64,000 nucleotides of DNA. It comes from Pseudogracilibacillus sp. GTDB lineage: Bacteria > Bacillota > Bacilli > Bacillales > Amphibacillaceae. Below are positions 1-64,000 of the stretch, in pieces. A model generated the notes under the pieces. That model was given only the letters and a program-made list of their open reading frames with translations. It made no database searches and had not been told where the DNA came from. The translations under genes and the position numbers were made by a program. The stretch spans positions 1-64,000 of the forward strand of contig JAPFDT010000033.1 in assembly GCA_026169815.1 (NCBI GenBank), written 5' to 3'. Position 1 is the first letter of the stretch, and each line of letters opens with the position of its first letter.

Positions 1-18
1 ATCAAACTCTCCATAAAA
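1..18 (-). rRNA. 16S rRNA, extreme 5' end only (runs off window)
   Basis: Reverse complement of 1-18 is TTTTATGGAGAGTTTGAT, the conserved 5' start of Bacillus-type 16S rRNA (..GGAGAGTTTGATCCTGG..). Confidence 0.9.
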
Positions 19-152
19 GTAAAGTTTGCATTGTGTTTTCATTACCGAATGAAAACTCTTAGCTTCAAAATCAAAATTGTTTGACGAGATTGAAAAACAT
101 GTTGAATGATCAACATTCATTTTCGTTCTCTTGACATTTATATTGTCTGTTT

Positions 153-167
153 AGTTTTCAAAGAGCA
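153..167 (-). promoter_or_regulatory. rrn leader boxA antitermination element
   Basis: Minus strand TGCTCTTTGAAAACT matches boxA; lies in the leader between promoter and 16S start. Confidence 0.8.
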
Positions 168-198
168 AATGCGTCATATGGAAATGACAACAGAAATA

Positions 199-227
199 AC
201 TATACCATGGATTAAAAATCTTAGCAA
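199..227 (-). promoter_or_regulatory. rRNA operon promoter (-35 TTGCTA, 17 bp, -10 TATAGT)
   Basis: Minus strand TTGCTA-N17-TATAGT upstream of boxA and 16S. Confidence 0.6.
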
Positions 228-317
228 CTGAAATGAATGTTTTTTATATAGCTTGTTCATATTTTAGCTTTTTTTACATACATTGTATTAGATACATTCT
301 TCTTAAGGAGGTTTTGA

Positions 318-1076
318 ATGGGACATTTTTACGTTTGGAAATTTCAAGCACGCCATCGATTATTAACGCTTTTATTACTATCTTTTATCTGTGCAACATT
401 TATCTTTTTGAAATCTCCATTATCGTTACCAACTTTTACCGAAGACAAGCCGGTTGCTATCACGAAAGGTAATAATAAGGAAAAAAACCTTGCCCTAACT
501 TTTAATATTAGTTGGGGTGATACGAAAGTGTATGATATTTTAGCTGTTTTAAAAGAACATAAGCTTCGGGCGACCTTTTTTGTTAGTGGAGAATGGGCAG
601 AGCGTCATCCACATATATTAGAAGAAATTACAAAAGATAAGCATGAAGTCGGAATGCTTGGTTACCGTTATCAAAGTTATGTCGAACAAGATATCGAAGA
701 CGTGAAAAAGGATATCCAAGAAGCGATTCAAGTTTTTAATAAATTAGGGTTCGATCATATGACATACATTCGTCCTCCAAGTGGACACTTTAATAAAGAA
801 GTCATTGAAACAATTGAACAAATTGGATTAGAACCAGTTCATTGGAGTGTACATCCGAATGATTCAGAAAATCCTGGTACAAAGGCGATTACTGATCAGT
901 TAATTCAAGAAGTAAATAATGGTGATATTATTTTATTACATGCATCGGACACTGCTAAACAAACAGCTGAAGCTTTAAAGGCGGTTATACCAGCTTTACG
1001 TGACAAAAAATTACAGTTCGTTACTTTGTCTGAATTAATTCATGAAGTTTCTTTGGAAGAAGAGTTAATTGAGTAA
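318..1076 (+). CDS. pdaB: Polysaccharide deacetylase, PdaB family (sporulation)
   Basis: MGHFYVWKFQARH start, NodB-like domain; B. subtilis-like synteny next to kbaA/gerD. Confidence 0.9.
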   Translation: MGHFYVWKFQARHRLLTLLLLSFICATFIFLKSPLSLPTFTEDKPVAITKGNNKEKNLALTFNISWGDTKVYDILAVLKEHKLRATFFVSGEWAERHPHILEEITKDKHEVGMLGYRYQSYVEQDIEDVKKDIQEAIQVFNKLGFDHMTYIRPPSGHFNKEVIETIEQIGLEPVHWSVHPNDSENPGTKAITDQLIQEVNNGDIILLHASDTAKQTAEALKAVIPALRDKKLQFVTLSELIHEVSLEEELIE

Positions 1077-1088
1077 ATAAAAGGAAAA

Positions 1089-1130
1089 AGCTAATTCGGC
1101 GTATAATCAAAACGCCGAATTAGCTTATTT
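1089..1130. terminator. Bidirectional terminator between pdaB and kbaA
   Basis: AAGCTAATTCGGCGT..ACGCCGAATTAGCTT followed by T-run. Confidence 0.85.
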
Positions 1131-1802
1131 TTTTGTTTTTTCTTTATGAGATTGTTGTTTATTCTTGGCTTCTCTTGCCTTACGATATTGTTCACGACGC
1201 TCTTCAATTCGACGTTTATGTTCTTCATCAACATGTGTCACTTTTTGTAATGTTAATAGTTGATAACTATTTACCGCTAGAGCTGGAATCAACATTAATA
1301 AAATAAAACTAATATCTGCTGCTCTTAATACTAATGATAATTCTAGCGCTGTTATGACAACCATAAAAAATAACGCCGGTATAAATGCAGTACCATTAGA
1401 TTGCTTCATTTTAAAATATGCTACGATTAATCCGATAACTAAAAGGCTTATAGTAGTTGTAATTTTAAAGCCGAGTGAAAGTTCATCACTTGTAAAATAA
1501 ATTAAATCAAATAAGGCAAATACAATTAGTAACACTTGAACTGTCGGCCAAAACGACTTAAAAAACCCTTGTCCATAACGATGAACAAATAAATATGCAA
1601 AAAATCCAGTTTGGGCAATAACCGTAAAGACAAATGCATATCCTAGAAAAAACAACGCTACTCCTAATAATTCCTTCGCATCAAATGGACTTAATACTGC
1701 TCCATATTCTGCACTCTTTATAAAAAAACTTGCAATAAAACCTACAATTCCACCGATGAAAAATGTTTTAAAAAAGAAATGAACGATTTTACGACTATCC
1801 AC
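1125..1802 (-). CDS. kbaA: KinB signalling pathway activation protein KbaA
   Basis: Membrane protein resembling KbaA; synteny. Confidence 0.85.
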   Translation of the reverse strand: MDSRKIVHFFFKTFFIGGIVGFIASFFIKSAEYGAVLSPFDAKELLGVALFFLGYAFVFTVIAQTGFFAYLFVHRYGQGFFKSFWPTVQVLLIVFALFDLIYFTSDELSLGFKITTTISLLVIGLIVAYFKMKQSNGTAFIPALFFMVVITALELSLVLRAADISFILLMLIPALAVNSYQLLTLQKVTHVDEEHKRRIEERREQYRKAREAKNKQQSHKEKTKK

Positions 1803-1931
1803 AAATTGTCCTCCTACATCCTAGTTAGCAGTTCATACGTTCATATTTTATCACGAACCAATATTTATTTCTTCTTATTGCGCATATAATTGGTCGTCTT
1901 TTAACATATTAAAGATAATAAGGAGGATAAA

Positions 1932-2603
1932 ATGATGAAGCGTATTTTTTTATTATCTTTTTGTCTTATTTTCATCTTAGCAGGTTGTTTAAACGAAAGT
2001 TCTTCCAAAAAAGAATTAGATTACGATCAAACGAAAAAGATGGTCGTCGATATTTTGCAAACAGATGAAGGTAAAAAAGTGTTACGAGAGATTATTGCCG
2101 ATGATAAAATGAAACAACATTTAATTATGGATTCTGACACTGTGCAACAATCAATGACAAAAATCCTTGATACTAAAGCAAGTACAACAATGTGGCAGCG
2201 ATTATTTGAAGATCCTGAATTTGTAAAAACGTATCAAGCTTCTATGGAAGATGAACAAAAGGAATTATTTAAAAGTTTAATGTATGATGCGACATTTCAA
2301 AAACAATTATTAGATGTGTTACAAAATCCTGAAATGACGAATCAAACGTTAACTGTTTTAAAGAGCCAACAATTCAGGAAACATTTAGAAGAAACAATTC
2401 AAGAAACTTTGGACACACCTTTATTTCAATCGAAAATTCAACACCTTTTATTAGAAGCTGCGGAAAAGACACAAGAAGAAAACGAAAAAGAAGATAGCAA
2501 AGAAGAAGAAACCGAAACAAAAGATAAAAAGGAGGACGAACAAGAGGAAGAGGATGAAAGCGAATCTAAGGAAGAAAAAGGTGAAAAGGAAGAAGAAGCA
2601 TGA
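1932..2603 (+). CDS. gerD: Spore germination lipoprotein GerD
   Basis: Lipobox LAGC, GerD-like core (QTKKMVVDILQTDEGKK..), unusual acidic C-tail; synteny. Confidence 0.9.
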   Translation: MMKRIFLLSFCLIFILAGCLNESSSKKELDYDQTKKMVVDILQTDEGKKVLREIIADDKMKQHLIMDSDTVQQSMTKILDTKASTTMWQRLFEDPEFVKTYQASMEDEQKELFKSLMYDATFQKQLLDVLQNPEMTNQTLTVLKSQQFRKHLEETIQETLDTPLFQSKIQHLLLEAAEKTQEENEKEDSKEEETETKDKKEDEQEEEDESESKEEKGEKEEEA

Positions 2604-2687
2604 TTATAAAGTTGTGACATAAAATTACCAATATATATAGCTAAAAAGACTGCCAACACACTCGTTGACAGTCTTAGTTTATTATCC

Positions 2688-3752
2688 TTATTTTACTTCT
2701 GCTTCTTCTGTTTGTGCAACTACTTTTGCTGCAATACGGTGGTATTCTTGACCATTTGGATGATCTTCCTGATAAACAGCAGGTGCAAACACATCTTCTT
2801 CCTCATATGGCTGTTGTAAAGATAAACGACCAAGCACTTTTGTTTCTAGTACTTCTGCTAATTTATCTCCGCCACCTTTTCCAAAGACATACTCTTTTTC
2901 ACCTGTTAGCTCACTTTCAAAGTAAGACATATTTTCAATTACACCTAAAATAGTATGGTCTGTTTTCATCGCCATTTGCCCAGCACGCGCTGCTACAAAA
3001 GCTGCAGTTGGGTGAGGTGTTGTAACAATTATTTCTTTACATGAAGGAATTAATTCATGTACGTCCATGGCAATATCACCTGTTCCTGGTGGTAAATCGA
3101 GTAATAAGTAGTCTAAATCACCCCACTCTACTTGTTGGAAGAAACTACTTAATACTTTACCTAACATTGGTCCACGCCAAATAACTGGCGAGTTATCTTC
3201 AACGAAAAAGCCCATTGAAATTACTTTTACGCCAAAACGCTCAACAGGAATAATTTTTCCACCACGTTCTACTGGACCTTTTTCAACGCCCATCATTTCA
3301 GGAATACTAAATCCATAAATGTCAGCATCAATAATCCCTACTTTTTTACCTAAACGTTTTAATGCCATTGCTAAGTTTACAGTAACGGTTGATTTACCAA
3401 CTCCACCTTTACCACTAGCAATAGCAATAAATTCTGGTTGCTTTTCTTGTGATAAAATAGAACTGTCTTCTTCACTCGCTGGTTGGAGTTTTTTAATAAC
3501 ATCTTCTGGTAACTCTTCAAAACGTAAACCGACCGTACTTGCACCATTACGTTTTAAAATACCGACAATTTCTTGTTGTAATTGCATTTGTTCGGCTGTG
3601 TTCGGCTTACCGATTGCTAACTTAACACTAACGTGACGCTTTTCTTCATTTACAGAAACAGATACAATACCTTCCGTTTCTTCAAAACTTGTATGTAAAA
3701 ACGGATCTTGAATTGGATTAAGAAGCTGAATGACCTCTTCCTTTGTTATCAT
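2688..3752 (-). CDS. salA: Mrp/NBP35-family P-loop protein (SalA)
   Basis: IAIASGKGGVGKSTVTVNLA deviant Walker A; synteny. Start at internal MITKEEV preferred. Confidence 0.9.
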   Translation of the reverse strand: MITKEEVIQLLNPIQDPFLHTSFEETEGIVSVSVNEEKRHVSVKLAIGKPNTAEQMQLQQEIVGILKRNGASTVGLRFEELPEDVIKKLQPASEEDSSILSQEKQPEFIAIASGKGGVGKSTVTVNLAMALKRLGKKVGIIDADIYGFSIPEMMGVEKGPVERGGKIIPVERFGVKVISMGFFVEDNSPVIWRGPMLGKVLSSFFQQVEWGDLDYLLLDLPPGTGDIAMDVHELIPSCKEIIVTTPHPTAAFVAARAGQMAMKTDHTILGVIENMSYFESELTGEKEYVFGKGGGDKLAEVLETKVLGRLSLQQPYEEEDVFAPAVYQEDHPNGQEYHRIAAKVVAQTEEAEVK

Positions 3753-3898
3753 GAAAATACACCATCCCTTTTTCGACATTAAATAGTACTCTTATTTACA
3801 TGTAGTATAACATAAATTAAGACAAATCTTTATCCTCGAGACTTTCCCTGGGTATTTATTCATGATTACGACATTTATGATCCACTCAGCTACACTCC

Positions 3899-4618
3899 TT
3901 ATTGACTTTCTTCTAACGTAAATTGAAGCATGCCTTGATAGACACTTGCGGCTAACTTCTTTTGATAACTTGTCTTCTCCAATAAAGCTCGTTCCTGTTC
4001 ATTCGACAAAAAGCCCAATTCTACTAGTGCACCTGGTACTTCAGCATGTTTCAACAAATACACTGTGTCAATTTGTAATGGTGTACGATCCGTATTTTTC
4101 ATATTAGCAATTAGTTCTGTTTGAATTGATTCAGCTAATAGTTTATTTTCTGTAAAACTCGGATAAAAAAACGTCTGTGACCCTGACCAGCGTGGATTTG
4201 GTATCGCATTTAAATGAATCGTTAAGAAAAGATCAGCTTCTTTTTCTTTAATAAATGCTAAACGATTTCTAATATCCTCTGATTTACGACGGGATAAACC
4301 TTTCGTATCTTTATTTGCCAAATCACGATCATCTTCCCTTGTTAAATAAACTACTGCGCCGGCTTGTTCTAAATAATGGCGGATTAACTTAGCTACTTCA
4401 AGTGTGATGTTTTTTTCATCTAGATTGTTTGAACCTTTAGCGCCTCCATCTGGTCCTCCGTGTCCTGGATCAAGTACAATAGTCTGTCCAGCAAATGGTT
4501 GAGGTATCGCTTTGTAATTTGGTAACACTTGTTGTAGCGGAAATTGAATTAATAACCATAAGATGACACATCCTAAACTCCATAACACTATTTTATAATA
4601 TCGTTGCATCTTCCTCAC
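3899..4618 (-). CDS. cwlD: N-acetylmuramoyl-L-alanine amidase CwlD
   Basis: IVLDPGHGGPDGGA, Amidase_3 motifs, N-terminal TM; synteny. Confidence 0.93.
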   Translation of the reverse strand: MRKMQRYYKIVLWSLGCVILWLLIQFPLQQVLPNYKAIPQPFAGQTIVLDPGHGGPDGGAKGSNNLDEKNITLEVAKLIRHYLEQAGAVVYLTREDDRDLANKDTKGLSRRKSEDIRNRLAFIKEKEADLFLTIHLNAIPNPRWSGSQTFFYPSFTENKLLAESIQTELIANMKNTDRTPLQIDTVYLLKHAEVPGALVELGFLSNEQERALLEKTSYQKKLAASVYQGMLQFTLEESQ

Positions 4619-4784
4619 CCTTTCTCTTACTAGAATATGAAGATAACAACTTGATATGACAGTGAATCTATATAATTTTGAATGATTACGAAAATCATAT
4701 TTGTGGTATAATAGTTAAATATAAGTAACTAAATACGTAGATTAATATAAAGTGCTCTTATTCTAGAGAGGAGGATAACATATT

Positions 4785-5864
4785 GTGACCAGAAAATTAT
4801 GGTTTCAACTAGCCGTTGGTATTTTACTTAGTTTATTTATTATTAAATATTTTATTGAGGTTAAATGGATCTTATCTCCTGTTATTATCGTGTTAAAAAC
4901 TATTTTTTATCCGTTAATAATAGCGGGTGTACTATTTTATGTAACGGTTCCTGCTCAATTGTTTTTAGAAAGTAAAAAGTTCCCACGATGGGCAAGCATT
5001 TCGACGATTTTCATATTAATTAGCGCTGCAATTTGGGTAGGTTTCTCCATTGTCGGGCCACCGATCATTCATCAGATTAATAATTTAATTGAAAATGCAC
5101 CTGCCATTGTTAACGAGTCAACTGTTTTCGTTGTTGATTTACTAGAAAAAGCAAGTATCTTACCAAAATGGTTAAATGATGCGATTGATGCATTCAAAGA
5201 TACACTCACAGCTTTACCAGCTGAGTTTGGTAAATGGACTGTTTCGCTTATTCAATCAGTATTTTCCGGAGCACTCGTCGCTATTCTTACGCCGTTCTTT
5301 TTAATTTTCATGTTAAAAGATCACGAAAAACTTGTTCCATTTGTAACGAAGTTTTTTTCAGGGGATACAAAAACATGGATAGAAAAAACACTAAAAGATA
5401 TTGATGATGTTTTAAACTTATATATACGAGGACAAATTTTAATCAGTTCGATTTTAGCTATTTTGTTATTTATCGGTTATTCGATTATCGGACTAAATTT
5501 TGCATTATTATTAGTTGTTTTCGCCTTTTTCATGAATATTATCCCGTTTATTGGACCATGGATTGCATTTATTCCTGCGTTAACGATCGCCTTTTTCCAA
5601 GATCCGATTATGGCGATTTGGGTTTCTGTGATTACACTTATTGCTCAACAAACCGATGCAAACTTAATTACACCGAACATAATGGGAAAAACATTAAATA
5701 TCCATCCATTGACAATTATTACCATTTTATTAGCTGCTGGAAATATTGCTGGTCTCATCGGAATATTACTCGCAGTACCAGGCTATGCAGTTGGTAAAGC
5801 GATCATATCTAACATTTACGAACAGCGAGTCAAAATAAAACGAACAGCTCAAAAAACAATTTAA
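4785..5864 (+). CDS. AI-2E family transporter / permease
   Basis: Multi-TM, NIIPFIGPWIAFIPA motif. Confidence 0.85.
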   Translation: MTRKLWFQLAVGILLSLFIIKYFIEVKWILSPVIIVLKTIFYPLIIAGVLFYVTVPAQLFLESKKFPRWASISTIFILISAAIWVGFSIVGPPIIHQINNLIENAPAIVNESTVFVVDLLEKASILPKWLNDAIDAFKDTLTALPAEFGKWTVSLIQSVFSGALVAILTPFFLIFMLKDHEKLVPFVTKFFSGDTKTWIEKTLKDIDDVLNLYIRGQILISSILAILLFIGYSIIGLNFALLLVVFAFFMNIIPFIGPWIAFIPALTIAFFQDPIMAIWVSVITLIAQQTDANLITPNIMGKTLNIHPLTIITILLAAGNIAGLIGILLAVPGYAVGKAIISNIYEQRVKIKRTAQKTI

Positions 5865-5871
5865 CTTATAC

Positions 5872-5920
5872 AAAAAACCGCAATCAACATAATGATTTAT
5901 GTTAATTGCGGTTTTACTAT
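5872..5920. terminator. Bidirectional terminator
   Basis: AAACCGCAAT..ATTGCGGTTTT inverted repeat between convergent genes. Confidence 0.8.
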
Positions 5921-5934
5921 AACATGATGAATTT

Positions 5935-6936
5935 TTATCCAGCAAAGAAATCTAAGAAAAGATAAACTAAGCCAGCAATGAGTGCTGAAATTGGCATCGT
6001 AATAATCCACGTTATAATCATTCGTTGAGCTGTATCCCATTTTACTCCGCGCACTCGGTGAGATGTACCAACACCTAAAATTGACGAAGAAATAACATGC
6101 GTTGTACTTACTGGTAAATGTAAAAATGTCGCACCAAAAATGACCGCAGCACCGGTTGCATCTGCCGCTACACCATTAATAGGACGAATTTTCATAATTT
6201 TTCCGCCTACTGTTTTAATAATTTTCCAACCACCCATTGCGGTACCTAATGCCATTGCTAAAGCACAAGCAAATTGTACCCACAACTGCACATCATTGGA
6301 ACTTTGATATCCATTAACAATTAGTGCCATTGTAATAATACCCATCGCTTTTTGCGCGTCATTTGTTCCGTGAGAATAAGCTTGCATTGCTGCAGTAAAA
6401 ATTTGAATACGACGGAAACGACGATTCGTTTTAGATAAATTATTGTTTTTAAACACAACTTTAAAAATACTATATACAATAAATCCTACTGTAAAAGCAA
6501 TAACTGGCGAGATAAGTAATGCTTTAATAATCGATGTAAATCCACTGTAATTAAGCATGTTAAAACCTGCCGCAGCTATAACCGCACCTGCAATAGAACC
6601 AATTAATGCATGTGATGAACTACTCGGAATTCCAAAATACCATGTAATTAAATTCCAAGCTATTGCAGCAATTAACGCTGCCATAATGACGAGCGAACCA
6701 TTATCTAATGCAAATGGATCGACAATATCTTTTGTAATTGTTTTCGCAACCCCAGTAAACGTCATCGCCCCTGCAAAGTTCATCACAGAAGCTAATATAA
6801 TAGCATGACGAGGTTGTAGAGCTTTAGTCGATACAGATGTTGCAATTGCATTTGCCGTATCATGGAAACCATTTATAAAATCAAAAATAATTGCTAACGC
6901 GACAATTGAAATTGTCACTATCAAAATAGTGTTCAT
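5935..6936 (-). CDS. Inorganic phosphate transporter, PiT family
   Basis: DFINGFHDTANAIATSVST and SHGTNDAQKAMGI signatures. Confidence 0.93.
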   Translation of the reverse strand: MNTILIVTISIVALAIIFDFINGFHDTANAIATSVSTKALQPRHAIILASVMNFAGAMTFTGVAKTITKDIVDPFALDNGSLVIMAALIAAIAWNLITWYFGIPSSSSHALIGSIAGAVIAAAGFNMLNYSGFTSIIKALLISPVIAFTVGFIVYSIFKVVFKNNNLSKTNRRFRRIQIFTAAMQAYSHGTNDAQKAMGIITMALIVNGYQSSNDVQLWVQFACALAMALGTAMGGWKIIKTVGGKIMKIRPINGVAADATGAAVIFGATFLHLPVSTTHVISSSILGVGTSHRVRGVKWDTAQRMIITWIITMPISALIAGLVYLFLDFFAG

Positions 6937-6952
6937 ATGTCCTAATTACTCC

Positions 6953-7570
6953 TTAAGCATTTTTCATAATAATCGCTTCAAATGTATTCGCCACATCTTG
7001 GCAACAGTCTGCAATTTCTTCTAACTCTTCATATATCTCCTTATATTGGATAATACGAATTGGATCTTTTTCTGTTTTAAATAAATGCTTAATGGACTCT
7101 CGACGAATTTCGTCACATTGTGATTCATAATCTTTAATTAAAATAGCATGTTCACGCATGTCTAATAACTTTTTCTGATTCAATAAGTCTACCGCTTTAT
7201 CAATCTCAATTACACTCAATTGTATAGCTTCGACAAACTTTATCATATAATCATCTGCATTAATCATTTCATACATTTCAAACATCGATGCAGCACTTTC
7301 TAACCCATCTAAAACGTCATCCATATGCATGGCTAATGATAAAATATCTTCACGCTCAATCGGCGTAATAAACACTTTATTTAAATTATGAATGACTTTA
7401 TGAACAAGTGAATCGCCTGTCGTTTCATAATTTTTTACCGTTTTGAAGAACTCAACTACATCGGCTTTATTTTTCAACTTATATTCAGCAAAATAATTAG
7501 TACTTTCTACTAAGTTTGCAGATATTTCTTTTAAATATACGGAAAACTGGTCTTCTTTTTTAAAAAACAC
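6953..7570 (-). CDS. DUF47 / PhoU-like PiT accessory protein
   Basis: PhoU-like helical protein adjacent to PiT. Confidence 0.88.
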   Translation of the reverse strand: MFFKKEDQFSVYLKEISANLVESTNYFAEYKLKNKADVVEFFKTVKNYETTGDSLVHKVIHNLNKVFITPIEREDILSLAMHMDDVLDGLESAASMFEMYEMINADDYMIKFVEAIQLSVIEIDKAVDLLNQKKLLDMREHAILIKDYESQCDEIRRESIKHLFKTEKDPIRIIQYKEIYEELEEIADCCQDVANTFEAIIMKNA

Positions 7571-7876
7571 TGTTTTTGCCGCCCTTCCTAATCAGGTTCA
7601 TGTTCTCAGCATAAGTAAGTCATTACTCAGCACAAAACATGGGTAATATTTCTTCATTTTTACCATCACTATCATAACCTAAAATTCGACTTTGTTATAG
7701 TTTTTACACTTAAATGTAACACAAATTTTACAATTGAATCGTTTTGTCAATACAATGAATAGCATCAATATTCAATCCATTCGTAATTCGCCTTCTATTA
7801 TACAGTTAACCATAGCAAAAAGTAGAAAAGCATTTGCTCCTCTACTTGTTTTTTACCATCTATTTTTCATCATTTA

Positions 7877-8374
7877 TTATTTGTAAAACGTTTTTGGAAT
7901 CGCACCTAGATGACGCTTATGATATAAAAGTGGCGCTTGATCTGTTGCAACAATATTTTTCACTTCACCGAATAAAGTTGTATGATCGCCTACTTCTACT
8001 GCTTTAAATGTAGTACATTCTAATGTAGCTAGTGCATCTGCTAAAACAGGTGCACCGTGTTCTGATAATGTCCATTCACAATTATCAAATCGTTCTTCTT
8101 CTTTTGTTGAAAAAAGTAACGCTAAGTCCTTTTGATCTTCTGCTAATATATTTACAGCGAATTTATCAATATTCTTAAACGTTTGATAAGTCGAGACATT
8201 TTCATCAATCGACCATAAAATTAATAATGGATCTAATGATACAGATGCAAATGAATTTACAGTTAATCCAATCGGTTCGTTTTGTTCATCTAAAGCCGTT
8301 ACAACTGTCACACCTGTTGGATAACTTCCTAACGCTTTACGAAACAGCGCTTCTTGCTCAACATGCTCTCCCAT
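7877..8374 (-). CDS. Flavin reductase family protein
   Basis: ALGSYPTGVTVVTAL...GLTVNSFASVSLDPLLI. Confidence 0.88.
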   Translation of the reverse strand: MGEHVEQEALFRKALGSYPTGVTVVTALDEQNEPIGLTVNSFASVSLDPLLILWSIDENVSTYQTFKNIDKFAVNILAEDQKDLALLFSTKEEERFDNCEWTLSEHGAPVLADALATLECTTFKAVEVGDHTTLFGEVKNIVATDQAPLLYHKRHLGAIPKTFYK

Positions 8375-8631
8375 TTTCCCAACTCCTAAATATTTTAAAT
8401 TGCAAGATTTCAACTTGCGATGATTAATTTATATCTATAATAAATAGTATAGCTGTTTTTCATTGTGATTAAAATAGAATTGCGTTATCAAAACCTTGAT
8501 ATTCATCGTATGTTAATAATAACTAAATGTTAAACGTGATGATAATAATGATATAATCGACAATCATTTTCTAAAAAGCGACCTAATATGTTCGACAAAA
8601 ACTTCCACAATATTTCCCGGGAAATGAAAAA

Positions 8632-8665
8632 CTCAGAAGTCGACACAATTGTGCCTTCTTCTGAG
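8632..8665 (-). terminator. Terminator downstream of yceI gene
   Basis: ACTCAGAAG..CTTCTGAGT. Confidence 0.6.
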
Positions 8666-8676
8666 TAAATCATTTA

Positions 8677-9207
8677 TTAAGCTGCTGGATTTGCTTCTAG
8701 TTCAAGCGTAATCTTAATTTTACTTCCTACTACAAATCCACCTGTTTCTAGTGCTTGGTTCCAAGTTAAACCAAAGTCTTCACGATTGATTGAACCATTT
8801 ACTGTGAAACCAGCTACTTCTTGCTCGCCTCCTGGCATTACTGCCTTTCCTTCAAATTCAGCTTTAAATGTAACTTCTTTTGTTACACCTTTAATCGTTA
8901 AATTACCTACTAGATCATATTCATCTTCAGATGTTTCAACTATTTTCGTAGATTCAAAATCCATTGTTGGATACTTTTCTACTTCAAAAAAGTCTGCTGA
9001 ACGTAAATGATTATCACGGTGCTCATTATTCGTATTAATCGAATCCATATTTACTTTAAACTGAACTTTAGCGTTTGCTAAGTTTTCTGGATCTCCTTTA
9101 ATTGTTCCTTCAAAGTCGTTAAAATTACCACGCACTCTCGATACCATCATGTGTTTCACTGTAAAACCTACGTTTGTATGTGCTGTGTCAATATTCCAAG
9201 TTGTCAT
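8677..9207 (-). CDS. YceI family protein
   Basis: WNIDTAHTNVGFTVKHMMVSRVRGNFNDFEGTI. Confidence 0.92.
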   Translation of the reverse strand: MTTWNIDTAHTNVGFTVKHMMVSRVRGNFNDFEGTIKGDPENLANAKVQFKVNMDSINTNNEHRDNHLRSADFFEVEKYPTMDFESTKIVETSEDEYDLVGNLTIKGVTKEVTFKAEFEGKAVMPGGEQEVAGFTVNGSINREDFGLTWNQALETGGFVVGSKIKITLELEANPAA

Positions 9208-9385
9208 TACTTTTCATCTCCCTTTCCTTTTTTAGACTAAATACATCATATAATACAATTACCTCGAATTCAATATATATGCTTTAAGGATAATTAGTTT
9301 CGTAATTTAAAAGGCAATCCTTCCAATAAAATTACTAATACTAATTCAATTCCCTATATAGAGAAACTAAAACAGGAAATTTAAC

Positions 9386-9708
9386 TGAATCAATTTCATA
9401 ATTCATATTTTCTAGCTTAAACACGAACTTTACGTTTGAAGATAAATCCATTTACTTTCATTCCAGCCGACTGCTTTCTCCGGGCATGGCCTCAACTCTT
9501 ACAACAACACTAACATGTTGTTGTAAGGATTTTCGGACTCATGGGTTTCACTATCGCTCACCCACCGAAGAACATTTGCCTTTCCCGCAAGAGACAGTCG
9601 GCTTCTATTCAAGTAAACTCAGTTACATAACTAAACGCGAATTTTAAGGAATATAATACATTATCGTTCGTGTTTTTAACGAGAATTCCCTATTATGAAA
9701 TTGATTCA
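9386..9708. mobile_element. MITE-like non-coding element with 17-bp perfect terminal inverted repeats
   Basis: TGAATCAATTTCATAAT (9386-9402) / ATTATGAAATTGATTCA (9692-9708); subterminal AACACGAAC/GTTCGTGTT and internal GCCGACTG/CAGTCGGC. Confidence 0.75.
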
Positions 9709-9763
9709 ACTTTATAAAAAAACTAGCACACAACTTTTTGTCATGTACTAGTTTGTTAATAAA

Positions 9764-11044
9764 TCAATTACTTATCTCATTTTCTATTTGTTCACCTTCC
9801 ACTATTTGTGCTTGCTGAAGTAATTCTTTCTTTAACACTTTCACTCCTGTTGCGATGTCTTCAATCGATGTGAATTCATCTTTATTATGGCTAACTCCAC
9901 CTTGTGACGGGACAAAAATCATGCCTGTCGGGTAAAGTTGTGCCATATTCATGGCGTCATGTCCTGCACCACTTGGCATTTCTAAATATGCTAATTCTAA
10001 GTTTTCACACGTTTTTTTAATCGACTGTACGATATTCTTTTTTAATTTTACCGGTAACTCATCAGAAAGTTCTGTACATTCAATTTTTAGGTCTCGTTTA
10101 TTTTCTACCATTTTTATACTTTTCTTTAATTCTCTTACTACTTTATCTTTTGATGCTTTAAAAATACCTCGAATATCGACTTGGAGTACTACTTTGCCTG
10201 GCACGACATTCATCGCATTAGGAAATACGCGCGCACTTCCAATAGTAGCTACTGTTCCATTTAACGCTTCTAATCTAGCTGATTCTTCAACAGCTAAAAC
10301 AAGTTCCGTCGCACCTGCAAATGCATCTTTTCTTAACCACATTGGAGTTGCTCCTGAATGTGCCGCTTGACCAATCACTTTTATTTCAAATCTCGTTGGA
10401 GCCGCTATTCCTGAAACGACCCCAATTTGTTTTTGTTCATGTTCTAAAACAATTCCTTGCTCAACGTGTAATTCATAAAATGCTTTTAATTCCCTTTTAT
10501 CGCGCACAACTTCCCTTATATCTTTAAAACCTAATCCTTGAACTTCCAATGCTTCAAAAAAACTCATCGCATTATGATCTGACAATCTAGCTAACTCTGC
10601 TTTTGTTACAAGTCCTGTCATTGCTTTACTACCAATAGTTGCTACTCCAAAACGCGCTGACTCTTCACACGCAAAAATAATAAGTTCAATAGGATGGGCT
10701 GTTGTAATACCTTTTTCATTTAGCAAGCGAATGACTTCTAATCCTGCAATGACACCAACTGTTCCGTCATATTGTCCACCATCATAAACTGTATCAATAT
10801 GCGAACCACATGCTACCGCTGGCAAGTGGGGTTGCTTTCCTTCTCTTCGCGCAATGACATTGCCAATCGGATCTATATGGACATCAAGACCTTCTTCTTC
10901 CATTAACTTTATTAAATAACGTAAAGCAGCTTGCTCTTCATCTGAATACGCAATCCGGTTCATTCCTCTATCTGAATAACCAAACTCATTCAATGAACGC
11001 AAGGTTTTCTCTATTCGTTCTAAATCCACCTTCATCCCCCTCAC
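9764..11044 (-). CDS. Zn-dependent amidohydrolase (N-carbamoyl-L-amino-acid hydrolase / allantoate amidohydrolase, M20)
   Basis: GSHIDTVYDGGQYDGTVGVIAGLEV; HVEQG; GAGHDAMNM. Confidence 0.88.
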   Translation of the reverse strand: MRGMKVDLERIEKTLRSLNEFGYSDRGMNRIAYSDEEQAALRYLIKLMEEEGLDVHIDPIGNVIARREGKQPHLPAVACGSHIDTVYDGGQYDGTVGVIAGLEVIRLLNEKGITTAHPIELIIFACEESARFGVATIGSKAMTGLVTKAELARLSDHNAMSFFEALEVQGLGFKDIREVVRDKRELKAFYELHVEQGIVLEHEQKQIGVVSGIAAPTRFEIKVIGQAAHSGATPMWLRKDAFAGATELVLAVEESARLEALNGTVATIGSARVFPNAMNVVPGKVVLQVDIRGIFKASKDKVVRELKKSIKMVENKRDLKIECTELSDELPVKLKKNIVQSIKKTCENLELAYLEMPSGAGHDAMNMAQLYPTGMIFVPSQGGVSHNKDEFTSIEDIATGVKVLKKELLQQAQIVEGEQIENEISN

Positions 11045-11069
11045 TAAAGACTTCTCTATTATAATCTAA

Positions 11070-11717
11070 TCAAATATCATCAGGTGATTGCTTAGGAAAA
11101 AGTGTATAAGACCAATTAACAATTGTATCGACTATATAAATAATCACCCATAAACGGATAACCTGATTCAACATCTCACTAGTAAAAGGTTGTAATAATG
11201 CCTCATCATTAAACCAACTTCTCTCTTGTAAAAAATAAACCCACGACGCTTCTGATGTACCATATGCATTCCAAAAATAAATAAGCGCTCCTAAAAAAAT
11301 AATCGTATGCGCATAAAACCAATAACGTGCTTTTCTTGCTACTGTTTTTGGATGTTTTAATCGTGCCATTTCTTCCACTTCTTCATCTTTAAGAAGTGAT
11401 ACATTACGCCACTTACCAATTTTTTCACGGGCTGTATAATCAAGCTTTTTAAAGTCTGTTCTTCCAAATGTAGCTGCATAAATCAAAAAAATAACGATGA
11501 CAATTTGAAAAGTTGAAATAGTCCCTGTCTCTTTATAGACAAGAAAAGCAAGGATCCCCTCTAATACCATCGTAAATAAAAATAAGCTTAAAAAAATCGT
11601 ACTTACTTTACGTAAAGATAATATATATCGTGCACCGATGAAACATAATAAACAAATTAGGGCAGCAATTTCGATCGCAATAAAAATACCCCAAGAATTT
11701 TCTGCAATAAACTGCAT
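11070..11717 (-). CDS. Membrane protein of unknown function
   Basis: ORF with 5-6 predicted hydrophobic segments. Confidence 0.65.
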   Translation of the reverse strand: MQFIAENSWGIFIAIEIAALICLLCFIGARYILSLRKVSTIFLSLFLFTMVLEGILAFLVYKETGTISTFQIVIVIFLIYAATFGRTDFKKLDYTAREKIGKWRNVSLLKDEEVEEMARLKHPKTVARKARYWFYAHTIIFLGALIYFWNAYGTSEASWVYFLQERSWFNDEALLQPFTSEMLNQVIRLWVIIYIVDTIVNWSYTLFPKQSPDDI

Positions 11718-11769
11718 CTATCCTCAATCCTTTAATGAAATTAACGTATTTTTATTATCATACTATATT

Positions 11770-12111
11770 TTACGATTTTTCCAAACTATTATTTTTAATA
11801 AAGAAAAAACTAATTAAATATCCAACACATGTCAGAGCGAAAAGAGAGAAAATACTTTCAGTCAATAAAAAATAAAAACTAATCGGCAAGGACCATAAAA
11901 AAGCAATAAACAAAAAGATACGTCGCTCAGTTAACGCAGCTACTCCCGCTAAAATAGCAGGCAAGAGTAAAGTTACTATTGTCTGTCGAAACGGTAATAT
12001 TTCACTCACCTCAACTGAATATGGATTAAAGAAATGTAATACAATCCACAATATAATACTGATACTTCCTGAAATGACACCTATGACAACTCCTGTTTTC
12101 TGCATCATCAC
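11770..12111 (-). CDS. Small membrane protein of unknown function
   Basis: ORF, hydrophobic segments. Confidence 0.55.
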   Translation of the reverse strand: MMMQKTGVVIGVISGSISIILWIVLHFFNPYSVEVSEILPFRQTIVTLLLPAILAGVAALTERRIFLFIAFLWSLPISFYFLLTESIFSLFALTCVGYLISFFFIKNNSLEKS

Positions 12112-12273
12112 ACCACTTTCCTCATTTTTTATTTAGTTTGCGTGACTTTTCTTGAATCATGCTCAACTTTTTCTAATAAAAAATCAGCTCTAATACTATA
12201 TAAGCATTAAAACTGATTTTTAATTACATTACGTTTGATGAAAACGTTCAGAACTAATCGTTCGTGTTTTTAA

Positions 12274-13812
12274 TTATGTTACCTTTTTATGAGATTGATT
12301 TTCATACATATCTTTACATACTTTTGGCGCTGTCCAAAATGTCGTTAACAACAACAACACGACAGGCACAGCTGTTACGACAATAAATGATTGAAGCGCA
12401 TTGACACTACCTTCTCCAATCGTTACTAACACAATCGCAACTAATCCCATGACGAGTGCATAAAACGCTCTTAACCAGCGAGGTGGGTTACCATCACCTG
12501 AAATCGCCATCGAAATCGTCAAGGACATTGAATCTGTCGTCGTTAAAACAAACACAATTGTCGCTAATAAAAATAAGAACCCAAAAATAGTACCAAATGG
12601 TAATTGTTCCGTAATTGCCATCATGGCTGCTGGAGGCCCTGCTTCATTTAAAGCTTCAGAAACAGATCCTGGTATTTGTAGCTCTTGGAAAATACCTGTT
12701 CCACCAACAACTGTAAACCAAAAAGTTGTAATAACTGGCGCAATAATCGCTACAGCTAATACTAACTCGCGAATCGTGCGTCCACGTGAAATTCGACTCG
12801 TAAAAACAGCCATCATTGGACCATATCCTACAAACCACGCAAAGAAAAACACTGTCCACATTCCGAGCCAAGCTTCATCTCCACGATATGTGTTAAATGA
12901 AATAAACTCATTAATATAAAGACCGAACGCCTCAAAATAGTTGTTAAAGATAAACATACCTGGTCCAAGTATTAAAACACCGATAATTAATCCAACAGCT
13001 AAAATAACGTTCGCACTACTTAAAAATTGAATGCCTTTGTGAATACCTGTTACCGCAGATATCGCCGCACCTATTACTAGTAAAATAACAATGATGATAT
13101 GAACAGATAAGTTGTTCGCAATACCTGTAATCGTACTAATTCCATAACCCGCTTGTAGTCCTAAAAATCCAATCGGTCCAATTGTTCCAGCCGCAACTGC
13201 AATAATCGAAAATGAATCGACAATCGTTCCGAACGCGCTTTTTTTCATGATCTTTTCACCAAAAATTGGATACAGCAAGGAACGAGGTTTTAATGGCATA
13301 CCTTTATGGTAATGTGCATACATTAATACGATCGTTCCTAATGTACCTAAAATCGCCCACGATAAAAATCCCCAATCAACAAAGCTCAATGCCAATGCTG
13401 GTACAATAGCTTCGATTGAACCATCCTCAATGCCTGAGAAGTGAGGCGGCACAGATAAAAAGTGACTTAACGGTTCAGCCGCTGCCCAAAACACTCCGCC
13501 ACCAGCTAATAATGTACACATAATAATTGATATCCACTTAAATGTACTAATCTCCGGCTTTTCCATATTACCTAAACGGATATGACCGTATTTAGAAAAA
13601 GCCAATATCAAGGCAATAAAAAATGTACCAAGTAACACAACTTGATAAATCATCCCAAAATAAGTTGCCGATAGTCCAAATAAATAATCCACCATTCTCG
13701 CGATAAAATCTGGATTAATCACAGCTATTAAGACAAATAAAAGCAATGCTCCGCCACTTATAAAAAAGGATGGTAAATCTAAGGATACTTTTCCTTCTTT
13801 CAAATCTTTCAT
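12274..13812 (-). CDS. BCCT family (betaine/carnitine/choline) transporter
   Basis: GGVFWAAAEPLSHFLSVPPHF, WTVFFFAWFVGYGPMMAVFTSRISRGRTIRE; start MKDLKEG follows GGAGG. Confidence 0.93.
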   Translation of the reverse strand: MKDLKEGKVSLDLPSFFISGGALLLFVLIAVINPDFIARMVDYLFGLSATYFGMIYQVVLLGTFFIALILAFSKYGHIRLGNMEKPEISTFKWISIIMCTLLAGGGVFWAAAEPLSHFLSVPPHFSGIEDGSIEAIVPALALSFVDWGFLSWAILGTLGTIVLMYAHYHKGMPLKPRSLLYPIFGEKIMKKSAFGTIVDSFSIIAVAAGTIGPIGFLGLQAGYGISTITGIANNLSVHIIIVILLVIGAAISAVTGIHKGIQFLSSANVILAVGLIIGVLILGPGMFIFNNYFEAFGLYINEFISFNTYRGDEAWLGMWTVFFFAWFVGYGPMMAVFTSRISRGRTIRELVLAVAIIAPVITTFWFTVVGGTGIFQELQIPGSVSEALNEAGPPAAMMAITEQLPFGTIFGFLFLLATIVFVLTTTDSMSLTISMAISGDGNPPRWLRAFYALVMGLVAIVLVTIGEGSVNALQSFIVVTAVPVVLLLLTTFWTAPKVCKDMYENQSHKKVT

Positions 13813-14083
13813 GTTTCTTTCCTCCAATATATAAATTACTCTACTTACTGTGTAGAAAATCAAAAACTACAATGCAACTCACTTTTATTTAATAAGATAC
13901 AATTAGTTTGTTCAAAAAACTGAATATCATTTACAGCAAAATAAAGAACGGGTTTCACATTATAGTAATTTCTAGTTATTGTCAATGAAAAACAGAAAGA
14001 TTTTTTTATAATAAAATGGCGAATAAATAACATCAAAAAAACCTGTACATACATTTCGTATATACAGGTTCTTCCATACTTTA

Positions 14084-14686
14084 TTATGCAAATGGTTTTT
14101 GGCCGACAAATTGGATAACGTGCGACAAACCATTATGTAATTCCCCTTCATGACGCGTAACTTCACCTGTAAAAAAGTGAACAATACGCCAATCAGCAAA
14201 AGTCGTTAGAAACTCTTCTGGGCGATATAAAAGATCAATATTTGGCGGCCCGCCACTTTTATACGGTAATTGATAATGAGAATAAACTTCCGTTAAAAAG
14301 TACCCACCTGGTTTCACCGCTTCTTCAATGCTTGTTAACGTTTTTGTGCGTAACTCTAATGGAAAGTGGCCGAACACGCAAATAATTTCATCCCATTCTT
14401 CCTTGCCCCATGCCGCTTCATTTAAATCGACTAACTTAGTCGCCACTTCCACCCCACGCTCATTAGCCAAGGCGTTTGTTTTATCTAAACCTGACTGAGC
14501 GTAATCCCATGCTGTTACATCCATCCCTTGTTCTGCTAAATAAACAGCATTACGCCCTTCACCTTCTGCAATGGCAAGCGCCTTTCCAGTGATACCTAGT
14601 TTATGATGAAATTCCGTTAAAAAAGCATTTGCCTCTTTACCGTAAACATAATTTTCAGCTAAAAATCGTTTATGCCAATAATTCAT
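14084..14686 (-). CDS. Class I SAM-dependent methyltransferase (TehB-like)
   Basis: ALAIAEGEGRNAVYLAEQGMDVTAWD. Confidence 0.88.
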   Translation of the reverse strand: MNYWHKRFLAENYVYGKEANAFLTEFHHKLGITGKALAIAEGEGRNAVYLAEQGMDVTAWDYAQSGLDKTNALANERGVEVATKLVDLNEAAWGKEEWDEIICVFGHFPLELRTKTLTSIEEAVKPGGYFLTEVYSHYQLPYKSGGPPNIDLLYRPEEFLTTFADWRIVHFFTGEVTRHEGELHNGLSHVIQFVGQKPFA

Positions 14687-14887
14687 TCAGTCATACACCT
14701 CTTTTTATTATATTTTCTCACATAAAAAATCCTATCTTATATTATCGCATTTTTTAATATGAACAGATACAATTTTGCTTAAAGTCAACTTTCTTCTAGA
14801 TAAGCTAGTTAATTGCCTTCATACCCTTCCCCGTATATACTGAGTTATACTATCATTAATTATATAGATAAATGAGGAGAGAGTTGT

Positions 14888-15844
14888 ATGACAGCAGAAC
14901 GAGGCCTACGGTATTTTCCCATCGCATTATTTGCTAGCGTAATGGGACTTTCAGGTGTAACAATGGCTTTAAAACATGCCGAAAACTTATATGGATTTAA
15001 ACATGTTACTTCTACTATCTTTTTAATTTTAACGACATTATTATTTTTCGTAAATGCACTTATTTTACTTTATCGTATGATCCGTCACCGTGATGAGGTG
15101 AAACTTGATTTCAATCATCCAGTCAAAATGAATTTCTTTGCTGCGATTTCCATTAGTATGTTACTAATTGCAACAGCATTTCTTGAAATAAGTAATCCAA
15201 TCTCTTTTAGCTTTTGGATTTTAGGTGCTATTTTACAAGCTATACTTACATTAGTTATTTTATCAAAATTAATTTGGACTTTTTCTTTTACAATTGAACA
15301 ATTTAATCCTGCTTGGTTTATCCCGATTGTAGGAAACATTGTCGTTCCTTTAGCAGGTAGTTCCCATGTGGCACCTGATATAAACTGGATATTTTTTAGT
15401 ACTGGAATTGTTTTTAGTATTATTTACACGACTGTATTTTTTAATCGGATCTTTTTTCATCCACCATTACCACCTATGTTATTACCGACATTCTTTATTT
15501 TAATGGCACCACCAGCTATTGGATTTGTTTCTTATGTTAAATTATCCGGTGGCATTGATACATTTGCTTATATTTTATATGGAACAGCATTTGTTATTGG
15601 ATTATTATTGTTGTTCCAAATTAAACGTTTCATACAAATCCCATTTTTCGTATCATGGTGGGCTTTCTTATTCCCGTCTGCCGCAATGACCATTGCAACT
15701 GTAGAAATGTTTCTAGATCATGGGAGACCAATGTATGAAGTGTTATTTATTATTCAAGTGTTTGGCTTGTTATTTTTAGTAATATTTTTATTAGGAAAAA
15801 CAATTCAGCTCGCATTGCAAAAGAAGTTATGTGTAAAAGGGTAG
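14888..15844 (+). CDS. TDT/SLAC1-type transporter (TehA-like)
   Basis: 10-TM like; FPIALFASVMGLSGVTMA. Confidence 0.8.
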   Translation: MTAERGLRYFPIALFASVMGLSGVTMALKHAENLYGFKHVTSTIFLILTTLLFFVNALILLYRMIRHRDEVKLDFNHPVKMNFFAAISISMLLIATAFLEISNPISFSFWILGAILQAILTLVILSKLIWTFSFTIEQFNPAWFIPIVGNIVVPLAGSSHVAPDINWIFFSTGIVFSIIYTTVFFNRIFFHPPLPPMLLPTFFILMAPPAIGFVSYVKLSGGIDTFAYILYGTAFVIGLLLLFQIKRFIQIPFFVSWWAFLFPSAAMTIATVEMFLDHGRPMYEVLFIIQVFGLLFLVIFLLGKTIQLALQKKLCVKG

Positions 15845-15856
15845 AAAAGAAAGAGA

Positions 15857-15931
15857 CTGGGACAAAACTGTTTTCATCTATGGATGTGGATTGATTAAAT
15901 AATCGTTTCGGAAATATGGTTTTGTCCCACC
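15857..15931. repeat. Long-loop inverted repeat GGGACAAAAC...GTTTTGTCCC
   Basis: Perfect 10-bp arms after the tehA-like gene. Confidence 0.55.
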
Positions 15932-16053
15932 CTCAATAGTTGAAGTCATGCCTACAGAATGCAGGCGGTGTAATGAAGATAAACGGTTTTGACTTCAAAC
16001 CTAAGGTTCGTGTTTGATGTACTGAAACTAAATGATGAAATTGATTCAATTAT

Positions 16054-17346
16054 TTAATATATTAATATTAACCAAAAGTACAGTCCTGTTAATGTGATGA
16101 ATAAGGTTGGTATTGTTAACATAACGCCAATTTTAAAGTAATACCCCCACGTAATATGAATACCTTTCGTTTTTAAAACACTTAACCATAATAATGTGGC
16201 TAGTGATCCAATTGGCGTTATTTTAGGGCCTAAATCTGAGCCAACAACATTCGCATAAATGAGAGCCTCTTGCATCATGCCATCTATATTTGTATCAGCG
16301 ATAGCTAACACATTAATCATGACTGTCGGTAAATTGTTCATAACAGATGACAATCCTGCCGCTAAAAATCCCATCCCAATCGTACCGATAAATTCCCCTT
16401 GATTTACTAATAATTGAATGTACGTTCCTAATTCATTCGTTAATCCAACATTTCTGAGTCCATAGACGACTACATACATCCCTATCGAGAAGAAAATAAT
16501 TTCCCACGGTGCTCCTTTAATCATTTTCCGAGGTTGGACAACGGGACTTTTCCGGGAAATAATTAGAAAAATAATCGCAACTATACTGACAATAATTGAA
16601 ATCGGCACATGGATAAATTCACTAATAAAATAACCTAATAATAATACAGCTAATACAATCCATGAGAGACGGAATAATAACTTATCCTTAATTACTTCTT
16701 CAGGTCGCTGTAAATTAGTATCATCATACGTTTTTGGTATTTGTTTACGAAAAACTAAAAATAGGACAAACATACTTGCTCCTAAACTAATTAAATTAGG
16801 GATAAACATGTTAATAGCATATTCTAAAAAACTTATATTAAAGTAGTCCGCTGATACAATATTAACTAAATTACTCGTAATAAATGGTAAAGAAGTTGAA
16901 TCTGCGATAAAACCTGTCGCCATTATAAATGGTAATATTATTTTTTTATTAAAATTAAGTGATTGTGTCATCGCTAGCACAATTGGTGTAACGATTAATA
17001 CAGCCCCATCGTTTGTAAATAAAGCAGATACAATCGAACCTAATAAAATAACATAAAAAAACATCTTTAACCCATTTCTTTTTGCTAACCGAACCATATG
17101 TAATGCTGCCCATTCAAAAAATCCAATTTCATCAAGAATGAGAGAAATAATAATAATAGCAATCAAGGTTAATGTCGCATTCCATACAATACCCGTTACA
17201 TCTACTACATCTTGCATGTTGACAACACCAAGTAATAAAGCAATCAATGCTCCTACACATGCTGATATTCCAATTGATAAACCTTTAGGTTGCCAAATGA
17301 CAAAGAGTAACGTAATTAAAAAGATAATAATGGCTTTTAGAATCAA
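16054..17346 (-). CDS. ArsB/NhaD-type arsenite/anion permease
   Basis: Ion-transport superfamily: [38 protein letters not shown] start after GAGGAGGG. Confidence 0.88.
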
Positions 17347-17397
17347 GCTTACCCTCCTCTCGCCCTCCAACCTAGCCATCATTTGTAAATCGATAAA

Positions 17398-17539
17398 AAA
17401 GGTTAGAGTATAACTATTTTCATAAAAAGGAAACTTAATAGAAACTGCTTCGAAAATAAGTCTGTATAATGGACATTTTCGAAGCTCGTTTCTATTATAA
17501 GCTAATTTTGCTATGATTTTAAGTTATACTCTAACCTTT
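17398..17539. repeat. 142-bp nested palindromic element (MITE-like)
   Basis: Outer AAAGGTTAGAGTATAACT / AGTTATACTCTAACCTTT and inner AATAGAAACtGCTTCGAAAAT / ATTTTCGAAGCtcGTTTCTATT. Confidence 0.75.
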
Positions 17540-17550
17540 GTAAATATATT

Positions 17551-18972
17551 TTATTTTAATAACTCAGGCTTATTGTTCCCCATTGGATTTGTTTGTTCAA
17601 ATGCATAGCCTGCATTAAGGATTGTAGCTTCACTGAATGCTGGGCCCATAATTTGTAAGCCTACTGGTAGGCCATTACTAAATCCGCACGGTACTGACAA
17701 CCCTGGTAGACCTGTTAAATTTCCTGGTCCTGTAAAGCGAATAATATTATCAATTAAATCTACCTTTTTACCATTTAAATCAGCCCAGTCGTCCCCGATA
17801 TCATTTGGCAATACTGGTAAAGTCGGCATCATTAATATATCTACTTCATTGAAAGCCTTTTGGAAGTCTTGCTTCAACTGTCTTCTTACTTGTTGAGCTT
17901 GTAAATACTCAACAGCTGATGGTAACTCTCCTAACTCGAATAACATTCGAATATCATTTCCAAAATCATCTGGACGAGTTAACATGTCACTATGGTGGAT
18001 TGCCGAAGCTTCTGATAAAGAAGTAACTAGTTCCGCCCATTCAGCATATTTTAACGTAGGAATCTTAACTTCTTTTACTTTAGCTCCTTGTTTAACTAGT
18101 TCATCAATAGCATTTCTAACTAATTTTTCGATACCACTATCTACTTCATTAAAGAAATATTCTTCATTAACCCCGATAACTAAGTCCTTTACGTTACCGG
18201 TAATACTTCCGACATAATCATCAATCGGAGCTTTTACACTTGTAGGATCTTGTTTATCGTATCCAGCAATTATTTGTAATAATCCAGCCGCATCTTTGAC
18301 CGTTTTTGTCATTGGTCCAACATGGTCAAGCGACCAAGCTAATGGATAGACACCATATTTACTAACTAAGCCATGTGTTTGTTTCAAACCAACAATTCCA
18401 CAAGCAGATGAAGGAATTCTAATTGAACCTGCCGTGTCTGTACCAAGTGATGCGACACTTGAACCTACTGCAACTGCCGCACCAGATCCTCCACTTGATC
18501 CTCCTGGAATCTTTTCATGGTTCCATGGATTTTTTACTGCACCGTAATGTGGGTTGTTATTCGTAATTCCCCATGCATATTCGTGCATACTGACCTTTCC
18601 TGTAAAAACAACGCCAGCTTCTCGAAGTTTAGTAATCACGGTTGCATCATGGTCAGATACGAAGTCTTTATGAATTTTTGAAGACATGGTAGATACTTTA
18701 TCTTTAAAATATACATTGTCTTTAATGCCCATTGGAATCCCGTGATACATCCCTTTATAATTACCATTGTTAATATCTGTTTCAGCTTGTTTTGCCATAT
18801 CTAGTGCTTCATCTCGGTATATTTCCATATAAGCATTTATCTCACCTTGAGTGTCATCAGCTTGTTGTAATACCGCTTCTGTTAGTTCAACTGGGGAAAG
18901 AGACTTGTCCTTAATAAGAGGCGCTAATTCCTCTACTGATTTTGCCGCTAACTCTTTACTCAACGTGATCAC
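17551..18972 (-). CDS. Amidase (GatA/AtzE-like amidase signature family)
   Basis: GIPMGIKDNV..; PGGSSGGSGAAVA; GTDTAGSIRIPSSACGIVGLK. Confidence 0.93.
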   Translation of the reverse strand: MITLSKELAAKSVEELAPLIKDKSLSPVELTEAVLQQADDTQGEINAYMEIYRDEALDMAKQAETDINNGNYKGMYHGIPMGIKDNVYFKDKVSTMSSKIHKDFVSDHDATVITKLREAGVVFTGKVSMHEYAWGITNNNPHYGAVKNPWNHEKIPGGSSGGSGAAVAVGSSVASLGTDTAGSIRIPSSACGIVGLKQTHGLVSKYGVYPLAWSLDHVGPMTKTVKDAAGLLQIIAGYDKQDPTSVKAPIDDYVGSITGNVKDLVIGVNEEYFFNEVDSGIEKLVRNAIDELVKQGAKVKEVKIPTLKYAEWAELVTSLSEASAIHHSDMLTRPDDFGNDIRMLFELGELPSAVEYLQAQQVRRQLKQDFQKAFNEVDILMMPTLPVLPNDIGDDWADLNGKKVDLIDNIIRFTGPGNLTGLPGLSVPCGFSNGLPVGLQIMGPAFSEATILNAGYAFEQTNPMGNNKPELLK

Positions 18973-19147
18973 CTCCAGGGATATTTCTCATACCGATATC
19001 TGCATCATCAATTGCTACACCTGATAAATCGCCTCTTAACTCCGCCATTCCTTTACGACGTCCTTCTAATATTTCTAAATGTTCTTCTCTTGGCTTAATT
19101 CCTTTGTTCTCCAACAACTGTTTTATTGATAACGACAATCTATACAC
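18956..19147 (-). CDS. Small protein translationally overlapping amidase (possible AtzG-like partner)
   Basis: GTG start; 63 aa; 17-bp overlap with amidase start. Confidence 0.65.
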   Translation of the reverse strand: MYRLSLSIKQLLENKGIKPREEHLEILEGRRKGMAELRGDLSGVAIDDADIGMRNIPGGDHVE

Positions 19148-19230
19148 TCCTTTATATAATATTTATCTAACATAGGCTCAACACCTACATAGTTAACTTA
19201 GCACTTAGAACAGCGCTTACAAAATACTAA

Positions 19231-19247
19231 TGCAACTTATATGCCAA
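19231..19247 (-). promoter_or_regulatory. Sigma-54 (-24/-12) promoter for the amidase operon
   Basis: Minus strand TTGGCATATAAGTTGCA: GG and GC at 12-bp register; upstream of amidase operon and next to an EBP gene. Confidence 0.8.
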
Positions 19248-19422
19248 CTTTAGTAATCACCATCATAAGCTTATTTAATTTGGCAATAAAACCCTCAATA
19301 AACTTAAGTACTACCAATAACTCTAAGCGTTTTAAGAATAAGATATCTGTCAAAATCATGGATAAATAAATTGAATACTCGAGCTATAAAGGCTATGATA
19401 TTTAAAAGGTTTATTATTATAA

Positions 19423-19458
19423 TGTCCCATATTGAAACCGCTTTCTCATATTGGGACA
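19423..19458. promoter_or_regulatory. Candidate UAS/operator palindrome for the adjacent EBP
   Basis: TGTCCCATATTGAAACCGCTTTCTCATATTGGGACA: inverted repeat TGTCCCA/TGGGACA plus CATATTG direct repeat. Confidence 0.55.
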
Positions 19459-19475
19459 AGTAGGAGGAGTAAATT

Positions 19476-21752
19476 GTGCAAATAAAAGTAGGTCTGTTGT
19501 TTTCTTTTACCGGGACAACTTCTGTTACTGAAAAAGGACAGTATGATGCAGCTTGTTTTGCAATTAATCAATATCATACAGATGAGTACAAAATTGAAGC
19601 CATTCCCAGAGACATTTGCTCAGATCCCAATCAAGCCTATATAGAAGCAGAATCACTTGCCCGTGAAGGTGTCAAAATTTTTATTGGTTGTTACACTTCT
19701 GCCTGTCGTAAAGCAATTTTACCGATTTTAGAGACATATGACTGTCTCCTCGTTTATCCTACACTCTATGAAGGTCAAGAAGACCATCCAAATGTATTTT
19801 ATACTGGGGAAGTTCCGAATCAACAAGTTCATACATTAATTGATTTTTTAATGAGCCAATACGGAAAACGCATCTACTTAATTGGCAATGATTATATATA
19901 TCCACGCAAAACAAATGCTCAAGTTAAAGCATATATAGAAGAAAAAGGTGGAGAAGTAATAGAAGAGAAATATGTCCCATTCGGGCATCGCGAATTTTAT
20001 CAAACAACACAAGATATAATATTGAAAAAGCCTGACGCTGTTTTCTCGACACTTGTCGGTCAAAGTGTTGTATCATTTTACCAAACATACTCACAAATGG
20101 GGATCAATCCCGAGATCATTCCCATTTTTAGCCCGATTACAAAAGAGACAGAACTAGAAGCGATGGGATCAGAAGTTGGAGTCGGTCATTATAGTTCAGC
20201 AAGTTATTTTCAGTCATTAGATAACCCTATGAACCAATCATTTGTGAAAAGATTCCAATCCCATTTTGGGGAAGAAAGTGTCATTTCGTCAGTAATGTTT
20301 AACACATATATCGGAACAAAACTTATTTTAGATTCAATTTTTGAAGTAAACAGCTACCATTACGAAGCTATTTTTCATCATTTAAAAGCTTCCCAAATTG
20401 ATACCGAATGCGGGACATTATTAGTCGATATCAAAAAGCGACATCTCTCCCGTCCAGTAAAAATTGGCAAAGCTCTATCAAATGGACAATTTAAAATCGT
20501 ATGGGACTCAGACAATAACATTCAACCAAGTTCATACAAAGCCAATCAACAAAAGCAATTATCTGTACATGAAATTATTTTACAAGCATGGGGGCAAATT
20601 AGCGAAGATGCGCTCATCGTTTTATCAGCAAATCAAACTATTCAATATATGAGTAAAAAAGCACAAGAAGTCACAGGTCTAACTCAAGGAGACACCGTAT
20701 CATCTACAAAGTTACAAGAAATAAATTATCATTTTGATGTACAATCGTACGATACGAAAACAAAAAATGTACTATTATTAAAACCTCGGAAGTTTGAAAC
20801 AGCGAATCCTATATTCCAAATTGGCAACATTCAAACCCAAAATAGTACTTTTCAGCAAGAGCTTGAAACAATAGCGGTTGCTGCCAACACAACAGCTAAT
20901 GTGTTAATTATGGGTGAAACCGGAACAGGTAAGGAAGTGATAGCTCGTACGATTCATGAACAAAGCGAACGGAAAGATGGTCCTTTTATCGCGATGAACA
21001 CTGGTGCCATCCCAAAGGATTTAATCGTTAGTGAATTATTCGGATATATGGAAGGAACCTTTACAGGTGCTAAAAAGGGTGGTGCCATCGGAAAATTCGA
21101 AAGCGCTCATCGAGGTACTTTATTTTTAGATGAAATTGGCGATATGCCCTTAGAATTACAAGTTGTTTTATTACGAGCGATTGAAACAAAACAAATTGTT
21201 CGCCTCGGCGATACGAAAGAACGAGATGTTGACATTCGTATTATTGCTGCAACAAATAAGAATTTGGAAGAAGAAATCGCTTATAATAACGCCTTCCGTT
21301 CAGATTTATATTATCGTTTGAATGTACTTTCAGTTAACATTCCTCCATTACGGGAACGACCGGAAGATATTGAAGCGCTCATGTGGACATTTATGAATGA
21401 GTTCCATAACATCTACGGAAAAGGTCCAACTGCTGTTAATCATGAAGTAATGCAATTATTTATTGAATATCCGTGGCCAGGTAATATACGAGAACTACGA
21501 AACATAACAGAAAGAGCCTATTTACTTGCGCAAAACAATTCAACCCATATCATGCAGCATCATTTACCTAAGAATATGAAAGGTTTTTATCAACGAAAAG
21601 CACAGACAGGTTTATCACTTAAAGACGTAGAAAAAAGAACGATTTCCCAAGCTCTCAAGGAAACCAAAAACGTCAACAAAGCATCTAAAAAACTCGGCAT
21701 TGGACGTAGTACCTTGTATCGTAAAATGAAGGAATTTGACATAAGTCTCTAA
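19476..21752 (+). CDS. Sigma-54-dependent activator with cytoplasmic AmiC/UrtA-like ligand-binding domain + PAS-like + AAA+ + Fis HTH
   Basis: N-term type I periplasmic-binding-like fold without signal peptide; GETGTGKEVIARTIHEQS, GTFTGA, LFLDEIGDMPLELQ; C-term HTH KASKKLGIGRSTLYRKMKEF. Confidence 0.92.
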   Translation: MQIKVGLLFSFTGTTSVTEKGQYDAACFAINQYHTDEYKIEAIPRDICSDPNQAYIEAESLAREGVKIFIGCYTSACRKAILPILETYDCLLVYPTLYEGQEDHPNVFYTGEVPNQQVHTLIDFLMSQYGKRIYLIGNDYIYPRKTNAQVKAYIEEKGGEVIEEKYVPFGHREFYQTTQDIILKKPDAVFSTLVGQSVVSFYQTYSQMGINPEIIPIFSPITKETELEAMGSEVGVGHYSSASYFQSLDNPMNQSFVKRFQSHFGEESVISSVMFNTYIGTKLILDSIFEVNSYHYEAIFHHLKASQIDTECGTLLVDIKKRHLSRPVKIGKALSNGQFKIVWDSDNNIQPSSYKANQQKQLSVHEIILQAWGQISEDALIVLSANQTIQYMSKKAQEVTGLTQGDTVSSTKLQEINYHFDVQSYDTKTKNVLLLKPRKFETANPIFQIGNIQTQNSTFQQELETIAVAANTTANVLIMGETGTGKEVIARTIHEQSERKDGPFIAMNTGAIPKDLIVSELFGYMEGTFTGAKKGGAIGKFESAHRGTLFLDEIGDMPLELQVVLLRAIETKQIVRLGDTKERDVDIRIIAATNKNLEEEIAYNNAFRSDLYYRLNVLSVNIPPLRERPEDIEALMWTFMNEFHNIYGKGPTAVNHEVMQLFIEYPWPGNIRELRNITERAYLLAQNNSTHIMQHHLPKNMKGFYQRKAQTGLSLKDVEKRTISQALKETKNVNKASKKLGIGRSTLYRKMKEFDISL

Positions 21753-21764
21753 CCAAATAACTGG

Positions 21765-21800
21765 ACTGTCTAAATAAGACGGTCCAGTTTATTTATTTAG
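21765..21800 (+). terminator. Terminator of the EBP gene
   Basis: AACTGGAC..GTCCAGTTTATTTATTT. Confidence 0.75.
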
Positions 21801-21833
21801 AAGAGTTTAATGTAGCAAGTTAATCTACTTCTA

Positions 21834-22010
21834 GTGAAAATGACAACAGATCCACTGGACGGAAATAGTTTAAGTAAACTAGCGAAAAATACAACTTGGG
21901 AAGGATTACCCGAAAATACCGTTATGGGACATATTCATCTTCATATTGCTAATTTACAACGGTCACAGCTCTTTTATGAAGCATTATATTATTCTTTAAT
22001 CTTCTTTTGA
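21834..22010 (+). pseudogene. Fragment of CatE-like VOC/glyoxalase (catechol-2,3-dioxygenase type)
   Basis: In-frame VKMTTDPLDGNSLSKLAKNTTWEGLPENTVMGHIHLHIANLQRSQLFYEAL: internal region of CatE-type proteins; no flanking remainder. Confidence 0.75.
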
Positions 22011-22448
22011 ATGATGTTTGTCTTTACTTTGTTTTACTTCCACATTTGATTCTTCCGCAAATTCTGTTTGAAATCGGGTTGGTAAAGGTGCAGTACGGGG
22101 AGGCTCATGTAATCTGTCCATCACATAAATATGATAAATCATTTCAGCTAAAGTACCAAAATATGCTGCAGTTAATGCCGGTAATAACAGGGAAACATTA
22201 GCTTGGACGACAAGGTTTCCCAACAGATAATACATCGCAAAATAACCGACAAAATCTCCAACAGCTGCCATAAACTGATTGATTCTAGGTAAAATAAATA
22301 CATCGCCAATAAACGAAATACTTGCAACTATAATCGTCATTAAAAACAAACGATCAATCGTCGCATGTAAAAAAACGCCAAACAGCGAAAATGTTAATAT
22401 ACCAACTCCGACAAACTTTACAACAAATGCCCAAATATATTTTTGCAT
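21996..22448 (-). CDS. YndM/DUF2512 family membrane protein
   Basis: IGDVFILPRINQFMAAVGDFVGYFAMYYLLG. Confidence 0.8.
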   Translation of the reverse strand: MQKYIWAFVVKFVGVGILTFSLFGVFLHATIDRLFLMTIIVASISFIGDVFILPRINQFMAAVGDFVGYFAMYYLLGNLVVQANVSLLLPALTAAYFGTLAEMIYHIYVMDRLHEPPRTAPLPTRFQTEFAEESNVEVKQSKDKHHSKED

Positions 22449-22519
22449 TTCCTAACACCTCTTTTAAGTCATAGTGTTAGGAAATGTGGAGAAATTATAC
22501 AATAAAATCTACTTCTGTA

Positions 22520-22680
22520 TCTCAAACACGAAGTTTACGTTTGATGAGAGATGCCTTTTCCACAAGACTCAGTCGGCTTGCATTCAAGTAAACATAGTTT
22601 CATCTACTTAACACGTATAATCATGAAGGTTTATAGCTATTTTTTCGTGCTTTTACTTAAATTTCCTTATGATGAAGTTA
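22520..22680. repeat. Diverged partial copy of the 9386-9708 MITE-like repeat
   Basis: AAACACGAAgTTTACGTTTGA..CAGTCGGCTTgcATTCAAGTAAAC as in the full copy. Confidence 0.6.
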
Positions 22681-22838
22681 TATGTCAATATAGCTGAAAA
22701 TTTTTTGATAAAATTCTTCTATTGTATCTCCGGAATCTGGATAGTCTGTTAGCAATCTATTTTCCAATTCTTTTGTTATTCGTTCATATTTTTCTTCAAA
22801 TAATCTTATTTCGTCAGGAAATAGCGAAGTCAGACGTT

Positions 22839-23636
22839 TTATACTTCCTGAATAATTCGTTTAGCTCCTGTATATATGTTGAACGAATCATTGCGAATGA
22901 AACCGACTATCGTTATTCCTAATGCTTCGCCTAATGTTAATGCTAGTTCAGTAGGTGCTGATTTGGACAAAATAATTTCACAGCCAATTTTCGCTACCTT
23001 TAATAAAATTTCTGATGAAATCCGTCCACTGAAAACAATAATCTTTCCTTCCATTGCTATATGATGTTTTAAACAGTAACCGTAAATTTTATCTAACGTA
23101 TTATGACGGCCGATATCCATTCTGCTTAAGATAACACCTTCTGCATCACATAAAGCAGCATTATGAACACCACCAGTATTTTGATAGGTTTGGGCTAAAC
23201 CTTGTAATTCATCCATTAAGTGCAAACAAGTTTCTGGTGTAATGCGCACATTAATATGATGAAATTGCTCAGCTATTAACGCATCATTAGCAAAGACAAA
23301 TCCTTGTCTACTCGCCCCACAACATGACGTGATATAACGTTTATTTTGTAACGATTGCACATATGGGTTCACGTCTTTTGTTGCTACATGAACATAGCCT
23401 TCCGCTTCTTGTATCCAAATGGAAGTGATATCATCGTACTCTTTAATCACAGCTTCAGCTGCTAAATAGCCAATTACCATATCTTCTATATATTCTGGGG
23501 TACAAACAATTGTCACGAACTCTTCGCCATTTAATTTAATCGTCATCGGCACTTCAGTAACAATCCGATCCTTTTTAGAATAAAATGTACCTTGTGAAAA
23601 CTGGATAATATTTCGTTCGATTTCATTAGGTTTCAT
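22839..23636 (-). CDS. fdhD: Formate dehydrogenase accessory sulfurtransferase FdhD
   Basis: ITSCCGASR, MDIGRHNTLDKIYG, SGRISSEILLKVAKIGC. Confidence 0.95.
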   Translation of the reverse strand: MKPNEIERNIIQFSQGTFYSKKDRIVTEVPMTIKLNGEEFVTIVCTPEYIEDMVIGYLAAEAVIKEYDDITSIWIQEAEGYVHVATKDVNPYVQSLQNKRYITSCCGASRQGFVFANDALIAEQFHHINVRITPETCLHLMDELQGLAQTYQNTGGVHNAALCDAEGVILSRMDIGRHNTLDKIYGYCLKHHIAMEGKIIVFSGRISSEILLKVAKIGCEIILSKSAPTELALTLGEALGITIVGFIRNDSFNIYTGAKRIIQEV

Positions 23637-23637
23637 C

Positions 23638-24009
23638 TTACATACCCTCTTCGAGATTTTGATCAAAAATAAAGACAGAAACCGCCATATCTTCTTCGAT
23701 TTTAAAATCAGAAAAAAGATGAACTAACTTTGCCCCAACTAACTCTTCCATCTCCTCAGGACAATCAGTAGCGTACATTGCTTGAATCATCTTCGTTCTT
23801 GCTGAGTGGACCATCTCTTTTCCTTCTGACGTTTTAATAATAAACCGCTCGGTAGGGGTTAAATTACCATATAATTTCGTAATCGCCATATCATCGACAA
23901 AAATCGTCTGAATTCGCTCTGGCCCTTTTCCGAAGCAATCCTTTCGTAATTTTCGTATGATGTCATTAAATTCATGAATCTTCTTTGACATGTTCATCCG
24001 ACCTTTCAC
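23638..24009 (-). CDS. DUF2294 family protein
   Basis: GKGPERIQTIFVDDMAITKLYGNLTPTE. Confidence 0.8.
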   Translation of the reverse strand: MKGRMNMSKKIHEFNDIIRKLRKDCFGKGPERIQTIFVDDMAITKLYGNLTPTERFIIKTSEGKEMVHSARTKMIQAMYATDCPEEMEELVGAKLVHLFSDFKIEEDMAVSVFIFDQNLEEGM

Positions 24010-24484
24010 TTAATTGCTGTCCCATGCCTTTTAGAAAATGGATTCCGAAACCAATTGCACGATTAATGTCAGGGTCGTTTAACATTCTCATTAAATCGAA
24101 TAATTTTACCTTTTGTTCTGTTTCAACAAACTCATGTCCTGAATCGAGCCCTTTCATCGCACTATCGATTACATTTTTAGCCTTTTCTGGATCAGTTGCC
24201 ATCAAACTACTTGTAGCACCTATAATAATATTAAGTAGATTCGTGACAGGTTCTCTAGATACTTGGTCTAAGGTGATTTTTGTAATATCTTCTTTCGCTA
24301 ACAAGATCGCCTCTACTGCTTCTAACATACCTGCTTCATTTAACTCTTCAATAATATCTAATACTTTGTTTAAACTAGCTTCATTATGTGAAAAACGTTG
24401 CTTTAAGTTATCCCATTTTAATTGTACTTCTTCTTGCTCGGTCAATTGCTTGCGATGAATATTCGTAATTGGTTCAGCCATCAT
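23972..24484 (-). CDS. DUF1641 family protein (YrhD-like, fdh-associated)
   Basis: DUF1641-like helical protein downstream of fdh alpha subunit. Confidence 0.8.
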   Translation of the reverse strand: MMAEPITNIHRKQLTEQEEVQLKWDNLKQRFSHNEASLNKVLDIIEELNEAGMLEAVEAILLAKEDITKITLDQVSREPVTNLLNIIIGATSSLMATDPEKAKNVIDSAMKGLDSGHEFVETEQKVKLFDLMRMLNDPDINRAIGFGIHFLKGMGQQLSERSDEHVKEDS

Positions 24485-24496
24485 TACACATCCTTT

Positions 24497-27433
24497 TTAT
24501 TTAGTCGTCAGATGAACATAACCTGGACGGTTCCATTTACGTTCTACTTCAACACCATCTTGTGGATAACGCTTTTTATTACGTGGATTCGTTTTTGGCA
24601 ATGGATTACTGCCATCTGTACTGATAACTTCCATACGCACTTTTGTCTGTTTATATGCTGGAGTATTTGTACGTCCATCATATATAGGACCAGTTAGAAA
24701 GTTAATCGCCGACTCTTTTTCCACTGAGTTCATTGGTAGAAATAGTTCATTTTTCTGAACTCGATCTGTTACAAGCGCTGATAATTTCACTGCACCAAAT
24801 GGAGAAATGAGTCGAACAATCGCACCTGTTGCAATGCCACGCTCTTGTGCCAGTTCTGGAGATACTTCGACAAATATTTCGGGCACTTCAGATTGAATGC
24901 CTGTGGATTTATTCGTCAGATTTCCTTCATGGAAATGTTCTAACATTCTTCCATTATTAATATGAAGATCAAATTCCTCTGCAAAGGTAAATGGTTCTAC
25001 CCAATCAGATAAAGCAAATCGTGCCATTTTATCAGGAAAATCAAAACCATCTTCATATAGAAGTGGCGTACTTTCTCCATCATGACTACCCCACAAGAAA
25101 CTATTCCAGCCTTCTAATACATCATAATTTGCCTTACCAAAAATCGGCGCTAAACTTGCCATTTCTGAAAAAATATCGCTCGGTGAATCATATGTCCAAT
25201 TCGCACCTAAACGATTAGCAATCTCTTGAATGATCCACCAGTCTGGTTTCGAATCACCAAGAGTCGGTAATGCTTGATATAATCTTTGTACACGACGTTC
25301 TGTATTCGTAAATGTTCCTTCTTTTTCGAGTGAAGGTGCTGCTGGTAAAATAACGTCAGCATATTGAGCAGTTCTTGAGAAAAATATGTCTTGTACGACA
25401 AAAAAATCTAAATCAGATAATACTTTATCTACATGGTTAGCATCTGAATCTACTAACGCCATATCTTCCCCTACAAGGTACATTGCCTTCATTTTTCCTT
25501 CTTCAATCGATTGCAACATCCGAATATTATCTAGGCCAGGATTCTCATCAATTGTGACACCATAAGCAGTTTCAAACTTTTCACGAGCAGTTGCATCACT
25601 TACATGTTGATATCCCGGAAGCCAACCTGGGAGCGATCCCATATCACAAGCGCCTTGTACGTTGTTATGACCACGTAATGGATAAGCACCCGTCCCTTCA
25701 CGACGATAGTTACCTGTAGCAAGTAATAAATTTGAAATTGCAGCTGACGTATCAGAACCACCTGTATTTTGTGTAACACCCATTCCCCATAAAATACACG
25801 TTCCAGCTGCATCACGAATCATTTCTGCTATGTCGATGAGCGTAGTTTGGGAAATACCTGTTTTTTCTTCCGCATACTCTAATGTATATTTTTCTAGTAT
25901 TTCTTTATATTCCGTGAAAAAGTGAACATTGTCATCAATAAATGATTGATCATGCCAGTTTTGTTGAATAATATAATTTGTTACCGCCATTAACCAAACT
26001 TGATCTGTTCCTTGTTTCGGACGGACAAATGTATCGGATAACTCAGCCATTTCATTTTTACGAACATCGGAGACGATCAGTTTTTGACCGTGTAATTTAT
26101 GAGCACGTTTAATACGAGTTGCCAGTACTGGATGTGCTTCTGCAGGATTTGCCCCAATAATGATGACTAAGCCAGCTTTAGCAATATCCTTGATCGTACC
26201 AGAGTCTCCTCCCATTCCTACTGTACGCATTAAGCCATCTGTTGCAGGGGATTGACAATATCTCGAACAGTTATCCACGTCGTTCGTCTCAAACACTTGG
26301 CGAGCTAATTTTTGCATGAGGTAATTTTCTTCATTTGTCGTTTTAGACGATGAAATAAACCCAACTGAACCTGGACCATGCTCTGCTTGAATGCCACCTA
26401 ATCTTTCGGAAATGACAGTAAACGCCTCATCCCATGTCGCTTCTACAAACGAGTCTCCTTTACGAATGAGTGGTTTTGTTAGACGTTCTTCAGAATTAAC
26501 AAAATCCCAACCAAATTTCCCTTTAATACATGTTGATATTGCGTTTACAGGACCTTCACTTGGTTCGATTTTTAGGATATCGCGACCTTTTGTCCACACT
26601 TCAAACGAACAACCGACTCCGCAAAACGTACATACTGTCTTCGTCCTTTTCGTTCGAGTTTCCCGCATGGACGCTTCCATTTCAGAGACAGCTAAAATGC
26701 CACTATATCCCGGCTCAAGATATTTTACTAGATCAATCATCGGTTCTGTTAACTCGGATTCCATACCTGTCATAAATCCAGCATTTCCGATCATTGATTT
26801 TTCCATTAATGCATTACACGGACAAACTGTTACACAATGTCCACAACTAACACAGGAAGACTCATTAATTGGTACACCATCATCCCAGATGACAAGCGGT
26901 CGATCCGCTTCCCAATCGATCGATAATGTTTCATTTACTTGTAAATTCTGACATACTTCGACACACTGACCACAAGCAATACATTGATTCGGATCATAAC
27001 GATAAAACGGATGCGACATATCTACTTCACTAGTATCTACTTTAGGTGTGTATGGATATTTTTGATGTTCTATTCCCATCATATCAACAGTGTTATGTAC
27101 TTTACAATTTCCATTATTATTATCACACACTGTACAATACAGTAAATGATTTGCCAAAATTCGATCCATCGCCTCGGTTTGTGATGCTTTTGCTTGAGTA
27201 GATTGTAAGTTTACTTCCATTTGCGGTTGAACTTTTGTTGAACATGCTCTAACAAGCTCTCCATTTGCCTCAACTATACATGTATCACACGTTTCTATTG
27301 GGTCCACTTCAGGTAAATAACAAATTTGCGGATGCTCGATATGATGTTCATTTAATACTTCAATAATCATTGCATCTGGGCTTACGTCATATTCGACTTC
27401 GTTTATTTTTATTTTGAAAACGGAATCCTTCAT
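24497..27433 (-). CDS. Formate dehydrogenase alpha subunit (YrhE/FdhF type, Cys-containing, N-terminal ferredoxin domains)
   Basis: 2Fe-2S and 2x4Fe-4S cysteine motifs, VCTFCGVGCSFEV, NCSRYCQSPATDGL. Confidence 0.95.
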   Translation of the reverse strand: MKDSVFKIKINEVEYDVSPDAMIIEVLNEHHIEHPQICYLPEVDPIETCDTCIVEANGELVRACSTKVQPQMEVNLQSTQAKASQTEAMDRILANHLLYCTVCDNNNGNCKVHNTVDMMGIEHQKYPYTPKVDTSEVDMSHPFYRYDPNQCIACGQCVEVCQNLQVNETLSIDWEADRPLVIWDDGVPINESSCVSCGHCVTVCPCNALMEKSMIGNAGFMTGMESELTEPMIDLVKYLEPGYSGILAVSEMEASMRETRTKRTKTVCTFCGVGCSFEVWTKGRDILKIEPSEGPVNAISTCIKGKFGWDFVNSEERLTKPLIRKGDSFVEATWDEAFTVISERLGGIQAEHGPGSVGFISSSKTTNEENYLMQKLARQVFETNDVDNCSRYCQSPATDGLMRTVGMGGDSGTIKDIAKAGLVIIIGANPAEAHPVLATRIKRAHKLHGQKLIVSDVRKNEMAELSDTFVRPKQGTDQVWLMAVTNYIIQQNWHDQSFIDDNVHFFTEYKEILEKYTLEYAEEKTGISQTTLIDIAEMIRDAAGTCILWGMGVTQNTGGSDTSAAISNLLLATGNYRREGTGAYPLRGHNNVQGACDMGSLPGWLPGYQHVSDATAREKFETAYGVTIDENPGLDNIRMLQSIEEGKMKAMYLVGEDMALVDSDANHVDKVLSDLDFFVVQDIFFSRTAQYADVILPAAPSLEKEGTFTNTERRVQRLYQALPTLGDSKPDWWIIQEIANRLGANWTYDSPSDIFSEMASLAPIFGKANYDVLEGWNSFLWGSHDGESTPLLYEDGFDFPDKMARFALSDWVEPFTFAEEFDLHINNGRMLEHFHEGNLTNKSTGIQSEVPEIFVEVSPELAQERGIATGAIVRLISPFGAVKLSALVTDRVQKNELFLPMNSVEKESAINFLTGPIYDGRTNTPAYKQTKVRMEVISTDGSNPLPKTNPRNKKRYPQDGVEVERKWNRPGYVHLTTK

Positions 27434-27459
27434 GATGCTTTTTCCTCCCTTTTTTTGAT

Positions 27460-27608
27460 AAAAAAACCACCACGATCAAACCCACAACAAATATTGTGTG
27501 ATCATGGTGGAATAGTTTAATAGCAGGACTTGCTAGGATACCAATCCAGTCATATACAAAAATTGCACTTCCATTAGATAGATTTATAACAACACGTTAT
27601 TATAAATC
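27460..27608 (-). promoter_or_regulatory. Structured fdh leader with intrinsic terminator between any possible promoter and the fdhF start
   Basis: Minus strand GATTTATAA..TTATAAATC hairpin, then CCACCATGATCA[CACAA..TTGTG]..TGATCGTGGTGG-TTTTTTT; RBS GGGAGG starts just after. Confidence 0.6.
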
Positions 27609-27663
27609 CATCACCTATAATTATACATATATTACCACTAAAATTAATAAGAAGCAATGTGAA

Positions 27664-28746
27664 TTATGGAGTAATTTTCACTTTAAAAGAGTTAAATTCA
27701 ACTGGTTGACGAGCATCTTGTTTAAACTCTATTTCCTCTTCATTCTCATCTTCATCGAATTCTACACCGCCACCGTCAGTTGGAAGAGCTAAATATGGTG
27801 TAATCGTCACTTCGGTTACATCGGAATCAAGTGGATCAAATTGTTTGTTACTTGTATAAATCATGTCCTCTTTTACACGTTCGCCTGTGACTCCTCCTGA
27901 ATGACTCTTTATTTCATTCCCATCTTGATCTTCCATCTTAAACTCTATCCAACTTGCTCTGTCACGTCCTTCATCTACTAATTTAGCATCCTCGACACTG
28001 TTAAATGAGATACTAGCACCTGAAGCTCCATAAGCAAACTCTGTCACATTCAATTCGATTCCTTCAACCGTTTCTTCATGTTGAACTGGTATCGTTTCAA
28101 TATCATTTGCTTGATTAACAGGTGTTGAGAAATACCACTTTTCACCGTTTTCACCTTGTACTAATAATCCTAAATCAAATTCATTTGGCATCTCGTCTGT
28201 TACCGAAATTGTTTCAATAGCTGTACGAGACGTAGGTGATAATATTTCTTCCCCGTATGAACCCGAACCAGAACTTGGCACCCTTCCATCAATTGTAAAG
28301 TCTATCCCTGAACTAAAATATGCGTCATCCAACGCTTCCTCCGACTCCATTTTTAACCCGATCGTAATATTATTTTTATCATATAACACTTCATCTAACG
28401 TTACGGAAACGCCATTAATTGTCTTCGTTTCTCCGATTTGGTTTGTTAATCCTTTTTCTTGTGCTTGTTGTAAGCCAATTAAATCTGAATCTCCGAAAAC
28501 AGAACCGATAATAGGTATTTTAGATAAGTTACTTGCTACAACTGGTGATTGGTAGGAAATACCAAGTAATATTATAAAAGCAGCCGCAATACTGCATAAT
28601 ACATAAATCGAAGTACGTATTTTATTCCTTTTCTTAGCTTGATTACCTTGTTCCTTTTCAACTACCGCTTTTGCCACACCGAGCTGTATAGCCGTGCGTA
28701 CTTGTTCTTCTGGAAAATGATCATCTTTTTCATATTGATTTTTCAT
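27664..28746 (-). CDS. DUF4179 domain protein, probable anti-sigma factor
   Basis: Single TM, overlaps ECF sigma gene; DUF4179-like N-term. Confidence 0.8.
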   Translation of the reverse strand: MKNQYEKDDHFPEEQVRTAIQLGVAKAVVEKEQGNQAKKRNKIRTSIYVLCSIAAAFIILLGISYQSPVVASNLSKIPIIGSVFGDSDLIGLQQAQEKGLTNQIGETKTINGVSVTLDEVLYDKNNITIGLKMESEEALDDAYFSSGIDFTIDGRVPSSGSGSYGEEILSPTSRTAIETISVTDEMPNEFDLGLLVQGENGEKWYFSTPVNQANDIETIPVQHEETVEGIELNVTEFAYGASGASISFNSVEDAKLVDEGRDRASWIEFKMEDQDGNEIKSHSGGVTGERVKEDMIYTSNKQFDPLDSDVTEVTITPYLALPTDGGGVEFDEDENEEEIEFKQDARQPVEFNSFKVKITP

Positions 28747-29272
28747 TAAATGGATAACTCCTTTCTATTTCTGTTTTTAATAGCTTTCTCGCTCTTCGTA
28801 AATGTGTTTTTACTGTTCCTACAGGTTTCTCGACAATTTCTGATATATCTTTTATCGATAAATCATGGTAATAAAATAAAATGATTGACGTTTGATAAGA
28901 CGGATTTAATTTAGATAATGCCTCACGCACATAGGAAGTGTCTAATTCCTTTTCATCTTTCGTTTCTAGCTTTTTTAATAAAACGTCATCCTCATAGGGA
29001 ATCATTTTCTTCTGTTCACGTAATAATTTATAACATTCGCGAATGAGTATTCTAAATAACCATGTTGAAAAATATTCTGGTTGTCTCAATTGGTGAATGG
29101 ATAATAAAGCATGATACGACGTTTCTTGTATCGCATCTAAGGCATCTTCCTTAGTAGAAACATACTGTAACGCCTTGTAATAAAGCATTCTTTGTTCTAA
29201 AAAAAGTAATGATTCTAATGCTTCTGTATTTCCTTTGATTGCCTTTTTAACTGTTGTAATATTATGTTTCAA
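28730..29272 (-). CDS. ECF-type RNA polymerase sigma factor
   Basis: Sigma70 r2 and r4 (KPVGTVKTHLRRARKLLK). Confidence 0.92.
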   Translation of the reverse strand: MKHNITTVKKAIKGNTEALESLLFLEQRMLYYKALQYVSTKEDALDAIQETSYHALLSIHQLRQPEYFSTWLFRILIRECYKLLREQKKMIPYEDDVLLKKLETKDEKELDTSYVREALSKLNPSYQTSIILFYYHDLSIKDISEIVEKPVGTVKTHLRRARKLLKTEIERSYPFNEKSI

Positions 29273-29406
29273 TCAGTATTCCCTCCTCTCACCTATTAGA
29301 GTAATGAAACGTATGAAAAGTTTCATTTTAAATAAAAAAATATGCTTTGATTTCGGAATCAAAACATACTTTTTAAGATATCGCTACTTTATTTTATTTA
29401 AAATCA

Positions 29407-29684
29407 CTATTTTTCAAATTGTAATATAATTGTAGTAAAACTTTTAAAATCATTAAGATGCTTATCTAAAATAACTTGTAAAATATCAAGATTCAAAGTT
29501 TGGTAATCATGAACTGCGATATTTCGAAAGCCAACCATATTCATTAATGACTGTGCCAAGTTCCTTTCTATAATATCTGCTTTGTATATTCCTCTAAATT
29601 CGCTTTGTCTCCGTCATATACTTCATTTGTTCGATTAATTCCTCGTTCAATTGTCCTTATTTTATTTAAGACAGTATCATCCAT
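29407..29684 (-). pseudogene. HepT (DUF86/HEPN) toxin remnant with internal deletion/frameshift
   Basis: MDDTVLNKIRTIERGINRTNEVYDGDKANLEEYTKQ..[shift]..LMNMVGFRNIAVHDYQTLNLDILQVI; RX4HXY motif kept. Confidence 0.8.
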
Positions 29685-29802
29685 CTCCAAAAACACTGCC
29701 CCTTATCTGCACCGCTTCAAGTAGTGCTGCACGTTGCTCATTTAATGATGCATACATACTATAGGCACGCATTCTTTGTCGATAAAATTCGTTTTCTAAC
29801 AT
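29683..29802 (-). pseudogene. MntA-like nucleotidyltransferase antitoxin C-terminal remnant, overlapping hepT start
   Basis: MLENEFYRQRMRAYSMYASLNEQRAALLEAVQIRG; catalytic GSX10DXD region absent; ATGGATGA-type overlap with hepT. Confidence 0.55.
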
Positions 29803-30074
29803 ATGAATCCTGCTTTTTTATATCATGCATTCATTCCAGTATTTCAAGCACGAACTTTTTGTTTATCGATCCCCATATATAGTTTCAGTATAACATGTAA
29901 ATACAATATTCAAACCTCTCTAAATTCACATGTTTTTAATCAAACACTCTCTTTTTTAACTCTTCTTTCACCCTATCTAAGTCCTAAGGCGTATATAAAA
30001 ATACGTCTAGCGCTCATTACTGATTGTGCGTTTATTGCCTACAATGAATATAAGATTCAGAAAGGAGGAAGCAC

Positions 30075-30440
30075 ATGAGACATTTCTTATTGTTTTTAGG
30101 TGGACTTGCTGCTGTAACAGTATTGATACTTAATTTAGGGCCTATGATTATACTTGGCGTCAGCATTTGTTTACTATATCTCATTTTTAAACAATTCGTA
30201 AAAGCATCATCAACAACTGCCAAAATCATTTGGATAGCACTTGGATTGATTGTCTTAACAATCAGTTTCTCTAATTTATACGCGCTGATTGCTGTTGTTG
30301 CCGTGTTTTTATTGTATTGGATTTATAAAAATTGGAATAAACAGGAACCAAGTATGCCAACTTCAACAGTCGAAGATAACTATGACCCTTTCATGAATTT
30401 TGAAAAGGAATGGCAAGAACTTTCTAGTAAAAAACTATAA
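30075..30440 (+). CDS. LiaI-like small membrane protein
   Basis: Two-segment TM protein directly upstream of LiaH/PspA homolog. Confidence 0.65.
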   Translation: MRHFLLFLGGLAAVTVLILNLGPMIILGVSICLLYLIFKQFVKASSTTAKIIWIALGLIVLTISFSNLYALIAVVAVFLLYWIYKNWNKQEPSMPTSTVEDNYDPFMNFEKEWQELSSKKL

Positions 30441-30457
30441 AATAAGGAGCGATTCTT

Positions 30458-31108
30458 TTGGAAAATATATTTACGAGAATTAAAAATTCAATTTCTGCAG
30501 ATATACATCAGTTTATGGATCAAAAAGAGGAGAAAAACCCAATAGCTGCTTTAAACAACTACTTGCGTCAATCAGAAGCAGAGAAGGAAAAGGTGAAAAA
30601 ATTACTAGAACGACATTATAAATTAAAAAAAGAATTCGCAAATGAATACGTTCTAGCTGAAGAACAAGCTGAAAAACGCCAGAAACAAGCAGATATTGCA
30701 AAAAAGGCTAATGAAGAAGAGTTATATCAGTATGCAACAAAAGAATTTGAAGAATACAACAGAAGGGCAAGTAGAATGAAAGTATCTCTTGAAAATACGG
30801 CTCATCAAATTGAACAATTAGAAGAAAAATATAAAGAAATGAATCATAAATTAAAAGACATGCACTTGAAACGAATGGAATTAATGGGACGAGAAAATGT
30901 TGCACGTACAAATCAAGAAATGAACCGTGTTCTTGAAGGTGATGGACAAAGTGCTTATAACAGATTTAATGAGTTAGAAAACTTTATCGATCGCATCGAG
31001 AAGCAAGTAAACAAGGCATATTACGAGAGTACTTTTGATCAAAGAATTGCTGAGTTAGAACGTGAAATAGATTTCGACAATTCCCAAGGGGGAAAAGGTA
31101 ATTTATAA
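30458..31108 (+). CDS. PspA/IM30 family protein (LiaH)
   Basis: Coiled-coil PspA-like, TTG start after AAGGAG. Confidence 0.82.
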   Translation: MENIFTRIKNSISADIHQFMDQKEEKNPIAALNNYLRQSEAEKEKVKKLLERHYKLKKEFANEYVLAEEQAEKRQKQADIAKKANEEELYQYATKEFEEYNRRASRMKVSLENTAHQIEQLEEKYKEMNHKLKDMHLKRMELMGRENVARTNQEMNRVLEGDGQSAYNRFNELENFIDRIEKQVNKAYYESTFDQRIAELEREIDFDNSQGGKGNL

Positions 31109-31206
31109 GTGAAAGAATTCTCTATTAAAACATGTTATACTGAAAAAGGATAAGTTATAAACTATAAATAACTGAAATATTGTCGGATACAAAGGGGGTT
31201 ATTTCC

Positions 31207-31938
31207 ATATTTGATCGATTATCAACACAAACTGTTAATTGGATTTTAATTATTGGATTAATCCTCTTTGTGCTTGAAGTTTTATTTTTCCGGGGTGGTT
31301 TAATTATAACCGCCGTTCTGCTTGGATTTGCTACTTTCTTCGGTTATCGACACCGGACAAAAACGTGGGGAAAAGTCGTATTCTGGATAGGTGTTATAGG
31401 AGTAATTATTACAGTTTTAAATATGTTAGCTGTACGATTCCTAATTCTCGTCTTTATTATTTTATTTTTACTTGATTATAGTCGAAATAAAAACCAGACA
31501 TATATAATTCCTAAACAGAGTATGGAAGAAACTCCAGAGCAAGATGGCGTACTTGTCGACATCCACCCCATCTTTAAATCTATGATGCGTGGTAAACAAG
31601 AAACCCCAAAAAACGCCTACGAATGGCGAGATATCAATATCTTTAGTGGTATTGGTGATAAAGTTATTGATTTGAGTCAATCTATCACTGTAGATGATAC
31701 AACGATCATATCGATTCGTCATGGTATTGGCAATATAATTATTTATATACCTTATGATACGGAATTTATGATTCATCATAGCGCTGTCTTTGGGCGTGCC
31801 TATATTTTAAATAAACGACATGAACACTTGCTTAATCAACAATTATCTTATCAAACAGAAGATTATCCTCACGCACAAACACGCGTAAAAATTGTCACCT
31901 CTGTTTTTTCTGGGAATGTTGAGGTGAAACGCATATGA
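31207..31938 (+). CDS. LiaF-type cell-wall stress membrane protein (DUF2154-like C-term); ATA start inferred
   Basis: N-term TMs + C-term DIHIFSGIGDKVIDLSQ..; only good SD (AAAGGGGG) precedes ATA at 31207. Confidence 0.82.
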   Translation: MFDRLSTQTVNWILIIGLILFVLEVLFFRGGLIITAVLLGFATFFGYRHRTKTWGKVVFWIGVIGVIITVLNMLAVRFLILVFIILFLLDYSRNKNQTYIIPKQSMEETPEQDGVLVDIHPIFKSMMRGKQETPKNAYEWRDINIFSGIGDKVIDLSQSITVDDTTIISIRHGIGNIIIYIPYDTEFMIHHSAVFGRAYILNKRHEHLLNQQLSYQTEDYPHAQTRVKIVTSVFSGNVEVKRI

Positions 31939-32951
31939 AAATTATATTACGCCATATCGTCTCAAGCCTTTTATTTATGACATTAACTGTGGGAATTGCT
32001 TTAAGCGTTACCTTCATTATATTTCCATTTGATAATTTTGGTGAACTTATAGACGCTAAGCTATTTAATGTCAATTATTTATATTTAATAGCTATCATTA
32101 TATTAGTTACTGGAACAATTCAAGGGATTATCAGCGGACTCCTAAGAAAACAACATATTAGTTATGTTGAAAGGCAACTTCGCCAACTATACGAAGGACA
32201 AGGACTTGTCGAAGAGGATTACAAGGATTTAAAGGAAATTGACAAACTAATAGAGAATGTACACTCCAAAATCACCCAACACATTGAACATGCGCAACAT
32301 TTGGCAACAGAACAAGCAAATGAAAGAGAAGCGAGTTTACAAGAGGTTGTTGTAGAAGAACGGAACCGGTTAGCAAGAGACCTGCACGATGCTGTTAGTC
32401 AACAATTATTTGCCGCTTCTATGATGATGTCAGCAATTAATGAGGCAGACTATGATATAACTCCTGAATTAGACCATCAAATGTCCATGGTTGAGAAGAT
32501 GATTCAGCAATCACAATTGGAGATGCGCGCATTACTGCTTCACTTACGCCCTGTTCAATTGAAAGGGAAACAACTTCAAGAAGGAATAGAGGATTTAATT
32601 TCTGAATTAATGTCAAGGCTACCCATTGAAGTAGACCATCAAATTGAAGAGTTCCCGATTGATAAAGGTATTGAAAATCAACTCTTCCGTATTTTACAAG
32701 AAGCTATCTCCAATACATTACGACATGCTGATGCAAAGTCAGTAAAAATCACCTTAATTAAGCGTGATGGATTTATTATTATGCGTATTGTTGATGATGG
32801 TAAAGGTTTTGAGATGACTGAGACAAATACTAGCTCATATGGTCTTGACACAATGAAAGAAAGAAGCGAGGACCTTGGTGGGGATTTTAAAGTAGTTAGT
32901 TTACCTAACAGAGGTACTCGCATTGAAGTCAAAATACCAACCATACAATGA
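31935..32951 (+). CDS. LiaS-type sensor histidine kinase (HisKA_3)
   Basis: ERNRLARDLHDAVSQQLFAASMM, LFRILQEAISNTLRHA. Confidence 0.92.
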   Translation: MKIILRHIVSSLLFMTLTVGIALSVTFIIFPFDNFGELIDAKLFNVNYLYLIAIIILVTGTIQGIISGLLRKQHISYVERQLRQLYEGQGLVEEDYKDLKEIDKLIENVHSKITQHIEHAQHLATEQANEREASLQEVVVEERNRLARDLHDAVSQQLFAASMMMSAINEADYDITPELDHQMSMVEKMIQQSQLEMRALLLHLRPVQLKGKQLQEGIEDLISELMSRLPIEVDHQIEEFPIDKGIENQLFRILQEAISNTLRHADAKSVKITLIKRDGFIIMRIVDDGKGFEMTETNTSSYGLDTMKERSEDLGGDFKVVSLPNRGTRIEVKIPTIQ

Positions 32952-32964
32952 ATGAGGTGAAAAT

Positions 32965-33591
32965 ATGATTCGTATTTTATTTGCTGATGACCACGAGATG
33001 GTCCGAATCGGTCTGAGCGCATATTTATCTGCACAAGCAGACATGGAAATCATTGCTGAAGCAAATAACGGAAAAATAGCAATAGAAAAAGCGCTAGATC
33101 TAAGACCTGACATTATTTTAATGGACCTTGTCATGGGTGATATGGATGGTATTGAAGCGACTAAACAGATTATTAGCGAGTGGCCTGAGGCAAAAATTAT
33201 CATCGTAACTAGCTTTATAGATGATGAAAAAGTATATCCAGCATTAGAAGCCGGAGCAACTAGCTACATGTTAAAAACATCTAAAGCGACTGAAATTGCT
33301 GATGCTATAAGAGTGACCTTTAAAGGAGAATCTGTGCTTGAACCAGAAGTAACTGGGAAAGTAATGAATCGCTTTAGGCAAAAGGCATTACCCCATGAAG
33401 AGTTAACCCCTAGGGAAATGGAAGTTTTATTATTAATTTCTGAAGGTAAATCTAACCAAGATATTGCTGATTTATTATTTATTGCTATAAAGACAGTTAA
33501 AGTGCATGTGAGTAATATTCTAAGTAAATTAGCAGTAGATGACCGCACTCAAGCTGTTGTTTATGCTTATAAACATAACTTAACTCAATAA
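32965..33591 (+). CDS. LiaR-type NarL/LuxR response regulator
   Basis: [39 protein letters not shown]. Confidence 0.93.
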
Positions 33592-33807
33592 TTCTCTACA
33601 ACTCTGTTTATCGAACTAATATAGACGGGGTTGTTTTTTTACCTCTCTTAATTCGCATCTTAATTCGCAAATTAAAAAATAAAAAACATGTCAAAATATA
33701 CTTCGTCTATAACCTTTTATAGTTATGGAAAGTAACTCTAACATGTCTTAAACTATTCTTATCACGACGGAACTGAAATCCACTGTTAGATTCACGAAGT
33801 GTTTGTT

Positions 33808-34386
33808 TCACATCACCTTTTTCGCATCTGTCACGAGGTTTTCTAAGTCTTCTTTCGACAAGCCGTCATACCATTTGACGACTTCGCCTTCTGGATTAAT
33901 TAGAAAGAAAGATGTGCTATGTGCGTAGGCATGGTCTTCGGGCCCTCCTCCATCTAATACTGTTTCAAATGATGTATTAGCTAATTCCTTAATTGAGTCA
34001 AAATCATAACCTGTTAAAAAGGTCATATTGTCAAAATGGGCATCATACATTGTTGCGTAATCTTGCAATACTTCAGGTGTGTCAAAATTAGGATCTACAC
34101 TAAAGCCGATAATTGGTGGTGTGATACCTTCGTCATTTAATGTCGCTTGCACATTGACGATATTGGCTGTTGTTTGTGGACAAACCATTGTACAATTCGT
34201 ATAGAAAAAGTAAGCAATCCACCAGTCGTCCTTTAATTGTTCTGATGAAAATACTTCGTTATCTTGGTCTGTAAATTCGAAGTCTTTCACTGTCGCGGAC
34301 ATGTTAGGGTCAATTGAAACTCCGCTACAAGCGACAAGTATGAGTGTAAAAATGAGTAGTATAATATGAAACGATGTGTTCTTCAA
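33808..34386 (-). CDS. SCO1/SenC family lipoprotein
   Basis: Lipobox VACSG; FFYTNCTMVCPQT. Confidence 0.92.
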   Translation of the reverse strand: MKNTSFHIILLIFTLILVACSGVSIDPNMSATVKDFEFTDQDNEVFSSEQLKDDWWIAYFFYTNCTMVCPQTTANIVNVQATLNDEGITPPIIGFSVDPNFDTPEVLQDYATMYDAHFDNMTFLTGYDFDSIKELANTSFETVLDGGGPEDHAYAHSTSFFLINPEGEVVKWYDGLSKEDLENLVTDAKKVM

Positions 34387-34435
34387 TGTAGCAATCCTCC
34401 TTTCAAGTAAACATTGATATTATAAAAATAAGGAC

Positions 34436-34490
34436 GTGAGTGTCATACTACATCGATAATTCTACGTAGTATGACTTTCCGTCCTCTTGC
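34436..34490 (-). terminator. Terminator after GMC oxidoreductase gene
   Basis: GTCATACTAC..GTAGTATGAC flanked by GGACG/CGTCC. Confidence 0.65.
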
Positions 34491-34512
34491 ATGTATGCCT
34501 ATTAATCAGCTA

Positions 34513-36255
34513 TTATGCTTTTAATTTGTTTGATTTCTTTTCAACTAATAATCCGCTACCGTCTGATAAATACTTATCAATTCCTTCAGCAGCACGGTAT
34601 GCTAATGCACCGATTGTACCTGTTTGTTGAGGTATTTTGTGCGGTAAAGCAGATGCACCAATAACGAATAAATTTTCCATATCCCATACTTGAGAATAGT
34701 TATTTACCGCTGATGTTTCTGGGTCATCTCCCATAATTACCCCACCACTTGTTTCACCATATCCTTGTGTATGGCTCCATGCTTCAGGTGGACTAGCCTT
34801 CTCAACAATGTCCGCCCCCATTTCCTTCATGATTTCTTCTGCACGATCATTAAAGTATTCAGCATACTTCTTATCTTGATCTGTAACAGAATGGGTAATT
34901 CTCAATAAAGGATCATTAAACATGTCTGTATATTTTGGATCTAAGTCAAAGTAGTTAAACTTCCAACCAAATGATGGTGACATGAATCCAACACTTAACA
35001 TACGATTTGCATAGTGAAGTGATTTTTCTTTAAATTCTTTACCCCAGCTAGGAGTGCCTTGTGGTACTGGGTTTGAGCCAATTGGACCTGAACCACGTTG
35101 ACGAATTTCACAAATTCCCCCACCGATAAAGTCTACGTCTGAGTTATCGATATTATCACTATCAAGGTCACTAAACGTACCTCCTAATGCACCTGAACCC
35201 ATAAATAAGTTGAACTTCTTATCTTCAAAGAAACCAGTCGCACTTCCACCTGGAGATGTTAATCCTGCTGAGTTTTTACCGATAACTCCTTCACCTGTTT
35301 TCGGATCATATGGCTTCCCAATTTCTGAAAGTAACATTAGGTGTGTGTTAGAAATCGTGTAACCAGCTAAAATAACTACATCAGCAGGTTGCTCATATTC
35401 AAGTCCTGTACGCATGTCTACATATAAGATTCCTGTTGCTTTTCCATCTTTATGGATAACACGGCGTGCATAAGCGTTTGTACGTAACTCAAAATTGTCC
35501 GTTTTCTTAGCTGTAGGAATAACTGTTGCAACTGGATCTGATTTCGCACCAAAGTCACAACCATACATCATACAGAATGAACAATATTGACAAGCATTAA
35601 TTGTTTCACCGTCTGGATTCTCATAATGTTCAGAGAGGTTAGCAGATGGTACCATCACTGGATGATATCCTAATTCTGATGCCGCTTCTTTAAACAATCT
35701 TACAGGATACGATGGACGCATAGGTCCAGTAGGGTAACTATCACTACGTGGAGGCCCCTTTGGATCATCTTCACCTGACGTTCCAGCTGTTTTTTCGAAT
35801 TGGTCAAAATAAGGTTCTAATTCATCATATGAAATCCCCATATCTTGTAAATTCATATCTTCTGGAATTTTATCTTCTCCATATTTATCAATTGTGATTG
35901 AGCGTGCTTCTAGGTCAAATTTACGTCCTCGCTGTGTAACACCTGACCAGTGTACACTACTTCCTCCAACGTTATTTCCTTCAAAGTTTTCACTCTGTGT
36001 ACGTAATGGGAATGCTTCATCATCTAACGTACCTCGTGCTGTAACAGTTGAAATAGAGTTATCTGTCATAATTTCATAGCGAGCATCATAACGTAGCTCA
36101 TCTTTAGAACCGACAAAGTCACTATGGTCATGATCTCTTCCTCGCTCTAAAGCTACTACTTTATATCCTTTTTTCGCTAACTCTGCCGACGGGATTCCAC
36201 CAGCCCAACCAGTTCCTACTACGACAACATCTACTTTGTCTAATTTTTTAGCCAT
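34513..36255 (-). CDS. GMC-family oxidoreductase (gluconate 2-dehydrogenase large-subunit-like)
   Basis: VVVVGTGWAGGIPSAELAKKGYKVVALERGRD; NPTIS-like IGASALPHKIPQQTGTIGALAYRAA. Confidence 0.92.
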   Translation of the reverse strand: MAKKLDKVDVVVVGTGWAGGIPSAELAKKGYKVVALERGRDHDHSDFVGSKDELRYDARYEIMTDNSISTVTARGTLDDEAFPLRTQSENFEGNNVGGSSVHWSGVTQRGRKFDLEARSITIDKYGEDKIPEDMNLQDMGISYDELEPYFDQFEKTAGTSGEDDPKGPPRSDSYPTGPMRPSYPVRLFKEAASELGYHPVMVPSANLSEHYENPDGETINACQYCSFCMMYGCDFGAKSDPVATVIPTAKKTDNFELRTNAYARRVIHKDGKATGILYVDMRTGLEYEQPADVVILAGYTISNTHLMLLSEIGKPYDPKTGEGVIGKNSAGLTSPGGSATGFFEDKKFNLFMGSGALGGTFSDLDSDNIDNSDVDFIGGGICEIRQRGSGPIGSNPVPQGTPSWGKEFKEKSLHYANRMLSVGFMSPSFGWKFNYFDLDPKYTDMFNDPLLRITHSVTDQDKKYAEYFNDRAEEIMKEMGADIVEKASPPEAWSHTQGYGETSGGVIMGDDPETSAVNNYSQVWDMENLFVIGASALPHKIPQQTGTIGALAYRAAEGIDKYLSDGSGLLVEKKSNKLKA

Positions 36256-36290
36256 AAGAATCCTCCTACCTTTATTGCGTTATTTATGTT

Positions 36291-37064
36291 TTAGGCTTGA
36301 TAATCTTTTAAACTCATTTGTTCAACAAGTTGGAATTCCTCTTCTTCGATTAAATCACTATAACCTGGGCGAATTCCCGGATGTTCTTTCATTTTCCAAC
36401 CCATCATATCTTTATTTCCACCGTAAAGCGGATCAGCATATGCGCCTTCTATCGTCATTTGACGTAACAAGCCAAAAAATGTCGGACCTTCAACACCACG
36501 TAAATCAATTTCTCCAGATTCCATCGCTGTTAAAATTTCGTCTTGTTGCTCGCCTTCTAAGTCATAGAATTTTTCATCATGGCTTTTTACACTTTGTTCA
36601 TTTAACTTTCGAACACCTTCAATAAACACTTCACCACGTGACATTAACGTCTGATAAGATGAAGCTACATCTACTTCTTGAACAGGACCTTTCATATAAT
36701 CGAATTTATTCGAACCATATGGACCTGCTAACTGTTTATCTATAAAATATGGGACCCCTAAACCAATTGCACCTGGGCCATTATCATCCTCTGGATAAAT
36801 TCTTTCTACTGCCGCTTCTAATACTGAAAAATCTTCGACTCTAGTGAAAAACATTCTAGTTTCTGTAAGATTCTTTTTCGACTCTTCGACATTATTAGAT
36901 GCTGTATCATCTTTTGTAAATGGATTATCAATAAACGAACCTAATAAACCACCACCTATAATACCTCCAGCAAATAGTCCAGAGTTTTTCAAGAAACTAC
37001 GTCTAGATTGTTGTCCAGGCTGATTATTTTCTTGTTCTTTGTTTTGATTTTTCTCGTCTGACAT
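36291..37064 (-). CDS. Gluconate 2-dehydrogenase subunit 3 family protein, Tat signal
   Basis: QQSRRSFLKNSGLFAGGIIGGG Tat motif; subunit 3-like core. Confidence 0.88.
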   Translation of the reverse strand: MSDEKNQNKEQENNQPGQQSRRSFLKNSGLFAGGIIGGGLLGSFIDNPFTKDDTASNNVEESKKNLTETRMFFTRVEDFSVLEAAVERIYPEDDNGPGAIGLGVPYFIDKQLAGPYGSNKFDYMKGPVQEVDVASSYQTLMSRGEVFIEGVRKLNEQSVKSHDEKFYDLEGEQQDEILTAMESGEIDLRGVEGPTFFGLLRQMTIEGAYADPLYGGNKDMMGWKMKEHPGIRPGYSDLIEEEEFQLVEQMSLKDYQA

Positions 37065-37665
37065 TTGCATCCCTCCTAGTTTATCTTGATGTGAGTTGCC
37101 ATGATTATACCATACTGTGAACACTTTATGAACATCATTGTTAGATTATAGCAAAGTGTGACGAGTCTAAAAATTCCCTTAAATGAATCAATTAAATGAC
37201 TGATTTTTCACACTTAATATCTTGTATTAATTTGTTGAGTTATTTACTAAAATTAGCCTTTTTATTTTCTTATGTCAGATTCTGTCGCCATGGAAATTAA
37301 AAAAACTCTCCCACAGATGTGAGAGAGAGTGGAAAATACAGATAAGGGTCCCAGTGGATAGGTATTGACTGATATGCATATCTTTTGCATCTTTATTCCA
37401 TCATTTATAGTAGTTGTTAGTTAGATACAAAGTTAAACAGCTCTATACTTAGTTCTAGTTTTTATCCTTTTGGAGAAAAAGATCACTTCGCTCCCTTTAA
37501 TATCACGTTTCACAGATATAATGACGACTTCACTCGATTATTCATTCTTTATGTCACATAAGAATGCATAACTTAGTTTCCTCACTCTTCACTTAATATG
37601 ACAGAAAAGAACTTGATATTATTTTTCACGTGATTTATTTTTCCCTTAAATTATAAAACGAATGC

Positions 37666-38232
37666 CTATATAGCTAAAAATGATAATAATATCATACTAA
37701 TTAAAAGTAAAATAATAAATCCATAAATAAATAACATCACTTTATGAAAAGGTGTTGCATTGATAATGAATTTATCGATATAATATTTAAGCGGCTTTGT
37801 CGGTTCCTTTTTACGATCCCTAGGTGAAACATCATCTATTTTAGCGCCAACTACTCCGACAATTCCAATCATTACAGCGAATGAAATCGTTTCAACATTC
37901 ATTGATAAGATAGATTCTTCCAATAAGGCATATCGTATAAAAGATATAAGTAAATATGCAACAATCGAAGTACCTATTGGAAAGACAATATAACGATATT
38001 TCTTCTCTTTCCTATCCATTTTAACTAATGATTGTATCCATGAAACCCCCATGGAAAAAGCAGCAATCATAACAGACATCCCTATTACAATTGGTTTAAC
38101 AGACAAAATGGTTTCATCATATATAAAGAATCTAAATAAGGATATGAATACATAAAATAAAAGGAAATCTACAAATAAAGACTTAACAAAGTCTTTTAAG
38201 TCTTTTTCTTTACTTATTTGTTGAATCTTTAT
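37666..38232 (-). CDS. Membrane protein of unknown function (extended upstream; ATA start inferred)
   Basis: Frame open and hydrophobic 42 codons upstream of track start; AGGAG precedes ATA at 38232. Confidence 0.55.
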   Translation of the reverse strand: MKIQQISKEKDLKDFVKSLFVDFLLFYVFISLFRFFIYDETILSVKPIVIGMSVMIAAFSMGVSWIQSLVKMDRKEKKYRYIVFPIGTSIVAYLLISFIRYALLEESILSMNVETISFAVMIGIVGVVGAKIDDVSPRDRKKEPTKPLKYYIDKFIINATPFHKVMLFIYGFIILLLISMILLSFLAI

Positions 38233-38542
38233 TCACTCTCCTGACTTCAGTTTCTGTTCAGTCTATCTAGTTTCTATATGCTGCTGCATTATTTACATAA
38301 CTGAATGTTATCAAGCTTTAATTTTTGGATAGACTATCCATCAGAATCCCGTTGTATCCTCATTTTCAATTCCATAACACGTATTGATAAGGATATATGG
38401 AATCATACCGATTTGAGTTACATCTTTCTGCATCATTATATAAACATTTAGTTAGCTATCTTTTGAATAGCCTATTTGATTTTTTATGCTACGATAAAAA
38501 GAGTATAAATCTTGGATGATTTATATCCTAATTTCATTCGCC

Positions 38543-39280
38543 TTATTGTATTGTTTGTAAATAAAGATCTAGTGAATCTTCTACTTCCGCTTCCACTAAG
38601 AAAATAAAGTCACGAAAGTCATTTGTCGTATGTGCTTTATCCAATGCTTCATAATAAGCTAATCGATTTTCCACTTTAATAATGACTGGTGGATATCCAC
38701 CTTTCATTAACTCTAAATTAAGCAAGAGTCTTGCTGTTCTTCCATTTCCATCAATAAAAGGATGAATGCCCACAAATATTGCATGTAACATTGTTCCACG
38801 TTCAATTGCATTCAAATGACTTCCTTCATTCCGATACCAATTCATCATATCTTCTATTTTCTCTTGAATCAAAATCGCTGCAGGAGGCACATGCTCTGCA
38901 CCGGAAATAAACACTTGTTCTTCTCTATATACACCTGAATTTGCATCATCAATTCCTTTTAATACAAGTCCATGGATGTTTTTTATTTGCCATTCTGAAA
39001 GAGGTTCTTCACTTTTAACAATTTTCTCTACAAAAAAAATCGCTTCTTGATGGTTGATCACTTCCAAATGTTCTCGTAACGTTTTTCCACCAATCGTTAT
39101 CCCTTCTAATACAACTTTCGTTTCATTTAACGTTAACGTATTTCCCTCTATTGCATTCGAGTTATATGTCCACTCTAAAAATAATTTTTCTTGGAGCGTT
39201 CGTAATGTATGTTTTGGTAATGGACGTGCTGCATCTAACTGTTCTTTCTTTTTTAAAATATCATTTAACAAGTGTCTCAC
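38543..39280 (-). CDS. Fic domain protein (class II, N-terminal inhibitory motif)
   Basis: HPFIDGNGRTARLL; SNAIEGNTL inhibitory helix motif. Confidence 0.94.
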   Translation of the reverse strand: MRHLLNDILKKKEQLDAARPLPKHTLRTLQEKLFLEWTYNSNAIEGNTLTLNETKVVLEGITIGGKTLREHLEVINHQEAIFFVEKIVKSEEPLSEWQIKNIHGLVLKGIDDANSGVYREEQVFISGAEHVPPAAILIQEKIEDMMNWYRNEGSHLNAIERGTMLHAIFVGIHPFIDGNGRTARLLLNLELMKGGYPPVIIKVENRLAYYEALDKAHTTNDFRDFIFLVEAEVEDSLDLYLQTIQ

Positions 39281-39370
39281 CTCTTATTAATCCTTCGTTA
39301 TGACATTATATTTATCTCGTTATTGTATTGTTTATTATAGCATAGACAAATTGTAAAAAAATTTATACAT

Positions 39371-39452
39371 ACAAAAACCCTCTCCCACAAATGTGAGAAA
39401 GGTCTCGATTACGTAATGTAAAGTTATTGTAAAGATTAACGTTTTGAGAACT
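39371..39452. repeat. Diverged duplicate of the rpsI terminator + 3' end (candidate att site)
   Basis: AAAAACCCTCTCCCAC..GTGAGAAAGG.. ATTAACGTTTTGAGAACT; last 18 bp (39435-39452) identical to 53618-53635. Confidence 0.75.
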
Positions 39453-39628
39453 ACGAACGTAGGTTTCATGCATACTCAGTCCATCTCAACCCCATCATAT
39501 CAAGATTTAAAAATGCACAAAAGGAAAACAATTAGAGTGTTTTTTTATGTTACAATAAATAGTAAGAATAATAAGAAAAGTCATTCGGCAAACGGTCATA
39601 TGTAATATAAGCAAGGGAGTAGATTGTT

Positions 39629-39814
39629 ATGTTATTTAATAAAAAACATCCTTGGCGTTTTACTATCGGAGCTTGGGGAGCGTTTATTGTAGTAACTATT
39701 TTGTTCTTAATATTTGATTATAATATATATACAATATTTGGATTTTTAACTGCTGCTATAATTATAACGATTGGAAATATTATTTATTTACTTTACAAAA
39801 AATCTAGTAAATAA
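39629..39814 (+). CDS. Small two-TM protein of unknown function
   Basis: 61-aa ORF with RBS-like GGGAG. Confidence 0.5.
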   Translation: MLFNKKHPWRFTIGAWGAFIVVTILFLIFDYNIYTIFGFLTAAIIITIGNIIYLLYKKSSK

Positions 39815-40004
39815 AACGGGAAAGCGAGGCTCAGAATCGATGAATGTAACCTTTTATCTAAAGATAAAACACTCACTCGACAAGTACTGAGTAGTCAGGA
39901 AGATCGTGAAAATGGACGGATTTATAATAAAGAACAAGGACTGAAATATCTTCAGCACAAAATAAAGAAGTGTACAAACATTGATTTCGTGATATAATAA
40001 ACAT

Positions 40005-40160
40005 AGAAATTAAAAAAACTGCATATGATAATAAGGATCGCTCCATGCTAGAACATGAAACGGTCATAATAGACCGAACCCCATCAAGAGGGGCAAGGCG
40101 CATTATCGGAAAACAACTCCCTCTAAGGCCTGTGCAAGCACATGAGGGGGTTATTTTTTA
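40005..40160 (+). ncRNA. Candidate antisense antitoxin RNA convergent with the small toxin gene
   Basis: TATAAT at ~39995-40000; hairpins CGGTC..GACCG and CCCC..GGGG; terminator AACTCCCTC..GAGGGGGTTATTTTTT. Confidence 0.55.
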
Positions 40161-40234
40161 TCTTTATCGGGCATGATAAACGCAATCAACATGCCGAATG
40201 AAACCATCAGCATTAGAACGCTTATTATATCCAT
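40151..40234 (-). CDS. 27-aa holin-like (type I toxin family) peptide
   Basis: MDIISVLMLMVSFGMLIAFIMPDKDKK, RBS GGGAGGTGG 7 nt upstream; LMLMxxFGM pattern of Firmicute holin-like toxins. Confidence 0.75.
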   Translation of the reverse strand: MDIISVLMLMVSFGMLIAFIMPDKDKK

Positions 40235-40369
40235 AGGCGCCACCTCCCTTCTCGAGATTACGAAGAAGGTTATTGCTGCGCCACCCCTCATGTGAAGCTA
40301 GTCTATTAAATTTTATTATAACATATCACAATCATTTTACAGTCAATTCATTTAAATAAACATCTAACA

Positions 40370-43300
40370 TTATTTAAATTTCCGCTTCAACTTCGGTACA
40401 ATCTCCGGCAATGCCTTCAAAAGTTCCATGTTATGTTCTAATTGATTGCTCGTTTGTGGGTTCTCGATCGAATGATAATCTACCGTTCTCGTGAGATCAT
40501 CAATATAAGGTATTTCTTTTGGATTAGCAGTGGAATAGGCTTCTACCGTTTTTTCAAATATGACTCCATCAATTCCCCATTCTTGTGAAATCTGATAAAT
40601 TTCTATACGTAGTTTACTTCGCTTCCACTCTTCATATGCTTCATCAAAATTCACATCACTCGAAATATTCCCAGGCTCTAACTCTTCTTCCACAAATCGT
40701 TTCAACAATTCAGCTTGTTCATAATCCCCCATATTACTAAGTTCTTCAATATTTTGATAGATTAAGCGCAATGTTTCGGCATTGACGATTTGTTTTCCAT
40801 CTGTTGTAGTCGCCTTATCTCCAATTAATTGGATAATATAGTAAGCATCAATCTTTTGTGTACCTGCTAGTTTTGCTTCGCCTAATGGTAGTACAGGTAA
40901 ATCCTCACCTTCATCTCCGTCATCATCTCTTGTTATGTTACGAAACGCACCGAGATAACGTAGCCATTCATGTTCCGTGATACCAAACACTTCGTCTACC
41001 CATGCGAATTCATAATATTGCTGAATTGTATTTAACTGGGCGTTCGCCTTTTTAAAAGATTCTACAAAAGCTTCCTTCGCAGCTTCATCTTTTTCTAACT
41101 CTTGCCAAGCTGTTGGATCTTGGAGTGTTCTCATTACATCTTCGGAATGTTTTACGAATTCATCAACAGCAACAGGATACGGCTCGACAATCGCTTTACT
41201 ACTCTTACCACCACTACCATATAAAATTAACGCTTCATTTACTGTTTCTTCCGTAATTCTTGGGTATTGGAAATTGACAATCGAACCAAATTCCTTTTCT
41301 TTCCCGTAAATTCTATTCGTTCGTGAATATGCTTGGATTAACCCTTGTAATGCAAGTGAACGATCGACGTATAAGGTGTTAATATATTTAGAGTCATAAC
41401 CTGTCAGTAATTGATCAGCTACAATAACTAAGTCGATATTTTTCGGATTTCGATCGCTTCCCCCACGTTTTGCACGTTCAACGATATCTTCATAATAGGC
41501 ATCTTCTCCACCACGTTTATCACCGTATGCATATTCAATCCCTGTAAATGCCGCATAATCTTTAAACATCGTTTGAATGAGCGCTGGATCTGTCGGTTCT
41601 GTATCCGCATCTGACCCGAAGCTAAATGTCATCGCAACATTAATCACGATATCATCACGTTTGGCTAATTGTTTCTTAAATTCCTCATAATAAGCAATGA
41701 CTCGATGTTTAAAAGCGACTGTTAAAATCGCATTGAAATATTTATCCTGAGACTGATCTAGCCAATTATTTAAAATTTCCTCTACTACTCTAGGAATATG
41801 GGTTTCATCGTGATAATAGAGTAACTTTTGTTTTTTCGCTTCTTTTTCTACTTCTAACTCAGACAGTTCATACACATCTCGTTCTAGTTGTCTTCTTGGT
41901 GTATCTGGTTGTGCTTCCACTAAATAATCAACAATTTGTTCCCGTAATGCTTCATAGCTTTCATATTCACCAGTATTAATATAATCTACGTGAAAACCTA
42001 AGACGTTTTTGTCCGCAATTGCTTCATCTATCGTATATTGATGTAATAATGGTCCAAAAAGTTTTTCTGTCGTGTCAATGAGCTCACTTTGTTCATTAAT
42101 CATGCCAGCACTTTTATTTTCATCAAATAAAGGCGTTCCTGTAAAACCATAAAACAGTCCATTTTTACGGAAATAATGTCGAATGGTTACCATCATGTCA
42201 CCCATTGTCGTGCGATGGGCTTCATCAATAATGAAGACGATTTTCTTTTCAGCTAATTGATCATCTTTCGCTTCGGTTAATTCTTTTACAAGGTTATTTA
42301 ATTTAAAAGTCGTTGTTACAACAATGCCCGTTCCTGCAGACGTTAATTGTTTGCGTAATTGATAGGTATGTTTCGTATCATCTACTGTGACCGATTCATA
42401 TACGGAATATGCTTTAAAATTATCGCTCGTATTCTTATCTAGCTCTTTACGGTCAAGTAGGAAAACAACTTTATCAAAACCTGCCCGCGTGGATAAAAAT
42501 AAGGCCGTTTTAAAACTGGTAATCGTTTTTCCTGATCCTGTCGTATGCCAAACAAACCCACCATGAGGGACTTTATCTTCGTTATCCCATCCTAGTGCAG
42601 CACCCTCAACAGCTTGTAAGGCATGTACTTGATATGAACGTAATAACATATGCTTCCTATTTTCCTCTTCTTTTGCTTCATCAATGACTAAATAATCACC
42701 AACCATTTGATGTGCCATCGGAATCATTAAGAACTGTCCAACAACATCTTCCCATTTGTTAACAGGTTCATTTTGTTTATTTGCCCAATGAAATGCAAAA
42801 CTAAGATTAAAAGCATTATGTGATTTCGGTGTCGCAAAATAACGTGTCGCCACTTCTGACGTCATGACCATCATTTGTGAAAATGCCATAAAGTTATTAA
42901 CATATTCACCATCGGAATAATATCGTTTAAATTGGTTAAATGCTTCTTCTAATGATTTATCCGTCCGTTTTTGTTCAATGTTAATAAGTGGTAAGCCATT
43001 AATGAGCAGTACAATATCAAAACGATTTCCGTTCGCAGATTCTACTTCTCTGGCGATCTTGTAACTTGAATCTCCACCACGCACTTGTGCCTTTTTAAAA
43101 ATTGTCAGTGTAATTTGTTCACGTGTCACATCTGGATGGGTATCTCGATAAATACCATCAATTTTACCAGTCGATTGTTCCATCGCTAGAATTTTAGCCG
43201 CTTCATAACTATTATCAATTTGAGACACCTTTGCCATCACTTGGGCAAATTCCCCATCCGTTAATGCAACGCCTTCTAATACATCTGAATTCATACGGTT

Positions 43301-43456
43301 TAGTTCACCGCGCCAATGACTCACTAAATCTTGAACCGTTACCTTTTGTTTGTTGCCATCCAGAAAATCCGGTGCATTCCACTTGTATTGTTGTAATTTT
43401 TTAACGAACTTTTCTTGAAAATTTTTCTCTGCCGCATTTTTACGTCCATTACTCAA
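40370..43456 (-). CDS. hsdR: Type I restriction enzyme R subunit
   Basis: HTTGSGKTITSFKTA, DEAH box, HsdR N-terminal nuclease. Confidence 0.95.
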   Translation of the reverse strand: MSNGRKNAAEKNFQEKFVKKLQQYKWNAPDFLDGNKQKVTVQDLVSHWRGELNRMNSDVLEGVALTDGEFAQVMAKVSQIDNSYEAAKILAMEQSTGKIDGIYRDTHPDVTREQITLTIFKKAQVRGGDSSYKIAREVESANGNRFDIVLLINGLPLINIEQKRTDKSLEEAFNQFKRYYSDGEYVNNFMAFSQMMVMTSEVATRYFATPKSHNAFNLSFAFHWANKQNEPVNKWEDVVGQFLMIPMAHQMVGDYLVIDEAKEEENRKHMLLRSYQVHALQAVEGAALGWDNEDKVPHGGFVWHTTGSGKTITSFKTALFLSTRAGFDKVVFLLDRKELDKNTSDNFKAYSVYESVTVDDTKHTYQLRKQLTSAGTGIVVTTTFKLNNLVKELTEAKDDQLAEKKIVFIIDEAHRTTMGDMMVTIRHYFRKNGLFYGFTGTPLFDENKSAGMINEQSELIDTTEKLFGPLLHQYTIDEAIADKNVLGFHVDYINTGEYESYEALREQIVDYLVEAQPDTPRRQLERDVYELSELEVEKEAKKQKLLYYHDETHIPRVVEEILNNWLDQSQDKYFNAILTVAFKHRVIAYYEEFKKQLAKRDDIVINVAMTFSFGSDADTEPTDPALIQTMFKDYAAFTGIEYAYGDKRGGEDAYYEDIVERAKRGGSDRNPKNIDLVIVADQLLTGYDSKYINTLYVDRSLALQGLIQAYSRTNRIYGKEKEFGSIVNFQYPRITEETVNEALILYGSGGKSSKAIVEPYPVAVDEFVKHSEDVMRTLQDPTAWQELEKDEAAKEAFVESFKKANAQLNTIQQYYEFAWVDEVFGITEHEWLRYLGAFRNITRDDDGDEGEDLPVLPLGEAKLAGTQKIDAYYIIQLIGDKATTTDGKQIVNAETLRLIYQNIEELSNMGDYEQAELLKRFVEEELEPGNISSDVNFDEAYEEWKRSKLRIEIYQISQEWGIDGVIFEKTVEAYSTANPKEIPYIDDLTRTVDYHSIENPQTSNQLEHNMELLKALPEIVPKLKRKFK

Positions 43457-43471
43457 ACATTAGCCTCCTTC

Positions 43472-44755
43472 CTAGACAAACATTTCTTCTAAATACGCCT
43501 CTTTCATTTTCTTTAACTTCTCTAACTTAAATTCTTCTGTTGCAATTTGATCGTCTAGGTTTTTGAAGAATTGGCCGATCTTTTGTTGTTCTTTAATATT
43601 CTTAGGAATTGTGACTTTCAATTCCTCTAATGTTTTTTGACTTACTCCTTGAGCGGTCCCACCACTCGATAATGATAGTAACCTTTTATACACTTTACTA
43701 CTTCTTAATAATACAGATAAAAAGTCATCAGTTAAATTTCCTCTATTGGTAACAAATGCTATTGTACGTTGACTTAATATATACCCTCTATTGTCTGGCA
43801 CCTGTGCGACATTTCCCATTGGAGCCTCTGTAGTAAATAATACTTGACCCTTTCTTAATTCTTTTCCGCTCATCCACCTATTATATAATTCTTGATTTCC
43901 ATAATGTGCGTCAATTGTAAAATCGATATGTCCATTTTTTACATTTAATGCTGATAATGCTAAATATCCATCTTCACTCCAATCTGAACCCAGTTTTTTA
44001 GGAGTTCTACCACGAAAATCAATAATCGATTCAATTTGATTCAAAAACTTACATTCATACCATGTCTCTTCAAATCCTTTAAACCTTCTTTTTGGTACGG
44101 TTTTACCTTCTTGTGGGAACATTTCGGTTAAATAAGCAGATTTTAATGCTTTTACTTTTGCTATCTTGCGTTCTTGATTTGCAATTCGCTCATCTAAAAT
44201 TTTGAAAAACTCACCGATTTTTTGTTGTTCTTTTTTACAAGGGATAGATATAACGCACTCTAATATCTTTTCTGGGGAAGAATGCTTCACTGTCGTTCCC
44301 GATGCAGTCATAATTATTTGTTGATGATACAACTTTGTACATAGTGATTGAAAAAGAAAATCCTTATTTCCATTATAATTGACTAGTTTTCCTAAACGTT
44401 GATTATGAAGGTATACATTACCATCATTAGGTACTACAGCTGGATATCCGAGAGTTTGTGCTGATGGTGTTAAATCAGTCATTGTCACAAACATATCACC
44501 TGGTTTCAGAAAAAAATTTTGTGGGATTTTTGCAGATTTATTATAATTATGACCTTTTCCAACTTGAAACCCACCGCCAATTTCAACGTTACCTGGTGTA
44601 AGTACAACCTTACCAGTTTCTTTATCTTGAAAGTATTTACTTTGAAAGGAATATCCATTGTTGAGCTCAAGCACTTCCCCTAACTTCCTACTTCTCCAAC
44701 TTTCTCCAAACCCTTCAAACCTTCTCTTCGGCACTAACCTTTGCTCTTCCATCAC
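43472..44755 (-). CDS. hsdS: Type I restriction specificity subunit, two TRDs
   Basis: Two half-repeats VPKRRF(E/K)GF...EQQKIG(E/Q)FFK..LD. Confidence 0.93.
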   Translation of the reverse strand: MMEEQRLVPKRRFEGFGESWRSRKLGEVLELNNGYSFQSKYFQDKETGKVVLTPGNVEIGGGFQVGKGHNYNKSAKIPQNFFLKPGDMFVTMTDLTPSAQTLGYPAVVPNDGNVYLHNQRLGKLVNYNGNKDFLFQSLCTKLYHQQIIMTASGTTVKHSSPEKILECVISIPCKKEQQKIGEFFKILDERIANQERKIAKVKALKSAYLTEMFPQEGKTVPKRRFKGFEETWYECKFLNQIESIIDFRGRTPKKLGSDWSEDGYLALSALNVKNGHIDFTIDAHYGNQELYNRWMSGKELRKGQVLFTTEAPMGNVAQVPDNRGYILSQRTIAFVTNRGNLTDDFLSVLLRSSKVYKRLLSLSSGGTAQGVSQKTLEELKVTIPKNIKEQQKIGQFFKNLDDQIATEEFKLEKLKKMKEAYLEEMFV

Positions 44756-47313
44756 TCTGTCACCACCAGTTCGGCTAACATTGCTTCAAATTGTGCTTCT
44801 AGTGATTTACTTTCTCCATCAATCGTTTCTAATGTGTCGGCATATCTTTCTTTTAATGCTTTCAATGTGTCTAGTTCATCTTTAAGAGGAATTTCTATCA
44901 GTCTTGTCATATTCCCTATTAAATGATCAAACCACTTCTTGTACATAAGTTGGTCGATTTCTTCATTCGTTAAATTTTCGATTCTGTCTTCTACTAGTTC
45001 TGTTAATACTTTCTCTTTTTCCCTAATCGCTCTATTTAACTTTGATTTTTCATCTAACTGTTTGCGTACTTTTTCTAATAAAATATATTCTTCGGTATCT
45101 TTTTCTACTTTCTTTATTTCTGCTCGTACTGCAGAAATCGTAAAGTCATCTTCTCGCGCGTTTAATGCATCTCCTAGTGCTTCAGCTTCTTCACTTTCTT
45201 CTACTTTTGCCGCTTCGACTAGTTCATTGATTTCCTCATTAATAGCTGCTAATGTTTCTTTTTTCGCATCGACATCGTTTATTTCTTCGGTATATAATTG
45301 TTTTAAAATGAGTTCATTTGAAACAATTGCTCCTACCCAACCATCTTGTTCCGTACGTTTCGTCTTTCCTGAACCTTTTGTTACCATATTTGGTTCACGA
45401 GTTTTACCGACTTTGTAAAAGTCACTAATTGCTATTTTTTCTGTATCCTCTGTTAACATGTTTTCCCATAATTCAGCAATAATTTGATAGCCTGCATAGG
45501 TACTTACGTGATTAAATTGTTTTAAGGTCTCTTTTATTTCTGTTAACATAGCTTCTTTTAACGGGCCAATTTCATTTACATCTGCGACTGTTTTTAATTT
45601 CTCCCAATAGGTGTCGATATACGTTTGAATCATTTCTGTTAAAGCATTCGTTTGTCTTATAACATTTTCATGGGCAATCACTTTTTCAGTTAATGCTTCC
45701 ACTGATTTCGTTAATTCCACATAACCTGGACGTACTTCTGTCAATGCGTCATATAAGGCATCTTTTGTCATATCGTGTAAAACAGTTAATTTTTCGATTT
45801 GACCTAATGGGATACCGCCATATAAATGTGCATCAACATCATGGGCAATTTCTTCATCAATCGTTTCAATATAACGTGGAATATTTAAATTGTATTCATT
45901 TTCTTCTATTTCCTTTTGACTTGCATTATGACTATACCCCGCTACGCTTGTACGGGTAATATATGTATCGACAATTTTTGCAATATCCTTTTCTTGGAGT
46001 ACGTTTTGTTTTCCTTCTTTAACAAAGGCTTTTGACGCATCGATCATTAATACAGGATCCGTTAAGGCACGACTCTTTTTCAAAATCATTACCGTTACTG
46101 GAATACCTGTATTCGTAAATAGTTTATCTGGCAGACCAATGATAGCATCGATATAATTTTTTTCTAATAATCGTTTACGAATTTCTCCTTCTGCGCCCCC
46201 ACGGAATAAAACACCATGTGGGAGAACAATCGCCATTGTCCCTACTTGACCTAAGTGGAATAACCCATGTAATAGAAAGGCATAATCCCCTTTTGAATCT
46301 GGTGGCAGTACACCCGCTACTTCAAAACGTGGATCCGTTACTTTTAAGTCTTCTTGGTTCCATCCTTTTAAAGAATATGGTGGGTTCATTACAACAGCAT
46401 CAAATTGAACTCCTTCATTTGGTCGTTCTGGATCTTCCGGCCAATCTTGTCCTAGTGTGTCTCCATTTTTCATAGTCATTTTCTCTGGTCTTACACCATG
46501 TAGTAATAAGTTCATGCGAGTTAAGTTATAAGTAGCTGTATTCTTTTCCTGTCCGTAATAATGGAGGTCTTTACGATTTGCTTCTGTTAAATGTTTACTT
46601 ACGGTTAATAGCAAGGAACCTGAACCAACTGTCGGGTCATATATCGAGTTTACTTCTGTTGTTTTTGCAACAATTTGTGCCATTACTTCACTCACTTGAC
46701 GTGGTGTGTAGAACTCTCCAGCCTTCTTACCTGACTCCATGGCAAATTGACCGATTAAATATTCGTATGCATCTCCTAAGACGTCTCCCTTTTGAAGTGC
46801 AACCATATTTAAATCAGCAAATAATAAAATTAATTCACGAACATTTTTACTTCTTGCATTTAAATTACTACCTAGTGCTGTATCTGTTAAGTCAATTGTC
46901 GAACTGGCAAACAGTCCTTTAAAATCGTCAATATCTCCGGTCGTTGCAACTGTACGCTCAAAACTTTGTAAACTTTCCGTTACTTTCTCCAGTTCAAATG
47001 TACCTTCACGAATATCTTTTAACCATGTTTGGTATAAATATTGCGGTAAAACATAATATCCTAGGACATTTTGAATCATCTGAATGAGATTCTCTCCGTA
47101 ACTTTCATAAGCCGTTTCATACGCTTCGACAATTTCTTGTTCTGTTCCTGTTGCGCCACTCGTTGTGACAAATGTTTCGAGGGTTTTATCACTTAAGAAT
47201 TTATAGAACATTAACCCTAACATATAATCTTTATAACGGCTGGCATCCATGGATCCACGAAGGTCATTGGCACCATCCCATAATCTTCTCTTAATATCAT
47301 CTGATGTAATCAT
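44752..47313 (-). CDS. hsdM: Type I restriction methyltransferase subunit
   Basis: DPTVGSGSLLLTVSKH, NPPYS; start MITSDDIKRRLWDGA after AGGAGG. Confidence 0.95.
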   Translation of the reverse strand: MITSDDIKRRLWDGANDLRGSMDASRYKDYMLGLMFYKFLSDKTLETFVTTSGATGTEQEIVEAYETAYESYGENLIQMIQNVLGYYVLPQYLYQTWLKDIREGTFELEKVTESLQSFERTVATTGDIDDFKGLFASSTIDLTDTALGSNLNARSKNVRELILLFADLNMVALQKGDVLGDAYEYLIGQFAMESGKKAGEFYTPRQVSEVMAQIVAKTTEVNSIYDPTVGSGSLLLTVSKHLTEANRKDLHYYGQEKNTATYNLTRMNLLLHGVRPEKMTMKNGDTLGQDWPEDPERPNEGVQFDAVVMNPPYSLKGWNQEDLKVTDPRFEVAGVLPPDSKGDYAFLLHGLFHLGQVGTMAIVLPHGVLFRGGAEGEIRKRLLEKNYIDAIIGLPDKLFTNTGIPVTVMILKKSRALTDPVLMIDASKAFVKEGKQNVLQEKDIAKIVDTYITRTSVAGYSHNASQKEIEENEYNLNIPRYIETIDEEIAHDVDAHLYGGIPLGQIEKLTVLHDMTKDALYDALTEVRPGYVELTKSVEALTEKVIAHENVIRQTNALTEMIQTYIDTYWEKLKTVADVNEIGPLKEAMLTEIKETLKQFNHVSTYAGYQIIAELWENMLTEDTEKIAISDFYKVGKTREPNMVTKGSGKTKRTEQDGWVGAIVSNELILKQLYTEEINDVDAKKETLAAINEEINELVEAAKVEESEEAEALGDALNAREDDFTISAVRAEIKKVEKDTEEYILLEKVRKQLDEKSKLNRAIREKEKVLTELVEDRIENLTNEEIDQLMYKKWFDHLIGNMTRLIEIPLKDELDTLKALKERYADTLETIDGESKSLEAQFEAMLAELVVTE

Positions 47314-47502
47314 TTTATTTCCTCCTGATTTTATGTAGAACATTCCGACGATCTGTTTCTATTTTTGATTAAACTTTTGCATGTGTGATTCCTTTTCATT
47401 ATAACATAGAAGAAATGTAGCAGGATTGCGGAAAACACAAAAACCCTCTCTCAGCGAAGTTAGGGAGAGGGTGGGAAATGTTCTTTATCATACTCATACA
47501 TT

Positions 47503-47607
47503 TTATTTACTTAATTTATGGAGTGCTTCATCATTTTTATTACTTGCTTTTTCTACTAAAGACAGAATGAGATCCTTACGTATTTCCTTAGAATTTTTCT
47601 TTTTCAC
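47503..47607 (-). CDS. 34-aa small protein of unknown function upstream of hsdM
   Basis: GTG start, MKKKNSKEIRKDLILSLVEKASNKNDEALHKLSK, upstream AAAGGAAGTG. Confidence 0.45.
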   Translation of the reverse strand: MKKKNSKEIRKDLILSLVEKASNKNDEALHKLSK

Positions 47608-47642
47608 GACGATTCACTTCCTTTACTCATATTTACAAAACA

Positions 47643-48581
47643 CTATTTCTTCCTCTTAAAAGGCATCCCCCAAGTTCCGATGAATTTTTTAATAATATAA
47701 ATAAGCAGACCAGCGTTGAGCAATAAAGGGAAATTAGAAAATCTAAATAGAGTACTAATCACTTCCCCAACTGATTGTCTATCAATAAAAGTTTCATAAG
47801 GGAACTTCTTGCGATAAGAAATTGAAATGTTAGAAGCATTGGCATATTTATAATATGTGTAACTCGAAACATCCTTTTTTGTTAAATATGATTCATTGTT
47901 TTCGTCCTTAAATGTATAAGTTAAAGTATAAGTATTACTTAGTACCCTATACCTTCTCGATTTCACAACTTCACTATCTTGTATGTCCGCTATGACACTC
48001 TCTTTTCCTACAGGCATTACTTTAATAACGACATTTTTCGTCATAAAGATATAAGGAATACTTAGTGCAATAATTAGTACGAGAAAAGATCCTTTTTTCC
48101 AACGCTCTCTCGTCTGTTCGTTCTTTTGAAACAGGGCAAGAAATGAGGTAATTATACTTTCTCGTATGTTTTCTAGTTTCTGAAACAGTTTCGTCTTGCG
48201 AAAAATTTCTAATGCAAAAAAGTAAGCTAGACTTATAAAAAGGATGAACAATAAGCTTGTGATAAAAGTAATCGACCAAAAATCCTTCCAAGATAGAGCT
48301 TGAAAGAATGGTTGGTAAGAATCGCCTTGCTCCAATGTGTTAAATTTTCGCTTAAATACACTGTGCGTCTCACCATTTGAAAGCTTCACAAGATATTGCT
48401 TCGAAAAATAAAGCCCTTTATGCATAAGCTTTTCCTCTACTTTTTGTGCTTCGCTTTTTTCAAATATTCCAGATGTTTCTGTGATAAATATATATACCAT
48501 TGTCATGGCGAGCACTGTAAATCCCACTACAGCAAGCCATCTTAAAATATATAAAAGGAATTTTTTTATTGCATCCCACAT
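47643..48581 (-). CDS. DUF3592-like membrane protein
   Basis: 4-TM, two extracytoplasmic segments with ISYRKKFPYE-like motif. Confidence 0.55.
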   Translation of the reverse strand: MWDAIKKFLLYILRWLAVVGFTVLAMTMVYIFITETSGIFEKSEAQKVEEKLMHKGLYFSKQYLVKLSNGETHSVFKRKFNTLEQGDSYQPFFQALSWKDFWSITFITSLLFILFISLAYFFALEIFRKTKLFQKLENIRESIITSFLALFQKNEQTRERWKKGSFLVLIIALSIPYIFMTKNVVIKVMPVGKESVIADIQDSEVVKSRRYRVLSNTYTLTYTFKDENNESYLTKKDVSSYTYYKYANASNISISYRKKFPYETFIDRQSVGEVISTLFRFSNFPLLLNAGLLIYIIKKFIGTWGMPFKRKK

Positions 48582-48944
48582 ATAGGCACCTTCTCGAGTT
48601 TTTTTGTAACGAATTATTATACATCAGTATAATTAGAAATAAGCGAGGAAATCAAACGAATTTTTAATCATAGCGATATTTTCTATATTCACGGTTTTCG
48701 TTTATATGTGATTTGATTGCCTTCTATCACAATGGTATATTTAGTTTTCTATTAAATAACCATCCTTATCATGAACAAAATCATTTACCACTGCAACATT
48801 TCTGTTCAAATCTCTAGCATATAATTCGTCCAACGCATGAAATTTTCCCGAAATTTCTAACTTCATATTATCATAACACTAAAAACATTAATAAAAGTTT
48901 ATTTTGTCTATCTATAACTATACATAAAGTTTTTATTAAAACAC

Positions 48945-48997
48945 AAAAACCCTCTCCCACAAATATGAGAAAGGGTTTTAAAAAACAATATAAAATT
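48945..48997. repeat. Terminator-type repeat related to rpsI terminator region
   Basis: AAAAACCCTCTCCCACaaatatGAGAAAGGGTTTT..AATATAAAATTAA. Confidence 0.6.
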
Positions 48998-49001
48998 AAG
49001 C

Positions 49002-49532
49002 TTATTTACGTAACTGGATTTCGAGATTGATTTTAACATCGTCACTTACTACAACGCCGCCTGTTTCAACTGCAGCGTTCCACGTTAAACCAAACTCTTT
49101 ACGATTAATTTTCGTATTAGCTGTAAATCCTGCCGCTTCATCGCCGCTCATAGGATCTTTAGCAAGTCCTTCAAATTCAACTTCAAAAGTTATCGGCTTA
49201 GTAGTTCCTCTAATTGTGAAGTCACCAGTCATATCATATTTATCTTTAGATGTCTGTTTGATTTCTGTTGCTGTAAACGTTAATTTAGGATGGTTTTCTA
49301 CATCGAAAAAGTCATCCGAACGTAAATGGTCATCTCTACCTGACATACCTGTGTTAATTGAGTTTGCATCGATAGTGAAATCAATCGAAGCATCTGTTAA
49401 ATCTTGTGGATCCAACTCAAAGTTTCCATCAAAATCTGTGAACTCTCCTTTTACAGTTGAAATCATCATATGTCTTACTGAAAATCCTACCTCACTGTGT
49501 ACTGTATCTACGTTCCATTTTGCTTTTGTCAT
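49002..49532 (-). CDS. YceI family protein (second paralog)
   Basis: WNVDTVHSEVGFSVRHMMISTVKGEFTDFDG. Confidence 0.92.
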   Translation of the reverse strand: MTKAKWNVDTVHSEVGFSVRHMMISTVKGEFTDFDGNFELDPQDLTDASIDFTIDANSINTGMSGRDDHLRSDDFFDVENHPKLTFTATEIKQTSKDKYDMTGDFTIRGTTKPITFEVEFEGLAKDPMSGDEAAGFTANTKINRKEFGLTWNAAVETGGVVVSDDVKINLEIQLRK

Positions 49533-49648
49533 TATAAATCTCCTCCAATAATTATATATATAAAAACTTTTAAAAAAGTTGTTCCCTATATTCATATGGT
49601 TAATGTATACCCTTTTTGGTAACTATTAAACCTTTATTACCCAGAAGC

Positions 49649-50242
49649 TTAGTTATTCAACCAGTTTTTTGCTTCCATCGCAACTTCCTGTGTCAGACTA
49701 TGCCCCATTACCCAAGCTGTTGTAACATCTGCGGCTCTATCGTTAAATATACTGATGACCCGTTCACTTTCTACTTCTGGCACAACTGGATCACCTTTAC
49801 CAAGCGATAAGAATACCTTCACATCGCTAAAATCATGTTTCTCTGCTACGTCTGCCGGGTACATAGGTGCGAATAACGCTGCTTTTTTGAACGCATCTGG
49901 TTGTTGAAGCATCATTTTCATTGCGATATTCGAGCCGTTTGAAAATCCGACAAGGACAGCATCTTCTAGCTTGAAATCATACTCTTTTGATTTTTCCACA
50001 ATAAAGTTAAATAGTTCCTTTCCGCGGAAATCAAAGTCTTCCCAGTCGTAATCTCCTTCGCCATGACGTTTGAAGAATCTGTTCATGCCATTTTCTTGCA
50101 CATTTCCACGAATACCGAAAACATTGTACTCAGGATTTAGCAATTCAGCAAGTGAGATTAAGTCTGACTCTGTGCCGCCTGTACCGTGTAATAAAATAAA
50201 TACCGGCGCACCTTTTTTCTTTTCTTGATAAATATACTTCAT
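49649..50242 (-). CDS. Alpha/beta hydrolase, carboxylesterase (MhqD-like)
   Basis: ILLHGTGGTESDL, VGFSNGSNIA. Confidence 0.88.
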   Translation of the reverse strand: MKYIYQEKKKGAPVFILLHGTGGTESDLISLAELLNPEYNVFGIRGNVQENGMNRFFKRHGEGDYDWEDFDFRGKELFNFIVEKSKEYDFKLEDAVLVGFSNGSNIAMKMMLQQPDAFKKAALFAPMYPADVAEKHDFSDVKVFLSLGKGDPVVPEVESERVISIFNDRAADVTTAWVMGHSLTQEVAMEAKNWLNN

Positions 50243-50263
50243 TTATTTACAACTCCTTTTTTA

Positions 50264-50890
50264 TTACTTAGGTCGTTCTACCGTAAACATGTTGCCTATT
50301 TCAGCATAATCATTTCCAGCAAGCCTGCTAACCGCGTCTAATTTATCCGGATCGATATAGCCATTATGATAAATCGATTCATCGATATGATAATGTTTCA
50401 CTTTCAATAATAATAGATCCGTTGTCGCGATATTGTCCGCATTGTAAATGATAACTGATTCATACAACTCTGTTTCGAATCTAACTTTCGTTTCCTTTAC
50501 ACCCGGAACGTTGACAGCTTTTGAGTCTACCGGTGTAAAACCAGATATATCTAGCTCACTTTCATCCCGTCCGAGAGAGGCCGAACTTTTATTCGTCGCC
50601 TCTACGTTCTCCATATCAACAACTTGGACGACCGCTTCTTTATTTTCTAAAACATTTCTTGCCGTATCCTTCGACGCGCCAGCCTCACGCTGGACTGCGA
50701 TGGAGAACATCGGTGGATTATACGTAACAATATTAAAATAACTAAACGGCGCTACGTTAACGACACCAGCATCAGACATCGTTGAAACTAATGCAATCGG
50801 TCTTGGTATAACCGAACCAATTAGAAACTTCTTCTTCTCTTTTTCCGTAAGTTCCTCTGGTGAAAAGTTCAATATTTTATTCATACACTT
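50264..50890 (-). CDS. Flavin reductase family protein
   Basis: SVIPRPIALVSTMSDAGVVNVAPFSYFN. Confidence 0.88.
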   Translation of the reverse strand, partial: KCMNKILNFSPEELTEKEKKKFLIGSVIPRPIALVSTMSDAGVVNVAPFSYFNIVTYNPPMFSIAVQREAGASKDTARNVLENKEAVVQVVDMENVEATNKSSASLGRDESELDISGFTPVDSKAVNVPGVKETKVRFETELYESVIIYNADNIATTDLLLLKVKHYHIDESIYHNGYIDPDKLDAVSRLAGNDYAEIGNMFTVERPK

Positions 50891-51782
50891 ATATCTCCAA
50901 TTTCGGCAATAATGTTTCATATTCCTGTCTTCTATGCTCATATTGCTCTGGCAACTTCAGTGCTGTACCAAGTGAATCTTTGTCTTCATCCACATCAAAC
51001 CCTGGCGTGTCTGACGCAAATTCGAAAACAACTTTTCCTTTTTCAGCAGTATAAATCGAATTAAAGTAATTTCTATCTCTGACTTCAGTCACACGAAATC
51101 CTGCTTTGACAAGTTCCGATTGCCATGCTTTCAACATATCAAGATCTGGTACAGACCAAGCGATATGATGCACTGTTCCAATCCCAAACCTACCCATTGG
51201 TTGTGGTGGGATAGCTGTAATAATATGATGCTTTTCCGCACCTACTGTTTCATAGTGATGATTGTCATCTTCTACATCCAGCTTCTTAAGTCCCATAATA
51301 TTTGTTAGCAATTCTTTCGTACCTGCCGGATCACCAGACAATAATACCGAACCGTGGAAACCAACGATATCATGGTTATCTGCCGTTTCTTCGCCTTCAA
51401 CCATTGCTAGTTCAAGACCATGTACATCATCAAACTCTAACGTATCTTTACCAAAAAGCTGTGTCACAGTAACATCAATACTTTGTTCGCTTAACTGTGT
51501 TTTCCATTTATCAAGACTGCCTTTAGGTATTCTAAAAGCAATCCTACCAACTTGGCCACTACCTATTTTACCTTGATTATTATTCGTCCAAGGGAAAAAT
51601 GTAATGACCGTCCCTGGCGTCTCGTTATGATCGCCGAAGTATAAATGGTACACACCAGGGTCATCAAAGTTTACTGTTTGTTTAATCAAGCGAAGTCCTA
51701 ATACATCTCTATAAAATTTCAAGTTCTGATTGGGATCTCCAACTATAGCTGTTATATGGTGAATTTTTTTAATAGGCTCCAT
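50889..51782 (-). CDS. Ring-cleaving dioxygenase, VOC family (MhqO/MhqA-like)
   Basis: IHHITAIVGDPNQNLKFYRDVLGLRLIKQTVNFDDP. Confidence 0.9.
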   Translation of the reverse strand: MEPIKKIHHITAIVGDPNQNLKFYRDVLGLRLIKQTVNFDDPGVYHLYFGDHNETPGTVITFFPWTNNNQGKIGSGQVGRIAFRIPKGSLDKWKTQLSEQSIDVTVTQLFGKDTLEFDDVHGLELAMVEGEETADNHDIVGFHGSVLLSGDPAGTKELLTNIMGLKKLDVEDDNHHYETVGAEKHHIITAIPPQPMGRFGIGTVHHIAWSVPDLDMLKAWQSELVKAGFRVTEVRDRNYFNSIYTAEKGKVVFEFASDTPGFDVDEDKDSLGTALKLPEQYEHRRQEYETLLPKLEI

Positions 51783-51802
51783 GTAAATACCTCTCTGATT
51801 AA

Positions 51803-52759
51803 TTATTTAGCTCGCCTCGTATCAAACGGACGAATTTGTGATTCAATATATTCACGTTTCGGCTCTAGGAACGGTGGAAGTGCTAGACTCTCGCCTAACG
51901 TCTCATATGGTTCATCACCCATAAAGCCTGGACCATCTGTTGAGAGCTCGATTAAAATATGGCCCACACGTGTATATAACGCTTCAAAGTAAAAACGATC
52001 TACATTACCTGAATGCTGCATACCCATTGTCTCGTACTTTTCTTCCCACTGTTTAATCGCATCGTGATCTTTCACTCTAAACGCTACATGATGCACTTGT
52101 CCGTAACCTTGTTGGCTAGGTGTAGAGTTGTCATTTCTTACAATAACTTGACCCCCATTACCGCCTTCGCCTACATCAAACAAGGCCACGTCTTCTTCTT
52201 CCAAAATGGATTTCATACCATACACTTCGGTAAGTACCTTTTTGAAATCTTCAAAATAGCTAACCGTAATTTCAATTGGACCTAAACCATAAATCGCTTT
52301 ATCTTCAGGTACCGGACCGTTTTTCCAAGGGATACCTGGTGCGACACCTTCATTATTTTCATCAGAGAACAGTTGATACTTCTGACCGTCAGACTCTTCA
52401 AATGGAAGTACCTTTTTACCGAAGCGTTCCTGTATACCGTCATGTTTAACATCGAATTGTTTAAAACGCTCTAAATAATATTCAAGCGCTGCATCATTAG
52501 GCACTCTTAGTCCAGTTCTAGAAATGGAATTCGTTCCTGGTGTCCCTTGCGGATTGTTCGGGAAATCGAAGAACGTCATATCCGTTCCAGGTGAACCAAC
52601 ATCATCAGCGAAAAATGTGTGATACGTGTGAATATCATCTTGGTTCACTGTTTTCTTAACTAATCTCATCCCAAGTACTTCTGTGAAAAATTTATAATTA
52701 CGCATTGCATTATCCGTCATTGCTGTCACATGGTGAATACCTAATAATTTGTTTGTCAT
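51803..52759 (-). CDS. Ring-cleaving dioxygenase, VOC family (MhqO/MhqA-like)
   Basis: IHHVTAMTDNAMRNYKFFTEVLGMRLVKKTVNQDD. Confidence 0.9.
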   Translation of the reverse strand: MTNKLLGIHHVTAMTDNAMRNYKFFTEVLGMRLVKKTVNQDDIHTYHTFFADDVGSPGTDMTFFDFPNNPQGTPGTNSISRTGLRVPNDAALEYYLERFKQFDVKHDGIQERFGKKVLPFEESDGQKYQLFSDENNEGVAPGIPWKNGPVPEDKAIYGLGPIEITVSYFEDFKKVLTEVYGMKSILEEEDVALFDVGEGGNGGQVIVRNDNSTPSQQGYGQVHHVAFRVKDHDAIKQWEEKYETMGMQHSGNVDRFYFEALYTRVGHILIELSTDGPGFMGDEPYETLGESLALPPFLEPKREYIESQIRPFDTRRAK

Positions 52760-52822
52760 ATATAAAAACCCCTTTGTTTGTATAATAATTTACATTTAAC
52801 TATATACCCAATTAATATATTA

Positions 52823-53049
52823 CTAAACCGAGATACATGTGTTAAAAAAATTACATGCTTTGTGCATTTGTGCATGAAATCCTAGTTTTTTTAACTGTTC
52901 AATTAGTATTTCCCTCTTATTCATATCTAATCCACTTAAAATCTCATTTAAAGCTTCCTTATGTTTAGGAAATACTTTATTCATCAATTTAAAACTATAA
53001 ATAGCTTTAATAACAATTGAACTTCTTTCTCATGATTTTCTGTCGACAT
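52823..53049 (-). pseudogene. MhqR/MarR-family regulator, internally deleted and frameshifted
   Basis: N-term MSTENHEKEVQLLLKLFIVL and C-term FKLMNKVFPKHKEALNEILSGLDMNKREILIEQLKKLGFHAQ; HTH region missing. Confidence 0.75.
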
Positions 53050-53073
53050 AACATCTAACGTTTCTGAATCAGA

Positions 53074-53091
53074 TATCTCGAACCTGAGATA
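53074..53091. promoter_or_regulatory. MhqR-type operator
   Basis: TATCTC-GAACCT-GAGATA palindrome resembling B. subtilis MhqR box (tATCTcgaAtTcGAGATa), just upstream of the mhqR remnant. Confidence 0.7.
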
Positions 53092-53565
53092 AGTATATAA
53101 CGAAAATGATATGATTGTCAATAAGGTTGCTTGAAGTTTTTATTTATTTGTTTGGCTCTGTTAAAGCGTAATGTTATTTTTTATTGTTTTTTGAAAAGAT
53201 TCATCCAATAAATGGAGGGTCTATTGATTTAATGTAGTCCGCTTCCATCATTCAACCTTCAACATTCAACGGTTCTGAATTATATAATGCATCTGTTATC
53301 GGAGATTCAACAGCAGGTTCTATCTCGTTTGATCGTCTTTTGAATTCGCTAATAAATCCTTCCTGATCATTTCTCTATAACTCTTCCATTATTTATTCTG
53401 TAAAATAGTTGTTATCGGACTCCACATTTCGGATTACCCATCGATTGCTATGCAATTCAATGATAGCTTCTTGTCCCATACCTAATTTATTTACATACTT
53501 TTATTACCTTAAGCAAAGATCTAGAGCATATAAGGAGTTTGTTACACTTATTATGAATAAATATA

Positions 53566-53635
53566 AAAAACCCTCTCCCACCAAAGTGAGAAAGGGTTTT
53601 GAATACGATAATATAAAATTAACGTTTTGAGAACT
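53566..53635. repeat. rpsI terminator + 3' end (att-like partner of 39371-39452)
   Basis: ATTAACGTTTTGAGAACT at 53618-53635 with terminator hairpin downstream of rpsI. Confidence 0.75.
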
Positions 53636-54011
53636 GTCCACGACGACGCGCACTGCGTAGGCCTGGTTTTTTACGTTCTGTCATACGAGGATCTCTTGTT
53701 AAGAATCCTTCTGCTTTTAATGTTCCACGATATTCAGGATCTGCTTCTAGTAAAGCACGAGCAACACCATGACGGATAGCTCCAGCTTGACCAGTGAATC
53801 CACCACCGTTTACGTTAACTAGTACATCATACGTACCTTCAGTTTCAGTAGCTACAAGTGGTTGTTTTAAAATAGTACGTTGTGTATCATATGGGAAATA
53901 TTCTTCCGCATCACGTTTGTTAATGATTACACGACCAGAACCTGGTACTAAACGTACACGAGCTGTTGATTTTTTACGGCGACCTGTTCCATAATATTGT
54001 ACTTGTGACAA
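53619..54011 (-). CDS. rpsI: 30S ribosomal protein S9
   Basis: [16 protein letters not shown]...GQFSKR. Confidence 0.98.
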
Positions 54012-54029
54012 TTGATTAACCTCCCTTAA

Positions 54030-54467
54030 TTATCCTTTTAATTCGTAAACTTCTGGCTGTTGACCTTGGTTCTTATGCTCTGGACCACTGTAAACGTGAA
54101 GTTTCTTAAACATTTGACGTCCTAAAGCTCCCTTAGGTAACATACCTCTTACTGCGATTTCAATCATCTTTTCAGGATAGTTTGTTTTCATTTCAAGTGC
54201 GTTACGCTCTCTTAATCCACCAGTGTATCCTGAGTGGTTATAATACATTTTATCATTTAATTTGTTTCCAGTAAGTTCAATCTTTTCAGCATTAACAATA
54301 ATAACGTAATCTCCAGTGTCCACATGCGGTGTGTACGTCGGCTTATGCTTCCCACGTAGGATAGATGCTACTTCTGTTGATAGACGACCTAAACGTAGAT
54401 CTTCTGCATCAATCACATACCACTTGCGCTCTACATTACCATCATTTGCCATGAATGTTGTACGCAT
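54030..54467 (-). CDS. rplM: 50S ribosomal protein L13
   Basis: [19 protein letters not shown]. Confidence 0.98.
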
Positions 54468-54619
54468 GGTTATTTCCCTCCAAAATTCTGTTTCATTTTT
54501 ACTTGTTCATCTATATTCACACAATTAGTTTCCGGGGCTAATTATGGATTAGAAACAATTTGCCATACACTATAATATATCAAATACGTATCTTAAGTCA
54601 AGGAATTACCTCTTTAAAT

Positions 54620-55372
54620 TCAATTATCTTTTTCATATATAACATCCCACAAATATAAGCCTTCTGGTGGAATTGTCATACCTGCATATTCTCTGTTTTT
54701 CACTGAAAATAATGTATCAATTTCTGACATTGACATTTTCCCTTTTGCGACATCCAGTAAAACACTGACGATAATACGTGCCATATGATATAAAAAGCCA
54801 TCCCCTCGCAAAATCACCATAATGATATCTTCTTGTTTATGACAACTCACTTTATACAGCGTCCGTACACGACTTCCTTTTATCGTCGTTTTTGCTGAAC
54901 AAAAAGATGTAAAATCATGTGTTCCTTCAAATTTCTTACACGCAGCTTGAAATTTCTCTATATTTATTACATCAGGGTCAAAATGTGTGTAATTTCGCTT
55001 GAATACGTCAGGCTCATTCGTATTTAAAATAAAGTAGCGATATTCTTTTTCTATTGCATCGAATCTAGCATGGAAATTCTCTGACACTTCTTCTACTGCG
55101 ACAATTCTTATATCACTTGGTAAAAGAGTATTTAAAGCTTTTTTCCAACGATGTGATGGAATAGTTAATTCTGTATTAAAATGGAATACTTGTCGTTTGG
55201 CGTGAACGCCTTTGTCTGTGCGACCTGACGATTGAATGCGAATGTCGTTTCCTTTATGCATTCGTTTTAATGCTGCTTCAATTTCTGCTTGTACGGTTCG
55301 ACTTTTAGGTTGGATTTGATAGCCTGAGAAGTTCGTGCCGTCATAACTTACTGTACATTTTAATTTATTCAT
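54620..55372 (-). CDS. truA: tRNA pseudouridine synthase A
   Basis: SGRTDKGVHAKRQV. Confidence 0.97.
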   Translation of the reverse strand: MNKLKCTVSYDGTNFSGYQIQPKSRTVQAEIEAALKRMHKGNDIRIQSSGRTDKGVHAKRQVFHFNTELTIPSHRWKKALNTLLPSDIRIVAVEEVSENFHARFDAIEKEYRYFILNTNEPDVFKRNYTHFDPDVINIEKFQAACKKFEGTHDFTSFCSAKTTIKGSRVRTLYKVSCHKQEDIIMVILRGDGFLYHMARIIVSVLLDVAKGKMSMSEIDTLFSVKNREYAGMTIPPEGLYLWDVIYEKDN

Positions 55373-55390
55373 CTTACTTCGTCCTTTACA

Positions 55391-56188
55391 CTAATTACGT
55401 AGAAAAAATAAGCCGATGACCATGATGATGAAAATAACAAACATGACTATATCACGTGTCACATACGTTAATTCACGCAATTTAGTACGTCCTTCCCCAC
55501 CTTGATATCCTCTTGCTTCCATTGCCATCGCAAGCTCCTCGGCACGTTTAAATGCACTAACAAAAAGTGGGACAAGTAGTGGTATAATTGCCTTTAAGCG
55601 TTCTTTAAATTTTCCTGTTCTAAAATCAACACCACGGGAGGCCTGCGCTTTTGAGATTTTATCCGTTTCTTGCATTAATGTTGGAATAAATCGTAATGAT
55701 ATTGACATCATGAGCGCTAATTCATGCACTGGAAATTTCACTTTGTTTAATGGGTGCAATAAAGCTTCAATAGCGTCCGTTATTTCAATCGGTGTCGTCG
55801 TTAACGTTAATAAAGAAGTCATTAAAATTAACAACAAGAAACGTAATGAAATAATTAATCCTTGAATAATACCGCCTTTATGGAAGGTAAATACCCACCA
55901 ATCGACAACAATCGGGCCTTCTTTCGTTAAAAACAAATGTAATAAAAAGGTGAAGAAAATTAAAAACCATATCGGGGTGAGTCCTTTAATAATAAAACGT
56001 AATGGAATTCGTGTAATCGCAACCGCAAGCAACACAAATAACGTTAACAAGCCGTAACTTAATGCATTATTTGCAAAAAATACGACAATAACGTAAAAGA
56101 ATATAACGATAATTTTCGTTCTGGGATCTAATTTATGTATAAAAGAATCACCTGGAACATATTGTCCGATGATCATCGAGTTTAACAT
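55391..56188 (-). CDS. ecfT: ECF transporter transmembrane protein EcfT
   Basis: EcfT family; ASRGVDF, ARGY motifs. Confidence 0.95.
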   Translation of the reverse strand: MLNSMIIGQYVPGDSFIHKLDPRTKIIVIFFYVIVVFFANNALSYGLLTLFVLLAVAITRIPLRFIIKGLTPIWFLIFFTFLLHLFLTKEGPIVVDWWVFTFHKGGIIQGLIISLRFLLLILMTSLLTLTTTPIEITDAIEALLHPLNKVKFPVHELALMMSISLRFIPTLMQETDKISKAQASRGVDFRTGKFKERLKAIIPLLVPLFVSAFKRAEELAMAMEARGYQGGEGRTKLRELTYVTRDIVMFVIFIIMVIGLFFLRN

Positions 56189-56224
56189 AGTGTGTACTCC
56201 TTATAATGTTGCATTTACCTTTAT

Positions 56225-57091
56225 TTATTTCGCTTGTTCTAACGTTTCGGTAATGAGATTAGCGATTTGTTCTGACGACTGTTTTATAAGTGGATATGAT
56301 GTATTGAATCGTTTATTAAAAGCTTTTATAAAGCGAATCGACTCTGGTAATTCTAAATCCACTTGTTTAATTACTTCTTCTTGCGCAAAGATTTCCTCAG
56401 GTCGGCCTTCCATATATTTTTCACCTTCATTTAAAATGATAATATAGTCGGCATACTGTAGTGCATCTTCCATACTGTGCGTAATGAGAATCGTAGTTTG
56501 ATTTTCTGCTTCATGGTGCAATGTGTAAAACATGTCCATTATTTCTTGTTGTCCTCTTGGATCGAGACCTGCTGTTGGCTCATCTAAGACGTAGATTTCA
56601 GGATTAATAGCTAATACACCAGCAATTGCGACACGACGCATTTGCCCACCACTGAGTTCAAATGGAGAGCGTGCTAACATTGCTTCACTTAAGCCAACTT
56701 GCGTGATGACTTCTTTTACCCTACTTTGAATAACTTCTTCAGGTACAGCAAAATTTTCTGGTCCAAAGGCTATATCTTTCTCAACTGTTTCTTCGAATAA
56801 CTGATGTTCTGGATACTGAAAAACAACGCCAACATGGCTGCGTAATTCTTTCATTTCTTTCAGCTTTTTATCAGGTGATAATGTATAAGGTCCGATTGTT
56901 ATTTCACCTTCAGTCGGACGAATGATTCCATTTAAATGTTGGATTAACGTTGATTTACCTGAACCTGTATGGCCAATAATTGCAACGAATGAGCCAGATG
57001 GAATATGAAGGGAAATGTCTTTTAAAGCTTGGTGTTCAAATGGTGAGTTCGGTTGATACGTATAACTTACGTTTTTGAATGTAATGTCCAT
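56225..57091 (-). CDS. ecfA2: ECF transporter ATPase EcfA2
   Basis: [25 protein letters not shown]. Confidence 0.95.
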
Positions 57092-57903
57092 AGTTCCTCC
57101 AACATCTCTTCTGTCGTAAAAGGTTCTTTTTGTAGGGAAATTCCTCGTTGTGCTAATTGATTCGATAATGTCGTTATAAATGGCACATCAAGACCAATAT
57201 CCCTTAATTTATTTCCGTTTCGTAAAATGGCTTGCGGCTGATCAATCATCCAAACTTCCCCTTGATTTAAGACGATGACGCGATCTGTTTGCGTTACTTC
57301 TTGTAAATCGTGCGTAATCGTCACTAAGGATAATTGTTCTTCCGTAATTAACCGACTAATTGTTTCCATAATTTCTTTCCGTCCACGAGGATCGAGCATC
57401 ACTGTAGCTTCATCTAAAATTAATACTTTTGGCGAAATAGCAATGACACCAGCAATTGCGACACGCTGTTTTTGACCGCCTGAAAGACGATGTGGTTCGG
57501 TTAATAAATACTTTTCCATATTAACAGCTTTTAACGAAGATTTTATTCGTTCTTGCATCACAGTTCGAGCTACACCACGATTTTCCATTCCAAATGCAAC
57601 ATCATCTTGTACTGTAGCGCCAACAAATTGGTTATCTGGATTTTGAAAAACCATGCCAACATTACGTCGAATATCCCAAATGGATGATTCTGTTAGTCGT
57701 TGATCATTAATCCAAATTTCGCCTTCTTGTGGAAATAATAAACCGTTCATTAATTTAGCTATTGTTGATTTTCCTGAACCGTTATGACCGATAATCGCAA
57801 CTGATTCTCTTTCGTCTATGGTAAAAGATACATCCTTTAACACCCATGGTCCGTTTTCATCGTATCGAAATGAAACGTGCTTAAATTCAATTAAAGGTTT
57901 CAT
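57067..57903 (-). CDS. ecfA1: ECF transporter ATPase EcfA1
   Basis: [25 protein letters not shown]. Confidence 0.95.
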
Positions 57904-58206
57904 CTGCTTCTCGCCTCCTCGCCGCATTATTCTTCGTCTATCATAGCATATTTTGATGCCTATTTTCAGCTTCTTCCTACCTAAATTGGCTTAATAGAAG
58001 AATTAATACTAAAATTTTCGACAAATGCTACTGATTTTAATTATTTTAGATAAGTATTAATAAATTGAGCATTCCATTGGCTCATAGTAGAGGAAAATGA
58101 TGTGAGGATGAACCGGTAGGACATGATAATACACTAAAATAGACACTTGTAATCAGACATAGTGAAGATAACATTTTGCAATTCGATTATATTCATCATT
58201 ATTTAT

Positions 58207-58567
58207 TCTTACGCGTAGAAGATACACAAGTCACCACGTGTATTGCGCGTAAGAACAGTCTTGCACGCAAAAGATACACAAGGCACCACATGTATTGCGT
58301 GTAGGAACAGTCTTGCACGCAATAGATACACAATACACCACATGTATTGCGCATAAGAACGGTCTTGCACGCAAAAGATGCACAAAAAACGCCAAGTATT
58401 GCGCGTAAGAACGGGCTTGCACGTAAAGGATACACAAGGCACCACATGTATTGCGTGTAGGAACAGTCTTGCACGCAGAAGATACACAAAACAACACATG
58501 TATTGCGTGTAAGAACGGTCTTGCACGTAAAAGATGCACAAAAAACGCCAAGTATTGCGCGTAAGAA
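58207..58567. repeat. Tandem array of seven exact 52-bp-period units, each junction forming a 12-bp-arm hairpin
   Basis: Unit starts at 58207, 58259, 58311, 58363, 58415, 58467, 58519; palindrome TTGCGYGTAAGA-ACNG-TCTTGCACGCAA. Confidence 0.95.
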
Positions 58568-58654
58568 TATTTTATAAGAGGATAAAAGCAAAATTACATC
58601 TTTAATCTATTATTATGTCGCATTTTTTGTTTACAATGATTGCATTTTAACCAA

Positions 58655-58708
58655 ATAAAAAGGGCTTGGAGCTATCTCATAATTGAGACGTTGTCCTGCC
58701 CTTTTTTA
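58655..58708 (-). terminator. rplQ operon terminator
   Basis: Minus AAGGGC..TCTCAattaTGAGA..GCCCTTTTTATT. Confidence 0.75.
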
Positions 58709-58717
58709 GAAGTGTTA

Positions 58718-59119
58718 TTATTCAGCGTTTGCAGCTGAAGAACCAGCTTCCTCATTATCATTTAATTCTCTTAGTTCGATAATTGCCATGTTAGCACCGT
58801 CTCCACGACGAGGTCCTAATTTAAGTACACGAGTGTAACCACCTTGTACATTCTCATAGCGTTCAGCGATTTCGCCAAACAATTTATCCAGAACAGCTAC
58901 GTCGTTTTCATCCTTCTTCTTATATAAGATAGAAGCTGCTTGACGACGGGCATGTAGATCTCCACGCTTACCTAATGTTACTACTTTATCTACAAGCTTT
59001 TTTAACTCTTTTGCTTTAGATTCAGTTGTTTCAATACGTCCGTGTAAAATAACATCAGTAGTTAAATTACGTAACAGAGCCATACGTACATCTGTAGTAC
59101 GTCCTAACTTTCTAGGCAT
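58718..59119 (-). CDS. rplQ: 50S ribosomal protein L17
   Basis: [24 protein letters not shown]. Confidence 0.97.
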
Positions 59120-59165
59120 GAGTTTCCCTCCTTTTCACTCCATGACGATTAGTGTAATTTACGAA

Positions 59166-60110
59166 TTAATCGTCACTACGCAAGCTTAAATCTAGGTCAG
59201 CTAGTTTATTTTTTACTTCATCTAGTGATTTTCGACCTAAGTTACGCACTTTCATCATGTCTTCTTCTGTTTTCGTTGACAATTCTTGTACTGTATTAAT
59301 ACCAGCACGCTTTAGACAGTTATACGAACGAACGGATAAGTCTAATTCTTCAATTGTCATCTCTAACACTTTTTCTTTTTGGTCTTCTTCTTTTTCTACC
59401 ATAATCTCAGCTTCTTGAGCTTTGTCTGTTAAATCTACGAAAATGTTTAAGTGTTCTGTAAAGACTTTAGCACCTAAAGAAACTGCTTCTTCTGGTCGAA
59501 TACTTCCGTCTGTCCATACATCAAATGTTAATTTATCGTAGTTAGCAACTTGACCAATTCGTGTACCTTCGACTTGGTAGTTAACTCTTGAAACAGGAGT
59601 GAAGATAGAATCAATTGGAATTACACCAATTGGTTGGTTGTCTTGTTTGTTCTCTTCAGCTGTACGGTAACCACGACCAGTTTCAGCTGTTATTCTCATA
59701 TATAACTTTCCATTACTGTTTAATGTTGCAATCGGTAGATCTGGGTTTAACACTTCAACATCACTGTCGAATGTTATATCTTTAGCAGTTACTACCCCTT
59801 CATCTTGAACGTCGATTTCTAATGTTTTTACATCATCAGAGTAGATTTTGAGAGCCAATTGTTTTAGATTTAAAATAATTGTCGTTACATCTTCTACTAC
59901 TCCTTCAATCGTCGAAAATTCATGAAGTGCTCCATCAATTTGCACAGATGTAACAGCGGCACCTGGAAGTGAGGATAAAAGGATGCGGCGTAAAGAGTTA
60001 CCTATTGTAGTACCATATCCTCGCTCAAGTGGTTCAACTACAAACTTACCAAATGTAGCATCCTCACTTATTTCAATCGCTTCTATGCTTGGTTTCTCGA
60101 TCTCAATCAT
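59166..60110 (-). CDS. rpoA: RNA polymerase alpha subunit
   Basis: [28 protein letters not shown]. Confidence 0.98.
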
Positions 60111-60365
60111 TCCATTAAGCCCTCCTTTAAAAAACTAACGCCTTTATTTAAAAGCATGCGTACGGCTTTTAAATTAAATAATTACCATTCTATCTGCTTT
60201 TACTGTTTATATAGTTAAAGTTACCTTTTATTAGGTGTTTAAAACTTAGTATCATTTGATGACTTAGTGGTTCACAACAAATTGTTCAATGAATCCTTTA
60301 TTACATCCTTGATATAGCTTTATAGTAACCATTATAGACAGAGTACCAAATTCTAAACGGTAAAA

Positions 60366-60758
60366 TTATACACGACGTCTTTTTGGTGGGCGGCATCCGT
60401 TATGTGGAACTGGTGTCTCATCACGAATTGCTGTAATTTCTAAGCCTGCAGCTTGTAACGAACGAATAGCAGCTTCACGACCAGCACCTGGACCTTTAAC
60501 AGATACTTCAAGGTTTTTCATATTTGTTTCTTCAGCAGCTTTTGCAGCTACTTCAGCAGCCATTTGTGCAGCAAATGGAGTTGATTTACGTGATCCTTTA
60601 AATCCTAAAGCACCCGCTGAACTCCATCCAAGTACGTTTCCTTGTAAATCTGAAATTGAAACAATTGTATTGTTAAATGTTGAGTGGATATGAGCTACTC
60701 CAGTTTCAATTGTCTTTTTTACACGTCGTTTACGTGTTGTTTGCTTTCTTTGTGCCAT
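60366..60758 (-). CDS. rpsK: 30S ribosomal protein S11
   Basis: [22 protein letters not shown]. Confidence 0.98.
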
Positions 60759-60779
60759 GTTGGTTATTTCCCTCCTTTA

Positions 60780-61148
60780 TTAGTCTTTCTTTCCTGCGAT
60801 TGCTATACGAGGACCTTTACGTGTGCGTGAGTTATTTTTCGTTTTTTGACCTCTTACTGGAAGTTTTCTACGGTGTCTAACTCCTCGATACGAACCGATT
60901 TCAGTTAAACGTTTAATGTTTAATGAAACTTCACGGCGTAAATCACCTTCGATTGTATAATTACCATCGACTTCTTTACGAATTTTTCCTAGTTCTTCTT
61001 CTGTTAAATCTCTAACACGAGTATCTTCAGAAACTTCAGCTGCTGCTAAAATTTTCTGTGCACTTGTTTTTCCGACTCCATAAATAGATGTAAGTGCAAT
61101 AACGATACGTTTATCTCTAGGGATATCAATACCTGCTATACGTGCCAT
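60780..61148 (-). CDS. rpsM: 30S ribosomal protein S13
   Basis: [26 protein letters not shown]. Confidence 0.98.
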
Positions 61149-61170
61149 ATGTTAATTCACCTCCAAAAGA

Positions 61171-61311
<141 letters not shown>

Positions 61312-61317
61312 TTACAA

Positions 61318-61536
61318 CTATTTGTAACGGTATGTGATGCGACCTTTAGTTAAATCATATGGTGACAACTCTACTGTTACTTTATCTCCTGGTAAGATGC
61401 GGATGAAATGCATACGGATTTTACCTGATACGTGCGCTAAAACCGTATGTCCATTTTCAAGCTCAACATGAAACATTGCATTTGGTAATGTTTCTGTTAC
61501 AACGCCTTCTATTTCAATTACATCGTCTTTAGACAT
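61318..61536 (-). CDS. infA: Translation initiation factor IF-1
   Basis: Near-identical to Bacillus IF-1. Confidence 0.98.
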
Positions 61537-61852
61537 CGTTTACGTCTCCCTTCTCTAAAACAGTCACAACTTCACTTGCATATTTTGCGAGAGCAAATCG
61601 TAACTTCCCGTTGGAGACACGATTAGTCTCCAAAAGACTCGTTCTTACTTCATTCGATATGAATGGAGTAAATTTAATATGAAGCACATTTTTCTTCTTT
61701 GGTCGATCGTACTTTCGCTTTTCTCCGTCTGCTAAAAGTACAAAGCGATCTTCTATGATTTTGATAATTACTGCGTATTGATCTTTTTCTCTACCTTTCG
61801 TAATTCGGACAACTTGCCCAATTACTGGTTCGGTATGGACATCATTCAACAA
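61529..61852 (-). CDS. KOW domain RNA-binding protein (L14e-like)
   Basis: [21 protein letters not shown]. Confidence 0.85.
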
Positions 61853-61882
61853 TAATCACCTTCACTTACATGATAATTAAAC

Positions 61883-62536
<654 letters not shown>

Positions 62537-62557
62537 TCATTTCACGTTAAATACTAT

Positions 62558-63853
62558 TTACGACCTGATAAATCCTTTGTAATGTCGCTTAACTAATTGA
62601 CTTTCTAATTGTTTCATCGTTTGTAATGCTACTCCGACTACAATTAGTAAGCTAGTTCCTCCAATTTGAACTGCTGTAGGAAGATTAGCAACCCCACCTA
62701 AGATCATCGGTAACACAGAGATAGCTGCTAAAAATAGAGCTCCAACAAATGTTAATCGATACATAACACGAGTTAAATATGTCTCTGTATTATGTCCTGG
62801 TCGAATTCCTGGAATGTATCCACCTTGTTTCTGAAGATTTTCTGCCATTTGCTCAGGATTAACTTGCACAAATGTATAGAAATAAGTAAAGGCGATAATT
62901 AAAACTACATATAAGACCATTCCAGCTGGTTGTGTATAGTCGAATAATGATTCAATTACTGATGCGGCTTTACTTCCTTCAAAAAACGTCGCTACAGTTC
63001 TTGGTGCCATAATAAATGCAACAGCAAAAATTACAGGAATAACTCCAGCAGCATTTACTTTTAATGGTAAATGTGTTGAATGTCCACCAACTGGTGAGCG
63101 GTTTACTAGTTTCTTTGCATATTGAATAGGAATTTTACGTTCTGCTTGCTGAATGTAAATAACTCCTACTGTTACTGCAATAATAACTAAGACAATTAAA
63201 GCTACAATAACAATGTTAATGAACAATTCAGGTCCTGGATTAATAAAGTATTGTGCATAAATCTGCTTCACACCATTCGGTACAGCTGCTACAATACCTG
63301 CGAAAATGATAATTGAAATACCATTTCCAACTCCATTTGCTGTAATTTGTTCACCTAACCACATTAAAAATGCAGTTCCGCTAGTTAAAGTAATAGCTAT
63401 TACTAACACTTTAACAACCGTCATATCTGCAATTAAAAGTCCGCCTGCCATCGCGTTAAAGCCAATTGACATAGCGATTCCTTGTACAAATGCAAGGACA
63501 ATTGTTCCATAACGAGTGACTTGGGCTAGTTTTTTACGTCCCATTTCACCTTGACTTTTCCATTCTGTAAACTTTGGTACAACATCCATCTGTAACAACT
63601 GCATAATGATTGACGCAGTAATGTATGGCATAATTCCCATCGCTAATATGGAGAAGTTTTGGAGTGCTCCCCCACCAAACGTATTCAGAAATCCAAATAC
63701 GTTTTGCTGGTTCATGAAGTCAATTGCCTCTTTATCTGTATATGGTACAGGAATAAATGTACCTATTCTAAAAACAACTAGCATTAATAGCGTGAAAATA
63801 ATTTTTCTTCTAATATCCGCAATTCGCATAAAATTCGAAATTGTACGGAACAT
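62558..63853 (-). CDS. secY: Preprotein translocase SecY
   Basis: SecY family sequence, e.g. GIRPGHNTETYLTRVMYRLTFVGA. Confidence 0.98.
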   Translation of the reverse strand: MFRTISNFMRIADIRRKIIFTLLMLVVFRIGTFIPVPYTDKEAIDFMNQQNVFGFLNTFGGGALQNFSILAMGIMPYITASIIMQLLQMDVVPKFTEWKSQGEMGRKKLAQVTRYGTIVLAFVQGIAMSIGFNAMAGGLLIADMTVVKVLVIAITLTSGTAFLMWLGEQITANGVGNGISIIIFAGIVAAVPNGVKQIYAQYFINPGPELFINIVIVALIVLVIIAVTVGVIYIQQAERKIPIQYAKKLVNRSPVGGHSTHLPLKVNAAGVIPVIFAVAFIMAPRTVATFFEGSKAASVIESLFDYTQPAGMVLYVVLIIAFTYFYTFVQVNPEQMAENLQKQGGYIPGIRPGHNTETYLTRVMYRLTFVGALFLAAISVLPMILGGVANLPTAVQIGGTSLLIVVGVALQTMKQLESQLVKRHYKGFIRS

Positions 63854-64000
63854 TAAATCACCTCAGCTTTGCCGCCTGCTGCCTCAATTGCTTCCTTCGC
63901 TGCATTTGAAAATTTATGTGCTTTTACGTTAACTTTTTTATCTAGAGATCCTTTTGCTAACACTTTGATTCCAGATTTTTCATTGTTAACAATGCCTTCT
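63853..64000 (-). CDS. rplO: 50S ribosomal protein L15, C-terminal part (runs off window)
   Basis: Minus frame ..[22 protein letters not shown] overlap with secY start. Confidence 0.93.

Follow-up and report, generated by a model that had tools for sequence, protein, structure and literature searches.

How a gene comes to be transcribed from behind an apparently complete intrinsic terminator is the question raised by the fdhF locus of Pseudogracilibacillus sp., on contig JAPFDT010000033.1, of which positions 1 to 64,000 were analyzed (this whole 64,000-nucleotide stretch is referred to here as the window, and the leader is read on its minus strand). An initial annotation had placed a terminator about 30 nt before the start of fdhF, with the ribosome-binding site right after it, and had described a 12-bp stem whose G-U pair forms solely in the minus-strand RNA, an inner 5-bp stem, and a U7 tract. 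The sequence agrees on each of these points. The terminator reads CCACCATGATCA-CACAATATTTGTTGTG-GGTT-TGATCGTGGTGG-TTTTTTT (27510-27460), in which CCACCATGATCA (27510-27499) pairs with TGATCGTGGTGG (27478-27467) through 12 bp that include one U-G, the same pair being A-C in the plus-strand RNA; the inner stem is CACAA/TTGTG, the T7 run occupies 27466-27460, and 27 nt separate the terminator end from fdhF. As had been argued, the ribosome-binding site and the ATG at 27433 leave no space for a promoter in between.

We propose that the leader is a transcription attenuator, an assignment that is well supported: a conserved promoter lies upstream, the terminator precedes the ribosome-binding site, and beside it lies a conserved hairpin, P1/P2, that would compete with it. 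It is equally well supported that the leader belongs to a conserved, previously undescribed attenuator family, wider than first proposed in that it stands before other genes as well and is accompanied by a DUF2294 gene. The best explanation, to which we assign a probability of roughly 0.6 from sequence comparison, is that the DUF2294 protein would act in trans as an RNA-binding antiterminator that stabilizes P1/P2. Regulated attenuation, binding of DUF2294 to the RNA, the antitermination direction, and the signal are what we infer here.

The leader heads an operon of four genes (Table 1), among them a partner resembling ForE, a protein described in PMC8808070. The DUF2294 protein is a single domain of 117 aa that scores 116 bits against PF10057 (cut-off 23) and matches no other family in Pfam; none of its operon neighbors in the window is BglG-like by the same comparison. 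Directly upstream of the leader and on the same strand (27664-29272) are an ECF sigma factor gene and its DUF4179/DUF5643 anti-sigma-like partner, whose stop lies at 27664, 5′ of the leader on the minus strand.

Table 1. Features of the fdhF leader and operon in the window
Feature	Position	Strand	Basis or sequence
fdhF, formate dehydrogenase alpha subunit (ForC-like)	24497..27433	-	TIGR01591, 798 bits above cut-off; Pfam
DUF1641 protein (ForE-like partner)	23972..24484	-	PF07849
DUF2294/MpsC protein, candidate trans-acting leader regulator	23638..23991	-	PF10057, 116 bits; genomic pairing with leader
fdhD, formate dehydrogenase accessory protein	22839..23666	-	PF02634
Probable promoter	27620..27657	-	TTGCTT (27657-27652), 17 nt, TAATAT (27634-27629)
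Alternative -10	27625-27620	-	TATAAT
5′ hairpin P0, about 16 bp, 36-nt palindromic	27577..27612	-	Hairpin at same place in Bacillaceae relatives
P1/P2 hairpin, proposed regulatory element, 39 nt	27509..27547	-	Covariance model R1 and covariation
P1	27547-27540 with 27516-27509	-	GGATTGGT with ACTATTCC
P2	27535-27531 with 27525-27521	-	TAGCA with TGCTA
Intrinsic terminator	27460..27510	-	12-bp stem, inner stem, U7
Ribosome-binding site of fdhF	27444..27450	-	AGGGAGG

The promoter match of the window copy itself (TTGCTT-17-TAATAT) is weak; it aligns with a conserved TTG..-TATAAT block that stands just upstream of the 5′ hairpin in 12 relatives. Judging by sequence, fdhF transcription would probably start from this conserved promoter upstream of the leader and not 3′ of the hairpin. 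The leader folds far better than its dinucleotide shuffles (z -4.0 over 230 nt and z -4.3 over 182 nt, with 0 of 200 shuffles as good), and the plus strand of the region likewise folds well (z -3.8). A simple terminator scan of the window did not call the 27510-27460 hairpin, probably because the scan restricts loop size and the hairpin is bulged internally. Upstream, a 9-bp hairpin had been noted at 27581-27608; the hairpin exists and is considerably larger (Table 1). Two small stems had also been proposed, of which TAGCA/TGCTA is conserved and constitutes P2, while GGAT/ATCC is a local option that was dropped because relatives have lost it; the conserved pairing of GGATTGGT is with ACTATTCC, in P1.

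Conservation of the leader before other fdhF genes, on which the earlier reading had been staked, was found in many genera of Bacilli. A nucleotide search of 60 relatives returned one clear match, in Bacillus sp. AFS055030 and again before fdhF; that a single informative match emerged reflects a family that keeps its structure more than its sequence. Among 80 fdhF loci taken from genome contigs, the element is found in Bacillus, Priestia, Peribacillus, Gottfriedia, Sporosarcina, Domibacillus, Paenibacillus, Aneurinibacillus, Alicyclobacillus, and others, with variants in Lysinibacillus/Ureibacillus (weak matches to the covariance model R1), Brevibacillus, and Neobacillus. The core is GGAUUGGU-N3-UUAGYA-AGNNN-UGCUAA-N3-ACUAUUCC-ACCAUG followed by the terminator, with P1 formed by GGAUUGGU/ACUAUUCC and P2 by UUAGYA/UGCUAA. 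The covariation alignment of fdhF leaders that had been called for (A1, 28 sequences) has 93.5% of its cells paired and 15 double changes, values that 0 of 500 shuffles reach on either count and that are much lower in slid controls. Across 85 distinct copies of motif plus terminator, P2 is formed by pairings as various as TTAGTA/TGCTAA, AAAGTAC/GTGCTTT, CCAGG/CTTGG, CAGTACTT/AAGTGCTG, and others, and in P1 83 copies leave position 4 unpaired and all 85 have a G-U at position 6; this set was chosen partly by P1 pairing, a selection of which position 4 and the P2 variety are free.

The window copy scores 59.8 bits (E 5e-13) against R1. A search of 300 Bacillales and 400 Bacilli genomes with this model, which was built from the same clades as those searched, gave matches in 56 and 49 genomes, respectively, at the thresholds applied; the weakest among the 56 are attributable to chance or to the wrong strand. 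Several matches weaker than about E 0.002 (e.g., L156, L157, L160-L164), which have neither terminator nor sensible gene, were discarded as chance. Three apparent leaders before DUF2294-FocA (L158, L159, L165) were also rejected: they are without terminators and are antisense matches of a nearly palindromic motif, the true leader lying on the opposite strand and facing fdhF. Rfam 15 yielded nothing credible at the window leader at gathering and permissive thresholds, and no match at 10 fdhF loci and 16 further loci at the gathering threshold, in keeping with the description of the leader as an orphan.

Of the genes behind the leader, fdhF is the commonest, following 72 of the 85 distinct copies. 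Elsewhere the leader precedes a stand-alone DUF2294 gene followed by PsiE (L141-L143), PsiE-Mrp (L210), Mrp-MobB-x-ModA-ModB-like transporter genes (L145), moaA-moeA (L226, L227), UPF0126/"Gly_transporter" (L144, L146, L207, L216, L237), or a small membrane protein without a Pfam match (L224, L225). In AFS055030 it heads fdhF-DUF1641-fdhD, after which moaA, moeA, mobA, and other cofactor genes, named by sequence inspection, continue on the same strand. One locus (L213:400-1100) carries a complete leader and terminator and an fdhF-like start (ATGAATAGTCCTGC) without fdhF, the next gene being UPF0126; it is possibly a decayed fdhF whose leader survives. Another locus with a leader before UPF0126 also holds a Bacillaceae-1 RNA (RF01690; L207:2058-2114, plus strand).

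In nearly all loci the leader has a DUF2294 gene beside it. Among 300 Bacillales genomes, 46 hold both the leader and the matching DUF2294 clade, 1 the leader only, 3 DUF2294 only, and 250 neither (Fisher 2e-49, a statistic that ignores phylogeny). The matching gene lies within 12 kb of the leader in 51 of 52 cases and within 1 kb in 44, 41 of these being divergent upstream, and PF10057 is present in all 37 additional leader-positive Bacilli genomes. The association is separable from formate dehydrogenase itself, as indicated by a genome without fdhF in which the leader precedes UPF0126 with DUF2294 adjoining (G327), by a genome with three leaders each having its own DUF2294 nearby (G239), and by AFS-type Bacillus genomes (G134, G263, G284) in which a second DUF2294 gene has a leader of its own. 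In Peribacillus muralis, the 5′ strand of P1 and the leader-type DUF2294 are missing together. Further leader variants lie near most otherwise unpaired DUF2294 genes (G202, G160, G169, G209, G121, G310, G200, G315, G309, G174); at three DUF2294 loci that were searched (G291, G060, G194), no leader was detected.

The protein family is broader than its leader-linked members, with PF10057 found in 212 of the 300 sampled Bacillales genomes. The AlphaFold model of DUF2294 has a pLDDT of 93.5, and searches with the protein against PDB sequences and with Foldseek gave no convincing solved relative and indicated no RNA-binding fold. Several Bacilli families also have double-domain DUF2294 proteins, encoded in open frames of about 230-290 aa that each match PF10057 twice and show no link to the leaders found (for example, G611:C1:4164634-4165302, G617:C1:907718-909282, and G666:C1:326964-327635). 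G327 additionally contains, in a 1.4-kb stretch of locus L272, three c-di-AMP riboswitches (RF00379; 2049-2193 and 2927-3065 on the minus strand, 3298-3440 on the plus strand) that surround a YbcI-like DUF2294 gene of a different type and a divergent KdpA-like gene, one of them just upstream of the former.

A second leader type accompanies another DUF2294 clade, about 40-48% identical to the first. This leader, GGUUUGGCACUUGGCAGCGAUCCUGCUAAAGACU(C)AACCACCG plus terminator, begins a median of 22 nt behind the DUF2294 gene and is followed by an FdhF/YdeP-family oxidoreductase gene (TIGR01701). With model R2, likewise built from the clades in which it was searched, 56 copies were detected across 55 genomes, every copy directly downstream of a second-clade DUF2294 gene. 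The two leader types never occur together in a genome of the sample. Covariation is modest here (two double changes, with 11 of 500 shuffles as good), so that the fold rests mainly on likeness to P1/P2. About 1.4 kb upstream of DUF2294 in two further loci (L364:4557 and L367:4354, both minus strand), an AGCG..CCUGC element stands before terminators with another stem (CGUCGU...); by sequence, these are perhaps a fourth leader type.

This pairing also bears on a reading in which P1/P2, perhaps together with the 5′ hairpin, would be a riboswitch that binds a small molecule such as the molybdenum cofactor, molybdate, or a formate-derived compound, DUF2294 being a mere accessory of the pathway. Such a reading would accommodate the conserved unpaired and G-U positions, the presence of cofactor genes and molybdate-type transport genes behind the leader, and the two genomes that have a leader without a matching DUF2294 (G270 and G695, the latter P. 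whitsoniae). We nevertheless consider it unlikely: P1/P2 spans just 39 nt with little unpaired conserved sequence, there is no Moco RNA match, DUF2294 accompanies the leader even where fdhF is absent, and two leader types track two DUF2294 clades.

How DUF2294 might act is suggested by the junction of P1 and terminator. In 74 of 85 copies, 2-5 nt of the terminator stem also belong to P1; seven copies scored negative, partly through confusion with another T-run. In the window, the first two bases of the terminator (CC) double as the end of P1. Enforcing P1/P2 there costs 1.6 kcal/mol and removes two basal C-G pairs beside the U-tract, and a factor that fixes the hairpin should thus favor readthrough. 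With a median of -11 kcal/mol versus -27 kcal/mol for the terminator, P1/P2 is far the weaker structure, which makes a stabilizing factor plausible. The B. subtilis group (L032, L034, L051) shows no overlap, so simple strand exclusion is insufficient as a full account there.

By default, RNA polymerase that initiates immediately before the 5′ hairpin would tend to halt at the terminator preceding fdhF. Were P1/P2 held, the base of the terminator would be drawn off the U-tract, allowing readthrough into fdhF-DUF1641-DUF2294-fdhD. The holding factor would most likely be the DUF2294 (PF10057/MpsC) protein of the same operon, acting by analogy like LicT or SacT on RAT hairpins. To guess from the genes served, formate/one-carbon or molybdenum-cofactor status would probably be the signal; formate is preferred to cofactor since neither nitrate reductase nor xanthine dehydrogenase genes were seen behind the motif in the loci inspected. 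An antiterminator encoded within the window operon would produce positive feedback, and the second system, where DUF2294 is encoded before the terminator, would make its protein without passing that terminator.

The same genomic pairing would arise if DUF2294 instead acted on the leader to promote termination, as a repressor or feedback regulator comparable to PyrR or TRAP. The window gene, lying inside the attenuated operon, would then exert negative feedback, and in leaders of the B. subtilis group P1 might stack with the terminator instead of competing with it. This arrangement seems distinctly improbable given the 2-5 nt overlap in most copies, where stabilization of P1 should weaken the terminator. 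Antitermination by DUF2294 remains our preferred reading. Extended to the family, the odds seem about even that DUF2294/MpsC is a new RNA-binding, signal-sensing antitermination family in which each clade has co-evolved with its own P1/P2-terminator leader, targeting formate dehydrogenases, related molybdopterin oxidoreductases, and molybdenum-cofactor genes across Bacilli.

An RNA already reported from B. subtilis very probably corresponds to this element, which the relatives B. halotolerans and B. atrophaeus carry upstream of yrhE (forC2). From the region of that gene in B. subtilis, an Hfq co-purification study obtained a 139-nt peak that heads its table under the label "new sRNA or yrhE leader region" (PMC3574147). 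The neighboring DUF2294 gene in B. subtilis is probably yrhF. The part of the Hfq report concerning this RNA treats it as an uncharacterized leader or sRNA, with structure, family, gene set, and regulator not given there. Its listing might suggest that the terminated leader works chiefly in trans, as a small RNA; we regard this as very improbable, because the leader always stands before a gene of one pathway with the ribosome-binding site past the terminator, and because leader-type RNAs are enriched in general and most known attenuation leaders behave likewise in the same experiment (PMC3574147). Scarcely credible is a plain terminator of the sigma/anti-sigma operon that it follows on the same strand, with fdhF expressed by unregulated readthrough, a reading dropped because the comparative data contradict it: P1/P2 is conserved with covariation, and hairpin plus terminator precede fdhF, moaA, UPF0126, and others despite different or divergent upstream genes.

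As to regulation, yrhE transcripts increase with acid and benzoate (PMC2788229), and forCE2 is lowered by ResED (PMC8808070); for Bacillus forCE2/yrhED, the relevant portions of these two reports name only responses to acid, to benzoate, to growth phase, and to ResDE, and they put forward no leader mechanism (PMC2788229; PMC8808070). Our proposal offers for this regulation a cis-element with its gene set and a trans-factor that can be tested, as well as a first functional hypothesis for PF10057/MpsC. Should the pairing be right, the few protein families that regulate antitermination by binding RNA would gain a member, and B. subtilis would allow the sensing of formate or molybdenum in Firmicutes to be tested directly.

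Among known systems, MpsC of Staphylococcus aureus shares its protein family name (PF10057) with the leader-linked DUF2294; its deletion had no phenotype, it was not a functional part of MpsAB, and no RNA role is proposed in the relevant portion of that study (PMC6689103). The Moco RNA motif resembles the leader in standing before molybdenum-cofactor genes such as moaA. Unlike it, the leader is much smaller and lies mainly before formate dehydrogenase genes, and no Moco RNA match was found in the window at E up to 10, as the initial annotation had surmised, nor before moaA or Mrp-MobB at the gathering threshold. In Bacillus, antiterminators of the BglG family (LicT, SacT, SacY) act on a RAT hairpin that partly overlaps an intrinsic terminator. 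The leader differs from RAT in sequence, although both presumably start with GGATTG, which by itself would not make the leader a RAT, and DUF2294 has no PTS regulation domains and is not of the BglG family; no BglG-family antiterminator was found paired with the leader, whose recurrent neighbor is PF10057. The architecture is nonetheless alike, with a short imperfect hairpin containing unpaired positions placed just before and partly overlapping a terminator, and in the second leader type even the RAT-like order recurs, the presumed regulator gene lying directly before hairpin and terminator.
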